This document shows, one piece after another, positions 1-64,000 of a stretch of DNA of 64,000 nucleotides. The first letter of the stretch is position 1. Each line of letters opens with the position of its first letter. The notes below the pieces were generated by a model. The model was not told the origin of the DNA and searched no databases. It saw only the letters and a list, made by a program, of their open reading frames with translations. Source of the DNA: Pseudomonadota bacterium (GTDB taxonomy: Bacteria; Campylobacterota; Campylobacteria; Campylobacterales; Sulfurospirillaceae). Location of the stretch: positions 1 through 64,000 of the forward strand of contig JAGDMU010000009.1 in NCBI GenBank assembly GCA_017860615.1, in the 5' to 3' direction. The translations under genes and the position numbers were made by a program.

Positions 1-122
1 GAGCCAATACCTCCGATGACATTTTTATCAAAAGTGGATTTGACCAGTGGTTTAATATTTTCGACAAATTGGTTTCCCGCGTCTATATCGACACCAGCGT
101 CTTTGTAGCTGACAGTGCTCAT
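1..122 (-). CDS. purM: Phosphoribosylformylglycinamidine cyclo-ligase, N-terminal part (cut by window start)
   Basis: Only the first 40 codons are in the window; the gene runs off its left edge. The ATG is at 122 on the minus strand. The translation begins [16 protein letters not shown] and continues with a lysine/valine-rich helix and an IGGIG motif. [13 protein letters not shown] is the well-known N-terminal signature of PurM (AIR synthetase), which closes the imidazole ring in purine synthesis in the cytoplasm. It is divergent from coaE, with about 90 bp between the start codons. The identification rests on this short but characteristic stretch. Confidence 0.85.
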
Positions 123-154
123 GGATATGCCTTTAGTGAGGTTATTGTTTAATA

Positions 155-180
155 GATTTTAACAAAAGTATGTTAAAATC
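155..180. promoter_or_regulatory. Inverted repeat in the divergent purM/coaE promoter region
   Basis: GATTTTAAC, eight spacer bases, then GTTAAAATC: a perfect 9-bp inverted repeat midway between the two divergent genes. A TATAAA at 184-189 could serve as the coaE -10 box. It could be an operator (for example for a purine regulator) or a chance AT-rich palindrome; no regulator is identified. Confidence 0.4.
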
Positions 181-212
181 GTTATAAAAATAGCAAAAGG
201 TATTAAGATTAG

Positions 213-818
213 ATGGCGTATGAACATGCGATTGTTTTAACTGGTGGAATTGCCACTGGCAAGAGTACTGTCTCTTCGATGCTTCGATCTCATGGTTTTG
301 AGGTGATCGATGCTGACATGATCGCAAAAGAGGTTTTACCTTTACATGTAAAAGAGGTGGAAGCACTTTTTGGAGAGCGTGTTATTAAAGAGGGCGTTAT
401 AGATCGTAAGGCACTTGGTGCACTGATTTTTAATGATAAAAAAGAGCGCGAAAAGCTCAATGCCTTTTTACATCCCTTGATCCGCCAAGAGATCTTTAGA
501 CGCTGCGATCTTTTAGAAGTGAAACAAAAGCCTTATATTATCGATATTCCACTCTATTTTGAGAGTGATGGTTATTCATGTAAACTCGTTACGGTTGTCT
601 ATGCACCTGTTGAGGTTCAGCGTAAGCGATTGATGGTGCGAGAGAATTTCACCAAAGAAGAGGCGCAAAAACGTATTGATGCACAAATTAGCATTGAAGA
701 GAAGAAGATCTTAGCCGATTTTCTGATTAATAACTCTTTTGATATGAAATTTTTGGAGAGTGAAATCGAAAAATTTATTAAATTTGTACGAGGTACATAT
801 GCAAATTGCAAAATATAA
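213..818 (+). CDS. coaE: Dephospho-CoA kinase
   Basis: This 201-residue cytoplasmic enzyme phosphorylates the ribose 3'-hydroxyl of dephospho-CoA, the last step of coenzyme A synthesis. The N-terminus carries the P-loop GGIATGKST (residues 11-19), followed by the typical VIDADMIAKEV segment where the CoaE family has its conserved Asp-Ala-Asp. Length matches the family (about 200 residues). The ATG at 213 is the first in frame after the divergent promoter region. Its 3' end overlaps the dapF start by 20 bp, which implies translational coupling in a coaE-dapF-Bax-like operon. Confidence 0.93.
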   Translation: MAYEHAIVLTGGIATGKSTVSSMLRSHGFEVIDADMIAKEVLPLHVKEVEALFGERVIKEGVIDRKALGALIFNDKKEREKLNAFLHPLIRQEIFRRCDLLEVKQKPYIIDIPLYFESDGYSCKLVTVVYAPVEVQRKRLMVRENFTKEEAQKRIDAQISIEEKKILADFLINNSFDMKFLESEIEKFIKFVRGTYANCKI

Positions 819-1542
819 CGCAAATGGTAATGACTTTATTATTTTTCATACCTTTATCGAGGTTGACCGAAGCGCACTAGCGCAACAGTTATGCCATAGA
901 CAAAGTGGTATTGGAGCCGATGGATTAATCGTTTTGCTACCAGATGCAGAGTACGATTTTAAATGGCAATTTTACAATAGCGATGGAAGTCACGCTTCAA
1001 TGTGCGGTAATGGTACGCGCGCATGTGCTCATTACGCATTTACCAACCATTTAGCAGAAGCATCGATGCGCTTTCTAACGGGTGCTGGTGTCATTACATC
1101 AGTGGTAGAAAATGATGTTGTTGAAACAGAGTTGACAACACCTCAAGTGCTTAGTGAATCGTTTGAGGAAAATGGCTTAACATGGCATTTTTGTGATACT
1201 GGCGTACCTCATTTAGTTACTTTTGTTGAGGATACAGCGTGTTTTGATAAAGTGATTGCACGTCAAATGCGTTACAAATATAATGCTAATGTGAATTATG
1301 CAAAATTGACAAAGAATGCTCTACATGTAAGAACCTATGAGCGTGGTGTTGAAGATGAAACATTGGCGTGTGGTACTGGTATGGCAGCATGTTTTTACAG
1401 TGCGTATCGTCAAAAATTGGTAGGAGAGAGAGCTAATGTTTACCCAACCAGTGGTGATGAGTTAAGTTTACGTATTGAAGATCAGAGACTTTTTTTCAAA
1501 GGTAAAATTCAAAAAGTCTTTGAAACGACGCTGGAACTCTAA
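799..1542 (+). CDS. dapF: Diaminopimelate epimerase
   Basis: It interconverts LL- and meso-diaminopimelate for lysine and peptidoglycan synthesis. The start is placed at the ATG at 799, inside the end of coaE, because the family N-terminus (MQIAKYNANGNDF) begins there and an ACGAGG ribosome-binding site precedes it; a longer in-frame reading from 760 has no such support. The two catalytic cysteines sit in MCGNGTRACAHYA and LACGTGMAAC. At 247 residues it is close to Campylobacter DapF and shorter than the E. coli enzyme. Confidence 0.94.
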   Translation: MQIAKYNANGNDFIIFHTFIEVDRSALAQQLCHRQSGIGADGLIVLLPDAEYDFKWQFYNSDGSHASMCGNGTRACAHYAFTNHLAEASMRFLTGAGVITSVVENDVVETELTTPQVLSESFEENGLTWHFCDTGVPHLVTFVEDTACFDKVIARQMRYKYNANVNYAKLTKNALHVRTYERGVEDETLACGTGMAACFYSAYRQKLVGERANVYPTSGDELSLRIEDQRLFFKGKIQKVFETTLEL

Positions 1543-1546
1543 TTTC

Positions 1547-2266
1547 GTGAAATTTCTTTCTATACTTTTTATCGCCTCTTGTATGCTCGCTCAGAGCGCT
1601 CTTTATGCAGGAGGTTTATCCTCGGAATATTATCAGATTGAAGACAATGCCAAGCAAAAAGAGGAATTTATTCGCGAGCTTAAAGTCTTGGTGGATAGAG
1701 GGAATGATGAGATCAAAAAAGATCGTGAGTTTATTACCAATTTTTTTGCTAAAGCTATGCCTGATGCATTTCGCGGTCTTAATCATGCTAATGTCGGGTA
1801 TCTAATCTCTTTACGCAATAAATATGGCATAGAATCGCTCTTTGATAGGGATGAGTACTTTAAACGTATTGACGTTATCCCTACTTCATTAGCCCTATCG
1901 CAAGCTGCACTTGAGAGTGGTTGGGGAAAGAGCCGTTTTGCAAGAGAAGCCAATAATCTTTTTGGACACTGGACCTATTCAGGTGTAGGATTAATGCCTC
2001 AAAATAGGACGATTGGTAAAACACACATGATTCGTATTTTTGGATCACTGCAAAAATCAGTTAATTCATATATGCTTAATCTTAATACCAATGATGCGTA
2101 TATCGCATTTCGAGAAAAGAGGCTACAAGCACGAAATAGTGGGAAAAGTTATGGAGGCATGGAAGCTTCGAAAACGATGATTAACTACTCAGAATTAAAA
2201 GAAGAATATATTAAGATGATTAAAGAGATGATAGAGCAAAATAACCTACTTATCTACGATAAATAG
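1547..2266 (+). CDS. Bax-like exported glucosaminidase-family hydrolase
   Basis: A secreted peptidoglycan-hydrolase-like protein of about 239 residues. I chose the GTG at 1547, five bases past the dapF stop, because it gives a clean signal peptide (KFLSILFIASCMLAQSALYA). The reading frame is open further upstream inside dapF. The core contains PTSLALSQAALESGWGKSRFA and the NNLFGHW motif, hallmarks of the Bax/FlgJ-type glucosaminidase domain (PF01832), with the glutamate of ALESGWG the likely catalytic acid. It probably trims glycan strands in the periplasm. It is the last gene of the coaE-dapF run and is convergent with prfA, leaving only 5 bp between stops. Confidence 0.8.
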   Translation: MKFLSILFIASCMLAQSALYAGGLSSEYYQIEDNAKQKEEFIRELKVLVDRGNDEIKKDREFITNFFAKAMPDAFRGLNHANVGYLISLRNKYGIESLFDRDEYFKRIDVIPTSLALSQAALESGWGKSRFAREANNLFGHWTYSGVGLMPQNRTIGKTHMIRIFGSLQKSVNSYMLNLNTNDAYIAFREKRLQARNSGKSYGGMEASKTMINYSELKEEYIKMIKEMIEQNNLLIYDK

Positions 2267-2271
2267 GCTTT

Positions 2272-3339
2272 TTAGAGGTTGGCTTCTTTCATAAGTTCTG
2301 CTTGATAGTGTGTGATAATAGGATCAATAATCTCATCGTACAAACCACCTTCCATAATTGCATCTAAACGATATAATGTAAGCCCTACTCTATGGTCTGT
2401 GATACGATTTTGTGGATAGTTGTAGGTACGAATACGAGCACTTCTGTCGCCTGAACCTACTTGGATTTTTCGTGCTTCACTCTCTTTAGCATTGCGTTCT
2501 TGCATCTGCATATCATACAGTTTTGCTTTAAGGATTTTCATAGCAGCATCTTTATTTTTATGCTGAGATTTACCATCTTGGTTGACAACGACAAGACCTG
2601 TTGGTAAGTGGGTAATTCTAACGGCACTATCAGTCGTATTAACCGATTGTCCACCATTTCCTGAGGATCTCATAACATCAATTTTAAGATCTTTTTCGTT
2701 GATTTCAACTTCAACATCATCAACCTCTGGCATAACAGCAACTGTGACGGCAGAAGTGTGTACCCTGCCCTGTGATTCTGTAAGCGGAACACGTTGAACT
2801 CTGTGGACACCGCCTTCATATTTTAAGCGTGAAAAAGCACCCTGCCCTTTAATAAGTGCAATCACTTCTTTATAGCCGTTTAATACACCTTCGCTTAAAG
2901 AGACAACTTCTACTTTCCAGCCACGATTTTCAGCATAGCGAAGATAGGACTTGAAAAGATCTGCTGCAAAAATAGCAGCCTCATCACCACCCGTGCCTGC
3001 GCGAATTTCTAAAAAGATATTACGTTCATCATTGGGATCAGTTGGTAATAAAAGAAGTTTAATCTCTTCTTCAATCTCCTCTTTCCGAGGTTCAAGAACT
3101 CTAAGCTCTTCTTTTGCCAATTCACCTAGTTCTTCATCATCAAAAAGAAGTTTGTTCTCTTCGATTTGGTCCAATGTTGAAAAATATTCAAGTGTCTTAT
3201 CTTTGATTTTCTCTAAGCTAGACTGTTCTTTTGAAAGTGCAGTCATTTTTTTAATATCAGTAGCGATATTAGGATCACTTAAAAGTGTGGAAAGCTCATT
3301 GTAACGTTCAAGAAATGGGAGTAGTTTATCTTTCAACAT
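2272..3339 (-). CDS. prfA: Peptide chain release factor 1
   Basis: This 355-residue factor terminates translation at UAA and UAG. The catalytic GGQ loop is in [14 protein letters not shown]. The stop-codon recognition tripeptide lies in [16 protein letters not shown]; it reads PLT where many RF1 proteins have PAT or PVT, and the surrounding sequence is RF1-type, not the SPF of RF2. The N-terminal coiled domain is complete. rpsT lies 39 bp upstream on the same strand, so the two are probably co-transcribed from the rpsT promoter. Confidence 0.96.
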
Positions 3340-3378
3340 GGGAGGGAACTAATAAAATAAAGAGAGAGTTGCCGCAAG

Positions 3379-3654
3379 TTATGCAGCAACACTACCTAGC
3401 GTATTAACGAGTTGTGACAATCTACTTACACGGCGAGCAGCTGTATTTTTAGTTAAAATACCTTTACCTGCATAAGAGTGAAAGCTTTTGTTCACATTTT
3501 TCAACGCAACTTCAGCTGCTGCTTGATCACCAGCTTCAACAGCTTCTCTCACAGCTCTTGTAAGATTTTTGATTCTAGTTTTATAAAATCTATTTCTTTC
3601 AGTGCGTTTTTTCGTTTGTCTAATACGCTTTTCTGCTGACTTGTGGTTTGCCAT
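3379..3654 (-). CDS. rpsT: 30S ribosomal protein S20
   Basis: A 91-residue basic protein starting [21 protein letters not shown], typical of S20, which binds 16S rRNA early in 30S assembly. The C-terminal helix ([19 protein letters not shown]) is also typical. A TATAAT box at 3688-3693 on the minus strand provides a promoter, and prfA follows downstream. Confidence 0.97.
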
Positions 3655-3687
3655 AGATAAGCCTTTCGTTTTTAAATTTAGGCGTAG

Positions 3688-3693
3688 ATTATA
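3688..3693 (-). promoter_or_regulatory. -10 promoter box of rpsT-prfA
   Basis: TATAAT on the minus strand, preceded by a T-rich stretch as is usual for Campylobacterota sigma-70 promoters, about 34 bp upstream of the rpsT start. Confidence 0.6.
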
Positions 3694-3765
3694 TAAAAAT
3701 AAAGATTAAATAGAACTTATTTTAAGGACGTTTTAAAATAGAAAGAGCAATATTTTGAACCAAAA

Positions 3766-5478
3766 CTATAGGTTTTGAGCTGAAATAGGCTCTTTCTTCC
3801 AGAGTTTGTTTAAAAAACTCTTCTCTTCGCCATAATAAGCATAGTGAAATTCATAAAAATTATTAGCAATATACTCTAAATGATCTTGTGCATTGGCATC
3901 ACCCGCAAATAAAAAAAGATCATTCCTTATCAACGGACTTTCCCAATCAGGCAGTATTTCAATCTCTTTGTTGCGCACACGCATCAAAGGAATCAAGTGA
4001 TTATTAAAATTTCTATTGTTGAGTGAAGTTTTCAGTAAAGAGAGTTTTAAAGTCAACGTTTGAAGATTTTGAACAAGCATGGGCGCTTGTATTTCATCAA
4101 TTTTAAGCGTAAAGAGAAGAGGGTGCAAATTAATTTCTAGAAGTTTTTTGGTTAATACAATCATATCTGCTTCATGTAAACGGTGAACATGTTTAATGAA
4201 AAGATCCAATGTAGGATTTAAAATAGCGTTAACGGTTTTATTAATAAGAACTTTTGCTGGAATAAAAATGGTATCGATATTTGAATTTTGAAAAATTGAG
4301 AAATCATCTAATTCATTTTCACGTGCAATCGTAATAATATTAGGATTTAGTTTTTTGGCTGTTGCTAAAATTGAAAGGTTATTGGTATCATCATCAGTAG
4401 CTGCAATAATTGCTACGGATGTATCAATTCCAAGTTGCTTGAGTATTTCTTTATCATCACCATCCCCAATAAGGATTATAGGTTGATCGTTGATAGTGCT
4501 GTTATGATTCATTTTTTGAGGATCAATTTCGGCAAAAGCAATCTCAAAATGATTTTGTTTGAGAACTTCATAAATACTTTTCCCCATACGTCCGTATCCG
4601 CAGACAATATATTTGCCGTGAGGAAGGCTTAAAAGAGGATCATAGAGATTGCATAGACCATAGATCCAACGTACCAGTCGTAGCCTATGAGGTGTATTGA
4701 TTGCCATATGAATATGCTCTGCAATAATTTCAAAAGGGTTCTCGACGATTTGAACACCTACATCAATAAGATTTTCTGTTTGATTTTTAGTTGTTGATTT
4801 GATTGCCATGAAAATATTAGGGTTCAAAACTTTGGAAGTTAATGCGATGCGGAGATTGAGTGCATCGTTTTCAAAAAGGCTGACAATAGCCCTACAATAA
4901 GGCGATTTTATACCTGCGAGTTCGAGTGCTTCGGGATTATACGCATCGGCATTTAAACAAAAAACAGGAGGTGTGAAATTTTCTAAAAGAAGATGATCTC
5001 TTTTTTGTTCTTCTTTTTCAATTACGACAGAACGCAAACCATACTCGTTAGCTTTCTTAATAATTTCACTTGTAATGGTATTATAGCCTAAGATAATGAT
5101 GTATTTTTCTTTGAGATACGTCACTTTTCGTGCAAATTTTGCTCTCTCAAATTCTTCTAAAAAAAGCTTATTTTGTAAAAGAGCAATGAGTGTTCCTACA
5201 CTGTAAAACCATCCTGTAACGGTAAAAAAGATAGACATTGAAACCCAAATGCGTTGAGGGTAGGTAAAAGCAAAGGGTGTTTCACCAAAACCTATCGTTG
5301 TAGCAGTATAGCTAATGAAATAAAAAGCATCAAAAATGGTGAGTTGATAAGGCTTTCCTTCATTATCAACACCATCAATAAGTAAAAGACCAATAATAGA
5401 TACGGTATAAGTAAAGATAATCACCAAAAAAGGGGTGCGCATCTTTTGCAAAATAAGCCATAAAGAGCTGTGTTTCAC
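3766..5478 (-). CDS. Two-TM potassium channel with two TrkA-N (RCK) domains
   Basis: A 570-residue membrane protein. TM1 spans about residues 17-35, the pore loop carries the filter TIGFGE (residues 61-66) and TM2 spans about 74-100. Two cytoplasmic Rossmann-type RCK/TrkA-N domains follow, one starting near KYIIILGYN and one near GKYIVCGYGRMGKSI, the second with a full GxGxxG nucleotide motif and TrkA-C-like sequence after it. The filter GFG replaces the commoner GYG, a variant also found in functional K+ channels. A ligand-gated K+ channel is inferred. A 125-residue membrane protein lies directly upstream on the same strand. Confidence 0.85.
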   Translation of the reverse strand: MKHSSLWLILQKMRTPFLVIIFTYTVSIIGLLLIDGVDNEGKPYQLTIFDAFYFISYTATTIGFGETPFAFTYPQRIWVSMSIFFTVTGWFYSVGTLIALLQNKLFLEEFERAKFARKVTYLKEKYIIILGYNTITSEIIKKANEYGLRSVVIEKEEQKRDHLLLENFTPPVFCLNADAYNPEALELAGIKSPYCRAIVSLFENDALNLRIALTSKVLNPNIFMAIKSTTKNQTENLIDVGVQIVENPFEIIAEHIHMAINTPHRLRLVRWIYGLCNLYDPLLSLPHGKYIVCGYGRMGKSIYEVLKQNHFEIAFAEIDPQKMNHNSTINDQPIILIGDGDDKEILKQLGIDTSVAIIAATDDDTNNLSILATAKKLNPNIITIARENELDDFSIFQNSNIDTIFIPAKVLINKTVNAILNPTLDLFIKHVHRLHEADMIVLTKKLLEINLHPLLFTLKIDEIQAPMLVQNLQTLTLKLSLLKTSLNNRNFNNHLIPLMRVRNKEIEILPDWESPLIRNDLFLFAGDANAQDHLEYIANNFYEFHYAYYGEEKSFLNKLWKKEPISAQNL

Positions 5479-5490
5479 GAGACGACTCTT

Positions 5491-5868
5491 TTAACGTTTT
5501 GATTTGAGCGTATCGCCAATATAGAGCAAAACACTGGTAATATTAGCAAGCAGTGCACCTCCACTTAGGCTGATAATGATAGAGGTCACTTCACGATCAA
5601 TACTGTAAGCATACGCTGCAACCGTCCAAATCGTTGCAGAAGCGATAAGTTGAATGTCAGCTACCAGACTGGTTGCTAAAAGTACAGAACCGAGTTGCGT
5701 TTTATCGCCAATTTTAAGCGTTGTAGCAATGATATTGACGACTAAAGCTGCAAAAAGTTCATATTTGCTGTGTAATTCAAGATCTCCTAAATCGCCATAG
5801 AAAAATCCAAAATTAAGTGTCATTGCTAATATAAAAAAGAAGCCAGAAATCACTTTGTCCAAATTCAT
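5491..5868 (-). CDS. Small conserved membrane protein (possibly DUF6394-like)
   Basis: A 125-residue hydrophobic protein with about four membrane segments and few charged residues, ending in a basic tail (LKSKR). I do not recognise a function; the pattern resembles a small-membrane-protein family of Campylobacterota (perhaps DUF6394). It is 12 bp upstream of the K+ channel and co-oriented, behind a TATAAT box at 5900-5905, so the two are likely one operon. It may be an accessory subunit, which is inference from position only. Confidence 0.6.
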   Translation of the reverse strand: MNLDKVISGFFFILAMTLNFGFFYGDLGDLELHSKYELFAALVVNIIATTLKIGDKTQLGSVLLATSLVADIQLIASATIWTVAAYAYSIDREVTSIIISLSGGALLANITSVLLYIGDTLKSKR

Positions 5869-5899
5869 TCGTTTCTCCTATCGGTATAGTCATTTATAC

Positions 5900-5905
5900 A
5901 TTATA
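5900..5905 (-). promoter_or_regulatory. -10 box for the membrane protein/K+ channel operon
   Basis: TATAAT on the minus strand about 32 bp upstream of the start at 5868, in the divergent region shared with glmM. Confidence 0.5.
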
Positions 5906-5937
5906 CCCTTTAGATACAAAGATTAAAAAAGTTTTGT

Positions 5938-5943
5938 TACAAT
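5938..5943 (+). promoter_or_regulatory. -10 box of glmM-lspA
   Basis: TACAAT preceded by a T-rich run, about 43 bp before the glmM ATG; an AGGAT ribosome-binding site follows near 5976. Confidence 0.5.
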
Positions 5944-5985
5944 TTGCTAATCATTTCACAATGTAAAGAGAAAATAGGATAAATA

Positions 5986-7326
5986 ATGAAACTTTTTGGA
6001 ACAGATGGTGTGAGAGGTAAAGCAGGGAAAAAGTTGAGTGCTTTTATGGCAATACGCTTGGCAATGGCGGCAGGTATTTATTTTCGTAAAAACTCGATTA
6101 CCAATAAAATTTTAGTTGGAAAAGACACCAGACGTAGTGGCTATATGATTGAAAATGCCATTGTTTCAGGTTTAACAGCGGTAGGATATGATGTTAGACA
6201 AATTGGGCCAATGCCCACACCCGCCATCGCTTTTTTAACGGAAGATATGCGTTGTGATGCAGGTATTATGATTAGCGCATCGCATAACCCTTATTTTGAC
6301 AATGGCATTAAGTTTTTTGATAGCCTTGGTAATAAATTGGGTGAAAAAGAAGAAGCAGAAATTGAAAAGATTTATTATGATGATGCATTGATTGAATCAA
6401 ATCAGAAAATTGAGTTTGATATTGGTCGTTCTAAAAGAGTGGATGATGTTATTGGACGCTATATCGTTCAGATTAAAAATTCATTTCCAAAAGCATTGAC
6501 ACTAAAAGGTCTTCGTATTGTGCTTGATACGGCTAATGGGGCAGCTTATAAAGTTGCTCCAACTATTTTTAATGAACTTGGTGCAGATGTTATTATCATC
6601 AATGATGAGCCTAATGGAAGTAATATTAATTTAAATTGTGGAGCTTTACATCCTGAAGAGTTAGGAGAAGAAGTTAGACGCCTTCGTGCCGATATAGGTT
6701 TTGCGTTTGATGGTGATGCTGATCGCTTGGTGGTGGTTGATGAAAATGGCAATCCTATACATGGCGATAAACTCTTAGGTAAAATTGCAACTTTTTTGCA
6801 AAGCCAAAACAGGCTTGCTAACCAAGGTGTATGTGTTACTGTTATGAGCAACCAAGCGTTAGAAGATTATTTAGGTAAAGCAGGTATAAAAACTTATCGT
6901 TGCGATGTAGGTGATAAAAATGTTTTAGAAGCCTTATATAGGGAAAAAATAAACTTTGGTGGTGAGCAAAGTGGGCATATTATTTTGTCGGATTTTGCCA
7001 AAACAGGAGATGCGTTAGTGGCAGCTCTTGCTGTTATGCATTGTATGCTCACAGAAAAACAAAAAGTGAGTAAATTGTTCAATCCTTTTGAGCTTTATCC
7101 TCAATTGCAACAAAATATAAAAGTCGATAATAAAATTCCTCTGAACGAACTCAAAGGTTATGATACATTAGTATCAGAATTAGAAAATAAGAAAATTAGA
7201 GTACTGATTCGTTATTCTGGCACAGAAAACCTCTTACGTATTTTACTTGAGGGACAAGATGAAAAACTTCTTGAGGATTGTATGGAAAAAACAGTTAAAT
7301 TTTTTAAAAGTGCATTAAATGAATAA
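5986..7326 (+). CDS. glmM: Phosphoglucosamine mutase
   Basis: It converts glucosamine-6-phosphate to glucosamine-1-phosphate for UDP-GlcNAc, peptidoglycan and lipid A synthesis. The sequence opens with [10 protein letters not shown]. The phosphoserine loop is ISASHNP (serine near residue 99), the metal loop is [12 protein letters not shown], the sugar loop is GGEQSGH, and the C-terminal phosphate loop is [11 protein letters not shown]. At 446 residues it is full length. The stop overlaps the lspA start by 8 bp, so the two genes are translationally coupled. Confidence 0.96.
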
Positions 7327-7765
7327 ATCATGGATTATAGCCTTCGTTTCATTGTGTTTTATATTTGTTGTTGATCAAATGATTAAAGGTCTCTTCTTGG
7401 AGGGATTTAGATGGTATGGAGATTTCTTTTCACTGATATTGACATACAATAAAGGTGTAGCCTTTTCTATGTTCGCTTTTTTAGAAGAGTATTTGAAATA
7501 TATACAGCTTTTACTCATGAGCGGTTTGGGAGCTTATCTTATATTTCATAAAGAGATACTCTCAAAGTATAGCCTTGCTATTGGTATTATTTCGGGTGCA
7601 GCACTCAGCAATATTTACGATCGTTTTATTCATGGCGGGGTTGTTGATTATTTCTTTTGGCATTACGGGTTTGAATTTGCTGTATTCAACTTTGCCGATG
7701 TGATGATTGATTTAGGGGTGCTTTTAATTTTATACACTTCATGGAAAATGCCTAAAGAGGTTTAA
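7319..7765 (+). CDS. lspA: Lipoprotein signal peptidase (signal peptidase II)
   Basis: A 148-residue integral membrane aspartic protease that cuts prolipoproteins after lipid transfer. It has about four TM helices, the N-terminal VVDQMIK motif, NKGVAFSMF, and the two catalytic-aspartate regions [14 protein letters not shown] and [11 protein letters not shown]. Its ATG lies inside the 3' end of glmM. Lipoproteins it could process in this window include those at 14678, 28373 and 61003. Confidence 0.95.
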
Positions 7766-7821
7766 AAGTGCTATTTTACCTCTTTCCATTCAAAAATTGT
7801 TGCAATTTTATTTTTTTTTGG

Positions 7822-7827
7822 TATAAT
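7822..7827 (+). promoter_or_regulatory. -10 box of tRNA-Val
   Basis: TATAAT after a T-rich stretch (7809-7819), 19 bp before the mature tRNA 5' end. This is a typical Campylobacterota stable-RNA promoter without an obvious -35 box. Confidence 0.7.
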
Positions 7828-7846
7828 CTCAGCTCTTAAATTGTGT

Positions 7847-7922
7847 GGTCGCGTAGCTCAGTTGGTAGAGCACTACCTTGACATGGTAGTGGTCGGAGGT
7901 TCGAATCCTCTCGTGGCCACCA
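7847..7922 (+). tRNA. tRNA-Val (anticodon GAC)
   Basis: A 76-nt cloverleaf with encoded CCA (7920-7922). The acceptor arm GGTCGCG pairs with CGTGGCC, including G-U pairs. The D-arm GCTCAGTTGGTAGAGC and the T-loop GGTTCGAATCC are canonical. The anticodon stem CTACC/GGTAG encloses TTGACAT, giving anticodon GAC (valine). A run of seven T follows directly at 7923-7929 and may aid 3' termination. thrS begins 53 bp downstream. Confidence 0.97.
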
Positions 7923-7932
7923 TTTTTTTGTT

Positions 7933-7950
7933 CTCCCGTTTGTTTGGGAG
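7933..7950 (+). terminator. Small hairpin between tRNA-Val and thrS
   Basis: CTCCC, an eight-base loop, GGGAG, just after the T7 run. Without its own T-tract it is more likely a leader hairpin of thrS or an RNA-processing signal than a classical terminator. Confidence 0.3.
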
Positions 7951-7975
7951 TTCATACAAGTAAAAGGATTCTATT

Positions 7976-9793
7976 ATGATGAATGATGTTATAGCCTATA
8001 AAGAAGGTGCTCTCGTCATCGACACCCAAACTGCTACTGTTTCTTCAAAGACTTACGAAGACAAAATCTTATTTGACAATTCTAAAGATGCCCTTGAAGT
8101 GATTCGTCATTCATGCGCGCACCTAATGGCACAAGCGATTAAAGCGTTGTACAAAGATGCACAATTTTTTGTTGGCCCCGTCATTGAAGATGGTTTTTAC
8201 TACGATTTTCGTGTCAATGAAAAGATCGGTGATGCTGATCTAAAAGAGATAGAAAAAAAGATGGCAGAACTCGCAAATGCCAAGTTGCCAATTGAGAAGA
8301 TTTATACTACTAAAACGGCTGTTATCAAACATTTTGAACACGATGATCTTAAGCAAGAAGTGTTGCTTAGAATTCCTGATGGTGAAGTTTCCATTTATAA
8401 GCAAGGGGATTTTGAAGATTTATGTCGTGGACCTCACGTTCCCAATACCAAATATCTTCGATTTTTTAAACTTATTAAAGTAGCAGGTGCTTATCTTGGT
8501 GGGGATGAAAAGCGTGAAATGCTCACACGTATCTACGGTATAGCTTTTGCAGATAAAGAGAGCCTCAAAGATTATGTTACAATGATTGAAGAGGCGAAAA
8601 AGCGCGATCACCGTAAGCTCGGTAATGAACTTAAACTGTTTACATTTGATGATGAAGTAGGGGCAGGACTTCCTATTTGGCTTCCTAATGGAGGAAGACT
8701 GCGAAGTAAGTTAGAGCAACTTCTTTTTAAAGCGCATAGACAACGTGGGTATCAGCCTGTACGTGGACCTGAGATTTTGAAATCAGATGCGTGGAAAATC
8801 AGTGGACACTATCAAAATTACGGCGAAAATATGTATTTTACCGTAATTGATGAAGCAGAATACGGGATCAAACCGATGAACTGTTTAGGGCATATTAAAG
8901 TGTTCCAAAATGAGGTCAGAAGTTACCGTGATTTACCTCTCAAATTTTTTGAATACGGTGTTGTACATCGCCATGAAAAAAGTGGCGTACTCCATGGGCT
9001 ATTCCGTGTACGCGAATTTACACAAGATGATGCGCATATTTTCTGTACCCCAGATCAAATTAAAGAAAACGTTCTAGAAATTTTAAGTTTTGTCGATTCT
9101 ATTATGAAGACTTTTGGATTTAAGTATGAGATGGAAATTTCAACTCGTCCTGAAAAATCAATTGGCGATGAGAAATATTGGGAAGCAGCAACCGAAGGTT
9201 TGAAGAAAGCACTTGATGAGAATGGCATCAAATATGGTATTGATGAAGGTGGTGGAGCATTTTATGGTCCTAAAATTGACATTAAAATTACCGATGCGCT
9301 GAAACGTAAATGGCAATGTGGTACTATTCAAGTTGATTTTAACTTGCCTGAGCGTTTTGATATTTCATATGTAGATGCTAACAATGAACATGCGCGTCCC
9401 GTAATGTTACATCGTGCAATTTTAGGTTCATTTGAGCGCTTTATTGGTATTTTGATTGAACACACTTCTGGTGAGTTTCCATTTTTTATTGCACCAATTC
9501 AAGCGGTTATTATCCCTATTTCAGATGCACACTTGGATTATGCTAAAACATTAGCCAACGAATTGATGCAAGAGGGTATTGATGTTGAGGTTTCATCTAA
9601 AAATGAGAGTCTTAATAAACGTATTCGTAATGCAGAAACGATGCGTGTCCCGATGATTTTAGTGATTGGCGACGCAGAAGTTGAAGGCCAGAGCGTTGCT
9701 GTTAGAGACAGAAGAGAGAGAACACAGTATAATTTGACAAAAGAAGCATTAATATCAAATATGAAGGAGAAACTTAGTGAGGTACACTTTTGA
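7976..9793 (+). CDS. thrS: Threonyl-tRNA synthetase
   Basis: This 605-residue class II synthetase charges tRNA-Thr. The editing domain starts at [18 protein letters not shown] (about residue 39) and has the HxxxH-type motif. The catalytic core has [16 protein letters not shown] and [18 protein letters not shown], with zinc-ligand Cys/His residues, and the anticodon-binding domain ends with [17 protein letters not shown]. Only about 38 residues precede the editing domain, against about 66 in E. coli, so the N-terminal TGS domain is missing or vestigial; to my knowledge this is usual for Campylobacter and Helicobacter enzymes. The stop overlaps the TTG start of infC. Confidence 0.96.
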
Positions 9794-10305
9794 GTAAAGA
9801 CAAAGACGTTATTTTAAATGACGAAATCAGGGCAGCTGAGGTAAGATGTGTTGGTGATGATGGCACACAATACGGCATCATTTCCAGAAGTGAGGCTCTT
9901 GCAAAAGCAGATGAGCTAGGATTAGATCTCGTTTTAATTGCACCTGATGCGAAGCCACCTGTTTGTAAAATTATGAACTATGGCAAGTTTAAGTACCAGC
10001 AAGAAAAGAAGTTAAAAGAGGCACGTAAAAATCAGAAAATCATTGAGATCAAAGAGATCAAACTTTCTGTAAAAATTGCTGCTAATGATGTTAACTATAA
10101 AGTCAAACATGCTAGAGAGTTTTTGGAAGAAGGAAAGCACGTACGTTTTAGAGTTTTTCTAAAAGGTCGTGAGATGTCAAATCCTGAAATTGGTGAGCAA
10201 GTTTTAGAGAGCCTTTGGCCGATGTTAGAAGACATTGCAGAGCGTGAAAAAACGCCAAAGCTTGAAGGACGTTATATTAATATGCTGGTAACACCTAAAA
10301 AATAA
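9790..10305 (+). CDS. infC: Translation initiation factor IF-3
   Basis: A 171-residue factor that binds the 30S subunit and proofreads the start codon. The N-domain contains [19 protein letters not shown], the linker is lysine-rich ([16 protein letters not shown]), and the C-domain has KEIKLS and [12 protein letters not shown]. The start is a TTG at 9790 overlapping the thrS stop, preceded by a GAGGT ribosome-binding site at about 9779. A non-AUG start is notable because IF3 in E. coli represses its own mRNA by discriminating against its AUU start; a similar loop here is inference. Confidence 0.96.
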
Positions 10306-10337
10306 CCTGAATTCGTCGTAACCTTTCACTAGTTTTA

Positions 10338-10392
10338 ATCCCCTCTAAGGAAAATTAAGCTATTATAGCCGTTTTCTAATGCTAGAGGGGAT
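10338..10392 (+). promoter_or_regulatory. Inverted repeat flanking a promoter-like loop upstream of rpmI
   Basis: ATCCCCTCTA at 10338-10347 and its exact complement TAGAGGGGAT at 10383-10392 enclose 35 bases containing AAGCTATTATAGCC, where TATTAT (10361-10366) could be a -10 box within its own small palindrome. It may be a terminator/antiterminator of the thrS-infC transcript, an operator, or part of an r-protein leader. No T-tract follows, so simple termination is less likely. Confidence 0.45.
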
Positions 10393-10433
10393 GTTTTCCC
10401 GTTTAGATTTTAGAATAAATACAAGGAGTAAGC

Positions 10434-10628
10434 ATGCCGAAAATGAAAACGGTACGCGGTGCAGCCAAGCGTTTTAGATGCGCAAAGAATAAGATCAAAA
10501 GAGGCGCAGCCTTTAGAAGTCATATTCTTACTAAAAAACCAACGAAAAGAATGCGTGGTTTGAAAGTCGCTAAAACTGTTGATGCACGCGATGAGAAGTC
10601 CGTTAAATTAATGCTTTGTAAAGCGTAA
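10434..10628 (+). CDS. rpmI: 50S ribosomal protein L35
   Basis: A 64-residue, strongly basic protein starting [14 protein letters not shown], typical of L35, with the [12 protein letters not shown] segment. An AAGGAG ribosome-binding site precedes the ATG. The order infC-rpmI-rplT is the classical conserved cluster. Confidence 0.97.
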
Positions 10629-10642
10629 TTTAAAAAGAGTTT

Positions 10643-10743
10643 TTGACAAGAGTCATTCACCCAACATGTAATGTTCCCCTCGTAATGAGGGTAAGTTCCC
10701 GAGACGGGACACCGACATTGATTTATTTGGTCAAGGAGACACC
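10643..10743 (+). promoter_or_regulatory. Structured rplT leader, candidate L20 autoregulatory RNA
   Basis: Three perfect hairpins follow one another between rpmI and rplT: AACAT/ATGTT (10663-10675), CCCTC/GAGGG (10677-10691) and TCCCG/CGGGA (10697-10709). TTGAC at 10643-10647 can pair with GTCAA at 10730-10734, closing a junction over the AAGGAG ribosome-binding site of rplT. In other bacteria L20 represses its own operon by binding an mRNA that mimics 23S rRNA; that role here is inferred. Confidence 0.55.
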
Positions 10744-11097
10744 ATGGCAAGAGTAAAAACAGGTATCGTCAGAAGAAGACGTCACAAGAAAATTTTAAAG
10801 ATGGCTAGAGGCTTCTTTAGTGGAAGAAGAAAACACTTTAGAAAAGCGAAAGAGCAATTAGAGAGAAGTTTAGTTTATGCATTCCGTGATAGAAGACAGA
10901 AGAAAAGAGATTTTAGAAGACTTTGGATCACACGTATTAATGCAGCATGTAGACTTAACGACATCAGTTACTCACGTTTCATCAATGCTCTAAACAAAGC
11001 CAATATTGATTTAGACAGAAAAATTCTTGCAGATATGGCGATGAATGACCCTGAAGCCTTTGCAACTGTTGTAAAACAAGCAAAAGCAGCGCTTTAA
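10744..11097 (+). CDS. rplT: 50S ribosomal protein L20
   Basis: A 117-residue protein starting [16 protein letters not shown], the standard L20 N-terminus that threads into 23S rRNA, with [16 protein letters not shown] and ITRINAACR in the globular part. It is essential for early 50S assembly. A strong AAGGAG site lies 5 bp before the ATG. A hairpin terminator follows at 11117. Confidence 0.97.
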
Positions 11098-11116
11098 TAG
11101 CACCCCCCCCACCATA

Positions 11117-11143
11117 CAAGATGATGGGTTAACCATCATCTTG
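11117..11143 (+). terminator. Terminator after rplT
   Basis: A perfect 11-bp stem, CAAGATGATGG / CCATCATCTTG, with loop GTTAA. The trailing sequence is only moderately T-rich. A C8 tract (11103-11110) lies between the stop codon and the stem. Confidence 0.75.
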
Positions 11144-11304
11144 TTACTTCTATAAATTATTCCTAATCAAATTTCCTCTTTTAGAATTCACCTAGTCTAT
11201 ATAGTAAAGTTGTGAGTCAAGTTCTTATAATAAATTTTGTTCAGAGATATCTACATAGGATAAAATATTAAATATGATTTGAGAGTTTAAAACTTAAAGC
11301 ATAG

Positions 11305-11327
11305 GCAAGGAGAGGTTTTCTCCTTGC
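11305..11327 (-). terminator. Terminator of ccoG
   Basis: A perfect 9-bp stem GCAAGGAGA/TCTCCTTGC just downstream of the ccoG stop, on the minus strand. Between this hairpin and the rplT terminator (11144-11304) I see only AT-rich sequence without recognisable genes. Confidence 0.6.
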
Positions 11328-11342
11328 ACTCAAGATTGATTT

Positions 11343-12713
11343 TTAAGGCTGAACATCACTCTTTTTAGGATAAATAAAAATAGTATGGCGATCAACAACG
11401 ATTTTTTCTTTCGCATCAACGGCGAATGCTTTAATCGTGATAGGGAGGTCTTCACCTTCTATTTTAAGTTCTTTTGGAATAGAAGAGAGGATAACCACTT
11501 TTTTTACTTTTTCGCCTGCTCTGAGCAAGAAAGGTTCACTAGGTTTATCGATTTTTATATCGCTATGTGAGACTTCAAAGTAATAAAGATGATCTTTTGG
11601 ATCAGTATTTTGGAATAAAAATGTATAGACATTTTCAACTGTTTTACCATCATCAGCCATTTTATAAAGTTGACTTGTGCGATTTATGTTAAGGAGCATA
11701 TACTCTTTTTGTGTACCCATTGCAAACAGTCCAATGAGAGCTAGTGTAAGAGCGACCATATAAGCGATGGTTCTAAAGCGGAAGTATTCTGTTTTTGTCC
11801 CTTTTTCTGCTGCATTTGAGCTAGTCCATGTAATCAAAGAAGCTTTACCCAATTTTTCCATAACAGGGGTACACGCATCGGCACATTCTAAACAGTTAAT
11901 ACATTCTAATTGCATACCTTTACGAATATCGATGTGTGTAGGGCATACTCGTACACAGGCTTCACATCCTGTACAATCATCGGTTGCTAAAGGAGGTTTA
12001 CTGCTAAGTTTGATACCTTTTGCATCATAGATTTGACCGCCACGTTTTTCATCATAAATGGTTTGAATCGTATTTTCATCAAAGAGTGCAGATTGTATAC
12101 GTGCATAAGGGCAGATATAGACACAAAAATTCTCTTTAAGCGAAACAATGTCATAGACTAAAAATGCAGAAATACCGATCAAAAAGCCATACATCACGCT
12201 GTTTTCAAGAGGTTCTTTAAGATAAACAAAAAAGTCTTCTGGAGGAATAAAATACCATAAGAAATTTGATGCTGCTAGAAAAGCCAACGCAGTCCAAATG
12301 AGAACAGCAAGGATACGTTTACCCATTTGTCCTTCTTCTGGTTCTTTTTGTTTGTTATTAATATTTTTACGAATTCCCAGAAGCTTGGTCTGAATGAGAT
12401 CACGGAAAATAACTCTGAAAATCGTTTGTGGACAGGACCAACCACACCAAACACGACCGCCGAGCGTTGTGATAAAAAAGATGCCTAAGAAAAAAAGCAT
12501 GATTACAAAAGGCATCAAATAGAGCTCTTGCATATCAAACGTTGTAAAAAGAAGGTGGAGTTGTTTTTTATCAAAGCTGAGTAAAAAGAAATGATTTCCT
12601 TCAATACGAATAAATGGCAATATAAGCGCTATAAGCGTAATAATGCCAAAACTAATGTAGCGTTTCGACCTATAGTAAGTAGGTTGAATTGAACAATCGC
12701 TATTACAATTCAT
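11343..12713 (-). CDS. ccoG: CcoG/FixG-type membrane ferredoxin, cytochrome c oxidase accessory protein
   Basis: About 456 residues. It has several N-terminal TM helices with a WCGWSCPQTIFR motif, two ferredoxin-type 4Fe-4S clusters (CTGCEACVRVCP and CINCLECADAC), a late TM helix and a C-terminal periplasmic Ig-like FixG domain. CcoG reduces Cu(II) during assembly of cbb3-type cytochrome oxidase. The start is placed at 12713, where AAGGAATACATC precedes ATG and the protein begins MNCNSDCS; a longer in-frame reading would overlap the upstream gene by 68 bp. The gene is not next to ccoNOPQ but is coupled (11-bp overlap) to a recombinase-like regulator. Confidence 0.9.
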   Translation of the reverse strand: MNCNSDCSIQPTYYRSKRYISFGIITLIALILPFIRIEGNHFFLLSFDKKQLHLLFTTFDMQELYLMPFVIMLFFLGIFFITTLGGRVWCGWSCPQTIFRVIFRDLIQTKLLGIRKNINNKQKEPEEGQMGKRILAVLIWTALAFLAASNFLWYFIPPEDFFVYLKEPLENSVMYGFLIGISAFLVYDIVSLKENFCVYICPYARIQSALFDENTIQTIYDEKRGGQIYDAKGIKLSSKPPLATDDCTGCEACVRVCPTHIDIRKGMQLECINCLECADACTPVMEKLGKASLITWTSSNAAEKGTKTEYFRFRTIAYMVALTLALIGLFAMGTQKEYMLLNINRTSQLYKMADDGKTVENVYTFLFQNTDPKDHLYYFEVSHSDIKIDKPSEPFLLRAGEKVKKVVILSSIPKELKIEGEDLPITIKAFAVDAKEKIVVDRHTIFIYPKKSDVQP

Positions 12714-13401
12714 GATGTATTCCTTCTGTGTGATCTGTAGGTTGCTTAATAAGTGAACACTCTTTGGCAACGTGAGATTTTGTAAGCATAAGTGGCTGTT
12801 TACGGGATGATTGAAGTAGGGTCATTTTTGCTTTAACAAGCTCTTTAAGGCCCCTTGAATTGACATAATCCTTTAAGGAAGTACGACTTACCTGTAAAAT
12901 TTTTGCAATTTCACTGATAGAAGTACGATTCTCAAGAAATTCAATAATTTGAGGACGATAGGCATCAAATTTAGATTTAGACATACGTCCTTTTGGTCTT
13001 CCTTGCGCCTTTTCTTTATCCAGTTTTTTATTGAGTTCTCTTTGTTTGACAAGCAGATCAAGAAGAACCAAAGGTTTAGAGTCAACATGAATGCAGATAT
13101 TAACATCGGCAATATGAACTGAAATAGAACGCGTGAGTAAACATTCAAAGATTTTGACCAATTCTTCGACATGATTAGAGAAGGTCAAGAGATCAAAGAT
13201 GATAATATGATCGTTCTTTGAAAGGGATCGTAAAAAACCTTTAAACTCTTTGCGCTCTTCAAGTTCAAGCGTTGGGTCTGAGTTCTCAATCTCCGTAGTA
13301 TCAATTTTGAGATCGTGGTGATGAGCGTATTTTAAGATCTGTTTTTGTTGAACGACGATTGGAGCGTTATCGCTTCTGCTTTTTAAAAGGACAATATTCA
13401 T
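12703..13401 (-). CDS. Serine-recombinase-like regulator with degenerate catalytic site and C-terminal HTH
   Basis: The 232-residue protein has the fold pattern of a small serine resolvase/invertase. The first strand is followed by VVQQKQILKYA, then a KEFKGFLRSLSKNDHIIIF segment, and finally a Hin-like tail GRPKGRMSKSKFD with the HTH SISEIAKILQVSRTSLKDYV. The segment that should read DRLxRS reads DLLTFS, so both catalytic arginines are lost, and the usual Arg-Val-Ser entry motif is KSRS. It is therefore unlikely to cut DNA and more likely a transcription regulator. It is co-transcribed with ccoG and has repeated ATTGAC/GTCAAT half-sites upstream. Confidence 0.75.
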   Translation of the reverse strand: MNIVLLKSRSDNAPIVVQQKQILKYAHHHDLKIDTTEIENSDPTLELEERKEFKGFLRSLSKNDHIIIFDLLTFSNHVEELVKIFECLLTRSISVHIADVNICIHVDSKPLVLLDLLVKQRELNKKLDKEKAQGRPKGRMSKSKFDAYRPQIIEFLENRTSISEIAKILQVSRTSLKDYVNSRGLKELVKAKMTLLQSSRKQPLMLTKSHVAKECSLIKQPTDHTEGIHHEL

Positions 13402-13447
13402 AAAAATGTCACCTTTTTATCATTTGGATAAGCGAAAGTATACAGAC

Positions 13448-13490
13448 ATTGACGTAGAAAGTCAATATTAAATTGTGTTTTTACGTCAAT
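13448..13490. promoter_or_regulatory. Candidate operator upstream of the recombinase-like gene
   Basis: ATTGACGTA (13448-13456) and TACGTCAAT (13482-13490) form a perfect 9-bp inverted repeat. A third half-site GTCAAT at 13461-13466 makes a second palindrome, ATTGAC-N7-GTCAAT. The spacing does not fit an FNR box. Autoregulation by the adjacent HTH protein is a natural inference. Confidence 0.45.
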
Positions 13491-13559
13491 ATGATAATGA
13501 AAAGAGGTGAACTATAGAAGTAGTCAAACTTTTTAAGCTTACATGATAAAGGAGTTCGG

Positions 13560-13565
13560 TACAAT
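13560..13565 (+). promoter_or_regulatory. -10 box of rpsU
   Basis: TACAAT 38 bp upstream of the rpsU ATG; a GGTGG ribosome-binding region follows. Confidence 0.5.
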
Positions 13566-13602
13566 GCAACCCTAAATTCATCAGAAAGGTGGTGGATAGA
13601 GT

Positions 13603-13815
13603 ATGCCAGGAATTAAAGTACATCCTAACGATTCGTTTGACGAAGCGTATAGAAAGTTTAAAAAACAAGTTGATCGTAACCTAGTTGTAACTGAAGTGCG
13701 TGCAAGACGTTTCTATGAAACAGCAACAGAAAAACGCAAAAAAGATAAAATTAGTGCGCGCAAAAAACAGTTGAAAAGACTTTATATGCTTCGCCGTTAC
13801 GAGTCGAGACTCTAA
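13603..13815 (+). CDS. rpsU: 30S ribosomal protein S21
   Basis: A 70-residue protein starting [25 protein letters not shown], typical of S21, with a basic C-terminal half ([18 protein letters not shown]). S21 aids mRNA binding on the 30S platform. A 10-bp terminator hairpin follows directly. The next genes follow the Campylobacter Cj0370-Cj0374 order, with one HTH gene in between. Confidence 0.96.
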
Positions 13816-13822
13816 CACACAC

Positions 13823-13855
13823 AGCCAAGAAGTTAGCTTCTTGGCTTCTCTTCTT
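13823..13855 (+). terminator. Terminator after rpsU
   Basis: A perfect 10-bp stem AGCCAAGAAG/CTTCTTGGCT with a TTAG loop, followed by the pyrimidine-rich TCTCTTCTT. Confidence 0.8.
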
Positions 13856-13948
13856 AACCCCATAAAAAACTTTCTCAAAATAAACTAATCAAAGCTGTGA
13901 TAACATAAGAGCAAATATATTTCTCTTTGTTAGCAAAAGGGTTACAAG

Positions 13949-14671
13949 ATGGATAAAAAACTAACGGTTATTGAGGCGGCAAAGCTTTTAGGTGTGAGTA
14001 AAGAGGCTATCTACAATCGTTTGCGAAGAGGCTCCTTACAAAGTGTTGTCGAAAATGGTGTAAAGTATATTTTACTAACAAAAAGTAGTCTCAAAGAAGG
14101 ACCCTCGGCACGCAAAATTGAAAGTGCTGCCACGGAGAGTGCTTATGTTGAACTTTTGAAAGTTCAGCTTGAAGAGATGAAACTTAAAAATGAAAAGCTG
14201 GAAGCAGATAAAGAGCGACTCATTGCCGATAAAGAGCGTCTCTTGATTGAATCAAAAGAAAAAATTGAGATGATCTATAAAGAGAGAGACGAACAGCTTA
14301 AAGCCATTCTCACGTTAGCCAATAGACAAATAACCCATACAAGCAATGATACAGTAACAGCAGCTGCTCACACGCCAAATCCAAATAACACTACATCAAA
14401 AAATCCTATTGTCTCACCTTATGCTTTTGAAGAGGCAGATGTCCTTGATGAAGAAGATGAGGGCAAGGTTGTGGAAGATATGTTTGAATCGTACAGTGAC
14501 TGGAGAGACTTACGTAGTTATCTTAAAGAAAAGGGATTTTCAAAAAAAGAGAAGCAACACATTAGCGATAAGATTGGTAGAAAAGTAGGTCAGTTAAATG
14601 ATGTCATGGATAAAAATGGCAAACTTTTTATCAAAAAAGGGAAAAAGCTTAAAGAGATATTGGGAGAATAA
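13949..14671 (+). CDS. Excisionase/MerR-type HTH protein with coiled coil
   Basis: 240 residues. The N-terminus (residues 3-45) is a MerR/excisionase-like winged HTH: LTVIEAAKLLGVSKEAIYNRLRRG. A charged coiled coil with repeated KLEADKERLIADKERL units spans about residues 70-125. A low-complexity Thr/Asn linker and an acidic patch lead to a basic C-terminal domain (SDWRDLRSYLKEKGFSKKEK). The target is unknown. It sits 6 bp upstream of the UPF0323 lipoprotein gene, so it is co-transcribed with an envelope gene. It may be a nucleoid or membrane-linked DNA-binding protein, which is inference. Confidence 0.7.
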   Translation: MDKKLTVIEAAKLLGVSKEAIYNRLRRGSLQSVVENGVKYILLTKSSLKEGPSARKIESAATESAYVELLKVQLEEMKLKNEKLEADKERLIADKERLLIESKEKIEMIYKERDEQLKAILTLANRQITHTSNDTVTAAAHTPNPNNTTSKNPIVSPYAFEEADVLDEEDEGKVVEDMFESYSDWRDLRSYLKEKGFSKKEKQHISDKIGRKVGQLNDVMDKNGKLFIKKGKKLKEILGE

Positions 14672-14677
14672 AAAAAG

Positions 14678-15307
14678 ATGAAGTATATTCGTAAAATTTC
14701 AGATTATATGATTGCTGGCGGAATGGGTGTTCTTGTTATCGCCAGTATGCAAGGGTGTGATCAAAAAGAGGAAAACAAAAATGTTTTAGCGGATGCGGCC
14801 AAAACACAAGGTGCACTTGTCATTGTTGATGAAAGTGCTACAGGTGAGTATAAAATTGCAGAAGAGTACCCCAGTTCAACAACGCGAGTTATTGTGCGAA
14901 AACCTGATGGAAGTGAGCGCATTTTATCGCAAACAGAAATTGATGCACTGGTTAAAGAAGAGGCCGCTAAAATTGATAATAACACCTCAGCACTTACCAA
15001 TCCTAGCATGAGTTCTGGTCAAATGGGGCTAGGAGGCATTTTACTCTCCAGTATTGCAGGTGCTATGATTGGTAGTTGGATTGGTAATAAACTTTTTAAT
15101 AACCAAAATTATCAGAATCAGCGCGCAGCAAGTTATAAATCTCCACAGGCATACTCACGCAGTACAACCAGCTTTAATAAGCCTATGACAACTACAGGTA
15201 CCAGTAGTACGAGCAAAAGTAGTGGTTTTTTTGGATCAAGTTCAGGAAGTAGTACCTCAAGCAGTGGCACAACAAGTTCAAGTACACCAACCAGTTCAGG
15301 AAGTTAA
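14678..15307 (+). CDS. UPF0323 family lipoprotein
   Basis: 209 residues with a membrane-entry segment ending in the lipobox-like ASMQGC near residues 22-27, then a globular part (GEYKIAEEYPSSTTRV...), a glycine-rich hydrophobic helix (GLGGILLSSIAGAMIGSWIG) and a Ser/Thr/Gly low-complexity tail. This matches the UPF0323 lipoproteins of Campylobacter and Helicobacter (Cj0371-type), whose function is not settled. It is followed 2 bp later by the ATP-grasp gene, as in Campylobacter. Confidence 0.85.
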   Translation: MKYIRKISDYMIAGGMGVLVIASMQGCDQKEENKNVLADAAKTQGALVIVDESATGEYKIAEEYPSSTTRVIVRKPDGSERILSQTEIDALVKEEAAKIDNNTSALTNPSMSSGQMGLGGILLSSIAGAMIGSWIGNKLFNNQNYQNQRAASYKSPQAYSRSTTSFNKPMTTTGTSSTSKSSGFFGSSSGSSTSSSGTTSSSTPTSSGS

Positions 15308-15309
15308 GT

Positions 15310-16491
15310 ATGTTACATGTAGAAAAAATTAAACCCCTCAGTAAAGAATTTTTAGAATCCATTGGATTTTATTGGCATACGGACGCTGATAAAACATCGT
15401 ATGTTGCAGATGAGTTAGTCCTTGTCAGTAATGATGAGGTAGAAGCTTACTATGAAGCGGCTAATGAACTCTACGATATGTTTGCAGAAGCAGGTCAATA
15501 TGTCATTGACAATAACCTCTTTCATGAACTCAATATCCCCTTCAATTTAGTCGAACTTATTAAAAATTCATGGGCTAATGATGTTCATTGGCATTTGTAC
15601 GGTCGATTTGATTTTGCAGGTGGTGTGGATGGAAAGCCCATTAAACTGATAGAATTTAATGCAGATACCCCAACATCACTGTATGAAACAGCAATCATTC
15701 AATGGGCGATGCTCAAAGCCAATGGCATGGATGAAGCAAAGCAGTTTAATACCGTTTTTGAAGCGCTTAAAGAGAATTTCAAACGTCTTGTTGTGCTTGG
15801 TGGCGATACTGAAGACTTTGCGAAGTACTATGATGGCTGGAAAATTCTTTTTTCTTCCATTCGTGGAAATATCGAAGATGAAAATACGACAAGGCTTCTC
15901 CAAAGTGCAGCCAATGAGGCTGGGTTTCATACTGATTTTGCGTATGTCGATGAGGTAGGATTTAATGGAGAAGAAGGCATTTTTAAAGGTGATGAGAATT
16001 TTGAATTTTGGTTCAAACTCATTCCTTGGGAAAACATTGCGATAGAAGAGGGTGATTTGGCACTTTTACTTGATGAAATCGTACAAGAGCAACGAGCCAT
16101 CATTCTTAATCCTGCCTATACACTTCTATTTCAAAGCAAAGCGTTTATGAAAGTGCTGTGGGATTTGTTCCCAAATCATCCACTGTTGCTTGAGACGTCG
16201 TATGAACCACTCAAAGGGAAGAAACAGGTTGAAAAGAGAGCCTTTGGACGAGAAGGGGCTAACACGATTATTTATGATGCTGATATGTCTGTTATGGCTA
16301 AAACGGAAGGTGAATATGGCAATTTTAAACCCATTTATCAAGAATATGTAGAGCTTCCAAAAGATAGTGAAGGTAAATCGTACCAAGCTGGGGTTTTCTT
16401 TGCGTATGAAGGATGTGGACTTGGGTTTAGACGAGGAGGGCTTATTATGGAAAACTTCTCAAAATTTGTGGGTCACCGCATAAAGGACTAA
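15310..16491 (+). CDS. Glutathionylspermidine synthase-like ATP-grasp protein
   Basis: A 393-residue protein of the GspS C-terminal/YgiC/YjfC family (ATP-grasp). Recognisable segments are the HLYGRFDF and IKLIEFNADTPTSLYE active-site region and, near the C-terminus, KRAFGREGANT and VFFAYEGCGLGFRRGG. Family members ligate a peptide carboxylate to an amine; stand-alone versions like this lack the amidase domain and their substrate is unknown. Tight packing (2 bp after the UPF0323 gene, 3 bp before the dehydrogenase) supports an operon with a shared envelope or metabolic role. Confidence 0.85.
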   Translation: MLHVEKIKPLSKEFLESIGFYWHTDADKTSYVADELVLVSNDEVEAYYEAANELYDMFAEAGQYVIDNNLFHELNIPFNLVELIKNSWANDVHWHLYGRFDFAGGVDGKPIKLIEFNADTPTSLYETAIIQWAMLKANGMDEAKQFNTVFEALKENFKRLVVLGGDTEDFAKYYDGWKILFSSIRGNIEDENTTRLLQSAANEAGFHTDFAYVDEVGFNGEEGIFKGDENFEFWFKLIPWENIAIEEGDLALLLDEIVQEQRAIILNPAYTLLFQSKAFMKVLWDLFPNHPLLLETSYEPLKGKKQVEKRAFGREGANTIIYDADMSVMAKTEGEYGNFKPIYQEYVELPKDSEGKSYQAGVFFAYEGCGLGFRRGGLIMENFSKFVGHRIKD

Positions 16492-16494
16492 TCT

Positions 16495-17427
16495 ATGAAA
16501 ATCGTTTTTTTAGATGCTAAAACTATGGGTAGTGATATTGATTTAAGTCTTTTTCAACAATTTGGAATGTTTGAGGCGTTTGAGACAACAGCAATGCCTG
16601 AACGAATCAAGCATATTGGCGATGCAAAGATCGTACTTACTAATAAAGTTCTTATTGATAAAGAAGTGATGGATGAATGCCCTAATTTAGGGCTTATTTG
16701 CATTACCGCTACAGGTATGAACAATGTCGATTTAGAATATGCCAAACAAAAAGGGATTGTGGTTAAAAATGTTGCGGGTTATTCAACAGCATCTGTAGCG
16801 CAAACAACGTTTATGTTAGTTTTGAGCCTTCTGGGGCAGTGTGGTTATTATGATCAGTATGTGAAGTCAGGTGGTTGGACAAAAAGCCCTATGTATACGC
16901 ACATAGATCGTCCTTTTTGGGAAATTAAAGGGAAGCGTTGGGGTATTATTGGCTTAGGAACGATTGGCAAAGAAGTTGCCAAAATTGCAACCGCGTTTGG
17001 GGCACATGTTGTTTATTTTTCAGCCAGTGGCGCAAATAAAGATGCGGGATATGAGCAAGTAACTTTAGCGTCAATGATGCAAATATGTGACATTATCTCG
17101 ATTCACGCACCGCTTAATGAGCATACCAAAAATTTAATCGCTAAAGAGCAATTAAATCAGATGAAAAAAGGTGCCATTTTAGTTAACGTAGGGCGTGGTG
17201 GAATTGTAAATGAGACAGATCTTTTAGAAGTGATTGATGCAAAAGAGATTTTTGTAGGGTTAGATGTATTGAGTGTTGAGCCAATGATAGAGAATCATCC
17301 TCTTTTAAAGGTAAAGCATCCTGAACGTCTCATCATTACGCCACATATTGCATGGGCAAGTGTTGAAGCAAGAGCGGAATTGATGCGACTTGTAGGTGAA
17401 AATATCAAAGAATTTATAAGACAATAA
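16495..17427 (+). CDS. D-2-hydroxyacid dehydrogenase (NAD-dependent)
   Basis: 310 residues. The Rossmann motif is GIIGLGTIGKEVA. The catalytic triad is visible as Arg in VNVGRGGIVNETDL, Glu in LDVLSVEP and His in ITPHIAW. It reduces a 2-keto acid or oxidises a D-2-hydroxyacid; the substrate is not evident (hydroxypyruvate and glycerate dehydrogenases are close relatives). It matches Cj0373 by position. Confidence 0.9.
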   Translation: MKIVFLDAKTMGSDIDLSLFQQFGMFEAFETTAMPERIKHIGDAKIVLTNKVLIDKEVMDECPNLGLICITATGMNNVDLEYAKQKGIVVKNVAGYSTASVAQTTFMLVLSLLGQCGYYDQYVKSGGWTKSPMYTHIDRPFWEIKGKRWGIIGLGTIGKEVAKIATAFGAHVVYFSASGANKDAGYEQVTLASMMQICDIISIHAPLNEHTKNLIAKEQLNQMKKGAILVNVGRGGIVNETDLLEVIDAKEIFVGLDVLSVEPMIENHPLLKVKHPERLIITPHIAWASVEARAELMRLVGENIKEFIRQ

Positions 17428-17436
17428 GGAGAAAAA

Positions 17437-17934
17437 ATGGCAAAAGAGCATAGTTTTGACATTAGTGCGGAGATAGACAAACAAAAGTTTAAAGATGCGT
17501 ACGAACAGGCTAAAAAAGTCATCACAAACCGATGGGATTTTAAAGGCATTACGTGTGAGTTTGACCATAATGAGAAAGCTAAAACCGTTACACTTCTGAC
17601 CACAACAGACAGTAAAGCAGATGCAATGGTAGAAGCACTAATCTCTGAATCAATCAAACGCGATATCTCTTCTAAAGCACTTAAAGAGACGAAACGAGAG
17701 GTAGCAGGTGGCAATAAAACCAAAGTAACGGTTAGTATTGTGGATGCGATTTCCAGTGAAGATGCCAAAAAAATTGTGAAAGAGATCAAAGAGCTTAAAC
17801 TCAAAGTACAAGCTTCGATTCGCGGCGATGTCGTCCGTGTCGAAGGTAAAGCAATTGACGATTTGCAAGAGGCGATTAAAGCCATTCGTGGATGTGACTT
17901 TGATTTCCCTGTAAACTTTACCAATCTTAAATAG
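17437..17934 (+). CDS. yajQ: YajQ family nucleotide-binding protein (UPF0234)
   Basis: 165 residues starting MAKEHSFDISAEIDKQKFKD, followed by TNRWDFKG, typical of YajQ. Two ferredoxin-like half domains and the C-terminal RVEGKAIDDLQEAIKAIRG are present. In Xanthomonas a family member binds cyclic di-GMP; function here is not established. A GGAG site precedes the ATG. Confidence 0.93.
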   Translation: MAKEHSFDISAEIDKQKFKDAYEQAKKVITNRWDFKGITCEFDHNEKAKTVTLLTTTDSKADAMVEALISESIKRDISSKALKETKREVAGGNKTKVTVSIVDAISSEDAKKIVKEIKELKLKVQASIRGDVVRVEGKAIDDLQEAIKAIRGCDFDFPVNFTNLK

Positions 17935-17937
17935 TGC

Positions 17938-18240
17938 ATGGAACAGTTACCGCCCATTATCGAACTTATTCCCAAGATCCGAGGGTTTTGGTGTAAGGTT
18001 GTACTGTACAGTTTATACAGCGTACTTACCTTTACGCCCTTTTTAGTAGGGGGATGGGTAGGTTATGTGTATAATCTTTGGATAGGCATCGCTTTTTTCC
18101 TTTTTTTGACATTGGTCAGCGGTGTCATAAGCTCTAAAATGCGTATTGCATCTATTCCGTTTGAGCAACGAGAAATGAGTTATTCGACGATGGCAATTGT
18201 CAAATGGTATGTAGCCAAAAACATCTGTTTAAAAAACTAA
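17938..18240 (+). CDS. Small membrane protein of unknown function
   Basis: 100 residues with two hydrophobic helices (about 22-45 and 48-68) and a short conserved-looking tail. The ATG at 17938 is 3 bp past the yajQ stop, so it is translationally linked to yajQ. I do not recognise the family. Confidence 0.55.
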   Translation: MEQLPPIIELIPKIRGFWCKVVLYSLYSVLTFTPFLVGGWVGYVYNLWIGIAFFLFLTLVSGVISSKMRIASIPFEQREMSYSTMAIVKWYVAKNICLKN

Positions 18241-18242
18241 AC

Positions 18243-18248
18243 TATACT
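18243..18248 (+). promoter_or_regulatory. -10-like box upstream of leader element A
   Basis: TATACT immediately after the stop of the previous gene. Transcription would start about where the conserved 104-nt element begins. Confidence 0.35.
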
Positions 18249-18252
18249 TTAC

Positions 18253-18356
18253 GTGCAAGAATGAAAAGTACCCAAGGTACGTGGACTTTTTGCCAAAGAA
18301 AATCGAGTGATAACGTAGTTTTTAAAGCATTGCTTTAAAAATGTGTCAAGAGATCT
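18253..18356 (+). ncRNA. Leader element A: conserved 104-nt structured element upstream of eptA-dgkA
   Basis: This segment matches, without gaps and at 84 of 104 positions, a segment on the minus strand at 31841-31944 upstream of mlaE. Three hairpins can form: GTACC/GGTAC with a CAA loop, CTTT/AAAG around TTGCC, and TTTTTAAAGC/GCTTTAAAAA (18319-18341). In the other copy the first stem reads GCATC/GGTGC, so one T-A pair became C-G and one C-G became T-G. This is compensatory change expected of RNA structure. A 25-codon ORF (18261-18338) exists here, but its ATG is absent from the other copy. Confidence 0.65.
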
Positions 18357-18379
18357 CATTAAACTTCAAGCGAGAATGA

Positions 18380-19969
18380 ATGCAATTTAAACTAACCAGT
18401 ATAAGACTTATCGTGATTGTGGCACTTTTCTTAGTGCTTTTTGATAACATCTCTTTTTTTAAACACGTGACTCAAGTCTATGAACTCTCTATCTCAAATC
18501 TCGGCTTTTTACTTTCATTAGGTGTTATTTTAACCTCCGTTATTACACTATTCGTGACATTGATCAGTTCGCGATATACCCTTAAAGCTTTTTTGATTGT
18601 ACTGGTACTTATTGCTTCTGTAAGCAACTATTTTATGAATACATATGATGTTATTTTAGATGATACGATGATTCAAAATGCAATGGAAACAAACGTCAAT
18701 GAATCAATGGACCTTGTGAATTGGAAACTCTTAGCCTATCTTTTCTTTTTAGGCATTATTCCCTCCATGATGATTTATCGTGTACCTGTTACCTATGGGA
18801 ATTTTAAAGAAGAAGTTTGGGGGAAACTAAAGAGTATTATTTTAGTGATACTTATAAGTTTAGTGATGCTTTTTGCCTTTAACCGTTTTTATACCTCTTT
18901 TTTTAGGGAGCATAAGCCTTTACGTTATTATACCAATCCAACGTTTTGCCTCTACTCTGCGGGTAAATATATTTACAATACTTTTTACAAAAAAGATGCG
19001 ACGCTTAAGCAAATTGGATTAGATGCGCGAAAAACAGAAAGTAGTGTTCGAAAATTAACCATTGTCGTCGTTGGTGAAGCAGCACGTGCCAATCGTTTTT
19101 CTCTTAACGGCTACGAGAGACAGACCAACCCTTTCCTTCAAAAAGAGGATATTATTAACTTTTCCAATGTCTATTCATGTGGAACTTCAACGGCTATTTC
19201 AGTGCCGTGTATGTTTTCCATTTTAGAGCGCAAAAATTACAGCGACAAAGAGGCAAAATCAACAGAAAATGTCCTAGATGTGCTTAAACACAGTGGGACA
19301 ACTGTTTTATGGAGAGATAATAATTCAGATTCAAAAGGGGTTGCGTTACGTGTTGCGTATCAAGACTATCGAATAGCTCAAAACAATACACTGTGTGAAG
19401 ATGAGTGCCGTGATGAGGGCATGTTAGTGGGATTACAAGAGTATGTGGATGCTCAAAAGGGTGATGTGGTCATTGTTCTTCATCAAATGGGTAACCATGG
19501 CCCTGCGTATTACAAGCGTTATCCTAAAGCTTTTGAAAAATTTACACCGACCTGCCAAACCAATCAAGTGGAAAAATGTACTCCTGAGGAGATTGGCAAT
19601 GCGTATGACAATGCCATTTTATATACCGACTATTTTCTCTCCAAAACTATTGCTTTTTTAAAGCAGAATGATCAAAATTTTGAAACAGCGATGATTTACA
19701 TGGCAGACCATGGTGAATCTTTGGGTGAGAAAGGGCTTTATTTGCATGGGATTCCCTACTTTATGGCACCTGATGAGCAGACACATGTGGGTGCATTGAT
19801 GTGGTTTGGTCACAAAAGCAAAGAGCGTATTAATACACAGGCTCTTGCAGAAAAATCATCACAAGAATACTCACATGATAATCTTTTTCATACCATTTTA
19901 GGTGTGATGGGTGTTCAAACAGCGCTCTATGATCAGACAAAAGATATACTAACATACCAACAAAAATAA
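18380..19969 (+). CDS. Phosphoethanolamine transferase (EptA/EptC family)
   Basis: 529 residues: about five N-terminal TM helices, then a periplasmic sulfatase-fold domain. Metal/nucleophile signatures include VVVGEAARANRFSLNGYERQTNP, with the conserved Glu; the nucleophile threonine in YSCGTSTAISVPC; and MADHGESLGEKGLYLHGIPY. Such enzymes move phosphoethanolamine from phosphatidylethanolamine to lipid A, and in Campylobacter (EptC) also to the flagellar rod protein FlgG, releasing diacylglycerol. dgkA follows 9 bp later, as in C. jejuni Cj0256-Cj0257, and would recycle that diacylglycerol. A structured leader precedes the gene. Confidence 0.9.
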   Translation: MQFKLTSIRLIVIVALFLVLFDNISFFKHVTQVYELSISNLGFLLSLGVILTSVITLFVTLISSRYTLKAFLIVLVLIASVSNYFMNTYDVILDDTMIQNAMETNVNESMDLVNWKLLAYLFFLGIIPSMMIYRVPVTYGNFKEEVWGKLKSIILVILISLVMLFAFNRFYTSFFREHKPLRYYTNPTFCLYSAGKYIYNTFYKKDATLKQIGLDARKTESSVRKLTIVVVGEAARANRFSLNGYERQTNPFLQKEDIINFSNVYSCGTSTAISVPCMFSILERKNYSDKEAKSTENVLDVLKHSGTTVLWRDNNSDSKGVALRVAYQDYRIAQNNTLCEDECRDEGMLVGLQEYVDAQKGDVVIVLHQMGNHGPAYYKRYPKAFEKFTPTCQTNQVEKCTPEEIGNAYDNAILYTDYFLSKTIAFLKQNDQNFETAMIYMADHGESLGEKGLYLHGIPYFMAPDEQTHVGALMWFGHKSKERINTQALAEKSSQEYSHDNLFHTILGVMGVQTALYDQTKDILTYQQK

Positions 19970-19978
19970 AGGCTTAGT

Positions 19979-20341
19979 GTGAGAAATCAACCTAAATATC
20001 ACTTTTTTAAAAATACAACCTATGCGCTCAATGGCTTAAAAGATATGATCTCAAATGAGACTTCTTTTAAAATAGAGTTGGCACTGGTACTTGTTTTACT
20101 GCCTGTTTTATGGCTGCTTCCCTTAGATCTTTTATATAAATTGGTGATGTTTATTGCGCTTATGGGTATTCCTATGGCAGAAGCCATTAACAGTGCCATT
20201 GAGCGCGTAACCGATTTGGTTACTTTAGAGTACCATGAAATGGCAGGACGCGCCAAAGATGCGGGTAGTGCGGTTGTTTTTTTAAGCATTGTAATTTTTG
20301 TTGTTGTGTGGGGATTTTGTCTTATGCGTATTTTCTTTTAA
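19979..20341 (+). CDS. dgkA: Diacylglycerol kinase
   Basis: A 120-residue membrane enzyme with three TM helices and the DgkA signature EAINSAIERVTDLV followed by HEMAGRAKDAGSAVVFLS. It phosphorylates diacylglycerol to phosphatidic acid. It starts with GTG at 19979. Its place after a phosphoethanolamine transferase fits removal of the diacylglycerol by-product. Confidence 0.94.
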   Translation: MRNQPKYHFFKNTTYALNGLKDMISNETSFKIELALVLVLLPVLWLLPLDLLYKLVMFIALMGIPMAEAINSAIERVTDLVTLEYHEMAGRAKDAGSAVVFLSIVIFVVVWGFCLMRIFF

Positions 20342-20384
20342 AACTCAAAACTTCTTTAAAAAAATCAGGCTCTTATCATACCAA

Positions 20385-20427
20385 TTTGTTAGACTTTTTG
20401 TATAATATATTTAAAAAGTCTAACAAA
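20385..20427 (+). promoter_or_regulatory. glcB: Perfect 15-bp inverted repeat framing the glcB -10 box
   Basis: TTTGTTAGACTTTTT (20385-20399) and AAAAAGTCTAACAAA (20413-20427) are exact complements. The 13-bp spacer holds TATAAT at 20401-20406. A regulator bound to these arms would cover the promoter core. No T-tract follows in the direction of transcription, so an operator is preferred over a terminator. The GTTAGAC/GTCTAAC arms could suit a GntR-type dimer, but that is inference. Confidence 0.7.
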
Positions 20428-20446
20428 ATTTAGAAGGAGCTTTCTC

Positions 20447-22621
20447 ATGTCACAAACAATCAGCTATGGATCACTTAAAATAAATGCTGCTTTATATGAT
20501 TTTATCTCTAAAGAGGCAATACCTCATACAGGTGTGAGTGTTGAGCATTTTTGGAATGGGTTTGAAAAAACCGTTCATGAACTTGCTCCTATCAACCAAA
20601 TGCTTTTGGATAAACGTGATGCTTTTCAAGAAAAACTTGATGCTTGGTATTTAGCCCACCAGACAACGCCTTTTACACCCGAAGAACATCAGCGTTTTCT
20701 CAAGCAAATAGGCTATTTGGTGGAAGTACCTCAAGCAGAGGCTATTACGACTTTACAAGTTGATCCTGAAATTTCAGATGTTTCAGCCCCACAACTGGTT
20801 GTACCAGCCGATAATGCTCGTTATGCGTTAAATGCTGCAAACGCAAGATGGGGAAGTCTGTTTGATGTTTTTTATGGAACAGATATGATTGATGAGGTAG
20901 CGCCTTATGAAAAAAAAGAGCAGTACAATCCAGCACGTGGTGCAAAAGTCTTTGAACTCGCTTTTACTTTTTTGGATCAAGTTGCGCCTTTGAAGGAGCA
21001 TTCATACACTGATATTCATGGCTTTACAATTCAAAATCAACAACTTTATGCCATCCTCGCCAATCATCAAAGAGTAGCATTGATAGAACCTGAGAAATTT
21101 GTAGGCTATACCCTTCATGAGAATGAAATAGCCTCCCTTTTGCTTAAAAACAATGGGTTACATGTAGAGATTCAAATCGATAAACAAAGCCTTATAGGAA
21201 AGAGCCATCCATCGGGCATTAAAGATGTGATCATCGAATCAGCACTGAGTGCTATTCAAGATTGTGAAGATTCTGTAGCGGCAGTGGATGCAGAAGACAA
21301 ACTAGCCATTTATCGTAATTGGAATGGTTTGATGAAGGGAGATTTATCTGCCTCTTTTGAAAATAAAGGTAAAACCATACATCGAACACTCAATCCAGAT
21401 AAAACATTTACCTCACCGAATGGTGAACTATTTACATTAAAAGGAAGAGTGCTTTTATTGATACGCAATGTAGGTATACACATGTACTCAGATGCCATTA
21501 CGTGTCAAGATACAGCTATTCCTGAGGGATTTTTGGATGCTTTTGTCACGACACTTTGCGCAATGCACGATCTTCAAAAATCAGAGGGCATTCGCAATAG
21601 CGTCAAAGGCAGTGTCTATATTGTCAAACCAAAATGCCATGGCCCTGAAGAGATAGCGTTTATAAATACGCTTTTTGGTCGTGTTGAGGATGTCTTAGCC
21701 CTGCCACGACATACCATTAAAATGGGGATTATGGATGAGGAGAGACGTACAACGATTAATCTTGAAGCAGCGATTTTGCAAGCAAAAGAGCGGGTCTTTT
21801 TTATCAATACAGGCTTTTTAGATCGAACGGGAGATGAGATTCACTCTTGTATGGAATTAGGAGCTGTTGTTCCCAAAGAAGCGATGAAAAAAGAGGTTTG
21901 GCTTAAAGCGTATGAAGATCACAATGTTGATGTTGGCTTGAGTATGGGATTTAAGGGTAAAGCTCAAATTGGCAAAGGGATGTGGACGATGCCTGATTTG
22001 ATGAAAAAGATGGTTGAGCTTAAAATAGCGCATCCAAAAGCAGGTGCAACAACAGCGTGGGTGCCATCACCAACGGCGGCGACACTGCACGCATTGCATT
22101 ATCATTACATTGATGTTCAAAAGGTGCTCCAAGAGATTGCAAAGCGTCCTAAAGCGAGTCTTGATGCTATTTTGATGCCTCCTCTGTTGCATGGCACATT
22201 AAGTAAAGAAGAGATTACGCAAGAGATTGAAAACAATATACAAAGTATCCTAGGCTATGTTGTTCGTTGGATAGATCAAGGAATAGGGTGTTCTAAAGTA
22301 CCTGATATTAACAATGTGGAGCTAATGGAAGATAGAGCGACACTCAGAATCTCAAGTCAACATCTTGCAAACTGGTTACATCATGGCATCGTAACACACG
22401 AAGAGGTTAAAAATACATTTGAAAAGATGGCGGTCGTGGTAGATAAGCAAAATAGTCACGATAAGAACTATCGCCCTATGGCAGCTCATTTTGAGAAGAG
22501 TATAGCTTTTCAAGCCGCATTGGATCTTGTTTTTAAAGGAAGAATGCAGCCCAATGGCTATACGGAATTTATTTTACATGATAGAAGAAAAGAGGTTAAA
22601 AAGCAGAGGTCACAAGGCTAA
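20447..22621 (+). CDS. glcB: Malate synthase G
   Basis: 724 residues, the full length of the monomeric G isoform, which condenses glyoxylate with acetyl-CoA to malate. Recognisable segments are SVYIVKPKCHGPEEIAF, GIMDEERRTTINLEA with the metal-binding Glu, FINTGFLDRTGDEIH and GKGMWTMPDLM. The C-terminal region includes EDRATLRISSQHLANWL with the catalytic-type Asp in MEDRATLR. An AAGGAG site precedes the ATG. No isocitrate lyase is in the window, so glyoxylate could come from glycolate or elsewhere. It is transcribed alone from a palindrome-framed promoter. Confidence 0.95.
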   Translation: MSQTISYGSLKINAALYDFISKEAIPHTGVSVEHFWNGFEKTVHELAPINQMLLDKRDAFQEKLDAWYLAHQTTPFTPEEHQRFLKQIGYLVEVPQAEAITTLQVDPEISDVSAPQLVVPADNARYALNAANARWGSLFDVFYGTDMIDEVAPYEKKEQYNPARGAKVFELAFTFLDQVAPLKEHSYTDIHGFTIQNQQLYAILANHQRVALIEPEKFVGYTLHENEIASLLLKNNGLHVEIQIDKQSLIGKSHPSGIKDVIIESALSAIQDCEDSVAAVDAEDKLAIYRNWNGLMKGDLSASFENKGKTIHRTLNPDKTFTSPNGELFTLKGRVLLLIRNVGIHMYSDAITCQDTAIPEGFLDAFVTTLCAMHDLQKSEGIRNSVKGSVYIVKPKCHGPEEIAFINTLFGRVEDVLALPRHTIKMGIMDEERRTTINLEAAILQAKERVFFINTGFLDRTGDEIHSCMELGAVVPKEAMKKEVWLKAYEDHNVDVGLSMGFKGKAQIGKGMWTMPDLMKKMVELKIAHPKAGATTAWVPSPTAATLHALHYHYIDVQKVLQEIAKRPKASLDAILMPPLLHGTLSKEEITQEIENNIQSILGYVVRWIDQGIGCSKVPDINNVELMEDRATLRISSQHLANWLHHGIVTHEEVKNTFEKMAVVVDKQNSHDKNYRPMAAHFEKSIAFQAALDLVFKGRMQPNGYTEFILHDRRKEVKKQRSQG

Positions 22622-22636
22622 GTTTTTAGCCTTGTG
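22611..22636. terminator. Bidirectional hairpin over the glcB stop codon
   Basis: CACAAGGCTAA / TTAGCCTTGTG, an 11-bp perfect stem with loop GTTT that includes the glcB stop. It separates glcB from the convergent oxidase-like operon. Confidence 0.6.
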
Positions 22637-22645
22637 ATGAGGGTT

Positions 22646-23836
22646 TTAAAGGAAATTTTTGAAGACGGCGATAATGCCCCAGCCAAGAAAAATTACCACC
22701 CAAAGAATGGTAATAGAAACCGTAGAATCCGCTAGTTTGGTAACCGTAGCATCTGCGGTATAAACCCCTTTGGTACGTCCTGCTCTCCATGCTAGAGTGA
22801 GCAGGAATCCAACAGCCGTAAATCCAACGCCAACAAACGTTGATAAGAACATAACAACCGTTGGCCAGTCGATGTTCATTGGATAGTCATAGATGGTATA
22901 GCCATATTTGCTCATGATGTTCATACGAATGACTTCACGAAGGGTTGAGATGAGAAGTGCGGCTACGACTAACACAAGAGTGATAACATAGCTGTTACTT
23001 CCTTTTGCCACCATTGCCAATAAAAGAAGGACCGATAGTACAATAGCGATGACCAATGGATGAAAAGCCATACCCAGTGTAAATGTCCATAGTACAAACA
23101 GTACGGCACTCACCAATAATCCGCCCAGTGCAATTTTTTTACCAAGACTACGTACAAAACCAATATATTTGGCTGTATAGTCTTCTCTTTTTGAAAAATA
23201 ATCGGCATAATTGAGTAAGAAGATGCCTACTACTGGCGCTGAAAGGCTCACCATAAAGGCGAGTCTTACCACATCAATATGAAGGTTTGTGCCTGAATTG
23301 TCGACAATGCCCTTAGGCGCATACCAATTCATCCATTGATCTACTTGGATGGATTCGTATGCAAAAGAGTGCATTAAAACACCCGCAAAAATGAGTGCAG
23401 CAAGTGAAAGAATACCTGCAAAACCAGCCATGGAAGAGTTACTTTTATTGGCATAGTAAAACCAATATAATAATGAGTACCCAGCCAATAAAATATAGAT
23501 AAATCCTACAACCCAGAGACCTGAGAGTGTGTTGGTAACATACCAATTTGGATCATAAATAACTTGCGTAAAGAGTAACGGTGCAACACCGAGTACAATG
23601 AGCATAGAGACGCTTATTTTTGAAACTTGAATCATATGTGACTCAAGAAGTTTCCAGTTATCATCGATATTTTTTTTCATATGCCCCACAATTGAAACAA
23701 CCATACCGCCAAGTGTTAGCAGAACAAAGGCGATATGCAATGCCCATGTGAGAATGTACAATGCTTGAAAGACAATGGGATAAAATGGTACTCCCGCGGG
23801 ATCGCGTAGAGAATTTAGCACAAGAGACATATCCAT
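22646..23836 (-). CDS. Second membrane subunit of a cytochrome bd-like complex
   Basis: 396 residues with about nine TM helices. Like CydA it has a histidine in the first helix (TWALHIAFVLLTLGG) and a second one in NLHIDVVRLAFMVSL near residue 185, matching the layout of the CydA haem-ligand helices, so it looks like a CydA paralogue and not a classical CydB. There is no quinol-binding Q-loop. It follows the cytochrome-c-fused subunit by 15 bp with an AGGAG ribosome-binding site. A role as partner subunit is inferred. Confidence 0.7.
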   Translation of the reverse strand: MDMSLVLNSLRDPAGVPFYPIVFQALYILTWALHIAFVLLTLGGMVVSIVGHMKKNIDDNWKLLESHMIQVSKISVSMLIVLGVAPLLFTQVIYDPNWYVTNTLSGLWVVGFIYILLAGYSLLYWFYYANKSNSSMAGFAGILSLAALIFAGVLMHSFAYESIQVDQWMNWYAPKGIVDNSGTNLHIDVVRLAFMVSLSAPVVGIFLLNYADYFSKREDYTAKYIGFVRSLGKKIALGGLLVSAVLFVLWTFTLGMAFHPLVIAIVLSVLLLLAMVAKGSNSYVITLVLVVAALLISTLREVIRMNIMSKYGYTIYDYPMNIDWPTVVMFLSTFVGVGFTAVGFLLTLAWRAGRTKGVYTADATVTKLADSTVSITILWVVIFLGWGIIAVFKNFL

Positions 23837-23851
23837 AGTAGTTTTCTCCTA

Positions 23852-25186
23852 TTAATTTTGTGTAGCAAGCCAAGCTGCTAGTGCTTTTGTTTCATGTTCT
23901 GGTAGTTTGATAGGTGGTATATAACTACGTACGCCCGTTGCGATAACTTCATTGAGGACGATTTCAATTGTTGCAGCATCTTGTCCTGGAAAACGATCTG
24001 GCAATGGTCTATACGCAGCACCTTTTTCAAGTGCATGGCAATTCGAACACGCAAGTTTTGCGATTAATTTACCAGCTTCGAGTTGGTTTTCAGGTGTAAT
24101 GGTTCTTAGACGTTCAGGGATAAATGGACTTACGGTGAGTAACCCTTTTTCAGCAATAATAGCCATCTCAGATTTGATGTTTTTGCCTATAACATCTCGT
24201 CCAATGATTTGATTACTGTAGACGTATCTGCCCGCAACATAAGGTTTACGCATACTTTCACGCATTTTTTCTCCTGGCCAAATACCTAAAACTAAAACAA
24301 CAACCAACATAACAGTTGCAAACGGTAGAGTGATAAGCCTTGGAAGCGCAAAAGCTAACAAGAGATATGCAGCGATAATAGAAACCGTAATGATTCTACT
24401 GGTTCCATTAAGTGGCCATAATACTGTGTGGAAAAGATCTAGTGCGCTTTGTGGTAAGGTTTGGACATACCAGAGAAAACTCATAAGAATGAGAAATCCA
24501 CCAATCAAACCAATAACCGATAATTTGCGTGTTAGCTCCATTCGTAATGGCATCTCTTTTAAATTAGACGCAATGACAAAGCCAGCAACCGCAGACATAA
24601 CAATCATGAAACCAATACGAATAAACATGTGAGGGAAAGTATTGATGCCAAAGAATGCATCACTTGCTGATCCTGTTTGGTACCATACATCAGAACCTGG
24701 CCACATCATAAAGCTGATAATACCAATGATGAGGAAGAGTGTTGAAACAGAAGCAAGTGCAAACATGTAGGTAATTTTGAGATGCGTTTTACGATCAATT
24801 TTGCCAATGGTATAAACCAATACAAAAACGCCAATAACTTCAACAATGAAGAAAACCCATTCGGTTGCCCATACCCAAACAAAGTTATGTATAAGAGCAC
24901 TGATACCACGAGGACTCGCAACGGTGGCAGTGTTCCAAATACCAGGACCCGTAATAGAGCCAACAACGTAAGAGAAAATCAATAAAAACATGCCGTATTT
25001 TCGCATGTAATCGTAAAGTTCTGGTCTATCTTCTTTGTAGGCTTTGTGTGCCAAAAAAGCAAACAATAAAGCCGCACCAACAGACGTATGCGACGCCATA
25101 ATATGGATAGCACCTGTAATACCCATCAGCCAAGCTGAACCAATTTGCGGAAAATAGAATAGAGGATATAATCCAATGTATTCCAC
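23852..25186 (-). CDS. Cytochrome bd-like oxidase subunit I with fused C-terminal cytochrome c domain
   Basis: 444 residues. About eight TM helices carry CydA-like features: HIMASHTSVGAALL, an acidic helix WATEWVFFIVEVIGVF, and INTFPHMFIRIGFMIV near residue 190. The quinol Q-loop of true CydA is absent. A soluble C-terminal domain holds one haem c site, CSNCH (about residues 380-384). The usual distal Met (MPP) reads IPP, so the sixth ligand is unclear. The layout fits the families of the bd superfamily that lack a quinol site and carry haem c. The GTG start is set by a perfect AAGGAGGTG site. Electron donor and acceptor are unknown. Confidence 0.8.
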   Translation of the reverse strand: MEYIGLYPLFYFPQIGSAWLMGITGAIHIMASHTSVGAALLFAFLAHKAYKEDRPELYDYMRKYGMFLLIFSYVVGSITGPGIWNTATVASPRGISALIHNFVWVWATEWVFFIVEVIGVFVLVYTIGKIDRKTHLKITYMFALASVSTLFLIIGIISFMMWPGSDVWYQTGSASDAFFGINTFPHMFIRIGFMIVMSAVAGFVIASNLKEMPLRMELTRKLSVIGLIGGFLILMSFLWYVQTLPQSALDLFHTVLWPLNGTSRIITVSIIAAYLLLAFALPRLITLPFATVMLVVVLVLGIWPGEKMRESMRKPYVAGRYVYSNQIIGRDVIGKNIKSEMAIIAEKGLLTVSPFIPERLRTITPENQLEAGKLIAKLACSNCHALEKGAAYRPLPDRFPGQDAATIEIVLNEVIATGVRSYIPPIKLPEHETKALAAWLATQN

Positions 25187-25189
25187 CTA

Positions 25190-25306
25190 ACACCTCCTTA
25201 AAATTTTAAAAACGGTTTGTAAAAGCAGAGCCTCTTAATGCGAATTATTTTGTGACATAAAGTTGTACCAAGAGGGGAGGTGTCTCTGCCTTTGCAAACC
25301 GTTTTT
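25190..25306 (-). promoter_or_regulatory. Leader hairpin with anti-Shine-Dalgarno bulge upstream of the bd-like operon
   Basis: Arms at 25208-25230 and 25284-25306 pair at 21 of 23 positions plus one G-U. CCTCTT (25231-25236) and AAGAGG (25270-25275) extend the stem inward. The unpaired ACACCTCC on the minus strand (25283-25276) is an exact 8-nt complement of GGAGGTGT (25197-25190), which is the Shine-Dalgarno sequence of the gene. Pairing would form a pseudoknot that hides the ribosome-binding site. A switch or thermosensor is inferred. Confidence 0.6.
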
Positions 25307-25343
25307 ATAAGTTACATGTAAAAAGGTGCTTGTAATTAACGCA

Positions 25344-25447
25344 GAAAAAAGCTTAGTCTTTAAGCCTTGTTTGAGTAGAATTTTCCCGCGTTGCAACAAG
25401 CACGTTGTGCTTACCCGATGTAGGTTTGGCGATCACTTCGGGTAAGC
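25344..25447 (-). ncRNA. Candidate small RNA or attenuator with intrinsic terminator
   Basis: On the minus strand a 10-bp hairpin (GCTTACCCGA/TCGGGTAAGC arms, 25409-25447) overlaps by four bases a competing 6-bp hairpin AAGCAC/GTGCTT (25398-25412). It is followed by a terminator: AAGGCTTA, loop AAGAC, TAAGCTTT and further T (25367-25344). Competing hairpins before a terminator suggest a riboswitch or attenuator of the downstream operon, or a free-standing sRNA. This is the main content of the 446-bp gene-free stretch 25187-25632; the remainder (25448-25604) is AT-rich and could hold its promoter. Confidence 0.5.
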
Positions 25448-25604
25448 GGCATTTTAAAACTAAAAGTTTCCTTGTGTAAAATAATGACATATCAGTGTTA
25501 ATTTAATGTTAAATTTAGAGCAAGCAAAAAAGTAGGTTAAGGATAGAAAAGAGAGGTTTATTTAAAGAGCTTAAAAATTAAGAAAAAATTGAAAAAGCAG
25601 GCAT

Positions 25605-25625
25605 GAAGGGAAATAAATTCCCTTC
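25605..25625 (-). terminator. Terminator of the cytochrome c gene
   Basis: GAAGGGAA/TTCCCTTC stem with a 5-base loop, followed on the minus strand by a T-rich run (GCTTTTTCAATTTTT). Confidence 0.7.
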
Positions 25626-25632
25626 GTGAAGA

Positions 25633-25929
25633 TTATTTGATAGTAGAGATGTAACTCGCAAGTGCTTTGATATCATCAGCACTTAGGTTTTTGACTTGAG
25701 GAGTCATCGTACCCTTTAATGGACCACCGTATGTACCATCTTTATACCCATTAAGCGCAGCAGTGATTTTATCAGTGCTCCAGCCTGCTATAACTTGCGA
25801 TTTATTAAGAGCTGGTTTTTCTGCTTTCGCTCCGTGACAGGTTGCACAGGTTTTAAAAAGCGTTGCACCGTCTGCTGCAAAAATAGAAGTCGCACACACA
25901 AGACTTGCCAAGAACAATACCTTTTTCAT
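25633..25929 (-). CDS. Periplasmic monohaem cytochrome c (c553 type)
   Basis: 98 residues with a cleavable signal peptide (MKKVLFLASLVCATSIFA), one haem site CATCH (about residues 33-37) and a distal methionine in KGTMTPQVKNLSADD. It resembles the small cytochromes c553 of Campylobacter and Helicobacter, which carry electrons from the bc1 complex to oxidases in the periplasm. It has its own terminator, and lies upstream of the bd-like operon on the same strand, so it could be its electron donor (inference). Confidence 0.9.
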   Translation of the reverse strand: MKKVLFLASLVCATSIFAADGATLFKTCATCHGAKAEKPALNKSQVIAGWSTDKITAALNGYKDGTYGGPLKGTMTPQVKNLSADDIKALASYISTIK

Positions 25930-26007
25930 CGTAACTCCTTATAAAAATAATAATAATAGAAGAATTATATAGATTAAAAGTGAATCTATTGTGAAATAAA
26001 AAAGTAA

Positions 26008-26343
26008 TTATTTTAATTTATCAAAAACTTTGTATTGTTCCCAATAGGTATCGAGTGCTTCTTGAAGTTGTTCATCACTGAGTGTTGTTTTTTTCTTAAC
26101 ACCGAAGCGATTAATAAGACCGTCCACTAAGATAGAATTTTCGGCTTTAGGGTTTTTTAGATATTTGCTCATGGCATTTTTGACTTCCATTTCACTGCTG
26201 TATTTAAGTAAATAGCGGTAAAAGAATTTGTCAATTTTAACTGCCATATCTTCATGGCAAGGAATGCAGTTTTTCTGATATACGCCTGTTCTCGCAAAGA
26301 CAGATATGGCTAGAAATATGAAAAAGAAGGTTATTCTTACCAT
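26008..26343 (-). CDS. Small exported cytochrome c-like protein
   Basis: 111 residues with a signal peptide ending near VFA and one haem-binding motif CIPCH. The remainder is lysine-rich (KIDKFFYRYLLKYSSEMEVKNAM) with a C-terminal helix resembling a class I cytochrome. Its ATG overlaps the stop of the sensor kinase gene by 7 bp, so it is translated in the same operon as a two-component system, which suggests a redox-linked role for the pair (inference). Confidence 0.7.
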   Translation of the reverse strand: MVRITFFFIFLAISVFARTGVYQKNCIPCHEDMAVKIDKFFYRYLLKYSSEMEVKNAMSKYLKNPKAENSILVDGLINRFGVKKKTTLSDEQLQEALDTYWEQYKVFDKLK

Positions 26344-27524
26344 GAAATCCTCACTGTTGTTCCTTCTCCTAAGATAGAATCGATCTTTACTTGTAAATCA
26401 TATTCTTTAGCAATGCTAGCCACGATATTTAGTCCTATACCAAAACCTCCAACACTGCGGTCAAAACGTGAATAACGTTCAAAGACTTGGTTGATTTTAC
26501 TTTTTTCAATGCCTCTGCCGCTATCTTTTATTTCGATGCTATGCTTAGTCAGGCTTATATGAATTGTGCCACCTATTTTATTGTATTTAATGGCATTTGA
26601 GAGAATATTATCGATCAATTTTGCCATCTTCTTATGATCAATTGTGAGGAAAATACCTTCTTCAAGGTTTACGGAGAGCTCAATTTTTTTAGACTCAAAG
26701 AGAAGTGAAAAGTACTCTATTCGCTCTTCAATAAGTGTTTTAAGATCAACCTGAACATCTTGAGAAAGAATTTGATGTGAAAGGATTAAATAGGTTAAAT
26801 CATCATAGAGATTTGAAATCGTTTTAGAAGCAATAGTGATACGCCTAATTTTCTTAAGTAAGTTTTCATCGAGTGTTTGTGTATCGATCATCTCAATATT
26901 AGAAAGAATGGCATTCACAGGCGTATTGAGTTCATGCGTTGTGTCTTTAATAAAACGATCTAAAAGTACTATGGTGTCTCGCATAGGACGTAGCAAAAGA
27001 TTGAGTAAGAAATAACCGATGATCACTAAAACCATAAAAATTAGCGCGCCATATCCTAGAAGCTTACGAAAAACTTTTTTATCCCATACGCGTGGTTCAG
27101 GTACTTCCAAAACGATGTAACGGGCTCCTAAGTAGTAGGATTCTAGCTCTTTGATAAAATATATATGGTTATTTTTGAGGTAAATATCTTCGTAAAGATT
27201 GACCTTTTTTGTATTGAGTGTTGAGAAAATTTGCTTGAGAGAGCTATCATAAATGGCGGAGTTAAAGCGCTCATCTCTAGGGTAGGTTTGCTCTTTTTCA
27301 AAGTTGATGTGTAAGGCTTTTAAGCGCGTAATCTGTTCATTGGTAAGATTTGAGAGAGTTTCTCTTTGGTTTTGAAGCATTAAATCACGCTCAAGTCCAT
27401 AGTACAAAAATGCCACGAAGGCTAAGATAAGGAGCGTTAAAAAGGCGTAAAGAAGTAAGAACGATCTTAACGTCTTCTTCTCACGCGAGCGTAAATTTAT
27501 ATCCCAGTTTTTTAATGCTAACAA
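26337..27524 (-). CDS. Sensor histidine kinase
   Basis: About 395 residues. Two TM helices (one near the N-terminus, one before LLRPMRDTIVLLDRF) enclose a periplasmic sensor region of about 110 residues. The phospho-acceptor box is DTTHELNTPVNAILSNIE, and the ATPase domain has DNILSNAIKYNK, DSGRGIEKS and GGFGIGLNIV. The reading frame is open to 27584, but there is no in-frame ATG; a TTG at 27524 is one plausible start, so the 5' end is uncertain. It overlaps the response regulator gene upstream. Confidence 0.85.
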   Translation of the reverse strand: MLALKNWDINLRSREKKTLRSFLLLYAFLTLLILAFVAFLYYGLERDLMLQNQRETLSNLTNEQITRLKALHINFEKEQTYPRDERFNSAIYDSSLKQIFSTLNTKKVNLYEDIYLKNNHIYFIKELESYYLGARYIVLEVPEPRVWDKKVFRKLLGYGALIFMVLVIIGYFLLNLLLRPMRDTIVLLDRFIKDTTHELNTPVNAILSNIEMIDTQTLDENLLKKIRRITIASKTISNLYDDLTYLILSHQILSQDVQVDLKTLIEERIEYFSLLFESKKIELSVNLEEGIFLTIDHKKMAKLIDNILSNAIKYNKIGGTIHISLTKHSIEIKDSGRGIEKSKINQVFERYSRFDRSVGGFGIGLNIVASIAKEYDLQVKIDSILGEGTTVRISW

Positions 27525-28155
27525 TGCGGTCTTTCCCCATAATTTTGCGAAGATTTTTAATGTAAGTGCGAAGAGTATCGTCACTGCCTTGTTCGTCGTA
27601 TTCCCATAAGTGTGCCATAATCATTTCATGGCTGATAATCTCATTTTTCTTTTGTAAAAAGAGTTTAAGTAGTTTTGCCTCTTTATTTTGAAGTTGTACG
27701 GCTTGATTGTGAACTAACAGTTGGTTATTCAGTGAGTCATACTCTATACCATCAGCAATCCGTATTTTAGGGCTAGGAGAATGAAAAAACTCACGTTTTA
27801 GAATGGTTTCAATGCGAAAGAGTAGCTCTTTAAGGGCAAAAGGTTTGCGCAAATAGTCATCACAGCCGCTTTCATAACCGTGTTCTAAATCTTCGATGGC
27901 ATTGAGTGATGTGAGAAAAATAGCGGGTGTTGTGTTGCCTTCTTTGCGTACATTGGAGAGAAGTTCAAAGCCATTAAGGGAAGGAACATTGACATCGAGT
28001 AAAAAAAGATCAAACTGATGTTCATACATGAGTGTTTCTGCTTCTTCTCCATCGTATACAGGTGTTACTTCATAGCCTTTAGATTCTAAGAACTCACACA
28101 CGGTTTCACTAAGATTGATATCATCTTCTAAAAGAAGCAGTTTAGTTTTGGGCAT
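27481..28155 (-). CDS. OmpR-family response regulator
   Basis: 224 residues. The receiver has LLLEDD, the phospho-acceptor Asp in FDLFLLDVNVP, the Thr in IFLTS and the Lys in DDYLRKPF. A winged-helix DNA-binding domain follows, ending LRKIMGKDRIVSIKKLGYKFTL. The ATG at 28155 is chosen because an AGAAGAG site precedes it and it overlaps the upstream gene by 14 bp; an in-frame extension to 28203 looks spurious. Its targets are not evident. It pairs with the kinase downstream. Confidence 0.9.
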   Translation of the reverse strand: MPKTKLLLLEDDINLSETVCEFLESKGYEVTPVYDGEEAETLMYEHQFDLFLLDVNVPSLNGFELLSNVRKEGNTTPAIFLTSLNAIEDLEHGYESGCDDYLRKPFALKELLFRIETILKREFFHSPSPKIRIADGIEYDSLNNQLLVHNQAVQLQNKEAKLLKLFLQKKNEIISHEMIMAHLWEYDEQGSDDTLRTYIKNLRKIMGKDRIVSIKKLGYKFTLA

Positions 28156-28369
28156 GGTCTCTTCTTTTTTTATCTTCTTCATAGAGTATTTTTTGTGCTT
28201 CACTCATTTGCTCAACACGCTTTTCCAACTCTTCATAAAAGCGTATTTCTTTGGTTTGATCGACATAGCCCATAAGCGCTATGAGCTCTTCAGTACTCAT
28301 CTCACTAAAGTCAGTTTTTGCCCAAAGTATTGAGCAAATGATCAAACAGACGCAGAAGATTTTTTTCAT
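28142..28369 (-). CDS. Small secreted protein (DUF1104-like)
   Basis: 75 residues with a signal peptide (MKKIFCVCLIICSILWA) and a charged helical mature part (FSEMSTEELIALMGYVDQ ... RFYEELEKRVEQMSE). The STEELI...RVEQM pattern recalls DUF1104, small periplasmic proteins of Helicobacter and Campylobacter. It leads the operon with the response regulator, the kinase and a cytochrome c-like protein, so it may be a signal partner of the sensor; this is inference. Confidence 0.6.
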   Translation of the reverse strand: MKKIFCVCLIICSILWAKTDFSEMSTEELIALMGYVDQTKEIRFYEELEKRVEQMSEAQKILYEEDKKRRDHAQN

Positions 28370-28372
28370 ATT

Positions 28373-28969
28373 TTATTTTCGAACCTCATTGATCCAAAGA
28401 GAAAGGCTCTTGATAACGTCTGCTGTTGCTGCATTAAAAGCTTCTACAACGCCTTCTGCACCGTTGGTATTGGTTACCTCTTTTTTAGAAGAAAGCTTCA
28501 CGCTACCCAGTACTTCACCACTTTTGATTTCAACAACTCGAAAGCGAAGGCTTACATGAACATAGGAGCTATCATCTTCACGGAAAACTTCTTCAAAATT
28601 TTGAAGTACGGGTTCTAGCACAAGGTTATTAGATGCCATAGACGTACCTGAAATGACAGAGCCAAAATGGTGTTGGTCCATCAACGCTTCTGTGATGAGG
28701 TGTTGCAGTTTTAAAGAGGGTGTCTCACTCCATGTACCATATTTATAAGGCTGCATAGCACCATCTTTTTTATACAAAATGGAACGCGTATTGAGTCCGC
28801 TCGGCGCATCAATATAGGCAACTTTGAGGACATCTTTCGAGTTATTACTAAAACGTTCTAACTTAAGCATCGGTTCTAACGTGTAACTGTAGGGTTTCAA
28901 AGGAGTCTCTTTTACGCTACAACCACTTAGGAGTATCAATGTGAAAATTGCAAGGATCATCTGTTTCAT
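28373..28969 (-). CDS. ABC-type lipid transport auxiliary lipoprotein
   Basis: 198 residues with a lipobox FTLILLSGC near residue 20; the ATG at 28969 is preceded by AAAGGA. The mature part (VKETPLKPYSYTLEPM, then VLKVAYIDAPSGLNTRSILYKKDG) resembles the PqiC/ABC_trans_aux lipoproteins that accompany MCE transport systems. It follows mlaD by 13 bp and is probably the outer-membrane or periplasmic part of this lipid transporter. Confidence 0.8.
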   Translation of the reverse strand: MKQMILAIFTLILLSGCSVKETPLKPYSYTLEPMLKLERFSNNSKDVLKVAYIDAPSGLNTRSILYKKDGAMQPYKYGTWSETPSLKLQHLITEALMDQHHFGSVISGTSMASNNLVLEPVLQNFEEVFREDDSSYVHVSLRFRVVEIKSGEVLGSVKLSSKKEVTNTNGAEGVVEAFNAATADVIKSLSLWINEVRK

Positions 28970-28982
28970 TCTTTTTCCTTTA

Positions 28983-29933
28983 TCATTCATTTGGAGCAGG
29001 TTGGATAGTCTCTTCTTTAAAGAGAAGATCACTTGGGCTATCTTTGAGATTACTGACTAAATCTTTAGTTTCATTAACGAGTACATTTAATTCTTGAAGT
29101 GTTCTTTGCAGTGGCATGAGATTTTCTTTAACCAAAACATCTACATCAAAGGAACCTTTCTCAAGCTTTTGATTAAGCCCTCCCATAACATTTGTGACAC
29201 TTTTGGAAGCTTCTCTCACTTTATTCATGGTGTCAACCCCTGTGTTATCAATAGCAGAACTAAAAGAGTACGACATCTCTTTGACGCCACGAGCAGCGGC
29301 GGTTGCTTCGTGTAAGAGTTGGTTGATTTCTCTATTGTGGGCTTCAATATTTGCCATTGTTTTACTGGTAGATTCGGCTATTTTTGCACTGTTTTCAATA
29401 ATAATTTCAAGATTTTTAACATTCTTTTCGCTCATAATAGCCTCGGCTCGCTCGAAAATCATCTCAGCTTTCTGACTCAATGAGGTAATGGTTTTATCGA
29501 GCCTTGAAAACGTAGATGGGCGAGAGTAAATAATGCCATACTCTTCTATCTTTCCACTTGTTTTAAGATCTTTGGCTTCGTTGGTTCCACCTTGTAGTTG
29601 AATGTAACTAAGTCCTGTAATACCTTGTGCTTCTATTGTTGCATAGGTGTCTTCTTTAATAGGGGCATCATCTTGAACACGAATCAATACTAAAACTTCT
29701 TCCGCATTTTTTGGGTTAATGGTAATCGTGCGTACTTCACCGATTTGCACACCCCTAAGCTTGACAGGAGCTTTTTCATTGAGCCCTGACACAGACTCTT
29801 TGGTGGCAACTTTGTAAAATTTAAACGTTCCTTCATCGGAGTAATGCCCTAACCAAAGAATCGAGAAAACGCCTCCGATGAGCAACACAAAAATAAATGC
29901 GCCTACTAAAATATAACTCAGTCTATTTTCCAT
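28983..29933 (-). CDS. mlaD: MlaD-family MCE substrate-binding protein
   Basis: 316 residues: one N-terminal TM anchor (YILVGAFIFVLLIGGVFSIL), an MCE domain (KVATKESVSGLNEKAPVKLRGVQIGEV ... TYATIEAQGITGLSYIQLQGG), then a long alpha-helical coiled region to the C-terminus. MCE proteins form hexameric rings that shuttle phospholipids across the periplasm. At 316 residues it is longer than E. coli MlaD (183), the difference being the helical tail. It is the third gene of the mlaE-mlaF-mlaD-lipoprotein operon. Confidence 0.9.
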   Translation of the reverse strand: MENRLSYILVGAFIFVLLIGGVFSILWLGHYSDEGTFKFYKVATKESVSGLNEKAPVKLRGVQIGEVRTITINPKNAEEVLVLIRVQDDAPIKEDTYATIEAQGITGLSYIQLQGGTNEAKDLKTSGKIEEYGIIYSRPSTFSRLDKTITSLSQKAEMIFERAEAIMSEKNVKNLEIIIENSAKIAESTSKTMANIEAHNREINQLLHEATAAARGVKEMSYSFSSAIDNTGVDTMNKVREASKSVTNVMGGLNQKLEKGSFDVDVLVKENLMPLQRTLQELNVLVNETKDLVSNLKDSPSDLLFKEETIQPAPNE

Positions 29934-29940
29934 TTTTGCC

Positions 29941-30675
29941 TCAACTTAAAAATTTTTTCAATTCGTCATCCGTTGTTTGTCTTAGAAGTTCTATATTACC
30001 TTCAAATTGTACTTTTTTATGGCCCAAAATTATAAAACGATCGAGTACATTTTCAATAGTGTCTTTATCGTGTGTGACCATAATCACCGTAATGCCTAAC
30101 GTGTCACGTAGAGTTATGATCAGTTCATCAAAAGCTCTGGCGCTTTGTGGATCAAGTCCAGAGGTTGGCTCATCCAAAAAAAGTAACTTTGGATCAAGAG
30201 CAAGAGCTCTGGCAAGTCCCGCTCTTTTTTTCATACCGCCACTAAGCTCCGAGGGGTACATATGTGCAACTTTGGGTGGAAGTCCTACCATTGAGAGTTT
30301 CATTAAAGCAGACTGTTCAATGAGCCAATCTGGTAGATTTGTATACTCTTTCATTGCAATGGCTACATTTTCTAAAATCGTTAATGAGGTAAAAAGCGCA
30401 CCAAATTGAAACAGTACTCCCCACTTTTGTCTGAGTTTTTGAGCCATTTTAGTCGAAGTGGTCATGACATTGGTTCCTAGAACCAGCATCTGTCCAGCAC
30501 TGGTTTTTTGAAGCATAATCATCTCTCGAAGGAGAGTGGTTTTACCACTGCCACTGCCACCCAAAAGTCCAAAAATTTCCCCTTTGTGAATCTTGAAACT
30601 CACGCCATCGTGAATAACATGTTTACCAAAGCGTGTTACAACCTCTCTAGCTTCTATCATAACGTGGTTTTTCAT
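29941..30675 (-). CDS. mlaF: MlaF-type ABC transporter ATPase
   Basis: 244 residues with Walker A GGSGSGKTT, signature LSGGMKKRAGLARAL, Walker B LLFLDEPTSGLDP and switch His in VMVTHD. The LSGGMKKR variant is typical of MCE-linked ATPases. The ATG at 30675 overlaps the mlaE stop in an ATGA, so the subunits are translationally coupled; a longer in-frame reading is not needed. Confidence 0.92.
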   Translation of the reverse strand: MKNHVMIEAREVVTRFGKHVIHDGVSFKIHKGEIFGLLGGSGSGKTTLLREMIMLQKTSAGQMLVLGTNVMTTSTKMAQKLRQKWGVLFQFGALFTSLTILENVAIAMKEYTNLPDWLIEQSALMKLSMVGLPPKVAHMYPSELSGGMKKRAGLARALALDPKLLFLDEPTSGLDPQSARAFDELIITLRDTLGITVIMVTHDKDTIENVLDRFIILGHKKVQFEGNIELLRQTTDDELKKFLS

Positions 30676-31802
30676 AGCCCCATCTCCGTGAGAAGTACAG
30701 AGATAACAGCATCTATGGCAATCACCCAAAAAATAGCATTGACCACGCTAATGGTTGTATATTTACCCACACTCTCAGTACTACTGTCGATTTGAAAACC
30801 ACGAAAACAGCCAATGGTCGCAATGATACACCCAAAAATAGGTGCTTTGATAAGTCCAATAATCAGGTGCTTTAAGGCCACTGTTTGCTTGATACGGTCG
30901 ATAAATTCAACAAAACTGACATCAAGTTTCGTTGCTGCAATAACCATACCACCAAAAACAGAGACGACATCAGCAAAAAAGACTAAAAGAGGTAGCGAAA
31001 GAATGAGTGCAAACAAACGAGGTAAAACGAGAAAATTCCAGGGTGAAAATCCCATAGCACTCATGGCATCGACTTCATCGGTAATTTTCATAACACCAAT
31101 TTGTGCTGTATAGGCTGAAGAGCTTCGTCCTGCTACAACGATTGCTGTGAGCAAAGGTGCTAGCTCACGTACAGCGGAAATCGTAACCATCTCAACAATG
31201 AAGATGTTAGCGCCAAATTTTTCGAGTTGTGTTGCCCCTTGATAGGCAATAACAATACCAATTAAAAAAGAGGTTAACAAAATGATAGGAATAGCGCCAG
31301 CCCCACTTTGTTCGATATGATAGAGTGTTGCTTTCAGACGGATGGTCAAGGGCTTTAAAAAAGCAGCTATCACATAATGCGTAAGTTCACCAGTGAAAGC
31401 AAAAAAAGAGGAAAGGGTTTTATAGCCCTCAAATATATCTTTTCCAATATTTTCAAGATACGAAAGAAGAAACATCTCTTTTTTTTCAACGATTTTTTCT
31501 TGAGGATAGTGCTGTTCGCAAATATTCAGAAGTTTTTCCAAAGATTCATTCGCGCCCACTCGGGTGATGGAACATTGTTGTGCTTCAAGTTTTTTAACAT
31601 GGTGCAAAATCAGCATAATTCCATGCGTGTCAAACTCTGTAATCCCAGAGAGATCAAACGTATAATTCATCTTAGGTTTGCATGTCAGTGCATTCAATGC
31701 CAGTTCGAGTTTTTGAATCGACTCTTTTACCCATGCACCCTGCAATGTAATACTGAAACCTTCTTTTGTTTGAGTTACATGCAGTGAGGGGATTTTTTTC
31801 AT
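30672..31802 (-). CDS. mlaE: MlaE-type permease with N-terminal STAS-like domain
   Basis: 376 residues. Residues 1-90 look like a STAS domain (FSITLQGAWVKESIQKLE, YTFDLSGITEFDTHGIMLI); the role MlaB plays as a separate protein in E. coli is here fused. Residues about 115-376 form the MlaE permease, with GAGAIPIILLTSFLIGIVIAY, VRELAPLLTAIVVAGRSSSAY and ITDEVDAMSAMGFSP. It opens the operon and is preceded by leader element B. Confidence 0.92.
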   Translation of the reverse strand: MKKIPSLHVTQTKEGFSITLQGAWVKESIQKLELALNALTCKPKMNYTFDLSGITEFDTHGIMLILHHVKKLEAQQCSITRVGANESLEKLLNICEQHYPQEKIVEKKEMFLLSYLENIGKDIFEGYKTLSSFFAFTGELTHYVIAAFLKPLTIRLKATLYHIEQSGAGAIPIILLTSFLIGIVIAYQGATQLEKFGANIFIVEMVTISAVRELAPLLTAIVVAGRSSSAYTAQIGVMKITDEVDAMSAMGFSPWNFLVLPRLFALILSLPLLVFFADVVSVFGGMVIAATKLDVSFVEFIDRIKQTVALKHLIIGLIKAPIFGCIIATIGCFRGFQIDSSTESVGKYTTISVVNAIFWVIAIDAVISVLLTEMGL

Positions 31803-31840
31803 TGAGCTTTACCCCGATTTTTATTAAATAGAGTTCTTTT

Positions 31841-31944
31841 AGAACTCTTGAAACGCTTTTAAAGCAAAGCTTCAAAAACTACGTTAACACTAGGTTTTCT
31901 TCGGCAGAAAGCCCGCGCACCTTTGATGCTTTTACTTCTTGCAA
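31841..31944 (-). ncRNA. Leader element B: second copy of the 104-nt structured element, upstream of mlaE
   Basis: 81% identical over 104 nt to element A at 18253-18356 and likewise in sense orientation to the gene that follows. It keeps all three hairpins: GCATC/GGTGC, CTTT/GAAG and TTTTTGAAGC/GCTTTAAAAG, the last retaining pairing through G-U. It is flanked by two further hairpins, one just upstream (31935-31962, 12 of 13 pairs) and AGAGTTCT/AGAACTCT just downstream toward mlaE. Shared leader control of envelope-lipid operons is inferred. Confidence 0.65.
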
Positions 31945-31965
31945 AATTAATTTTGTAAGAAGCCT

Positions 31966-31971
31966 ATTATA
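31966..31971 (-). promoter_or_regulatory. -10 box of the mla operon
   Basis: TATAAT on the minus strand about 165 bp upstream of the mlaE start; transcription from it would include the whole of element B in the leader. Confidence 0.5.
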
Positions 31972-32022
31972 ACATAATTAGATTACCCAAAACGGCATAG
32001 AGTGGCTTTTATCTGATCATGC

Positions 32023-32028
32023 TATAAT
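32023..32028 (+). promoter_or_regulatory. -10 box of msrA
   Basis: TATAAT 22 bp upstream of the msrA ATG, with an AAAGGAG ribosome-binding site between. Confidence 0.55.
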
Positions 32029-32049
32029 CTTTAAAAAAGGAGTCGATTC

Positions 32050-32649
32050 ATGAAAAAAACGCTCTTTTTAGCCCTGCTTTTGATAGGATTTAACGGTTAT
32101 ATGAATGCAAAGGAGTTGTCAATGAAACAAGAAGTTGCAACGTTTGGTGGAGGTTGCTTTTGGTGTTTGGAAGCTGTCTTTGAAGAGACGAGAGGTGTTT
32201 TGGACGTTGTAAATGGCTACGCGGGTGGAGAAATTCAAAATCCAACCTATGAGCAGGTTTGCAGTGGTACAACGGGACATGCTGAGGTGGTACAAATCAC
32301 GTTTGATCCAACGGTTATTTCGTATGAGGCGTTGCTAAAAATCTTTTGGCTGATTCACGACCCCACCACACTCAATCGCCAAGGAAATGATGTTGGAACA
32401 CAGTACCGCTCGGTCATTTTTTACCACGATGAACAGCAGAAAGAGCAAGCTGAAGTTTCAATTAAAGCGTTCAGCACAAAATTTTTAAAACCAATTGTGA
32501 CCGAAGTGAAGCCTTTGGAACTCTTTTTCAAAGCAGAAGCATACCATCAAAACTACTTCAAAAACAACCCAAATCATGGGTATTGTGTTTTTGTCGTTTC
32601 TCCCAAAGTACAGCATTTTAAACACGAATACAAGGATTTGGTAAAATAG
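32050..32649 (+). CDS. msrA: Exported peptide methionine sulfoxide reductase A
   Basis: 199 residues. The catalytic motif is GGGCFWCLEAVFE, followed by NGYAGG, VCSGTTGHAEVV and NDVGTQYRSVIFYH, typical of MsrA, which reduces methionine-S-sulfoxide. A signal peptide (MKKTLFLALLLIGFNGYMNA) indicates the periplasm, unlike the cytosolic E. coli enzyme; it could repair oxidised periplasmic or cytochrome proteins. The alternative start at codon 25 (MKQEVATF) would give a cytosolic form, but the strong promoter and ribosome-binding site favour the exported one. Confidence 0.92.
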   Translation: MKKTLFLALLLIGFNGYMNAKELSMKQEVATFGGGCFWCLEAVFEETRGVLDVVNGYAGGEIQNPTYEQVCSGTTGHAEVVQITFDPTVISYEALLKIFWLIHDPTTLNRQGNDVGTQYRSVIFYHDEQQKEQAEVSIKAFSTKFLKPIVTEVKPLELFFKAEAYHQNYFKNNPNHGYCVFVVSPKVQHFKHEYKDLVK

Positions 32650-32662
32650 CCAAATCCTTGTA
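32629..32662. terminator. Bidirectional hairpin over the msrA stop codon
   Basis: TACAAGGATTTGG / CCAAATCCTTGTA, a perfect 13-bp stem whose 8-base loop contains the msrA stop. It lies between msrA and the convergent chemoreceptor gene. Confidence 0.7.
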
Positions 32663-32672
32663 CCGTGAACTT

Positions 32673-34364
32673 TTAGGTCCTAAACTCAGAAAGTTTGAGA
32701 TTAAGTATTTCAGTCATTTTATTGAGGTGTTCAGCTGCCCCTGCTATCTCTTCCACACTTCTAGCATTTTCACTTGATATATCGTTAATCTGAGATACAT
32801 CATTGATCATGGCGCTAATATCATTACCTGTGCTGAGGTAATTCTCGACAGTTTTATCTGAAACAATCGTTGCGGTATGCATCACATTGAGCAAGGTATT
32901 AATTTTTGTCTCCACTTCGCTTGCCGTTGATGCTAAAGACTCTACTTTTTTAGAATTGACAGTCATCTTATCACTGCTATCCACAATGGCTTGAACAATA
33001 ACATTGATGGTTGCATTGATCTCTTGAAGACTTTTTTGAGTGCGTTCTGCAAGCTTTCGTACTTCATCGGCAACCACAGCAAAACCACGACCATGCTCAC
33101 CTGCACGCGCTGCTTCAATGGCAGCGTTAAGTGCCAGCAGGTTTGTTTGATCGGCAATATCCCCAATAACCACTAGAATTTCCTTCACTTGTTCAGCATC
33201 ATTACTTAACTGTTGAATTTTATGGGCAAGCTCAATTTCAGTGGTTGCACTTTCTTGTATGTCATGTGTTAAAGCTAGGATGGCATTATTTGCTTCATTT
33301 AAAAATCTATTAGCTTTTATCAGCTCATTTTTTGCTTCTTTTGCTTCATCTATACCTTGGTGCATCTCTTCTTTAAGAGAGGTTGCCTTAGTCGTTGTAT
33401 TTCCTACTATTTGCATAGATGTTTCAACAGCTCGTCCTACTTGTAGGGAGGTTGAAGAAAGTTCATGTGCAATGGAAGAATTTTCGTTAGAAAGATTTTT
33501 TGCTTCACTAATGAGAATACGCACTTTTTCGATAAAACGATTGATACTGCTACTAGCAATGGCTATTTCGTCGTTACCAACAACTTCAAGCTTTTGAGTA
33601 AGGTCGCCATCGCCACTGGAGAGATTGTCGGCTCGTTTTATGAGATTGTTAATAGGTGTTGAGACCATTTTTTTAATGAAAAACATTGTTATACCAATGC
33701 TAAGCACAATTAAAACAGCTGAAATAAGAAGAAAATACTGAATCTGCTCTTTCACATTTTTTTCAATTTTTTGGTGAATATTAGTGATGTTCTCTTGCAC
33801 GTTATCAACATAGATACCCGTACCTAAAGTCCAATGGAAAGGCTCAAAAGAGAGAGCATATGAAAATTTTGGAGAGGGTTCACTTCCTTGTTTCTTAGGG
33901 AAGCTATATTTTACAAGTCCTCCGCCTGATTGTGCTTTAGCTATCAATTCTTTAATGTAGAAAACACCATTGCTATCTTTAAGATGCAGAAGATTTTCAC
34001 CTTGAAGCTGTTTATTCACAGGCATCAAAATATTTATACCGTTTGTTTCGTAGACAAAAACATAACCACTTTTATCATTAAAAAACCGTAGAGCATCAAG
34101 CTCATCCAAAATATCTTTTTTAATTTGTTCGTCACTATGTCCTTTGATTTTTCCTGCTTTATAAATTGAATGTGTTGTTGTAAGGACTATTTCCATAACT
34201 GTTTTGAGTTCATTTTCATGAAATGAGTAAGCACTTTTCCCATATTCTTGTAAAAAAATCTCTGTATTTTTTTGTGTATTGATATAAGAGAGACCAATAA
34301 TAGAAACGCCTAGCATCATCAATGAAAGAATCAAAGCCATAAGAATTGTAGTTGAAATTTTCAT
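32673..34364 (-). CDS. Methyl-accepting chemotaxis protein, sCache type (copy 1)
   Basis: 563 residues. TM1 is at the N-terminus, then a single-Cache periplasmic domain (about 35-190; [43 protein letters not shown]), TM2 (about 215-235), a HAMP linker and a long signalling domain with the invariant hairpin [26 protein letters not shown]. It ends LKLSEFRT without a CheR-binding pentapeptide. The ATG at 34364 follows AAGGAG. The sensor domain differs from the two paralogues downstream while the signalling part is nearly the same. Confidence 0.95.
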
Positions 34365-34540
34365 TATTCTCCTTTTTATCATAAATCTTCAGTATCTAAG
34401 AGAGTAAAATCCAGAGTTTATTTTCGATTTCGCAAAAAAATATAGGATATAATTGAACATAAAATAAGTTCACATTTTTAGTGTTGAGTCATTTTTGTCA
34501 GAACAGTGATAATAATCCTTCTGGCATTGTGTTTTTTATA

Positions 34541-34633
34541 AATTATTCATGTTTATAGTATATAAAAGATGAATAATTCATCTTGGCAGTATATCAGAGA
34601 AATATTAAAAAAGCAACAAAAAAGTGAATAATT
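34541..34633. promoter_or_regulatory. Repeated AATTATTC/GAATAATT sites upstream of the small HTH gene
   Basis: AATTATTCAT (34541-34550) and ATGAATAATT (34569-34578) are inverted repeats, a perfect palindrome AAGATGAAT-A-ATTCATCTT lies at 34566-34584, and GAATAATT recurs at 34626-34633. This is the notable content of the 303-bp stretch between copy 1 of the chemoreceptor and the HTH gene. An autoregulatory operator is inferred. Confidence 0.4.
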
Positions 34634-34667
34634 AATTTAAATATACAAAAAAAAGGAAATATTCAGC

Positions 34668-34865
34668 ATGACACGCAAAGAACTTGCCGATAAATTGCAA
34701 GTTGACCCTACAACCTTAAGAAATTGGGAAAAAAATAAACCTGAGCTTATAAAGTTGATTAATGCGGGCTTGTTGCTTGATAAACAAATTGAAGAAGTAG
34801 AAAAAAATCTTGAGCAACTTAAACAGATCAAAGAAAAATCGCATGTTGAGAAATTGATTTTATAA
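34668..34865 (+). CDS. Small HTH protein
   Basis: 65 residues. The first half is a helix-turn-helix (MTRKELADKLQVDPTTLRNWEKNKPE) resembling MerR/phage-type N-termini, and the second half is a coiled-coil helix (LLDKQIEEVEKNLEQLKQIKEK) suited to dimerisation. It stands alone on the plus strand between two chemoreceptor genes. Palindromes upstream may be its own operator. Its target is unknown. Confidence 0.65.
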   Translation: MTRKELADKLQVDPTTLRNWEKNKPELIKLINAGLLLDKQIEEVEKNLEQLKQIKEKSHVEKLIL

Positions 34866-34920
34866 TCTTTACTTTTGATAAATGTTAACTAAAAAGTTAC
34901 AAGATATTTATATGCCAAAC

Positions 34921-35526
34921 TTAAAACGTGTGAACAAGCCCACGTATACCATCGATGAACATCTGTACTGACATCATCAAAAGAAGCATCCCCATGAGAC
35001 GTTCTAGTGCGGAGAGCCCTTTTTCACGCAGTAGTTTATAGAGCATGGGAGAAAGGTACATAATGAGTGCGGAGACAAGCCACGCTAAAATCAGAGATAC
35101 AAAAAGGCTACCAATCTGATTTGTGTGAGATTTACCCAGTACTAAGAGGGTCGCGAGTGTAGAAGGTCCTGCAATGAGAGGCATAGCGATGGGTACCATA
35201 AAAGGCTCTTTTGTAGAGCCGTAGAGTCCACTGCTTCCTTCCTCTCCAGGAAAAATCATCTTTATACCAATCACAAAAAAGATCACTGCTCCTGCGATGC
35301 GAACGGACTCTGTTTCTAAGTGAAAAATGTTTAAAAAGAGCTCTCCTCCGAAGAGGAAGAGCATCAAGATCCCAAGACCAAAAAGCATTTCACGGAGGAT
35401 AATAATTTTTTTTCGTTGCATGTCCACGTCTTTGAGGATAGAGAGAATGACGGGGACCGCTCCGAAAGGATCAATCACAAAAAACAGAAGTATAGCTGTT
35501 GAAACAATTGAAAAATCAGCATTCAT
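34921..35526 (-). CDS. MarC family integral membrane protein
   Basis: 201 residues with six TM helices and the MarC-family signatures VIDPFGAVPVILSI and GPSTLATLLVLG. Function in this family (UPF0056) is not established, despite the historical link to multiple antibiotic resistance. It lies 13 bp downstream of chemoreceptor copy 2 and is probably co-transcribed with it. Confidence 0.9.
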   Translation of the reverse strand: MNADFSIVSTAILLFFVIDPFGAVPVILSILKDVDMQRKKIIILREMLFGLGILMLFLFGGELFLNIFHLETESVRIAGAVIFFVIGIKMIFPGEEGSSGLYGSTKEPFMVPIAMPLIAGPSTLATLLVLGKSHTNQIGSLFVSLILAWLVSALIMYLSPMLYKLLREKGLSALERLMGMLLLMMSVQMFIDGIRGLVHTF

Positions 35527-35539
35527 CTACGTACACGCA

Positions 35540-37231
35540 TCAGGTTCTAAACTCAGAAAGTTTGAGGTTGAGTGTTTCGGTCATGCGGCTAAGATGTTCA
35601 GCTGCTCCTGCTATTTCCTCAACACTTCGAGCATTTTGACTCGAAATATCATTAATGCGGCTAACATCATCAATCATAGACTCTATATCTGAACCTGTTT
35701 TGAGATAATTTTCAGCAGTCTTATCGGAAACTTTGGTAGCATTGCCCATAACATGAAACATATTGTTGATTTTTGTTTCAACCTCACTGGCAGTGGTTGC
35801 AAGCGATTCTACTTTTTTAGAGTTCGATGTCATCTGATCGCTACTGTCCGCAATGGCTTGAACGATAACGTTAATCGTTGCATTGATCTCTTGAAGACTT
35901 TTTTGAGTACGTTCAGCAAGTTTTCGCACTTCATCGGCAACAACAGCAAAACCACGACCGTGTTCACCTGCTCGTGCTGCTTCAATAGCAGCATTGAGTG
36001 CTAGTAAATTGGTCTGATCAGCAATATCACCAATAACCACCAAAATATCTTTTACTTGACTTGCATCGGAGCTGAGTTGTTGAACACGGTGTGCGAGTTC
36101 AATTTCAGTCGAAGCACTGTTTTGAATATCTTTGGTAAGCTCTAAGATAGCATTGTTAGCCTCTTTTAGATAGCCATTCGCTTTAAGAAGCTCTTCTTTG
36201 CCCGCTTTGGCTTCACCCATACCTGCCGTCATTTCACTTTTGAGCGTGGTCGCCTTATGGGTGGTATTGCCCACAATTTGCATGGATGTTTCAACGGAAC
36301 GTCCAACTTCGAGTGAAGTTGAAGAGAGCTCATGTGAAATAGACGAGTTCTCATTGGAAAGGTTTTTAGCTTCACTGATTAAGATACGTACTTTTTCGAT
36401 AAAGCGGTTGATACTTGTACTCGCTTGGGCTATCTCATCATTGCCAACAACTTCAAGTTTTCGCGTAAGATCACCATCACCGCTAGATAAGTTATCTGCT
36501 TTTTCAATAAGATCATTGAGAGGATTTGAGATAGTTTTTTTGATGATCACCATTGTTGCAGCAATGCTTAAAATGACCAACACAAATGAAATAAGTAAAA
36601 AAGAACGAATTTGAGAAGCCACATTATCTGAAATTTGCGTTTTCAGTTTTCCTACTTCTGCCTCAACGTTATCGACATAAATTCCAGTACCTAGTGTCCA
36701 TTTATAAGGCTCAAAAGGAACAGAGTAGGCATATTTTAAGAAAGGCTGTCCATCTTTAACTTTTGGGAAAAAGTACTTCACAAGACCTCCCCCTTTTTGA
36801 GCAGCTTCTATAAGCTCTTTAACAAAAAAGACACCATTAGAATCTTTGAGATGGCTTAGATTTTTTCCTTGGAGCGATTTATTGGTTGGAAGCATAACAT
36901 TGGTTCCATCAGATTCATAAATGAATAGATAACCGCTTTTATCATCGAAAAAGCGTAGTCCATCCAGTTGCGATACAATAGCTTCTTTTATCTTTTCATC
37001 AGGTGTTCCCTTTGCTTTTTCGGCTTTATAGATCGCGTTGGCAGTCTGCTGCATCATTTCCATAATGGTTTTGAGCTCATTCCCATAAAAAGAGTAGGCA
37101 CTCTTCTCATAATCGCTCACAAACATCCCTGCATTGCTTTTTGTATTGGTATAAGAGATACCAATTAAACAAGCGCCCAAGACAAGCAGTGATAAGATGA
37201 GAGAGATTAAAATGCGTGTTGAAATTTTCAT
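35540..37231 (-). CDS. Methyl-accepting chemotaxis protein, sCache type (copy 2)
   Basis: 563 residues, same architecture as the neighbours: TM1, sCache domain ([43 protein letters not shown]), TM2, HAMP, signalling hairpin [15 protein letters not shown], tail LKLSEFRT. The start at 37231 follows AAAGGAGG. Between copies the signalling domain is almost unchanged while Cache residues vary, the pattern of duplication followed by ligand diversification. marC lies immediately downstream. Confidence 0.95.
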
Positions 37232-37376
37232 TTTACCTCCTTTAAGGCTATTGAGATTCATTGTAACACAAAATAGAATCCAATTTTATTAAAATTGTTG
37301 GGAATAAAGAGGACTAAAAAGAGGATTGAAGAAAAAAGGAACATCTGATTAAGAAGAGTTGTAGAAACACGATAAC

Positions 37377-37408
37377 GTAAAGATTTGGGAGCTAAACCAA
37401 ATCTTTAC
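37377..37408. terminator. Hairpin downstream of chemoreceptor copy 3
   Basis: GTAAAGATTTGG / CCAAATCTTTAC, a perfect 12-bp stem with loop GAGCTAAA, 12 bp beyond the stop of the chemoreceptor on the minus strand. It has no clear T-tract. Confidence 0.55.
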
Positions 37409-37420
37409 TTACAACGCATT

Positions 37421-39112
37421 TTAGGTTCTAAATTCAGAGAGTTTGAGATTTAAAGTTTCGGTCATACGGCTGAGGTGTTCAGCGGCACTAGCAATTTCTT
37501 CGACACTTCGTGCATTTTGGCTTGAAATATCATTAATTTGAGCAACATCTTTGATCATAGATTCAATGTCTGTGCCTGTTCTAAGGTAGTTTTCCGTTGT
37601 TTTATCGGAAAGAGTCGTTGCATTGTTCATAACGTGAAACATATTATTGATCTTTGTTTCAACATCACATGCTGTGGTTGCTAGAGATTCCACTTTTTTA
37701 GAATTAGACGTCATTTGCTCGCTGCTATCCATGATGGCTTGAACAATAACATTAATGGTTGCATTGATCTCTTGGAGGCTTTTTTGAGTACGTTCTGCAA
37801 GCTTTCGTACTTCATCAGCGACGACGGCAAATCCGCGTCCATGTTCACCTGCACGGGCTGCTTCAATAGCCGCATTAAGGGCTAAAAGGTTGGTCTGATC
37901 GGCAATGTCACCAATAACCACCAAGATGTCTTTGACCTGAGAGGCGTCTGAACTTAGCTGTTGAATACGATGCGCTAGTTCAATCTCAGTTGCGGCACTG
38001 CTTTGAATTTCTTTTGTAAGTTCAAGGATAGCACTGTTGGCATCTTTAAGAAAATCATTGGCTTTGATAAGTTCTGCTTTCCCCTCTTTAGCTTCACTAA
38101 TGCCTTCCGTTAGTTCATCTTTCAATGTATGTGCTTTAGACGTTGTATTGCCTACAATTTGCATAGATGTTTCGACTGAGCGTCCGACTTCAAGTGAAGT
38201 CGAGGAGAGTTCATGAGAAATAGAAGAGTTCTCATTGGAAAGATTTTTGGCTTCGCTAATGAGGATACGGACTTTTTCGATAAAGCGGTTGATGCTACTA
38301 CTCGCAACGGCAATTTCATCATTGCCAATGACTTCAAGTTTTCGTGTAAGATCACCATCCCCACTAGAGAGATTATCGGCTCGGGTGATAAGGTCATTCA
38401 AAGGTTTTGAGATGGTTTTGGTAATAATCCAAAGAGTGACTCCAAGGCTTAATAGTAATAAAACTACAGAGATTAAAAGAAAAGATTGGATCTGCGAAGC
38501 GGTGTTTTCATCAATGTTTTTTTGAAGTTTAGTAATTTCTTCTTCAACGTTATCGACGTAGATGCCTGTTCCCATCATCCAATTGTAAGGTTCAAATGAA
38601 AGGGCATAGGAGAATTTTGGAAAAGGTTTGCCATCTTTAACTTTTGGAAAATGGTATTTAACAAGACCACCACCCTTTTTTGCAGCTTCTATAAGCTCTT
38701 TAATAAGAAAAATGCCATTGCTATCTTTCAGGCTCATAAGGTTTTGCCCTTGCAGCGCTTTATTGGTTGGCATTAAAACATTGTCACCATTATAGGCGTA
38801 GACAAAAATATAACCGCTTTTGTCGTTGAAAAAGCGTAGGTCGTTAAATTTTTCTAAGATCGCTTCTTGAATCTTTTCATCACTGATACCTTTTGCTTTT
38901 TGAGCTTTATAGATGGATTCTGCTGTTTGTTTCATGATATCCATGATATTTTTGAGTTCGTTTTCATGAAAGGCATAAGCGCTTTTTTCGTACTCTTCTA
39001 TAAACATGTGTGCATTATTTTTCGTGTTGCTATACGCTACACCAATAATACAAGCTCCTAGGACTATCAACGATAGTATAAGGGAGATTAAAATGCGCGT
39101 CGAGATCTTCAT
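37421..39112 (-). CDS. Methyl-accepting chemotaxis protein, sCache type (copy 3)
   Basis: 563 residues with TM1, sCache domain ([43 protein letters not shown]), TM2, HAMP and the standard signalling hairpin [15 protein letters not shown], ending LKLSEFRT. It is the third tandem paralogue. Cache domains of this type sense small organic acids or amino acids; the ligand here cannot be told from sequence by eye. Confidence 0.95.
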
Positions 39113-39211
39113 ACAATGGCCCCTTGTTTTATTAGGTTTATGAGTATTCTAGCATAAAAAAAGTTTCAATGAAAAGCGCTACAATGGTGGTGAAAGAATT
39201 TAGGAGAAGAA

Positions 39212-40402
39212 ATGAAACATTATGTTGAGTTGTTACGCAACAACGCAACGCTTCGTCGTTTGAGTATTATTCAGCTGATTAGCTATTTTGGTGCGTGGTT
39301 TAGTCACATGGGAATTTATACTCTTTTGATTCAGTTAGATGCCCCTGTATGGGCACTCAGTGCTGCTGCTGCTTTTACGTTTTTACCGTCAATGCTTTTA
39401 GCTCCCTTTAGTGGCGCGATTATTGATAAAGTTGATACCAAAAAGTTTATGCTTTTTTTAACGGCGATTGAGATTGTGACCGTATTTTGGTTGATGTTTA
39501 TTACCTCACTGGATGCTCTTTGGATTTTATTGGGGCTTATTTTTATTCGTATGGGAACGGGAAGTATCTATTTTCAAACTGAAATGTCGCTTTTGCCCAA
39601 ACTTTTAAGCAATGATGAGCTTAAAATCGCCAATGAAATTCACTCTATTATTTGGTCAACTTCGTATGCCCTTGGAATGGCAGTAGCGGGTTTTTACATT
39701 CACTATTTTGGAACAACCAGTGCTTTTATTGCCGATATGGTGCTTTACAGCATTAGTTTTTACCTTCTTTTGGGTTTGGATATTCCCTCCATCGCGAGTA
39801 AACATGCCTTAGAGGTCAAAGCAATGATTTGGAGTGGTTTTGTCTATATCAAAGAGAATCCAAAGATCATGCATCTTATTTTTCTCCATGCCAGTGTGGG
39901 GCTAACGGCCTATGATGCACTCATTGCTCTTTTAGCAGACCACGCGTATAAGCATCTTTTGTCGGTTGCTTTAGTGATGGGTTTTATAAACGCTTCACGT
40001 GCATTTTCACAAGTTTTGGGACAGTTGTTACTAAGTCGTTATATAAACCCTCAAAGCCTTTTTTATCTTTTCTTGATTCAGGGCGTAGGTATTATAACAT
40101 GGGGTATATTGCAGTATGATTTTTACCTTAGTTTCATTGGAATTTTCTTTTGTGGACTTTTTACGACGACGTTATGGTCTTACACATACACGCTTTTACA
40201 GTATGAAACAGATGAGGCATTTTATGGCAGAGTCATCGCCTATAATGATATGGTTTTTATGGGTATGTGTACGTTGGTTTCATTTGCGATTGGCGCATTG
40301 TTTGAGTGGGGTGTTTCTTTAGAGGCAATTACGTGTGGATTAGGGCTTCTTTTTATTCTTTTTGGATTTTATTGGAAGTGGGTACAAAAAGTGATAAAAT
40401 AG
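39212..40402 (+). CDS. Major facilitator superfamily transporter
   Basis: 396 residues, about 12 TM helices, with an MFS-type motif A in the first half (PFSGAIIDKVDTKKFM). Overall it resembles MFS_3/enterobactin-exporter-like permeases. The substrate is unknown. An AGGAG site precedes the ATG. It is divergent from chemoreceptor copy 3 and is followed 22 bp later by the HD-GYP gene, so both may be co-transcribed. Confidence 0.85.
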   Translation: MKHYVELLRNNATLRRLSIIQLISYFGAWFSHMGIYTLLIQLDAPVWALSAAAAFTFLPSMLLAPFSGAIIDKVDTKKFMLFLTAIEIVTVFWLMFITSLDALWILLGLIFIRMGTGSIYFQTEMSLLPKLLSNDELKIANEIHSIIWSTSYALGMAVAGFYIHYFGTTSAFIADMVLYSISFYLLLGLDIPSIASKHALEVKAMIWSGFVYIKENPKIMHLIFLHASVGLTAYDALIALLADHAYKHLLSVALVMGFINASRAFSQVLGQLLLSRYINPQSLFYLFLIQGVGIITWGILQYDFYLSFIGIFFCGLFTTTLWSYTYTLLQYETDEAFYGRVIAYNDMVFMGMCTLVSFAIGALFEWGVSLEAITCGLGLLFILFGFYWKWVQKVIK

Positions 40403-40424
40403 TTTCTTTTTGAAAGGGGGAATA

Positions 40425-42014
40425 ATGAATATTCGTACAAAAGTAAAATTGAGCTTTGTTGTTATTATTGCGATGTTGCTTTTTTTGGGCTTTATTAGTG
40501 CGATTATTACCTACCAAATCAAAGAAAACAGTAATTTTAGAGAGAGTATTTCTGCCATTCTTTTGATGCAAGAGGGAATGAATGACATTATTCAGGAAAG
40601 CACCCAAAGTACAGAAACCTCTAAATTAGAACAACTCCATACTCAATTTGCGGCATTTGAGAAGAATTTTGAAGCTTTGCGTACAACACTCTCTTCACAC
40701 AAAAAATCTTTTCTTGCCAATACAGTGATGATCAATATACGCGAAGATAAAGCAATCCAAAACTATCTCAATGATCTGTATGCTAATGAGCACCGCATTG
40801 AGTTGATGTATGATGAAATTTTTAAGCTTGAACGTGAAAAATTGGACTACATTACTATTTTTAATGCATTGTATCCAGAAGAAAATCGTGCACGCATTGA
40901 AATTCAAGAGCATATTTTGCAGCATAATCGCATAGAACAGATTAAAGCCTTAAGTGATCTTCGGTACTACAGTAAAGAGACGCTTTACCAACATGGCAAT
41001 GAAGCAACATTGCAAAAGTGGCTTTCGCCTATTGATCTTTTGATTGATCTGACGCAGCATGAAAAAGGAGATGTTCATGAAAACCTGCGACATTATAGAG
41101 AGATTGTGAGCAGCATAGCAGATAAAGCTATTAAGATTGAGCAGACCAAAGAGATTGAAAATCAGACGATCTCTGAGGCATCTAAAGTCTTGGAAAACAA
41201 CAAAAAAGTAAGTATTTCTCTTGAAGAAACAATCTCGGAACTATCGAGTGGTTTTATTGATCAAATGCGTTTTATTCAGCTTTTTGTGGGCATCGTCACG
41301 ATTCTTTTTATTGTGTTTCTCTCTCTTAAAGTTTCGCGCAATGTTTCCCTCACTATGGATGAAGTTGAAGCAAAAATCGAAGAGGGTTTGAAAGAGGTAA
41401 ATGCACTTAACCATGAGATTGAAGATACTCAAAAAGAGGTTCTTTTCACGATGGGTGCGATTGGAGAGAGTAGGTCTCGTGAGACAGGAAATCACGTCAG
41501 ACGTGTCGCAGAGTACTCTAAAATTCTGGCATTGCATTATGGTTTAGACGAAGAAGAGGCGGAGATGCTTAAACTTGCTTCTCCTATGCACGACATAGGT
41601 AAAATTGGTATCCCCGATGCCGTGCTCAATAAACCAGGAAGATTTGATGAAGAGGAGCGTAAAATCATGGATACCCATGCCATGAAAGGTTATGAAATGC
41701 TCAAACACTCTCAAAGACCCTTGCTTAAAATGGCAGCTATTGTTGCCAAAGAACATCATGAAAGATACGATGGTAAGGGTTATCCTGAGAAAAAAAGTGG
41801 CGAGGATATTCATATTTATGGGCGTATCACAGCGCTTGCGGATGTTTTTGACGCACTTGGAAGTGCGAGGGTTTATAAACCTGCATGGGAAGATGAAAAA
41901 ATCTTTGCACTGTTTCGCGAAGAGCGAGGAAAACAGTTTGATCCAAAATTGATTGACATCTTCTTTGAACATTTAGATGAGTTTTTAGACGTGCGAGAAA
42001 AAATGAGAGATTGA
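40425..42014 (+). CDS. Membrane-anchored HD-GYP domain protein (probable cyclic di-GMP phosphodiesterase)
   Basis: About 529 residues. TM1 lies at 12-33, a periplasmic helical sensor region follows to about 275, and then TM2 (FVGIVTILFIVFLSL). The catalytic domain starts at GNHVRRVAEYSKILALHYG and shows MHDIGKIGIPD and EHHERYDGKGYP, the HD and GYP hallmarks, plus ALADVFDALGS. HD-GYP enzymes hydrolyse cyclic di-GMP to pGpG or GMP. The ATG at 40425 follows AAAGGGGG. There is no receiver domain, so input is probably through the periplasmic part. Confidence 0.9.
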   Translation: MNIRTKVKLSFVVIIAMLLFLGFISAIITYQIKENSNFRESISAILLMQEGMNDIIQESTQSTETSKLEQLHTQFAAFEKNFEALRTTLSSHKKSFLANTVMINIREDKAIQNYLNDLYANEHRIELMYDEIFKLEREKLDYITIFNALYPEENRARIEIQEHILQHNRIEQIKALSDLRYYSKETLYQHGNEATLQKWLSPIDLLIDLTQHEKGDVHENLRHYREIVSSIADKAIKIEQTKEIENQTISEASKVLENNKKVSISLEETISELSSGFIDQMRFIQLFVGIVTILFIVFLSLKVSRNVSLTMDEVEAKIEEGLKEVNALNHEIEDTQKEVLFTMGAIGESRSRETGNHVRRVAEYSKILALHYGLDEEEAEMLKLASPMHDIGKIGIPDAVLNKPGRFDEEERKIMDTHAMKGYEMLKHSQRPLLKMAAIVAKEHHERYDGKGYPEKKSGEDIHIYGRITALADVFDALGSARVYKPAWEDEKIFALFREERGKQFDPKLIDIFFEHLDEFLDVREKMRD

Positions 42015-42074
42015 TTTCACAAACAGTTCACGATTTTGCGTTAGGATTTCTTTATAAAAGCAAAGGAGTCCCAA

Positions 42075-42425
42075 ATGAAAATCGTAAAAACTGTATTGAT
42101 CTCGATTGTGTTAGTCTTCAGTGGCATCACAAGCGCTCATGCTATGGGTGATCGAGAAAAGGGTGCTCTCATGGGTGCGGGAGCTGTGCTCTTGTTGCCA
42201 TCATTACTTGAAGGTGCAGGCAATTTATTTGGTGGAGGACATGAAAGAACATATACAACGACAACGTATGTTGAACCAAGACCAACTGTAGTGTATCGTG
42301 AACCTGTTTATGTGCAAGAGAGGGTAATCTACATCGACAATCCTCCTCCTAGGTATTATTACCCACCACGCCCTCATCATGGTCATCATGATCACCATGA
42401 TGGATATTACCGCTCTTACCGATAA
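42075..42425 (+). CDS. Secreted Tyr/Pro/His-rich small protein
   Basis: 116 residues: signal peptide to about AHA (residue 23), a short glycine-rich hydrophobic stretch (GALMGAGAVLLLPSLLEGAGN), then a Thr/Tyr/Pro-rich repeat-like region (YVEPRPTVVYREPVYVQERVIY) and a terminal His cluster (HHGHHDHHDG). The His cluster suggests metal binding. I do not recognise a characterised family; similar glycine-zipper-like envelope proteins exist. Confidence 0.65.
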   Translation: MKIVKTVLISIVLVFSGITSAHAMGDREKGALMGAGAVLLLPSLLEGAGNLFGGGHERTYTTTTYVEPRPTVVYREPVYVQERVIYIDNPPPRYYYPPRPHHGHHDHHDGYYRSYR

Positions 42426-42443
42426 GATAAAAAGTTCAAAATG

Positions 42444-42472
42444 AAGGTAGCGACACCCATCGCTACCTTTTT
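42444..42472. terminator. Bidirectional terminator
   Basis: AAGGTAGCGA / TCGCTACCTT, a perfect 10-bp stem with a 6-base loop, followed by T on the plus strand. It includes the stop codon of the convergent methyltransferase gene. Confidence 0.75.
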
Positions 42473-43101
42473 CGCAATACCGCTATACGTTTTCCATCGG
42501 TTTTAATCAGTTTCAATCCACACTGTTCTGCTAAGACTTTAAGTGTTTTTGGCGTGTAAAAAAGGATATGCGTTGGATCTCTTCGATACCACCATGTTAA
42601 AAAATGTTCTTGATTATTGTGATGAAAAAGTGTCATCAGTGCGATGATTCCTTGTGGCTTTAAATGTTTGCTCAAAAGAGTGAGCGTTGCTTTCGGGTTA
42701 TCTAAATGTTCAAAAACTTCAGTAGAAGTGATGAAGTCGTAGCTTTGATTTTCAAAGCATTTCTCAGGCTGGTAAAACTTATCATAACAATCAACAGTAA
42801 CGGCTCTTTTTTGAAGCAATTGACTTAGCACAGGTGTAGGACCTGATCCAAAATCAAGTGCTTTGTATCCTGATGGAAGGTCATTCCAAAAATAGTCTAA
42901 AAAATCTTCAAACATCTTTACATAGCCGTCATTTTCGAGTGAATTTTGATGATTATTGTAAAGAGAGTTTTCTTTTTCTATAGAGAGATAATAGATAGGA
43001 TCAAGAGCGATACTGTGGCAGTTTTCACAGTAATGGTAGCGCTTCTGAAGCTGTGGATCCTCAAACACTTTTGTATCGCAATCACAAATTTTACATTTCA
43101 T
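42463..43101 (-). CDS. Class I SAM methyltransferase with N-terminal Cys cluster
   Basis: 212 residues. The N-terminus has CKICDCDTK and YHYCENCHS, a probable zinc site like those of nucleotide-sugar methyltransferases. The SAM-binding motif is KALDFGSGPTPVLSQLL, followed by DFITSTEVFEHLDNP and GIIALMTLFHH. The substrate is unknown. It is a single gene with its own AT-rich upstream region. Confidence 0.8.
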   Translation of the reverse strand: MKCKICDCDTKVFEDPQLQKRYHYCENCHSIALDPIYYLSIEKENSLYNNHQNSLENDGYVKMFEDFLDYFWNDLPSGYKALDFGSGPTPVLSQLLQKRAVTVDCYDKFYQPEKCFENQSYDFITSTEVFEHLDNPKATLTLLSKHLKPQGIIALMTLFHHNNQEHFLTWWYRRDPTHILFYTPKTLKVLAEQCGLKLIKTDGKRIAVLRKR

Positions 43102-43207
43102 TTTTTAACTCTCTTCTCTTTTTTCCGAAAAAATTATTTAAGTAAATATTTTTTTACTAATTAAGCATTTTTATAAAAAATACTTGATATTATAGCTATA
43201 AAATATC

Positions 43208-44386
43208 ATGAAAGCTCAAAAAATGCGTAAACTTCTTGGAGTTCTCCTTGTAGTGTTAGCTCTTCTATTGCCTTATTACATCTCCAATACTAAATTTCAA
43301 GGTGATGTCATTCGTTTGGGCATGAGTGGACCTTTTAGCGGAGGGCTTAACAGCGTTGGAAACCAATTTTTGCTTGGTGCTGAAATCTATCTGCAAAATC
43401 TCAATGATCATGGCGGTGTGCACGGCAGAAAAATAGAAATCATCGCTAAGGATGACCGCTATGAGCCAAAAATTGCTGTTGAAAACGTCCACGAACTTAT
43501 CGAAAAAGAGAAAATTTTTGCATTGTTTGGTGTTATTGGTACTCCTGTAGCGGAGGCTGTTTTTCCTATTGCTACTGAAAAACGTATTCCGTTTGTCGGT
43601 GCGTATTCGGGTGCTGAATTCTTGCGTAATCCTCCCAATCCCATTGTTTTAAATGCAAGAGCAGGGGATCTTGATGAGATTGAAAAACTGGTACAGTACT
43701 ATGCAGATGATCTAAAATACAAACGTTTTGCCCTTTTTTATCAAAATGATGGTTATGGAAGAGCGGGGCTTAAAGGTGTCAAGAGTGCTCTTGCTAAACG
43801 CAATTTGGTTCTTGTGGGAGAAGGAAGTTACAAACGGAATACACTCTCTGTGGGTAATGCACTTTATGAAATTGAGCTGTGCAATCCTGAGGTTATTTTG
43901 ATGATTGGATCGACTAATCCCGTAGCAGAGTTTATCAAACGTGCTCGAAAGAGTTCCAAAATGCGCAAAGAGGTTCAGTTTGGACTCTTCTCATTTGTAG
44001 AGCCTAAGCCTTTAATTGATCTTTTACAAGGTCATGGTGAAGGCATTACCTTTGCACAAGTGGTTCCTTCTCCTTGGACATCAGAGGTTGATGAAGTAGA
44101 AACGTATCGTATTTTAATGCGTAAATATTACCCTAAAGAAGAATTAGGGCATGTTTCTCTAGAGGGTTATTTTGCGGCACGTATGATCACAGAAGTGTTT
44201 AAAAGTTTAGGACGTGACTTTACAAAAGAGGAGTTTATTAAAGCGTTAGGTGGATTTTCTAAAACTTTGGATGAAAACGTCATCTCTAAAAATCGCGATG
44301 AGCGTTGTAAATGTTTACACCGTGTGCATTTGAGCGAATATGTGGATGATGACTTTTACTCGGTAGGAAAAAGTGATGAGCAATAG
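43208..44386 (+). CDS. Leucine-type periplasmic binding protein
   Basis: 392 residues, an N-terminal membrane segment (LLGVLLVVLALLLPYYIS; signal or anchor), then a type I binding fold (IRLGMSGPFSGGLNSVG, GGVHGRKIEIIAKDDRY, VGAYSGAEFLRNP). No ABC permease or ATPase is nearby. Instead the stop overlaps the start of a sensor kinase, so a role as ligand-sensing partner of that kinase is inferred, as in TorT-TorS-type systems. The C-terminus carries CKC. Confidence 0.8.
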   Translation: MKAQKMRKLLGVLLVVLALLLPYYISNTKFQGDVIRLGMSGPFSGGLNSVGNQFLLGAEIYLQNLNDHGGVHGRKIEIIAKDDRYEPKIAVENVHELIEKEKIFALFGVIGTPVAEAVFPIATEKRIPFVGAYSGAEFLRNPPNPIVLNARAGDLDEIEKLVQYYADDLKYKRFALFYQNDGYGRAGLKGVKSALAKRNLVLVGEGSYKRNTLSVGNALYEIELCNPEVILMIGSTNPVAEFIKRARKSSKMRKEVQFGLFSFVEPKPLIDLLQGHGEGITFAQVVPSPWTSEVDEVETYRILMRKYYPKEELGHVSLEGYFAARMITEVFKSLGRDFTKEEFIKALGGFSKTLDENVISKNRDERCKCLHRVHLSEYVDDDFYSVGKSDEQ

Positions 44387-45989
44387 CCCTTTAAATGATT
44401 TTATGGGTAGTATCGATGAGATGACTATTGCGAAAAAGACGACGCTTCTTTTTCTTATTATGGTGGTAGGTATGCTCTTCATTGGCAGCTTTGCCCATAT
44501 GAGCATTAATCGTATTAAAGACAATTTTGATATTTTGTACACCAAGCGTATGCTTCCCACGATTCGTCTTGAAAACCTCAAAGATATTTATACGGTAAAT
44601 ATCTTAGATACCATTCGCGATATCGAAAAAGGTTCGATCAGTGCTAAGGAAGGGCAAGTGGTGATAGCACTTGCACAAGAGCTGATTAAAATTGAACTGC
44701 AAGAGTATAAAAACAGTTTGGGGATTGATGAGAGCGATTGGCTGATTAAATTAGCACGCTCATGGGGGATTATGCATGAAAACCGTCAACCATTTTTTAA
44801 AACCAAAGAAGATGATATTTTAACCTCTAAGATTGAGCAGAAAATTCATACGATTGATGGTATTTTGCTCAAGATGTTTAGTTATTTTGAAACCAGACAA
44901 GGTCTCAAAGCGATTGATACGCTTCAAAATGAGCTTTATCCCAGTGTTTACTCTATCAATATTGACCTTACAGGTTTGATTAATCTCAATCTGGATGGTG
45001 CTAAAGAGGGCTATGCTAGAACCACAAAAGTGTATGACAATACTTTTGAGTGGATTGTTGTAGCAACACTAGGTACAATTGCTTTTGCGGCGCTTTTAGC
45101 GATTGTTCTCTTGCAAAATATTCGCTTACTTCATGCGAGACTTGCCAAGATGGTGGATGCCAAAACACAAGAGTTGCAACAACTTAACCGTAATCTTGAG
45201 CTTAAAGTACAGTATGAAGTAGAACAAAGTCGTCAAAAAGATCAGATCATGTTCCGTCAATCAAGACTGGCTTCTATGGGAGAGATGATTGGTAATATTG
45301 CGCATCAATGGCGCCAACCACTCAATGCCATTGTTTTGATTATTCAAAGTTTTCAGATGAAGCGTATGGCAGGCTTAGAGCTTAGCGATGAATTCATTGA
45401 TAAACAGGTGAATGAAGGTATTCAGTTGGCTTCAATGATGTCACATACGATTGATGATTTTCGTAATTTTTTCAAACCAAATCACAGTGAAGAGGATTTT
45501 AGCGTCAAAGAAACAGTCTTGTATAGTCTTAAATTGATACAGGAGTATTACGCAAAATCGGGCATAGAGATCTTTTTAAATTGTGCCAATGATGTGCAGA
45601 TTAGTGGGTATCCCAATGAATTTTCGCAAGTTGTTATGAATCTCTTCTCAAATGCTAAAGATGCTCTTGAAGATCGAGAGATAGAGGAAAAATTGATTGA
45701 AGTCATCATTACGAAAGAAGCAAGTAATGCAGTAATAAGTGTGATAGACAATGGCGGTGGGATTAGTGATGAGGTGCAAGATAGGATGTTTGAGCCCTAT
45801 TTTACGACCAAACATAAAGCCTCAGGAACGGGTATAGGACTGTATATGTCCAAGCAGATTATTGAAAAGCAGATGAAAGGGAGTATTAGTGGAACCAATA
45901 TCACTTATATTTTCCAAAATGGTAAACGTTATGAGAAGTGCGCAATTATGACAATTTTAGTACCACTTAAGAAAAAGGAGGAAAAATAA
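44376..45989 (+). CDS. Sensor histidine kinase with helical periplasmic domain
   Basis: About 537 residues. TM1 (LLFLIMVVGMLFIGSFA), a periplasmic helical region of about 190 residues, TM2 (IVVATLGTIAFAALLAIVLL), a coiled coil and the H-box NIAHQWRQPLNAIVLIIQS of the HWRQP type common in Campylobacterota. The ATPase shows NLFSNAKDAL, DNGGGI and GTGIGLYMSK. ATG at 44376 follows AGGAAA and lies within the 3' end of the binding-protein gene. The response regulator gene starts 1 bp past its stop. Confidence 0.9.
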   Translation: MSNSPLNDFMGSIDEMTIAKKTTLLFLIMVVGMLFIGSFAHMSINRIKDNFDILYTKRMLPTIRLENLKDIYTVNILDTIRDIEKGSISAKEGQVVIALAQELIKIELQEYKNSLGIDESDWLIKLARSWGIMHENRQPFFKTKEDDILTSKIEQKIHTIDGILLKMFSYFETRQGLKAIDTLQNELYPSVYSINIDLTGLINLNLDGAKEGYARTTKVYDNTFEWIVVATLGTIAFAALLAIVLLQNIRLLHARLAKMVDAKTQELQQLNRNLELKVQYEVEQSRQKDQIMFRQSRLASMGEMIGNIAHQWRQPLNAIVLIIQSFQMKRMAGLELSDEFIDKQVNEGIQLASMMSHTIDDFRNFFKPNHSEEDFSVKETVLYSLKLIQEYYAKSGIEIFLNCANDVQISGYPNEFSQVVMNLFSNAKDALEDREIEEKLIEVIITKEASNAVISVIDNGGGISDEVQDRMFEPYFTTKHKASGTGIGLYMSKQIIEKQMKGSISGTNITYIFQNGKRYEKCAIMTILVPLKKKEEK

Positions 45990-45990
45990 C

Positions 45991-46650
45991 ATGGATTTTA
46001 ATGGGTTAAAAGACTGTGTCGTATTATATGTTGAAGATGAAAAATCAGTGCAAATGCAAACTCAAATGATTTTAAAAGATTTTGTGAAAGAGGTTTACCT
46101 TGCATCGAATGGTGAAGAAGGGCTTAAAATTGCACTTGAAAAAGATGTGGATATTATCGTAACCGATATTGTGATGCCAGTAATGAATGGTATAGAGATG
46201 CTTAAAAAGCTCAAAAAAGAGTATAACAGAGACATCCCAGTGATCATTACAACGGCTTTTACGGAGACAGATTATTTGATTGAGGCAATTACGCTCAAAG
46301 TGGATGGTTTTATTATGAAGCCCATCAATGTTAAAGATTTGATTAGCAATATTTACACGGTGATGCTCCCTAAGTTACACAATAAAGAGTTACAAGGATG
46401 TTCTTTCATTATTGAAGGACTTGCAGCACTTATTGGTGGTAAAAAAATTGAGATTTTAAAGTACATCATCAACCATTTGGATGAAAATAAGATATTTAAT
46501 GGTTCCTATCAAGATATTATTGATAATATTGGTGTAAGTAAGCCTACGGTAGTACATATGTTTCAACAGCTTATCAAAGTAGGCATTTTAGAGAAAGTGA
46601 AAAATAAAATGTATCGATTCCGCAATACCAAACTCATTGGAGATCAGTAA
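45991..46650 (+). CDS. Response regulator with RepL-like winged-helix output domain
   Basis: 219 residues. The receiver (1-125) has YVEDE, Asp in DIIVTDIVMP, Thr in IITTAF and Lys in FIMKPIN. The output domain contains GSYQDIIDNIGVSKPTVVHMF and LIKVGILEKVKNKMYRFR, which recalls the winged helix of the plasmid protein RepL rather than OmpR or NarL domains. It most likely regulates transcription. It is co-translated with the kinase, and the cyclophilin gene begins immediately after its stop. Confidence 0.8.
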   Translation: MDFNGLKDCVVLYVEDEKSVQMQTQMILKDFVKEVYLASNGEEGLKIALEKDVDIIVTDIVMPVMNGIEMLKKLKKEYNRDIPVIITTAFTETDYLIEAITLKVDGFIMKPINVKDLISNIYTVMLPKLHNKELQGCSFIIEGLAALIGGKKIEILKYIINHLDENKIFNGSYQDIIDNIGVSKPTVVHMFQQLIKVGILEKVKNKMYRFRNTKLIGDQ

Positions 46651-47169
46651 ATGAAAAAAGTGGTTTTAGTTTTACTTTTAGGCTTCTGGAGTGCTCTTTT
46701 ATCAAGTGAAGTAGTGTTTGAAACAACACAAGGCAAAATTGTATTTGCCCTTAAACCAGAAATTGCCCCTAAGGCATGTGAAAACTTTGAAGGATTAGTG
46801 AAAAAAGGGTATTACGATGGTATAACATTTCATCGTATCATCAAAAACTTTATGATTCAAGGTGGCGACCCCACAGGCACTGGTCGTGGTGGGCAGTCAA
46901 TTTATGGGCAACCGTTTGAAGATGAGTTTAAGCCCAATGTTATGTTTAACAAAGCAGGTATCTTAGCGATGGCAAATGCAGGTCGCAATACCAATGGAAG
47001 TCAGTTTTTTATCACGACAGTTCCTACGCCACATCTTAATGGACGCCATACCATTTTTGGCGAAGTGATTGAGGGAATGGATGTGGTACAAAAGCTTGAA
47101 AATGTTGTAACTGATGGTAGAGACATGCCAATGCAACCACAAAAAATTCTCAAAGCGTATTTAAAATAA
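46651..47169 (+). CDS. Exported cyclophilin-type peptidyl-prolyl isomerase
   Basis: 172 residues with a signal peptide (MKKVVLVLLLGFWSALLSS) and the cyclophilin core: ITFHRIIKNFMIQGGDPTGTGRGG, FKPNVMFNKAGILAMANAG, NGSQFFITTVPTPHLNGRHTIFGEV. It catalyses Xaa-Pro isomerisation, here in the periplasm. It follows the response regulator without a gap, so it belongs to the binding protein-kinase operon. Confidence 0.92.
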   Translation: MKKVVLVLLLGFWSALLSSEVVFETTQGKIVFALKPEIAPKACENFEGLVKKGYYDGITFHRIIKNFMIQGGDPTGTGRGGQSIYGQPFEDEFKPNVMFNKAGILAMANAGRNTNGSQFFITTVPTPHLNGRHTIFGEVIEGMDVVQKLENVVTDGRDMPMQPQKILKAYLK

Positions 47170-47179
47170 TTTAAGGTAA

Positions 47180-47554
<375 letters not shown>

Positions 47555-47559
47555 ATTTT

Positions 47560-47592
47560 AAGCGAAGTGATTAAAATTTAATCACTTCGCTT
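47560..47592 (+). terminator. Terminator between glnB and amtB
   Basis: A perfect 15-bp stem AAGCGAAGTGATTAA / TTAATCACTTCGCTT with loop AAT, then TTCCTCTTTTTT. Confidence 0.9.
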
Positions 47593-47649
47593 TTCCTCTT
47601 TTTTGTACAATTATCCGTTACACTTTATTTTATTCAAAGGGCACATGTA

Positions 47650-48831
47650 ATGGATGTATCTTCTATTTCCTATGTTATTGACACTTTCTTCCTTCTTTTT
47701 GCTTCTGTTTTAATTATTTTGATGGTTCCAGGTTTTGCCATGCTTGAAGCAGGGCTTGTTCGTAGTAAAAACGTCTCAGCCGTTTTAACGGGCAATGTAA
47801 TGCTTTATGCTATTACATCGTTTGTTTTTCTACTCTGGGGTTACAATCTTATGTTCGGAGGTAGCGGCTTTTTCTTAAAAGGCGTTGCTGTTGAAGGCTA
47901 TAGTGCCTATGCCTATTTTTTCTTTCAAATGGCCTTTGTCAGTAAAACGGTCTCTATTATGAGTGGTGGTGTGAGTGAGCGTATTCGCATTGTCCCTTTT
48001 ATGATTTTTGCAGTTTTAATGAGCGGATTTATCTATCCAATGGTTGGTAATGCCATATGGGGTGGAGGATTTTTAAAAGAGGTTCATGACCTTGCTGGCT
48101 GTACGGTTATTCACTCGGTGGGCGGATGGGCGCTACTGGCTGGTATTTTAGTCTTGGGTGCAAGACGAGGGCGTTATGGTAAAGAGGGGCAAGTACGTGC
48201 GATTCCTGCTTCCAATATACCTTTGGTCACGCTTGGTGCGATGCTCCTGTGGATCGGCTGGTTTGGCTTTAATGGCGGAAGTGCTTTTAATATTTCCAGT
48301 GTTGAAAAAGCTGACTTAGTGGGTTTGATTATTGTCAATACGAACACCGCGGGACTTGCAGGCGCTATTATCGCAGCTTTTATCGTCTATTTTCAGTATA
48401 AAAAACTGGATATTACAATGATTTTAAACGGCGCTCTTGGTGGATTAGTGGCAATTACTGCTAGTGCGGATGTGGTTGGGCTTTGGGAGCCAATTGTCAT
48501 TGGTGCCATAGGTGGAGCGTTAGTGGTTTTTGCCGTTCCTCTCTTTGATAAATTGCAAATTGATGATCCTGTAGGAGCGCTTTCAGTTCACTTAGTGAAT
48601 GGTATTTGGGGAACGATTGCAGTAGCACTTTTTGCCGATTTTTCACTACTCACACAACTCAAAGGCATTGCTTTAACTGGGCTCTTTACATTTCCTATTT
48701 CCTATGTTGCTTTTGTCATTATTAAGAGAGTTATTGGTCTTAGAAGTGACGAAGAACATGAATATGTTGGACTTGATCTTGAAGAGTGTGGTTTGGAAGC
48801 TTATCCGGAATTTATCAAATCAAAAGTCTAA
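47650..48831 (+). CDS. amtB: Ammonium transporter
   Basis: 393 residues with about 11 TM helices and Amt signatures: VPGFAMLEAGLVRSKN, AGCTVIHSVGGWALLAG (conserved pore His), WFGFNGGSAFN, NTNTAGLAGAI and DPVGALSVHLVNGIWG (second pore His). The C-terminal GLDLEECGLEAYPEF is the conserved tail that contacts P-II proteins. It lacks the cleaved signal peptide of E. coli AmtB. Confidence 0.95.
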   Translation: MDVSSISYVIDTFFLLFASVLIILMVPGFAMLEAGLVRSKNVSAVLTGNVMLYAITSFVFLLWGYNLMFGGSGFFLKGVAVEGYSAYAYFFFQMAFVSKTVSIMSGGVSERIRIVPFMIFAVLMSGFIYPMVGNAIWGGGFLKEVHDLAGCTVIHSVGGWALLAGILVLGARRGRYGKEGQVRAIPASNIPLVTLGAMLLWIGWFGFNGGSAFNISSVEKADLVGLIIVNTNTAGLAGAIIAAFIVYFQYKKLDITMILNGALGGLVAITASADVVGLWEPIVIGAIGGALVVFAVPLFDKLQIDDPVGALSVHLVNGIWGTIAVALFADFSLLTQLKGIALTGLFTFPISYVAFVIIKRVIGLRSDEEHEYVGLDLEECGLEAYPEFIKSKV

Positions 48832-48840
48832 ACTAACTGC

Positions 48841-48872
48841 AAGACAGGGAGCTTTAGGCTCCCTGTCTTTTT
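48841..48872 (+). terminator. Terminator after amtB
   Basis: AAGACAGGGAGC / GCTCCCTGTCTT, 12-bp stem, loop TTTAG, then TTT. Confidence 0.9.
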
Positions 48873-48881
48873 AATGCCAAC

Positions 48882-49901
48882 TTACCCCATCGGGTATAAA
48901 ATCTCTTTTTGAACTTTCTCACATTCGTTTAAAATCTCAGGACTTAGTTTGATCTCAAACGCTTTAAAGCTCTCTTCTAACTGTGTGGCATAACGCGCTC
49001 CAATGATGGTAGAAGCCACAAAATCAAAGTGCATACTCCACGCAACAGCAAGTGTTACGGGGCTCATACCGTATTTTTTTGCAATTTCTATATATTTCGC
49101 TGTTGCCGTGACTGTTTTGTCATTGACAAAGCGTTTGTACATTGCTTTTTGCCTAGGCTCTCCCGCATGAAGGTACTCACCAAAACGACTTTTTGGGTCG
49201 ATGAAGGCTTGATTGTATTTGCCACTTAAAACGCCTCCTCCAATGGGTGAGTAAGGTAACATTGAAACACTCTCTTTTCGGCACACATTGGCGAGTTCGT
49301 CTAAAAATCGAGGATTGAGCAGTGAGAAGTTGTTTTGAATCGACTCAAAACGGGAGAGTTTTTCATACTGAGAAATGGTGTTCGATTTGGTGAGTCCATA
49401 AGCAGTATCGTTAGAGGTACCAATGTAACGTACTTTACCTGATTTTACGAGTTCATCAAGGGCACGCATGGACTCTTCTTTGGGGACGACTTCATCGGGC
49501 CAGTGGACTTGGTAAAGGTCGATGTAGTCCGTTTTGAGACGTTTCAAACTTCCTTCAACCGCTTTTTGAATATGAAAACGATCAATCGCTGTATATCCGT
49601 GGCGAATCGGTGGCACAAACCAGCCATTGGCAGCACCTGCAATTTTAGTTGCAAGTATGATGCTTTCTCGTGGTTTTGTGGCAAGCCACTCGCTGATAAT
49701 TTCTTCGGTGACACCCGCATAACTCTCTTTAGGAGGAACGGGGTAAAGTTCTGCCGTATCAAAAAAATTAATGCCTCGATCATAAGCAGTATCTAAAATT
49801 TTGAAAGACTCTTTTTTGTCGCTCCAACTGCCAAAGCTCATTGTACCCATACAAATAGGCGTAACTCTAAGTCCACTTTTCCCAATGTAACGATATTCCA
49901 T
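48882..49901 (-). CDS. Aldo/keto reductase
   Basis: 339 residues of the Tas/YhdN-like NADPH-dependent aldo/keto reductase group. The catalytic residues are visible: Asp and Tyr in NFFDTAELY, Lys in ILATKI and His in YQVHWP. GTSND and PYSPIGGGVLSGKY mark strands of the TIM barrel and IIGARYATQLEESF the cofactor region. The substrate is unknown. The gene is monocistronic, convergent with amtB. Confidence 0.9.
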   Translation of the reverse strand: MEYRYIGKSGLRVTPICMGTMSFGSWSDKKESFKILDTAYDRGINFFDTAELYPVPPKESYAGVTEEIISEWLATKPRESIILATKIAGAANGWFVPPIRHGYTAIDRFHIQKAVEGSLKRLKTDYIDLYQVHWPDEVVPKEESMRALDELVKSGKVRYIGTSNDTAYGLTKSNTISQYEKLSRFESIQNNFSLLNPRFLDELANVCRKESVSMLPYSPIGGGVLSGKYNQAFIDPKSRFGEYLHAGEPRQKAMYKRFVNDKTVTATAKYIEIAKKYGMSPVTLAVAWSMHFDFVASTIIGARYATQLEESFKAFEIKLSPEILNECEKVQKEILYPMG

Positions 49902-49952
49902 CTCTCTTGCCTTCTTCGTTTTTGGAAGTATAACATTTTGGTGATGCTTTGA

Positions 49953-49958
49953 TATAAT
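49953..49958 (+). promoter_or_regulatory. -10 box of the pyrC operon
   Basis: TATAAT 20 bp upstream of the pyrC ATG; transcripts would have a very short leader. Confidence 0.5.
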
Positions 49959-49977
49959 TAAATCAAAAAGGTTTTAG

Positions 49978-50985
49978 ATGATCCATACGCTGATTTCTCC
50001 TTTAGATATGCACTTACATTTACGTGATGAAGCGATGTTAAAAGTGGTTGCGCCTCTGAGTGCGCATAGTTTTGCAGGCGGAATTATCATGCCAAATATT
50101 ATTCCTCCAATCACAACCATTGAAGCGGTCATTGCCTATAAAGAGCGCATTATGAGCGCTATTGGTAACAATGTATTTGAGCCTTTGATGACACTTTTTT
50201 TTCGATCAGATTACACACGTGAATTTTTAGAAAAAGCAGCTTTACATATAAAGGCGTTGAAGCTCTACCCCTCAGGTATTACAACCAATTCTGAGGGTGG
50301 CGTGGCGAGCATGGACATTGAGACATTGCGTCCTGTTTTGGAAGCAATGAGTGATTTGGGATTGATTTTATGTGTGCATGGCGAAACGAATGGCTTTGTG
50401 ATGGATCGAGAAAAAGAGTTTGGTTCCATATATGAAAGTCTAGCTTCGGCATTTCCAAAGCTTAAAATTGTGATGGAACACATTACAACCAAGGAGAGCG
50501 TTTCTCTTTTGGATAAATATGCAAATCTTTATGCCACCATTACGTTACACCATTTGCTCATTACACTGGATGATGTTGCTGGCGGTATGCTTCAACCCCA
50601 TCTTTTTTGCAAACCGATTGCAAAGCGTTATGAAGATCGTGACGCTCTTTTAGACGTTAGTCTTAAGGCACATTCTAAAGTGATGTTTGGTTCTGATTCA
50701 GCACCACACCCTATTCATAAAAAAGAGTGTTGTGGTTGTGCAGCAGGTGTTTTTACGGCTCCTATCGCATTACAGGCATTAGTGGAGTTATTTGAAAAAC
50801 ATAACGCATTAGCAAACCTGCAAGCATTTGTGAGTAACAATGCACAAACCATTTATAACTATAAAGCCCCGCATAAAGAGGTTGTTTTAGAAAAAGTACC
50901 CTTTCAAGTAACACACAGTTATGGTGAAGTTGTACCTATGTTTGCAAACGAAACATTGAGTTGGAGTATCAAACATGTCGTATAA
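49978..50985 (+). CDS. pyrC: Dihydroorotase
   Basis: 335 residues. The metal motif is DMHLHLRD, the carboxylated lysine is in ALKLYPSG, metal histidines are in CVHGE and MEHITT, and the catalytic Asp is in FGSDSAPHP. It closes carbamoyl-aspartate to dihydroorotate in pyrimidine synthesis. It ends 11 bp inside the response regulator gene, so pyrC and the two-component pair are translationally linked. Confidence 0.94.
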
Positions 50986-51640
50986 AATTCTCATTTTAGA
51001 AGATAACACGCTGCTTCTTCAAACATTGGAAGATTTTTTGAGTGAGCATGGGTATGAATGTACATTGGTAAAAAGTGGAAAAGAAGCGTTAAAACAGTGT
51101 TTTGAGCATAAATTTGACCTCTACCTTTTAGATGTCAAAGTTCCTGATATGAATGGTTTTGATTTTTTAAAAGAGCTTCGTGCTGCGGGTGACCGTACTC
51201 CTGCTATTTTTGTCACATCGCTTAATGATCAAGAGAGTTTGACCAAGGGTTTTATGTTAGGAGGAGATGACTACATTAAAAAACCATTTGATTTGGAAGA
51301 AGTATTGCTTCGTATCAAAGCACTTTTGGCACGGGCCAAAGGAATTGTAGATGATTGGCTTGTTATAGATGATGTTTATAAGCTCAATCTTGCACGCAAA
51401 CGCCTTTTTTATAAGCAAGAAGAGCTTGATATTAATCTCAAAGATTTTGAACTGCTCTATTTACTCGTCAAAGAGAGAGGTAAAGTGGTAACAAAAGAGA
51501 TGATTCACGAACGTCTATGGAGCAGTAGCGAAGAGATTAATGAAGGCTCCATCAGAGTCTATATCAATAATCTCAAAAAGATTTTTGGTAAAGAAATTAT
51601 TGTTAATATCCGAGGAATTGGGTATCGTTTTGAGAAGTAG
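50975..51640 (+). CDS. OmpR-family response regulator
   Basis: 221 residues. Receiver: LILEDN, Asp in [12 protein letters not shown], Thr in IFVTS, Lys in DDYIKKPF. Winged helix: [20 protein letters not shown] and RGIGYRFEK. It resembles the regulator at 27481 in layout. It starts within the pyrC 3' end and is followed by its cognate kinase. Confidence 0.92.
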
Positions 51641-52478
51641 TGATAAAATCTTTTTTATTCGATCCATTATTGCTTTTAGTGTTGCTGTTTGTCTGCTTGT
51701 AGCTTTTGGTATCGTTTTATGGGAGTATTTTGGTGAAGCTAAAAGTTGGGTAATCTTTTCGATTTTTGTATCATCGCTTATAGGGGGATATTTGATTGTT
51801 TCTTATACCCTCTCTTCATTGTTTAAAACAAACCGCTTCTTAGATATTTTACTTAAAGACACTCTTCATGAACTCAATATTCCACTCTCTGTTATTAACG
51901 CTAATCTTCAGATGCTTCAAGCAGAGGAAGAAGATGAAAAAAAACTTAAGCGTCTAGGGCGTATAGACTTAGCAAGTAAAGATCTTTATGCACTTTACAA
52001 AGAGGTAGACTACTATATTAAAAAAGAGATTCAAGAGGATGTGAGGGAAAAATTTTACCTTGATGAGCTTATCTTTAGTGTGGTTGAAAAACAAAAAGAG
52101 ATGGCGGATGGTGTGAAAATAAGCTATGACGTTTTACATATAGAACTTTTTGCTGATAAACATGGTTTTGCAAAAGTTATTTCCAATTTAGTGCATAATG
52201 CACTTAAATACAACCAAAATCGTCTCGAAATTCGTATTTTTCAAGAAGAAGAGAATCTTATCATTAAAGATCAGGGCGTGGGGATGAGTGAAGCTGAGCT
52301 TTTCTTGGCATTTGATCGCTATTATCAAGCCGATACAACCAAGGAAGGGTATGGTATAGGGCTTAGTTTGGTTAAGGCCTATTGTGATGAATTTAAAATT
52401 ACTATGCGAATCAATTCGCAAAAAAATGTTGGAACAGAAGTTATATTAGATATTTCACACCTTCTAAATAAAAAATGA
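51630..52478 (+). CDS. Sensor histidine kinase without periplasmic domain
   Basis: About 282 residues. Two TM helices (IIAFSVAVCLLVAFGIVLWEY and VIFSIFVSSLIGGYLIVSY) are separated by only a short loop, so there is no extracytoplasmic sensor; this is an intramembrane-sensing type. H-box: DTLHELNIPLSVINANLQ. ATPase: NLVHNALKYNQ, DQGVGMSE, GYGIGLSLVK. No ATG lies near the start; the TTG at 51630, 14 bp after AGGA, is my choice, and the start is uncertain. Confidence 0.82.
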   Translation: MRSSDKIFFIRSIIAFSVAVCLLVAFGIVLWEYFGEAKSWVIFSIFVSSLIGGYLIVSYTLSSLFKTNRFLDILLKDTLHELNIPLSVINANLQMLQAEEEDEKKLKRLGRIDLASKDLYALYKEVDYYIKKEIQEDVREKFYLDELIFSVVEKQKEMADGVKISYDVLHIELFADKHGFAKVISNLVHNALKYNQNRLEIRIFQEEENLIIKDQGVGMSEAELFLAFDRYYQADTTKEGYGIGLSLVKAYCDEFKITMRINSQKNVGTEVILDISHLLNKK

Positions 52479-52502
52479 TATAATCAATCCAAAATCATCA
52501 TC

Positions 52503-53666
52503 ATGGATACTGCGATGGAAAAAGAAGTTATTTCTCAAAGTGACAAAGAGAAATTTTTGGCCACGTCTGCACTTTTTCTGAAAGAGTTTGAGCCTTCTTT
52601 TGTGGATTACTTTGTTTGCTTATGCATAAGTTATGATAAGGCAGTTACGAAAGAAGAGTCAAAAGAGATTGCTCATAATATTTATCAGGGACTTTTTAAG
52701 TGTGACTATGACATTAGTGAACTTAGAGAAGATCTTTTTGTTCGAATGCGTCAAGATGGTGTGATGATAGGATTTCTTATCAATCGTAGTATGTTTTATC
52801 TGATTGAAAACTATATCTCCTTCGCACATAAACATGATATTGCTCCCCAAGTTGAACTTTTAATTGGTTGCGTGAGTCGCTTTATTAATTTGATTGAAAA
52901 TGAAGTGACCCCGAAAGTATGCAATTTTACAGCTGCGTTTGATGTTAGTTTTAGCGATGATGTTATGTTCTCTCCTACGAACAATATCATTGAAGCATTT
53001 CATCAGATGAAAGAAGAAAATCAAAATGTTGTCTTTCTCAACCTCTACAAAGGAGTGCCTATTAGTTCTGAGGCAGAGATTGTAGAAATTGAAGGTGAAA
53101 ATGTGACATTCCGTATAGATAAATTGCAAGAAATTGCGATGAAACTAGATGGTCAGGCTTTTATAGTTAAAAATAACTATTTTAATAAACACCTTAAAGC
53201 CGATATTGTTTACAGTAATTTTCAAACCAGTACTGTGGTTCTCACCAATTTTATTTATCTTCTGAATATGCCAGCACTTCAAAGAGAGTTTATTCGTGTG
53301 CATCCAGATATTGTTGCAAAAGTTTTTTTACATCAATTTGGTAATCTTCAAACCAGTGGAAGGCTCTATGATCTTTCAATGAATGGATTAGGCGTCGTCA
53401 GCAATGATAATAACGGCATTTTTGTCGGAGCTAAGGTTCTGATTGAGTTTGAACTCAACAGCGCTTCTGTGCCTACTAATGGCGACAGGAAAATTGAAGT
53501 ACAGGGCGAAGTGATTAATGTGATTGAGTATAAAGACTCTTATCGCTATTGTATGCGTATTTTTCCTGATCGTGCAATGAGTGACAAGATTCTTCACTAT
53601 ATTACAAAGCGTGAACATGAAATTTTGGAAGATTTGAATAACGAATTGAACGAATATGTAGTGTGA
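52503..53666 (+). CDS. PilZ domain protein with helical N-terminal domain
   Basis: 387 residues. Residues 1-140 are all-helical (FLATSALFLKEFEPSFVDYF ...), of unknown family. Residues about 170-260 resemble the YcgR-type PilZN beta-barrel. The C-terminal PilZ domain has the cyclic di-GMP motif pair RxxxR (REFIR) and DxSxxG (DLSMNG). It probably binds cyclic di-GMP and acts on motility, attachment or a partner protein. It lies 24 bp after the kinase gene and may be co-transcribed. Confidence 0.82.
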   Translation: MDTAMEKEVISQSDKEKFLATSALFLKEFEPSFVDYFVCLCISYDKAVTKEESKEIAHNIYQGLFKCDYDISELREDLFVRMRQDGVMIGFLINRSMFYLIENYISFAHKHDIAPQVELLIGCVSRFINLIENEVTPKVCNFTAAFDVSFSDDVMFSPTNNIIEAFHQMKEENQNVVFLNLYKGVPISSEAEIVEIEGENVTFRIDKLQEIAMKLDGQAFIVKNNYFNKHLKADIVYSNFQTSTVVLTNFIYLLNMPALQREFIRVHPDIVAKVFLHQFGNLQTSGRLYDLSMNGLGVVSNDNNGIFVGAKVLIEFELNSASVPTNGDRKIEVQGEVINVIEYKDSYRYCMRIFPDRAMSDKILHYITKREHEILEDLNNELNEYVV

Positions 53667-53668
53667 TA

Positions 53669-53692
53669 GTATGTAAGCCTAAGCTTACATAC
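53669..53692. terminator. Bidirectional hairpin between convergent genes
   Basis: GTATGTAAGC / GCTTACATAC, perfect 10-bp stem with loop CTAA, covering the stop of the permease gene and abutting the PilZ stop. Confidence 0.65.
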
Positions 53693-54650
53693 CACCTTGT
53701 TTTTTCATTTTCATTTCGATTTTATGTCCGAGTACAGAGAGTAAAAATGTAATTGCAAAATAGACTGCTGCAATAATAAGCCATGTTTCAAAAGGTGAAA
53801 AGGTATTTGCAACGATTTCACGACCTACTTTAGTTAGATCAGTGATAGAAATAACAGAGACCAATGAAGAGTCTTTTACAAGTGCAATCATCTCACCTAC
53901 GAGTGTTGGGAGTGCACGTTTCAGTGCTTGAGGCATAATGATATAAATCATCGTCTGCGTATAATTCATACCCAAAGATTTTGCCGCTTCGTATTGACCT
54001 TTATCGATCGACTGGATCGCTCCACGTAAAACTTCAGCGATATATGCTCCAAAAAAGAGCCCAAGCGAAATAGCACCTGCAAGAAAGCGTTCAAGTTCAA
54101 ATATCGTAGCAATAATAAAGTAGAAAATAAAAATTTGAACCAGTAGAGGTGTTCCTCTAATAATAGCAATATAAACTGTTGCTATATCTTTTAAAAACTG
54201 ATAATTTGAAATACGCATAAATGCAAGAAGCGAGCCTATGGAGAAAGCTAAAATCGCTGCAAGCCCTGAGATCTCCAATGTAACGATTAAGCCCTCAAGT
54301 AGAGGTCCTATTTGCATAGAAGTGATGTGTGCTAAGGTGTCGTTCGCATAGACATTATCTCCATCTTTTACTTGGAGTATGTAGCCTTTTTCGATCTCGA
54401 CTTCTTTACTGTCATCTTGTCCTTGTACAATGACGGTTGTACCACGAACACGGATGGTGCCATCTAATGGGGCAGAAATAGTGTCTGTTTTCTCATACGC
54501 GAAATATTTTGGAACACTGGTCCACTTCCAAATATAGTTCATATTGGAGGCAGCCATAAAGAGTAAGTATCCAAATGCAACGTAAAAAGCAACGGCCACT
54601 ACGTGACCGAATGCTTTATTGTGCAAAAGATTTTGTTTTCCTTTAGCCAC
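53685..54650 (-). CDS. Amino-acid ABC transporter permease with periplasmic insert
   Basis: 321 residues, about 70-100 longer than usual His/Glu/Gln-type permeases. TM1 (about 17-35) is followed by a beta-rich periplasmic segment (about 40-115; SAPLDGTIRVRGTTVIVQG, VKDGDNVYANDTLAHI) before the normal permease core. The core has the EAA loop YEAAKSLGMNYTQTMIYIIM. It is 3 bp downstream of the binding-protein gene. The insert looks like a lipoyl-type or barrel-sandwich fold; its role is unknown. Confidence 0.88.
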   Translation of the reverse strand: MAKGKQNLLHNKAFGHVVAVAFYVAFGYLLFMAASNMNYIWKWTSVPKYFAYEKTDTISAPLDGTIRVRGTTVIVQGQDDSKEVEIEKGYILQVKDGDNVYANDTLAHITSMQIGPLLEGLIVTLEISGLAAILAFSIGSLLAFMRISNYQFLKDIATVYIAIIRGTPLLVQIFIFYFIIATIFELERFLAGAISLGLFFGAYIAEVLRGAIQSIDKGQYEAAKSLGMNYTQTMIYIIMPQALKRALPTLVGEMIALVKDSSLVSVISITDLTKVGREIVANTFSPFETWLIIAAVYFAITFLLSVLGHKIEMKMKKQGGM

Positions 54651-54653
54651 TGC

Positions 54654-55454
54654 TTACATTACCTTTTTTTGCCAAGCGGTATCTGTGAACCATCTGTCAT
54701 AGATTTTTTTGTAAGTACCATCATTTTTCGCTTGATTTAGGAAGTTATTGAGCCAGTTAAGGAAATCTGGGTCACCTTTACGAATTGCAAAGCCAAGAGG
54801 CTCATAAGTTAGTTCTTCATTAAGATGAACGAGTTTATCTTTACCTTTTTCAGCGAAGAAGATAGCATTGTAAGGTTTGTCATAGACTAAACCATCTGCA
54901 TTGCCATTAAGCACTTCTTGTGCTGCGTCAGCTTCTGTTTCAAAGGTTCTGATTTTAGCTTTTTTAAACATTTTACGTGTTGCAATCTCGCCTGTTACAC
55001 CGATTTTTGTTACGATAGTGTATTCTGGCTTATCAAGATCACTCCACTTTTTACCAGCATGTTTTTTAGGAGCAAGAATCGTTTGTCCAACGCTGATGTA
55101 AGGATCTGCAAAGTTGATTTTGAGGTTTCTCTCTTGCGTAATGGTCATACCAGACATAATGATGTCGTATTTACCTGTTAGAAGACCTGCGATAATACCA
55201 TCCCATGCAGTTGGAACAAGTTGGAGTTTAACCCCCATCGCTTTTGCCATTTCGTTAGCCATATCAACATCAAAACCGATGATGTTTCCTTGTTTGTCTT
55301 TCATCTCAAAAGGCATATAACCAGGCTCTAAACCTACTGTTAAAACTCCTTTTTGTACGATACTATTGAGGGTTGATTTTTGCCATAGGTTGATATCATC
55401 AGCCACAGCATTGATGCCTAGCATTACAAGTAATGCCGCTAACAGTTTTTTCAT
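54654..55454 (-). CDS. Amino-acid ABC transporter substrate-binding protein
   Basis: 266 residues with a signal peptide (MKKLLAALLVMLGINAVA) and the family 3 solute-binding fold: GVLTVGLEPGYMPFEMKDKQG, IGFDVDMANEMAKAM, DIIMSGMTITQERNLKINF. Related proteins such as Campylobacter PEB1 bind aspartate/glutamate; the ligand here is not certain. It sits between ATPase and permease genes. Confidence 0.92.
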   Translation of the reverse strand: MKKLLAALLVMLGINAVADDINLWQKSTLNSIVQKGVLTVGLEPGYMPFEMKDKQGNIIGFDVDMANEMAKAMGVKLQLVPTAWDGIIAGLLTGKYDIIMSGMTITQERNLKINFADPYISVGQTILAPKKHAGKKWSDLDKPEYTIVTKIGVTGEIATRKMFKKAKIRTFETEADAAQEVLNGNADGLVYDKPYNAIFFAEKGKDKLVHLNEELTYEPLGFAIRKGDPDFLNWLNNFLNQAKNDGTYKKIYDRWFTDTAWQKKVM

Positions 55455-55480
55455 TGCTACTCTCCTTAAAGATTTGGTTT

Positions 55481-56221
55481 TTAATGTGTTAAGATTTCTT
55501 GTAAAAATTTTTGAGCACGTTCTGTTTTTGGATTGGCAAAGAAAGCTTCAGGGGTTGCCTCTTCAATAATAACCCCTTCATCCATAAAGACGATGCGATC
55601 ACAGACCTCTTTAGCAAAGCCCATTTCATGGGTAACACACACAATGGTAAAATTTTCATGTGCCAGTTCACGCATAACATCCAAGACACCGCCGATCATT
55701 TCAGGATCAAGCGCACTGGTTGGTTCATCAAACAGAATGATTTTTGGTTTCATTGCTAAGGTTCTAGCAATAGCAACACGTTGTTTTTGCCCACCACTAA
55801 GTTCATTTGGGTAGCCTTCTGCTTTGTGGACAAGCCCTACACGCTCTAGCAGTTGAAGTGCCGCTTCATTGGCATCATGTTTGCTAATACCTTTCACTTT
55901 ACGCTGCGCAATGGTGATATTTTCTAAGATAGTGAGGTGCGGAAAGAGATTGAAGTGTTGAAAAACCATGCCGGTTTCAGCGCGTACTTGGTTGATATTG
56001 GTTTTTTTATCATAAAGATTATATCCGTCAATGACGATTTCGCCATTGTCAATTTCTTCGAGTTTATTGATACAGCGAATAAGTGTTGATTTGCCACTAC
56101 CACTTGGTCCGCAAATGACAACAATTTCTCCTTCAGTAACAGAAAAATTAATATTTTTAAGAACATGAAACGCGCCGTAATATTTATCGACATTTTCCAT
56201 GTGAACGATAGCTTGACTCAT
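55481..56221 (-). CDS. Amino-acid ABC transporter ATPase
   Basis: 246 residues with Walker [11 protein letters not shown]-loop [11 protein letters not shown], signature [15 protein letters not shown], Walker [14 protein letters not shown] and switch His CVTHEMGFA, all typical of GlnQ-type polar amino-acid ATPases. It is the first gene of the ATPase-binding protein-permease operon. Confidence 0.94.
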
Positions 56222-56320
56222 TCAAACCTTTCTTTCATTATGTGGCGTAAACCATAATTGTAGCAGTAGAATATAAAAGTAAGATAAAGGACTTTTGACA
56301 AATTTAAAAGGTAAAATCCT

Positions 56321-56635
56321 TTAATTACAAGAAGGTACATTGCCACTATCACTGGCAAAAGAACTTAAAAAATGGTACAAATTGGTCAGATCTTTTTCGG
56401 CAGTAATCAGAGAGGCATTGGGGCAGAGGACTTTAATTGCAAGGTAGAGTTGATTGTTATCATAAAAAGTTTTCCACTCACTTACCGTGTGCTTCTTTCC
56501 CATAATTTCACCATTAAAACCACACGTCTGTTTTAAATTTTGTGCGTAAAAATTTTTTCCTTTAACCGCACTTGCTTGTAAATGTGTTGAAAACAACGAA
56601 AGTCCTAGAAGCAATGTTACGAATAAAGGCTTCAT
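56321..56635 (-). CDS. Cytochrome c-like exported protein lacking a haem motif
   Basis: 104 residues with a signal peptide ending near LQASA. The mature part KGKNFYAQNLKQTCGFNGEIMG aligns in layout with the start of a class I cytochrome c, but the position of CxxCH reads TCGFNG, so haem c cannot attach. Two further cysteines (VLCPNA, VPSC) may form a disulfide. It directly follows a true cytochrome c gene (19 bp), suggesting a redox or chaperone-like partner; inference only. Confidence 0.6.
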   Translation of the reverse strand: MKPLFVTLLLGLSLFSTHLQASAVKGKNFYAQNLKQTCGFNGEIMGKKHTVSEWKTFYDNNQLYLAIKVLCPNASLITAEKDLTNLYHFLSSFASDSGNVPSCN

Positions 56636-56653
56636 TCATCATCCTTTTAAAAA

Positions 56654-56974
56654 CTATTTTTTTAATTTGGAGATATAGGTTGCAACATCAATAAGATCTT
56701 GCATGTTCATATTTTTAACTTGCTTAGACATAACGAGTGTGGTGCTGTGGGTTTTAAATTCGCTCTCTTTGTAAAATTTGAGACTTTCCATAAGTTCTTC
56801 AACGCTTTGCCCCGCAATGATGCCACTTTTGCCAAAGGCTTTATTGTGACCATCCGCTCCATGGCAACCAGCACATTGTTTAAAGAGCGCTTCACCATTA
56901 CTTTGGGCGTGTACAAAAGAGGAGAGAAGGAGAATTGAGAGAAGGGAAATTTTAATGTTTTGCACCATGACCAA
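56654..56974 (-). CDS. Periplasmic monohaem cytochrome c (c553 type)
   Basis: 106 residues with a signal peptide (ISLLSILLLSSFVHA), haem site CAGCHGADG, and a distal Met in LVMSKQVKNM. It is similar in layout to the cytochrome at 25633 and probably carries electrons in the periplasm. Translation may start at the first or the third codon (both Met). A haem-less relative follows in the operon. Confidence 0.88.
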   Translation of the reverse strand: MVMVQNIKISLLSILLLSSFVHAQSNGEALFKQCAGCHGADGHNKAFGKSGIIAGQSVEELMESLKFYKESEFKTHSTTLVMSKQVKNMNMQDLIDVATYISKLKK

Positions 56975-57113
56975 AAGCCTCCAAGATTAAATAAGTATAA
57001 AAATATTTTACTAAGTTTGGATTATATCATGTTCTTGCAAGAGAGATAAATAAAATTTTCTTTTTTGGATATTTTTTGATCGGAATGCTCTGTATTTCTA
57101 CACTTCATTGTGC

Positions 57114-57119
57114 TACAAT
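57114..57119 (+). promoter_or_regulatory. -10 box of the DMT transporter gene
   Basis: TACAAT; transcription would begin near 57126, which excludes the in-frame ATG at 57076 and supports the TTG start at 57148. Confidence 0.45.
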
Positions 57120-57147
57120 TTTGCTCTTATCAAAGTTGAGGTGCGTA

Positions 57148-58053
57148 TTGATTAGTCATAAACTAAGAGAATTGGGTGCAGATTTTTTACTTTTAATGGT
57201 TGCTGTTGCATGGGGAAGTACTTTCTTTGTGGTACAAGCCGCGGTGAATGAAACGCCAGTTTACACATTTTTATTTTGGCGCTTTTTTTTAGCAGGTCTT
57301 TTGATGGCTCTTATTTCATTCAAGCAACTTCGCTTTTTAAATTTTGAAGTCCTAAAAGCGGGCTCTCTTTTAGGGCTTTTTATGTTTTTAGGTTATGCTT
57401 TTCAAACATTCGCACTCACCTATACCTACTCTTCAACGGTTGGTTTTATCACAGGTCTCAGTGTGATTGTTGTTCCTTTTGTGATGTATTTGATTTTTAA
57501 ACAAAAAGCGTCAATGTTTTCAACACTAGGTGCTATTGTTGCTTCAGTAGGGCTTTATTTCTTAACGCTCAATAATGAGTTAGGCTTTTCATTAGGTGAG
57601 TTTTATGCATTTATCTGTGCAATGATGTTCGCATTGCATATTGTTTTTACGGGGCATCTCTCACGTCAGCACAATGTTTATCTTTTGGTAACGATACAAT
57701 TTTTTACGGTGGGTATGTGTTCTTTGATGGGAGGCTTTGTGATGGAAGGCTCTATTATACCACCCAAAATGGACATATTGTTTATGAATGCCATAGCTAT
57801 TACGGTTATTTTTGCAACGATCTTTGCTTTTTGGGTACAAACAGCCATGCAGCGTTTTACCACGGCTGCAAAAACAGCGATTATTTTCACGATGGAGCCT
57901 GTAAGTGCTGGAATTTTTGGCTATTTCTTTGCCAATGAACTCTTAACCTTTCCCCAAATCTATGGTGCCGTGATGATTTTAGGCGGTATGCTCATCGCAG
58001 AACTAGGTTCTTACTTTATGGAGCAATACCGCAGACGAAAAAATGCTGTTTAG
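57148..58053 (+). CDS. EamA/DMT superfamily transporter
   Basis: About 301 residues with ten TM helices in two EamA repeats. VAWGSTFFVVQAA and PVYTFLFWRFFLAGLLM mark the first, and FTMEPVSAGIFGYFF with GAVMILGGMLIAEL the second. Probably a metabolite or amino-acid exporter. The TTG at 57148 follows a GAGG site and the promoter at 57114; the longer reading starts upstream of the promoter. It is convergent with znuB, overlapping by 4 bp at the stops. Confidence 0.82.
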   Translation: MISHKLRELGADFLLLMVAVAWGSTFFVVQAAVNETPVYTFLFWRFFLAGLLMALISFKQLRFLNFEVLKAGSLLGLFMFLGYAFQTFALTYTYSSTVGFITGLSVIVVPFVMYLIFKQKASMFSTLGAIVASVGLYFLTLNNELGFSLGEFYAFICAMMFALHIVFTGHLSRQHNVYLLVTIQFFTVGMCSLMGGFVMEGSIIPPKMDILFMNAIAITVIFATIFAFWVQTAMQRFTTAAKTAIIFTMEPVSAGIFGYFFANELLTFPQIYGAVMILGGMLIAELGSYFMEQYRRRKNAV

Positions 58054-58856
58054 GATTTGATGTATTGGCTATAGAGAAATTGAAGAAAAAAGGTTGTTGT
58101 GGCGACTAAAATGATGGAAGCTCCACCGCTAAGATTGAAGCTGTAAGAGAGATAGAGTCCAACCGTGCAAAAGAGTGCTGATAAGATGGAAGAGAGAACC
58201 ATCATTCCTCCCACTGAGTTTGTGAATTTCTCTGCGATATAAGGTGGAATTGTAAGTAAGGCAATCACCAAAATAAGTCCCACCGCACGGATGATAATCA
58301 CAACACCAAGGGCTATTATTAAAACCAATGCAAAATAGAGCAGTGTGACATTAATCCCTCGAAGTTTGGCAAACTGGGCATCAAAACTCATAGCTAAAAG
58401 TTGTTTGTAAAAGATAATCGCAAAGGTCAATACTATAACAAGTACCGATCCCATTGCGTAAAGATCTTCGGGTGTTACCGATAAAATTGCACCAAAAAGA
58501 TAACTCATGAGATCCACATTGTACCCAGGCGTAAGATCGGTCATGATGATACCCAGTGCCATACCAAATGCCCAAAGGACTCCAATAAGTGCATCAAGAC
58601 GTGCATTGTTTTGATATGTAATGTAGGCAATAATAGCCCCTAAAAAAAGCGCAAAAAGTGAAGCTCCAAGCATAGGAGCGATACCAAAATAGAGTGCTAA
58701 TCCAATTCCACCGTACGAGCCATGCGCAATACCGCCTGCAATAAATACCATGCGATTAATAACAGTCAATGTTCCAATCACACCACAAATAATGCTCACT
58801 AACAAGGAAGCCCAAAGTGCATTTTGCATAAAATCAAAGTTAAGTATATCTATCAT
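58050..58856 (-). CDS. znuB: Zinc ABC transporter permease
   Basis: 268 residues, about eight TM helices, ABC-3 family, with GGIAHGSYGGIGLALYFG and AVGLILVIALLTIPPYIA as typical segments. It forms the membrane channel for zinc (or manganese) with ZnuC and ZnuA. It overlaps znuC by 4 bp in an ATGA. Confidence 0.9.
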   Translation of the reverse strand: MIDILNFDFMQNALWASLLVSIICGVIGTLTVINRMVFIAGGIAHGSYGGIGLALYFGIAPMLGASLFALFLGAIIAYITYQNNARLDALIGVLWAFGMALGIIMTDLTPGYNVDLMSYLFGAILSVTPEDLYAMGSVLVIVLTFAIIFYKQLLAMSFDAQFAKLRGINVTLLYFALVLIIALGVVIIIRAVGLILVIALLTIPPYIAEKFTNSVGGMMVLSSILSALFCTVGLYLSYSFNLSGGASIILVATTTFFLQFLYSQYIKS

Positions 58857-59614
58857 GAAAGCTCTTTATGGGTGTGATTGCAACGGGTTGCACTGATAAG
58901 CTCAACAGGGCAAACATGTTCATTTTGATTTTCAAAGACTTTGAAATTTTGCGTTTTTGGCACATCGTGGACGTAGAGCGTTTTGTTGACATGGACAACT
59001 TTGGTGGCGTAATTAAGCGCAACATTGATGTCATGGCTGATGATGACGATGCCTACTGTTTCGTTGAGTGATTTTAGGAGTTTAAACATATCGATCTGTC
59101 CTGCGGTGTCGATACTTGCAGTTGGTTCGTCTAAAAACATAATTTTTGCTTCGCAGGCGAGGGCGCGTGCAATGAAAACACGTTGGCGTTGACCGCCTGA
59201 GAGCGTGTTGATCTTTTGGTTTTCAAACCCTTTCATGCCCACTCTCTCCAACATGCTCAAAGCAATGGTTTTATCTTCTTTTGAGTAGGTCGCAAAGGCT
59301 TTGGATTTGGAGAGTCTGCCCATAAGAACAACGTCCATCACTTTAATGGGGAAGTCTTTATTGGCAATGGTGTCTTGGGGAACATAGGCAATTTCATGGC
59401 TTACATGTAAAGGTTTTTCACCAAAAAGGAGCACTTCGCCACGCTCTGGTTCAAGCAAGCCTATCATCATTTTCAGTAGGGTACTTTTACCCCCGCCGTT
59501 GGGCCCAATAATGGCTAAAAATTCGTTTTTGTTGTACTGGAGGTTAATGTCCTCCAGTACGGTTGCGCCATCATAACTAAAATAGAGGTGGTTGATTTGT
59601 ATATCATTTTGCAT
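58853..59614 (-). CDS. znuC: Zinc ABC transporter ATPase
   Basis: 253 residues with Walker A GPNGGGKST, signature LSGGQRQRVFIARAL, Walker B IMFLDEPTASID and switch VIISHDINV. The C-terminus carries several His/Cys (EHVCPVEL, TRCNHTHKEL), a plausible metal-sensing tail. It lies between znuA and znuB. Confidence 0.92.
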   Translation of the reverse strand: MQNDIQINHLYFSYDGATVLEDINLQYNKNEFLAIIGPNGGGKSTLLKMMIGLLEPERGEVLLFGEKPLHVSHEIAYVPQDTIANKDFPIKVMDVVLMGRLSKSKAFATYSKEDKTIALSMLERVGMKGFENQKINTLSGGQRQRVFIARALACEAKIMFLDEPTASIDTAGQIDMFKLLKSLNETVGIVIISHDINVALNYATKVVHVNKTLYVHDVPKTQNFKVFENQNEHVCPVELISATRCNHTHKELS

Positions 59615-59626
59615 AAAACGATTATA

Positions 59627-60493
59627 TCATTTTAGTTCTGATTGAAAGGTTTTGGCAATGCTCAAAAGATTTTCACTCCACGCATAAGCTAACGGATCAA
59701 TAGGCAAGACTTTTCCATTGATTTGCTTCGCAATGCTTATGGCACTTTTTTGTGAAAACTGAGGAGCAACAAAAACGACTTTGGCATTTTCCTCTTTGGC
59801 TTCTTTAATAATAGTGGCTAATTCGCTTGGTTTTGGCTCTTTTCCACTCACTTCAATGGCGATTTGCTCCAAATTATAACGTTTTGCAAAGTAACCAAAA
59901 GAAGGATGAAATACGATAAATTTACGACTTTTCACTTCAGCAAGTGTGGTTTGAATAGATGCATCTAGTGCGTCTAATGAGGCAATAAATGTTTCATAAT
60001 TTTTTGTAAATTCAGCGCTTTGTGCTGGATACAGTATGACAAGGGCATCGTAAATATTTTTAGCTTGCGTTTTAACCAAAATGGGGTCAAGCCAGACATG
60101 AGGATCGAGAGATTCCTCTTCGTGGTCATGGTGAGCATCTTTTTTTTCACCTTCATGATGATGTTCTGCCATTGCTATTTTCTCAATGCCTTTAACAGAA
60201 TCAACCATGAGCATTTTAGGATTGCTACTTTTGAATTTAGGAAGCCATGCTTTTTCAAAACCATCGCTAATGCTAAAATAAGCATCTGATTTAGCCAGTT
60301 CTTTCATCTGCGCAGGTTTTGGCTCGTAGGTATGTTGGTTAGCACCTGGGGCTACCATGACGTTTACATGTAAAAAATCTTTCGCGATCTGCTCCACAAA
60401 ATATTTTTGAGGCAGAATGCTGACTGTTACGGTTGGAGCGGCATTTAAGAGTGAACCAAAGAGAAGTGTAAAGAGAAGAAGAAAGTATTTCAT
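59627..60493 (-). CDS. znuA: Zinc ABC transporter substrate-binding protein
   Basis: 288 residues; start at 60493 (MKYFLLLFTLLFG), where AAAGGA precedes ATG and a signal peptide results. Cluster A-I fold: VSILPQKYFVEQIA, PGANQHTYEPKP, then a His/Asp/Glu-rich loop (AEHHHEGEKKDAHHDHEEE) that marks zinc-specific members, and DPHVWLDP. The divergent Fur-family gene and the operator-like repeats between them point to zinc-dependent repression. Confidence 0.93.
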   Translation of the reverse strand: MKYFLLLFTLLFGSLLNAAPTVTVSILPQKYFVEQIAKDFLHVNVMVAPGANQHTYEPKPAQMKELAKSDAYFSISDGFEKAWLPKFKSSNPKMLMVDSVKGIEKIAMAEHHHEGEKKDAHHDHEEESLDPHVWLDPILVKTQAKNIYDALVILYPAQSAEFTKNYETFIASLDALDASIQTTLAEVKSRKFIVFHPSFGYFAKRYNLEQIAIEVSGKEPKPSELATIIKEAKEENAKVVFVAPQFSQKSAISIAKQINGKVLPIDPLAYAWSENLLSIAKTFQSELK

Positions 60494-60507
60494 GATATTT
60501 CCTTTGC

Positions 60508-60564
60508 GACTTAGTTGCATAATTTTGTGAAATCTTAATCAAATGCAACTTAGTTGTGACTTAG
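60508..60564. promoter_or_regulatory. Candidate Zur operator between znuA and the Fur-family gene
   Basis: ACTTAG occurs three times in the same orientation (60509, 60548, 60559). CAACTTAGTTG at 60546-60556 is a palindrome and GACTTAGTTGC at 60508-60518 is nearly one. They sit in the 141-bp divergent region and could control both directions. Confidence 0.5.
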
Positions 60565-60634
60565 AATGATTCTTTAATCGTATATGAAAAAAAATTGGGT
60601 ACTATTTCCTAGATTTCATCCCAAAGAGGACACC

Positions 60635-61006
60635 ATGAGCGAACAGATCAAAACATTGTTTGAAGAACATGATATTAAGTTTACAACCGCACGTTCCTCT
60701 ATCTTAGAAGTGCTCAAAGAGGCGCATCATCCCCTGAACTATGAACAAATTAAAGAAAAGATGAGTGTTGTGATGGATAAAGCAACGTTTTACCGTAACA
60801 TCGCCAAGTTTGAAGAATCAGGCATCGTGCATAAGTTTGAAGCCGATGATCGCAAGTGGTATTTTGAACTCTCTAGCACCACCCATGCTCATTTTATTTG
60901 TGAGCATTGCCATCAGATCACCTGTATAGATGTTGATTTAGGTAAAGTCGAGGGCGAAGTTAAGAGCATTGTATTAAAAGGAACATGTAAGGAGTGTCAC
61001 GTATGA
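60635..61006 (+). CDS. Fur-family transcriptional regulator, probably zinc-responsive (Zur)
   Basis: 123 residues. The winged helix is FTTARSSILEVLKEAHHPLNYEQI ... DKATFYRNIAKFEESGIVHK. The C-terminal part has AHFICEHCHQITCID and CKECHV, the paired CxxC structural zinc site. Its divergence from znuABC supports a Zur role, though PerR or Fur cannot be excluded from the sequence. ATG at 60635 follows AAAGAGGA. The stop overlaps the next gene as ATGA. Confidence 0.85.
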   Translation: MSEQIKTLFEEHDIKFTTARSSILEVLKEAHHPLNYEQIKEKMSVVMDKATFYRNIAKFEESGIVHKFEADDRKWYFELSSTTHAHFICEHCHQITCIDVDLGKVEGEVKSIVLKGTCKECHV

Positions 61007-61485
61007 AAATAGCTTTATATGCAAGCCTTTTGATGCTACTTTTTCTGAGTGGTTGTGCCACGAAGCAGGAGATTAGCTCTTCTGAAACGTATGTAATTAC
61101 GATTAAAAATAAGCAGATAGCACTCTCAGATACAGGCTTTATCAATCAAGGCAAAGACTATACCAATGTGCAAATTTTCTCAGTGGGCAGTGTGCTTTTC
61201 AACCTCGAAATAATGGGAAGTAATATCTGTTTGGATGGTAGATGTATGGATAAACTTGCTTTTAATCAACAGTTTTTTCAAGAAGAGCATTATGCAGAAT
61301 TGATGCAAGAGATCATTGCAAAACAACCCATCTACGAAGGGAAAAATCTGCATCAAACCAGCAATGGTTTTGAGCAAGAACTAGAGTTTCCAAACAGCCA
61401 TCTTGTGTATAAAGTTGAAGGTCAAAACCTTGCGTTTAGAGATACAAAAAATGGCATTTTACTACGTCTAAAACCATTACAATAA
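61003..61485 (+). CDS. Putative lipoprotein
   Basis: 160 residues with a lipobox LLFLSGC near residue 18. The mature protein ([25 protein letters not shown]) has a short disulfide-like pair in [12 protein letters not shown] do not recognise a characterised family, but small lipoproteins of this kind occur across Campylobacterota. It is translationally coupled to the Fur-family gene and followed by nfo. Confidence 0.7.
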
Positions 61486-61495
61486 AGGAATTTTC

Positions 61496-62338
61496 ATGAA
61501 ATTTGTTGGAGCACATGTCAGTGCGAGTGGTGGGGTTTTTAATGCTCCAATTAATGCCACAAAAATTGGAGCAAAAGCGTTTGCACTCTTTACGAAAAAT
61601 CAACGCCAATGGGAAGGTAAATCTCTGACTCAAGAGGAAATCGATCGCTTTAAAGCTGAGTTAGAGAAAGCGCAGATTTTACCCAAACATGTTTTACCAC
61701 ACGATAGTTACTTGATTAATCTTGGTCATCCTGAACTTGAAGCGCGTGAAAAATCGTTAAATGCCTTTTTAGATGAGGTAAAACGCTGTGAAGCTTTAGG
61801 GCTTGACAAACTTAATTTTCACCCTGGTAGCCATCTGAAACAGATAGACGAAGAGGCCTGTTTGGAGCTCATTAGTACATCAATGAATGAAGTGTTACGC
61901 CAAACAAATGGTGTCACACTTGTTGTTGAGAACACAGCAGGTCAAGGAAGCAATATGGGTTACAAAATGGAACATCTTAGCTACCTTATGGAGAATTCGA
62001 TTGATAAAGAGCGTGTAGGGGTTTGCATTGATACCTGTCACCTGTTTACCTCAGGTTACGATATCAGGAGTGAAGAAGCTTATAGGCAAACGATGGAAAA
62101 ATTTGCTACAATCGTCGGATTTAAGTATCTTAAAGGTATGCATTTAAATGATTCTAAGCCTGATTTGGGCACCCGTGTTGATAGACATGATTCTATTGGC
62201 AAAGGAAAACTTGGGGTCGAGCCATTTAAGTTTATCATGAATGACGAACGCATGAATGATATACCTTTAGTACTTGAAACCATCGATGATTCCATATGGG
62301 CAGAAGAAATTGCACTGCTTTATAGTCTTGTCAACTAA
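61496..62338 (+). CDS. nfo: Endonuclease IV
   Basis: 280 residues, the AP endonuclease of base-excision repair, a TIM barrel with three zinc ions. Signatures are [77 protein letters not shown] and [14 protein letters not shown] precedes the ATG, 10 bp after the lipoprotein stop. Confidence 0.96.
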
Positions 62339-62357
62339 AAAACTCTAAGGACAACAA

Positions 62358-63581
62358 ATGAAACAAACGGTAAGAGTAGCCACGTTACTCAGTCTGAGTG
62401 CGGCGACACTTTTAGCTTCAGGATATCGCATTCCTGAGCAATCTTTAAACTCAGTGGCGCTTAGTGCTGCTTATGTTGCAGGAGCAAATGGTGCAGATGC
62501 CAGTTATTACAACCCTGCCAATATGTCTTTTATGGAAAATGGCGCTTTTACTGAAGTCGCGATGACGTATATTAATTTACCAAAGGTGAATTTTACCAAT
62601 AATGGAGGCAGTCCATCTTCTACTGGTACACCTTCTTCAAATGCAGATTCATTGTCCGAAGCATTTTTAATGCCTAACTTACATTATGTTTCTCCTAAAA
62701 TGGGAAATTGGAGATATGGTCTTTCTATTACAGCTCCCGCAGGTCTTTCAAAAAGATGGGATGAAGCATACCCTAGTAGTAGCGCAAATGAATTTACTTT
62801 AAAGGTTATTGAAGTAAATCCGACTGCAAGTTATTTAGTCAATGATCAATTATCTCTGGGATTTGGTTTAAGAGGTGTTTACACAGAAGGCGTTGTACGA
62901 AGTTCTGCATCGATTGCAAGTCGTGATCTTAATGGAGATTCAATTGACTTTGGTTATAACTTGGCAGTTAGTTTTAAACCTATTGAAGATTTGACATTTG
63001 CTGCAACGTATCGTTCCAAAGTAGATTTAACTGTTGAAGGCGATGCAACACTTGTTCATCCAGCGATTCCTGGAGGGTATAAGGGCGGTGCCTCAGTTAC
63101 TATCCCTTTGCCTGCCTCATTAGCATTGGCTACAGCTTATAAAATGGATAAAACAACAGTAGAGTTTGTTTTTGAGAGGACATATTGGTCATCTTATAAG
63201 AACTTGGATTTTGATTATGATAGAGTTTTGGCAGGATTTGATACTGCTATTCCAAAAAATTGGAAAGATACTAATGCTTATCGCATTGGAGTGAGTCATC
63301 AATACAGCGATGCTTTGAAATTGATGGCAGGTTTTGCGATTGATAAAACACCAGTTCCTGATAGCACAATTGGTTTTGAGCTTCCAGATTCCGATGCAAA
63401 GCTTTACTCCATAGGTTTTGAGTATAAAGTGACTCAAAATCTTAAAATGGGTTTAGCCTATTTGTATGATGATAAAGAAGATAGAAGTGTAAATCAAGGT
63501 GTTGGGCTTGGTAAAATCAATGGTACCTTCACAGATTCGTCAGCTCATCTTCTAACTGCTTCTTTAAAATATAAGTTTTAA
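62358..63581 (+). CDS. FadL/OmpP1-family outer membrane porin
   Basis: 407 residues with a signal peptide (to about LLASG) and the FadL N-terminus GYRIPEQSLNSVALSAAYVAGANGADASYYNPANMSF, here the conserved NPA motif and hatch region, then amphipathic strands ending with an aromatic C-terminus (SLKYKF). FadL proteins import long-chain fatty acids or hydrophobic aromatics. An acyl-CoA synthetase starts 2 bp after its stop, so uptake and activation are probably coupled. Confidence 0.9.
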   Translation: MKQTVRVATLLSLSAATLLASGYRIPEQSLNSVALSAAYVAGANGADASYYNPANMSFMENGAFTEVAMTYINLPKVNFTNNGGSPSSTGTPSSNADSLSEAFLMPNLHYVSPKMGNWRYGLSITAPAGLSKRWDEAYPSSSANEFTLKVIEVNPTASYLVNDQLSLGFGLRGVYTEGVVRSSASIASRDLNGDSIDFGYNLAVSFKPIEDLTFAATYRSKVDLTVEGDATLVHPAIPGGYKGGASVTIPLPASLALATAYKMDKTTVEFVFERTYWSSYKNLDFDYDRVLAGFDTAIPKNWKDTNAYRIGVSHQYSDALKLMAGFAIDKTPVPDSTIGFELPDSDAKLYSIGFEYKVTQNLKMGLAYLYDDKEDRSVNQGVGLGKINGTFTDSSAHLLTASLKYKF

Positions 63582-63583
63582 CA

Positions 63584-64000
63584 ATGCTAAGCTATCCGTA
63601 TCAAAATTTTTACGAGGTCATAGAGGCGAATGCTAAAAATGATCCTAAAAAGACAGCTATTTTTATTGATGAACGCAAAGTTACGTATCTTAAGCTCAAG
63701 CAAAATATCGATACCTTTGCACGTTTTTTAGAATTTAGCGGTATTAGAAGCGGAGATCGAGTTGCCATGATTATTGGCAACTCTGAAGAGTTTGTTGTCT
63801 CATTATTTGCGATTACAAAGATTGGAGCGATTGCTGTACCTCTGAATACCTTTTTGAAAAAAGAGGAATTTGAATATATCCTCAATGATTGTAGTGCACG
63901 TATGCTTATCTCATCGGCTTCATTTGCAAACGAGACCAAAGACTTACTTGATACGACGAAGATTGAAAAAATCGTTTGGACAGACAAGTATGCGCATCTA
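63584..64000 (+). CDS. AMP-dependent acyl-CoA synthetase, N-terminal part (cut by window end)
   Basis: The ATG at 63584, 2 bp past the porin stop, opens a frame that stays open to the window edge (139 codons). It encodes KTAIFIDERKVTYLKLKQ, GDRVAMIIGNSEEFVVSLFA and KIGAIAVPLNTFLKKEEF, the typical N-domain of AMP-forming acyl-CoA ligases. With FadL it would activate imported fatty acids as CoA esters. The catalytic motifs lie beyond the window. Confidence 0.85.
   Translation, partial: MLSYPYQNFYEVIEANAKNDPKKTAIFIDERKVTYLKLKQNIDTFARFLEFSGIRSGDRVAMIIGNSEEFVVSLFAITKIGAIAVPLNTFLKKEEFEYILNDCSARMLISSASFANETKDLLDTTKIEKIVWTDKYAHL

Follow-up and report, generated by a model that had tools for sequence, protein, structure and literature searches.

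Two operons of predicted envelope-lipid function lie in the window (the whole 64,000-nt stretch of DNA analysed here), and a copy of one short repeat stands in the leader of each (Table 1). An ungapped alignment of positions 18253-18356 (+), before the eptA-like and dgkA-like genes, with 31841-31944 (-), before the mlaE-like gene, gives 84 identical positions in 104. BLAST of the former segment against its own genome recovers the latter at E = 1.5e-22, so the match is not due to chance. Each copy is sense-oriented relative to the next ORF. The first hairpin reads GTACC/GGTAC in the eptA copy and GCATC/GGTGC in the mlaE copy, one T-A pair having become C-G and one C-G pair T-G. In these particulars, including the compensatory changes, the initial annotation was exact; it went on to propose a conserved RNA structure and a shared riboregulator of a lipid regulon. 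A covariance search places only these two copies inside the window.

Table 1. Repeat copies, their parts and the adjoining genes in the window
Feature	Position (strand)	Remarks
-10-like box TATACT, eptA leader	18243..18248 (+)	CTAAACTATACTTTA identical in eight element-free relatives
Insertion in eptA leader, approximate extent	18263..18360 (+)	from comparison with the empty leaders of eight relatives (L083-L090)
Copy 1 core, 87 nt	18264..18350 (+)	full model length; cmsearch 97.8 bits, E 5e-18
Copy 1 H1	18268-18272/18276-18280 (+)	
Copy 1 pseudoknot strands	18284-18286/18292-18294 (+)	
Copy 1 helix	18288-18291/18297-18300 (+)	
Copy 1 mini-hairpin	18307-18314 (+)	
Copy 1 H3	18318-18328/18332-18342 (+)	
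eptA-like phosphoethanolamine transferase, beside copy 1	18380..19969 (+)	Pfam Sulfatase, EptA_B_N
dgkA-like diacylglycerol kinase, behind eptA-like gene	19979..20341 (+)	Pfam DAGK_prokar
mlaE-like permease, STAS-like N-terminus, beside copy 2	30672..31802 (-)	Pfam MlaE, STAS_2
Copy 2, complete MITE, 136 bp, upstream of mlaE	31830..31965 (-)	both inverted repeats present
Copy 2 3' terminal inverted repeat/hairpin AGAGTTCTAAAAGAACTCT	31830..31848 (-)	reverse complement AGAGTTCTTTTAGAACTCT is the family 3' end
Copy 2 core, 87 nt	31847..31933 (-)	full model length; cmsearch 106.9 bits, E 7e-20
Copy 2 5' terminal inverted repeat AGGCTTCTTACAAAA	31951..31965 (-)	two mismatches to family end AGACTTCTTGCAAAA

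The two copies are differently preserved. Copy 1 has lost its 5' inverted repeat and retains a degenerate 3' repeat; its pseudoknot pair 18285-18293 is A-C, and the copy is therefore slightly decayed. Copy 2 runs beyond the aligned 104-nt segment to its terminal inverted repeats and is flanked by AAT and ATT. The -10-like box of the eptA leader, a putative promoter element, is by comparison with the relatives older than the insertion.

Other features of the window and genus were recorded in passing. Positions 7884-7997 (-) match the Rfam antisense RNA HPnc0260 just above threshold, overlapping a tRNA at 7847-7919 on the opposite strand. The nearest retrieved relatives of the malate synthase G encoded at 20447-22621 (+) are alpha- and gammaproteobacterial, apart from one Sulfurospirillum MAG, which suggests lateral acquisition; with a single Sulfurospirillum record retrieved, the gene was set aside as a synteny anchor. 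A palindrome, TTTACATGTAAA, recurs near promoters in many Sulfurospirillum upstream regions, including L083-L090.

A covarying core with a pseudoknot

In the order-wide alignment the core measures about 87 nt and combines a pseudoknot with three helices and a mini-hairpin whose loop is GNNA. Double-sided changes occur at 11 of 23 pairs among 14 copies from the window's own genome, and none of 500 shuffles reaches the covariation score of this set. Among 55 distinct sequences from across the order, 22 of the 23 pairs show such changes; covariation stands at 0.787 against 0.261 in shuffled alignments, and double-changed cells number 346 against 111. Sliding the pairing partners in the order-wide set abolishes the signal. 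The sense-strand fold with compensatory change, first proposed from two copies, is in this way upheld on much stronger evidence than a single pair of copies can give.

The 55-sequence alignment was fitted to a three-helix model from which the pairs of the pseudoknot and mini-hairpin were absent. A free scan of column pairs returned two pairs beyond that model. The first, 35-45 (G-C in 31 sequences, A-U in 23, G-U in 1), forms a pseudoknot together with the nearly invariant pairs 36-44 and 37-43, with the 5' strand of helix 39-42/48-51 as its loop. Pair 59-64 (U-A in 26, C-G in 25, U-G in 4), the second, closes the GNNA loop of the mini-hairpin. Once both elements are added, 97.5% of cells pair. 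An outer stem drawn by RNAalifold (34-36/54-56) was rejected in favor of the pseudoknot, being paired in 85.5% of cells of the order-wide alignment versus 98.2%; pair 36-54 of this alternative stem takes the A-U form in copy 1.

The strand on which the fold is kept can also be read from the alignments. G-U cells outnumber A-C cells by 153:19 in the genus and 111:14 in the order, an excess that indicates selection on one strand, whether that of an RNA or one particular strand of the DNA. Several unpaired positions are nearly invariant (GCYGA, AGYGNTARCGYAG and CGT), and GYAG precedes H3 in nearly all order-wide sequences. Neither the window copies nor 12 distant loci match any family in Rfam 15. 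Two familiar structures were rejected by eye: an intrinsic terminator, as no U-run follows H3, and an integron attC site, as the conserved GTTARCG is unlike the R' box GTTRRRY. Judged by comparative alignment, the core is a conserved, structured, RNA-like element with compensatory change beyond chance.

Dispersal, empty sites and IS5-type ends

A sequence search with copy 1 recovered 14 good copies from the window's own Sulfurospirillum genome (2.79 Mb, 31 contigs), and the covariance model R1 was built from these. R1 detects 24 strong copies in the same genome (E < 1e-12), 22 of them outside the window pair, and about 20 weaker matches; among the latter are copies, visibly truncated or diverged, that share the ends of the strong ones. 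All 24 Sulfurospirillum genomes have matches, from 5 to 69 each. The core occurs in 88 of 299 genomes and 20 of 81 genera of the order sample, and four distant genomes searched in full hold 10, 16, 23 and 62 copies. This covariance search of the order, with neighboring genes listed, bore out the existence of the element but not its proposed association with lipid genes, the neighbors being unrelated.

Among copies with usable flanks, for which ORFs were called by a simple script so that single rows may err, 30 are sense and 22 antisense within tandem gene pairs (binomial p = 0.33), while 27 lie in divergent and 15 in convergent gaps; a consistent sense orientation is thus lacking. Five tandem copies stand between nusG and rplK, and further copies precede rpmJ and glyQ or separate tRNA genes (gene names by eye from translations). 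Carriage as phage or plasmid cargo was considered and rejected: the pattern is present in only 2 of 2.9 million viral contigs, phage records gave no match, and the one plasmid found to carry the element, an example from outside the genus, belongs to Sulfurovum mangrovi.

Comparison of relatives points to mobility. In eight relatives the orthologous eptA gene has this promoter and leader, CTAAACTATACTTTA...ATG, but no element, and the leader in the window is longer than this empty site by about 98 bp at a single point; the position upstream of the gene is accordingly not conserved. G017 and G023, a near pair, differ at seven sites, each occupied in one genome and empty in its partner; not every one of these sites has intact inverted repeats.

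The ends of the repeat suggest how it may move. Complete copies in the genus start with AGACTTCTTGCAAAA, end with TTCTGCAAGAACTCT and are flanked by ANT. Both terminal inverted repeats are present in 38 of 97 distinct genus copies, and 22 of these 38 two-ended MITEs have identical 3-bp flanks, versus 11.2 in shuffles (maximum 20 in 2000). IS elements measuring about 907-918 bp, with ends of this type, were found in two genomes, G008 (five copies, end AGACATCTTGCAAAACTCA, with MITE counterpart end AGACTTCTTGCAAAACTCA) and G020 (four copies, end AGACTTCTTTCATAACCC), and ANT target duplications accompany all nine IS copies read. In G008 the IS5-family IS has the end AGACATCTTGCAAAA, which the family MITE end AGACTTCTTGCAAAA resembles; the transposase of this IS is split over two frames (HTH_Tnp_4 and DDE_Tnp_4; NCBIfam IS5). 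In the window's own genome, a full-length partner IS whose ends match was not found. Three marks of an IS5-type MITE are present in the genus: inverted repeats in common with an IS, a target duplication of the same kind, and insertion polymorphism between relatives. By their ends, many Sulfurospirillum copies are recognizable as MITEs of IS5-family-like type; from these ends, the duplications and the filled and empty sites, we infer that an IS5 transposase would move them in trans.

Further repeats in the genus were noted beside this family. A second family of MITEs, each about 164 bp long and bounded by inverted repeats AGACTTCTTNCATAACCCTTGAAAAGA, is present in the window's own genome (G000; L246-L250; C4:15399-15562, C7:59143-59306, C15:20015-20178, C21:90716-90878 and C28:8206-8368). 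The ends of this second family match the 907-bp IS5-like element of G020, and it has no similarity to the core of the first, structured family. A RAYT-like Y1 transposase gene of the same genome (G000:C26:72547-72873, L021) has 41-nt inverted repeats, GGGGTCAGGGCTAAAC, unrelated to the core repeat. An insertion of 106 bp upstream of cbiB has been reported in Sulfurospirillum (PMC7755780), and this strain difference is reproduced as a clean indel between G008 and G020; it was rejected as an instance of the present repeat, as the two upstream regions (L281, L282) differ by unrelated sequence.

Outside Sulfurospirillum the core mostly occurs without the MITE inverted repeats, and the sequence of its stems is entirely different. 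It is often arranged there in perfect head-to-tail arrays of 87-113 bp; arrays from different genomes (L233, L070 and L288) have a common short spacer, AAAGATAA. Direct repeats of 20-26 bp enclose three distant copies, L295, L307 (G187) and L322 (G301), against an expectation of about 0.05, and greatly exceed in length the 3-bp duplications seen at MITE copies. Since many copies do not have both inverted repeats, the IS5 route cannot account for all dispersal. By its distribution, the core is older than the MITE and common across the Campylobacterales. In G249, arrays at L330, L331 and L332 are followed, directly before start codons, by a second shared hairpin (about GAAAGGYTTCCTTTC-ATTTTATAAAATAAAATTAAGGAAT), perhaps another repeat module.

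A probable mobile repeat around an older folded core

We consider it likely, with a probability of roughly 80%, that the repeat is a dispersed mobile element, an IS5-mobilized MITE around an older core that folds as a single strand, with no role in a lipid regulon. The Sulfurospirillum form would often be a non-autonomous MITE of about 136-150 bp with ends AGACTTCTTGCAAAA...TTCTGCAAGAACTCT, putatively cut and pasted in trans at ANT targets by a full-length IS5-family transposase. The core would be kept in a single-stranded folded form, RNA most likely, in the order H1, pseudoknot (GGC-YYCY-GCC-GA-RGRR), GNNA mini-hairpin, GYAG with the long H3, and CGT; the strand asymmetry would also fit a folded single strand of DNA. 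As the orientation of copies shows no bias, the fold probably benefits the element and not its neighbors. A part for the core in its own spread would most plausibly be played at the RNA level, through protein recognition of the transcript or RNA processing. Landing in the eptA and mlaE leaders would then be incidental, lipid genes being neither targeted nor regulated as a set, while a co-transcribed copy may locally change mRNA stability or expression.

A bolder alternative, though unlikely, is that an undescribed pseudoknotted RNA family of the Campylobacterales acts and spreads at the RNA level for itself, as a new small ribozyme or a bacterial SINE-like element, and was captured by an IS5-type MITE; this capture would have given the family a second means of movement in Sulfurospirillum. 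We think it distinctly unlikely that the core itself is a self-cleaving small ribozyme, or a SINE-like and retro-mobile RNA, which spreads by way of RNA and was secondarily captured by an IS5-type MITE in Sulfurospirillum. The pseudoknotted fold of the core, with invariant unpaired bases and freely varying stems, would suit such an RNA; so would the dispersed copies and tandem arrays, selection on the sense strand that is unbiased with respect to host genes, and flanking repeats of variable length at three copies. However, Rfam 15 returns no ribozyme or other family for the core, and long flanking repeats are rare.

Next in standing, and rather improbable, is a host-beneficial mRNA element acting in stability, processing or insulation and selected by the host at many loci, like co-opted ERIC or BOX. 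One orthologous copy, kept in three species (L195, L063 and L032), has diverged less than the sequence on either side of it. When all orthologous pairs, which are not independent, are taken together, the core differs at 36 of 1044 positions (3.4%) and the flanks at 82 of 1435 (5.7%; p = 0.01), and some copies lie inside operons. But gene conversion could explain the slower change of the core, antisense copies are about as many as sense copies in tandem gene pairs, and gain and loss between near relatives are frequent. Some old copies may nonetheless have been co-opted by the host.

Processing as REP-type single-stranded DNA by a RAYT (Y1 transposase), examined with the Y1 and RAYT families, offered the best established mechanism for a strand-specific folded repeat. 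In nearly all copies a GYAG stands immediately 5' of a hairpin, which recalls the GTAG foot of REPs, and the tandem arrays resemble BIMEs. RAYT-like genes occur in the genus, and outside it their presence is correlated with that of the element (odds ratio 3.2, confounded by ancestry). Yet a RAYT match is missing from 30 of the 88 element-bearing genomes, including the near-complete G249, which has 23 copies of the element, and G301, which has 16. A set of 30 RAYT genes has no copy in its vicinity, nor has the RAYT of the window's own genome, whose flanking repeats are different; and H1, the pseudoknot and the mini-hairpin are not REP features. We regard this explanation as very improbable.

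A cis-regulatory RNA of an envelope-lipid regulon, which the covarying fold and the sense position of both window copies in the eptA/dgkA and mlaE leaders had recommended, is already refuted as a general rule and scarcely credible, given the many copies in random orientation and context, the eptA leaders of relatives that do without one, and the unrelated neighbors elsewhere. Two matching leaders should not be called a regulon before the copies are counted.

Among known systems, IS5-mobilized MITEs are similar in being short and free of ORFs, with many intergenic copies, inverted repeats of a congeneric IS, 3-bp ANT duplications and filled/empty polymorphism; they differ in that the interior here is an older structured core, not an evident deletion product of an IS, which also exists across the order without inverted repeats. 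Repeats of the ERIC and Correia/NEMIS type are largely single long stem structures. Our repeat, in contrast, has several independent helices with conserved unpaired bases, although it shares with these and other enterobacterial and neisserial small mobile repeats an intergenic position, palindromic ends and the capacity for co-transcription (PMC2229807, PMC10969869). Prokaryotic MITEs in general are among the closest published analogues (PMC10969869). The pneumococcal BOX, RUP and SPRITE elements are likewise small, interspersed repeats with predicted RNA folds, modular with tandemly duplicated parts and also found between convergent genes (PMC3049150). The likeness drawn here is one of architecture, and the present fold is set apart by its backing from covariation across an order, pseudoknot included.

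In open-licence papers, where absence is not proof, we found no literature on this repeat or on repeats or MITEs of Sulfurospirillum or the Campylobacterota. What the locus holds is a MITE-like mobile repeat with an order-wide, pseudoknotted, RNA-like core, and an uncatalogued folded repeat this widespread is unusual. Small repeats of bacteria are usually treated as DNA litter, their hairpins a by-product of inverted ends. A strand-specific, covarying fold with nearly invariant unpaired bases instead implies that something reads the element, as RNA or as one DNA strand. Once identified, the reader of the fold would explain the persistence of the element across the order, and would offer a mobile repeat in which selection at the RNA level can be put to the test.
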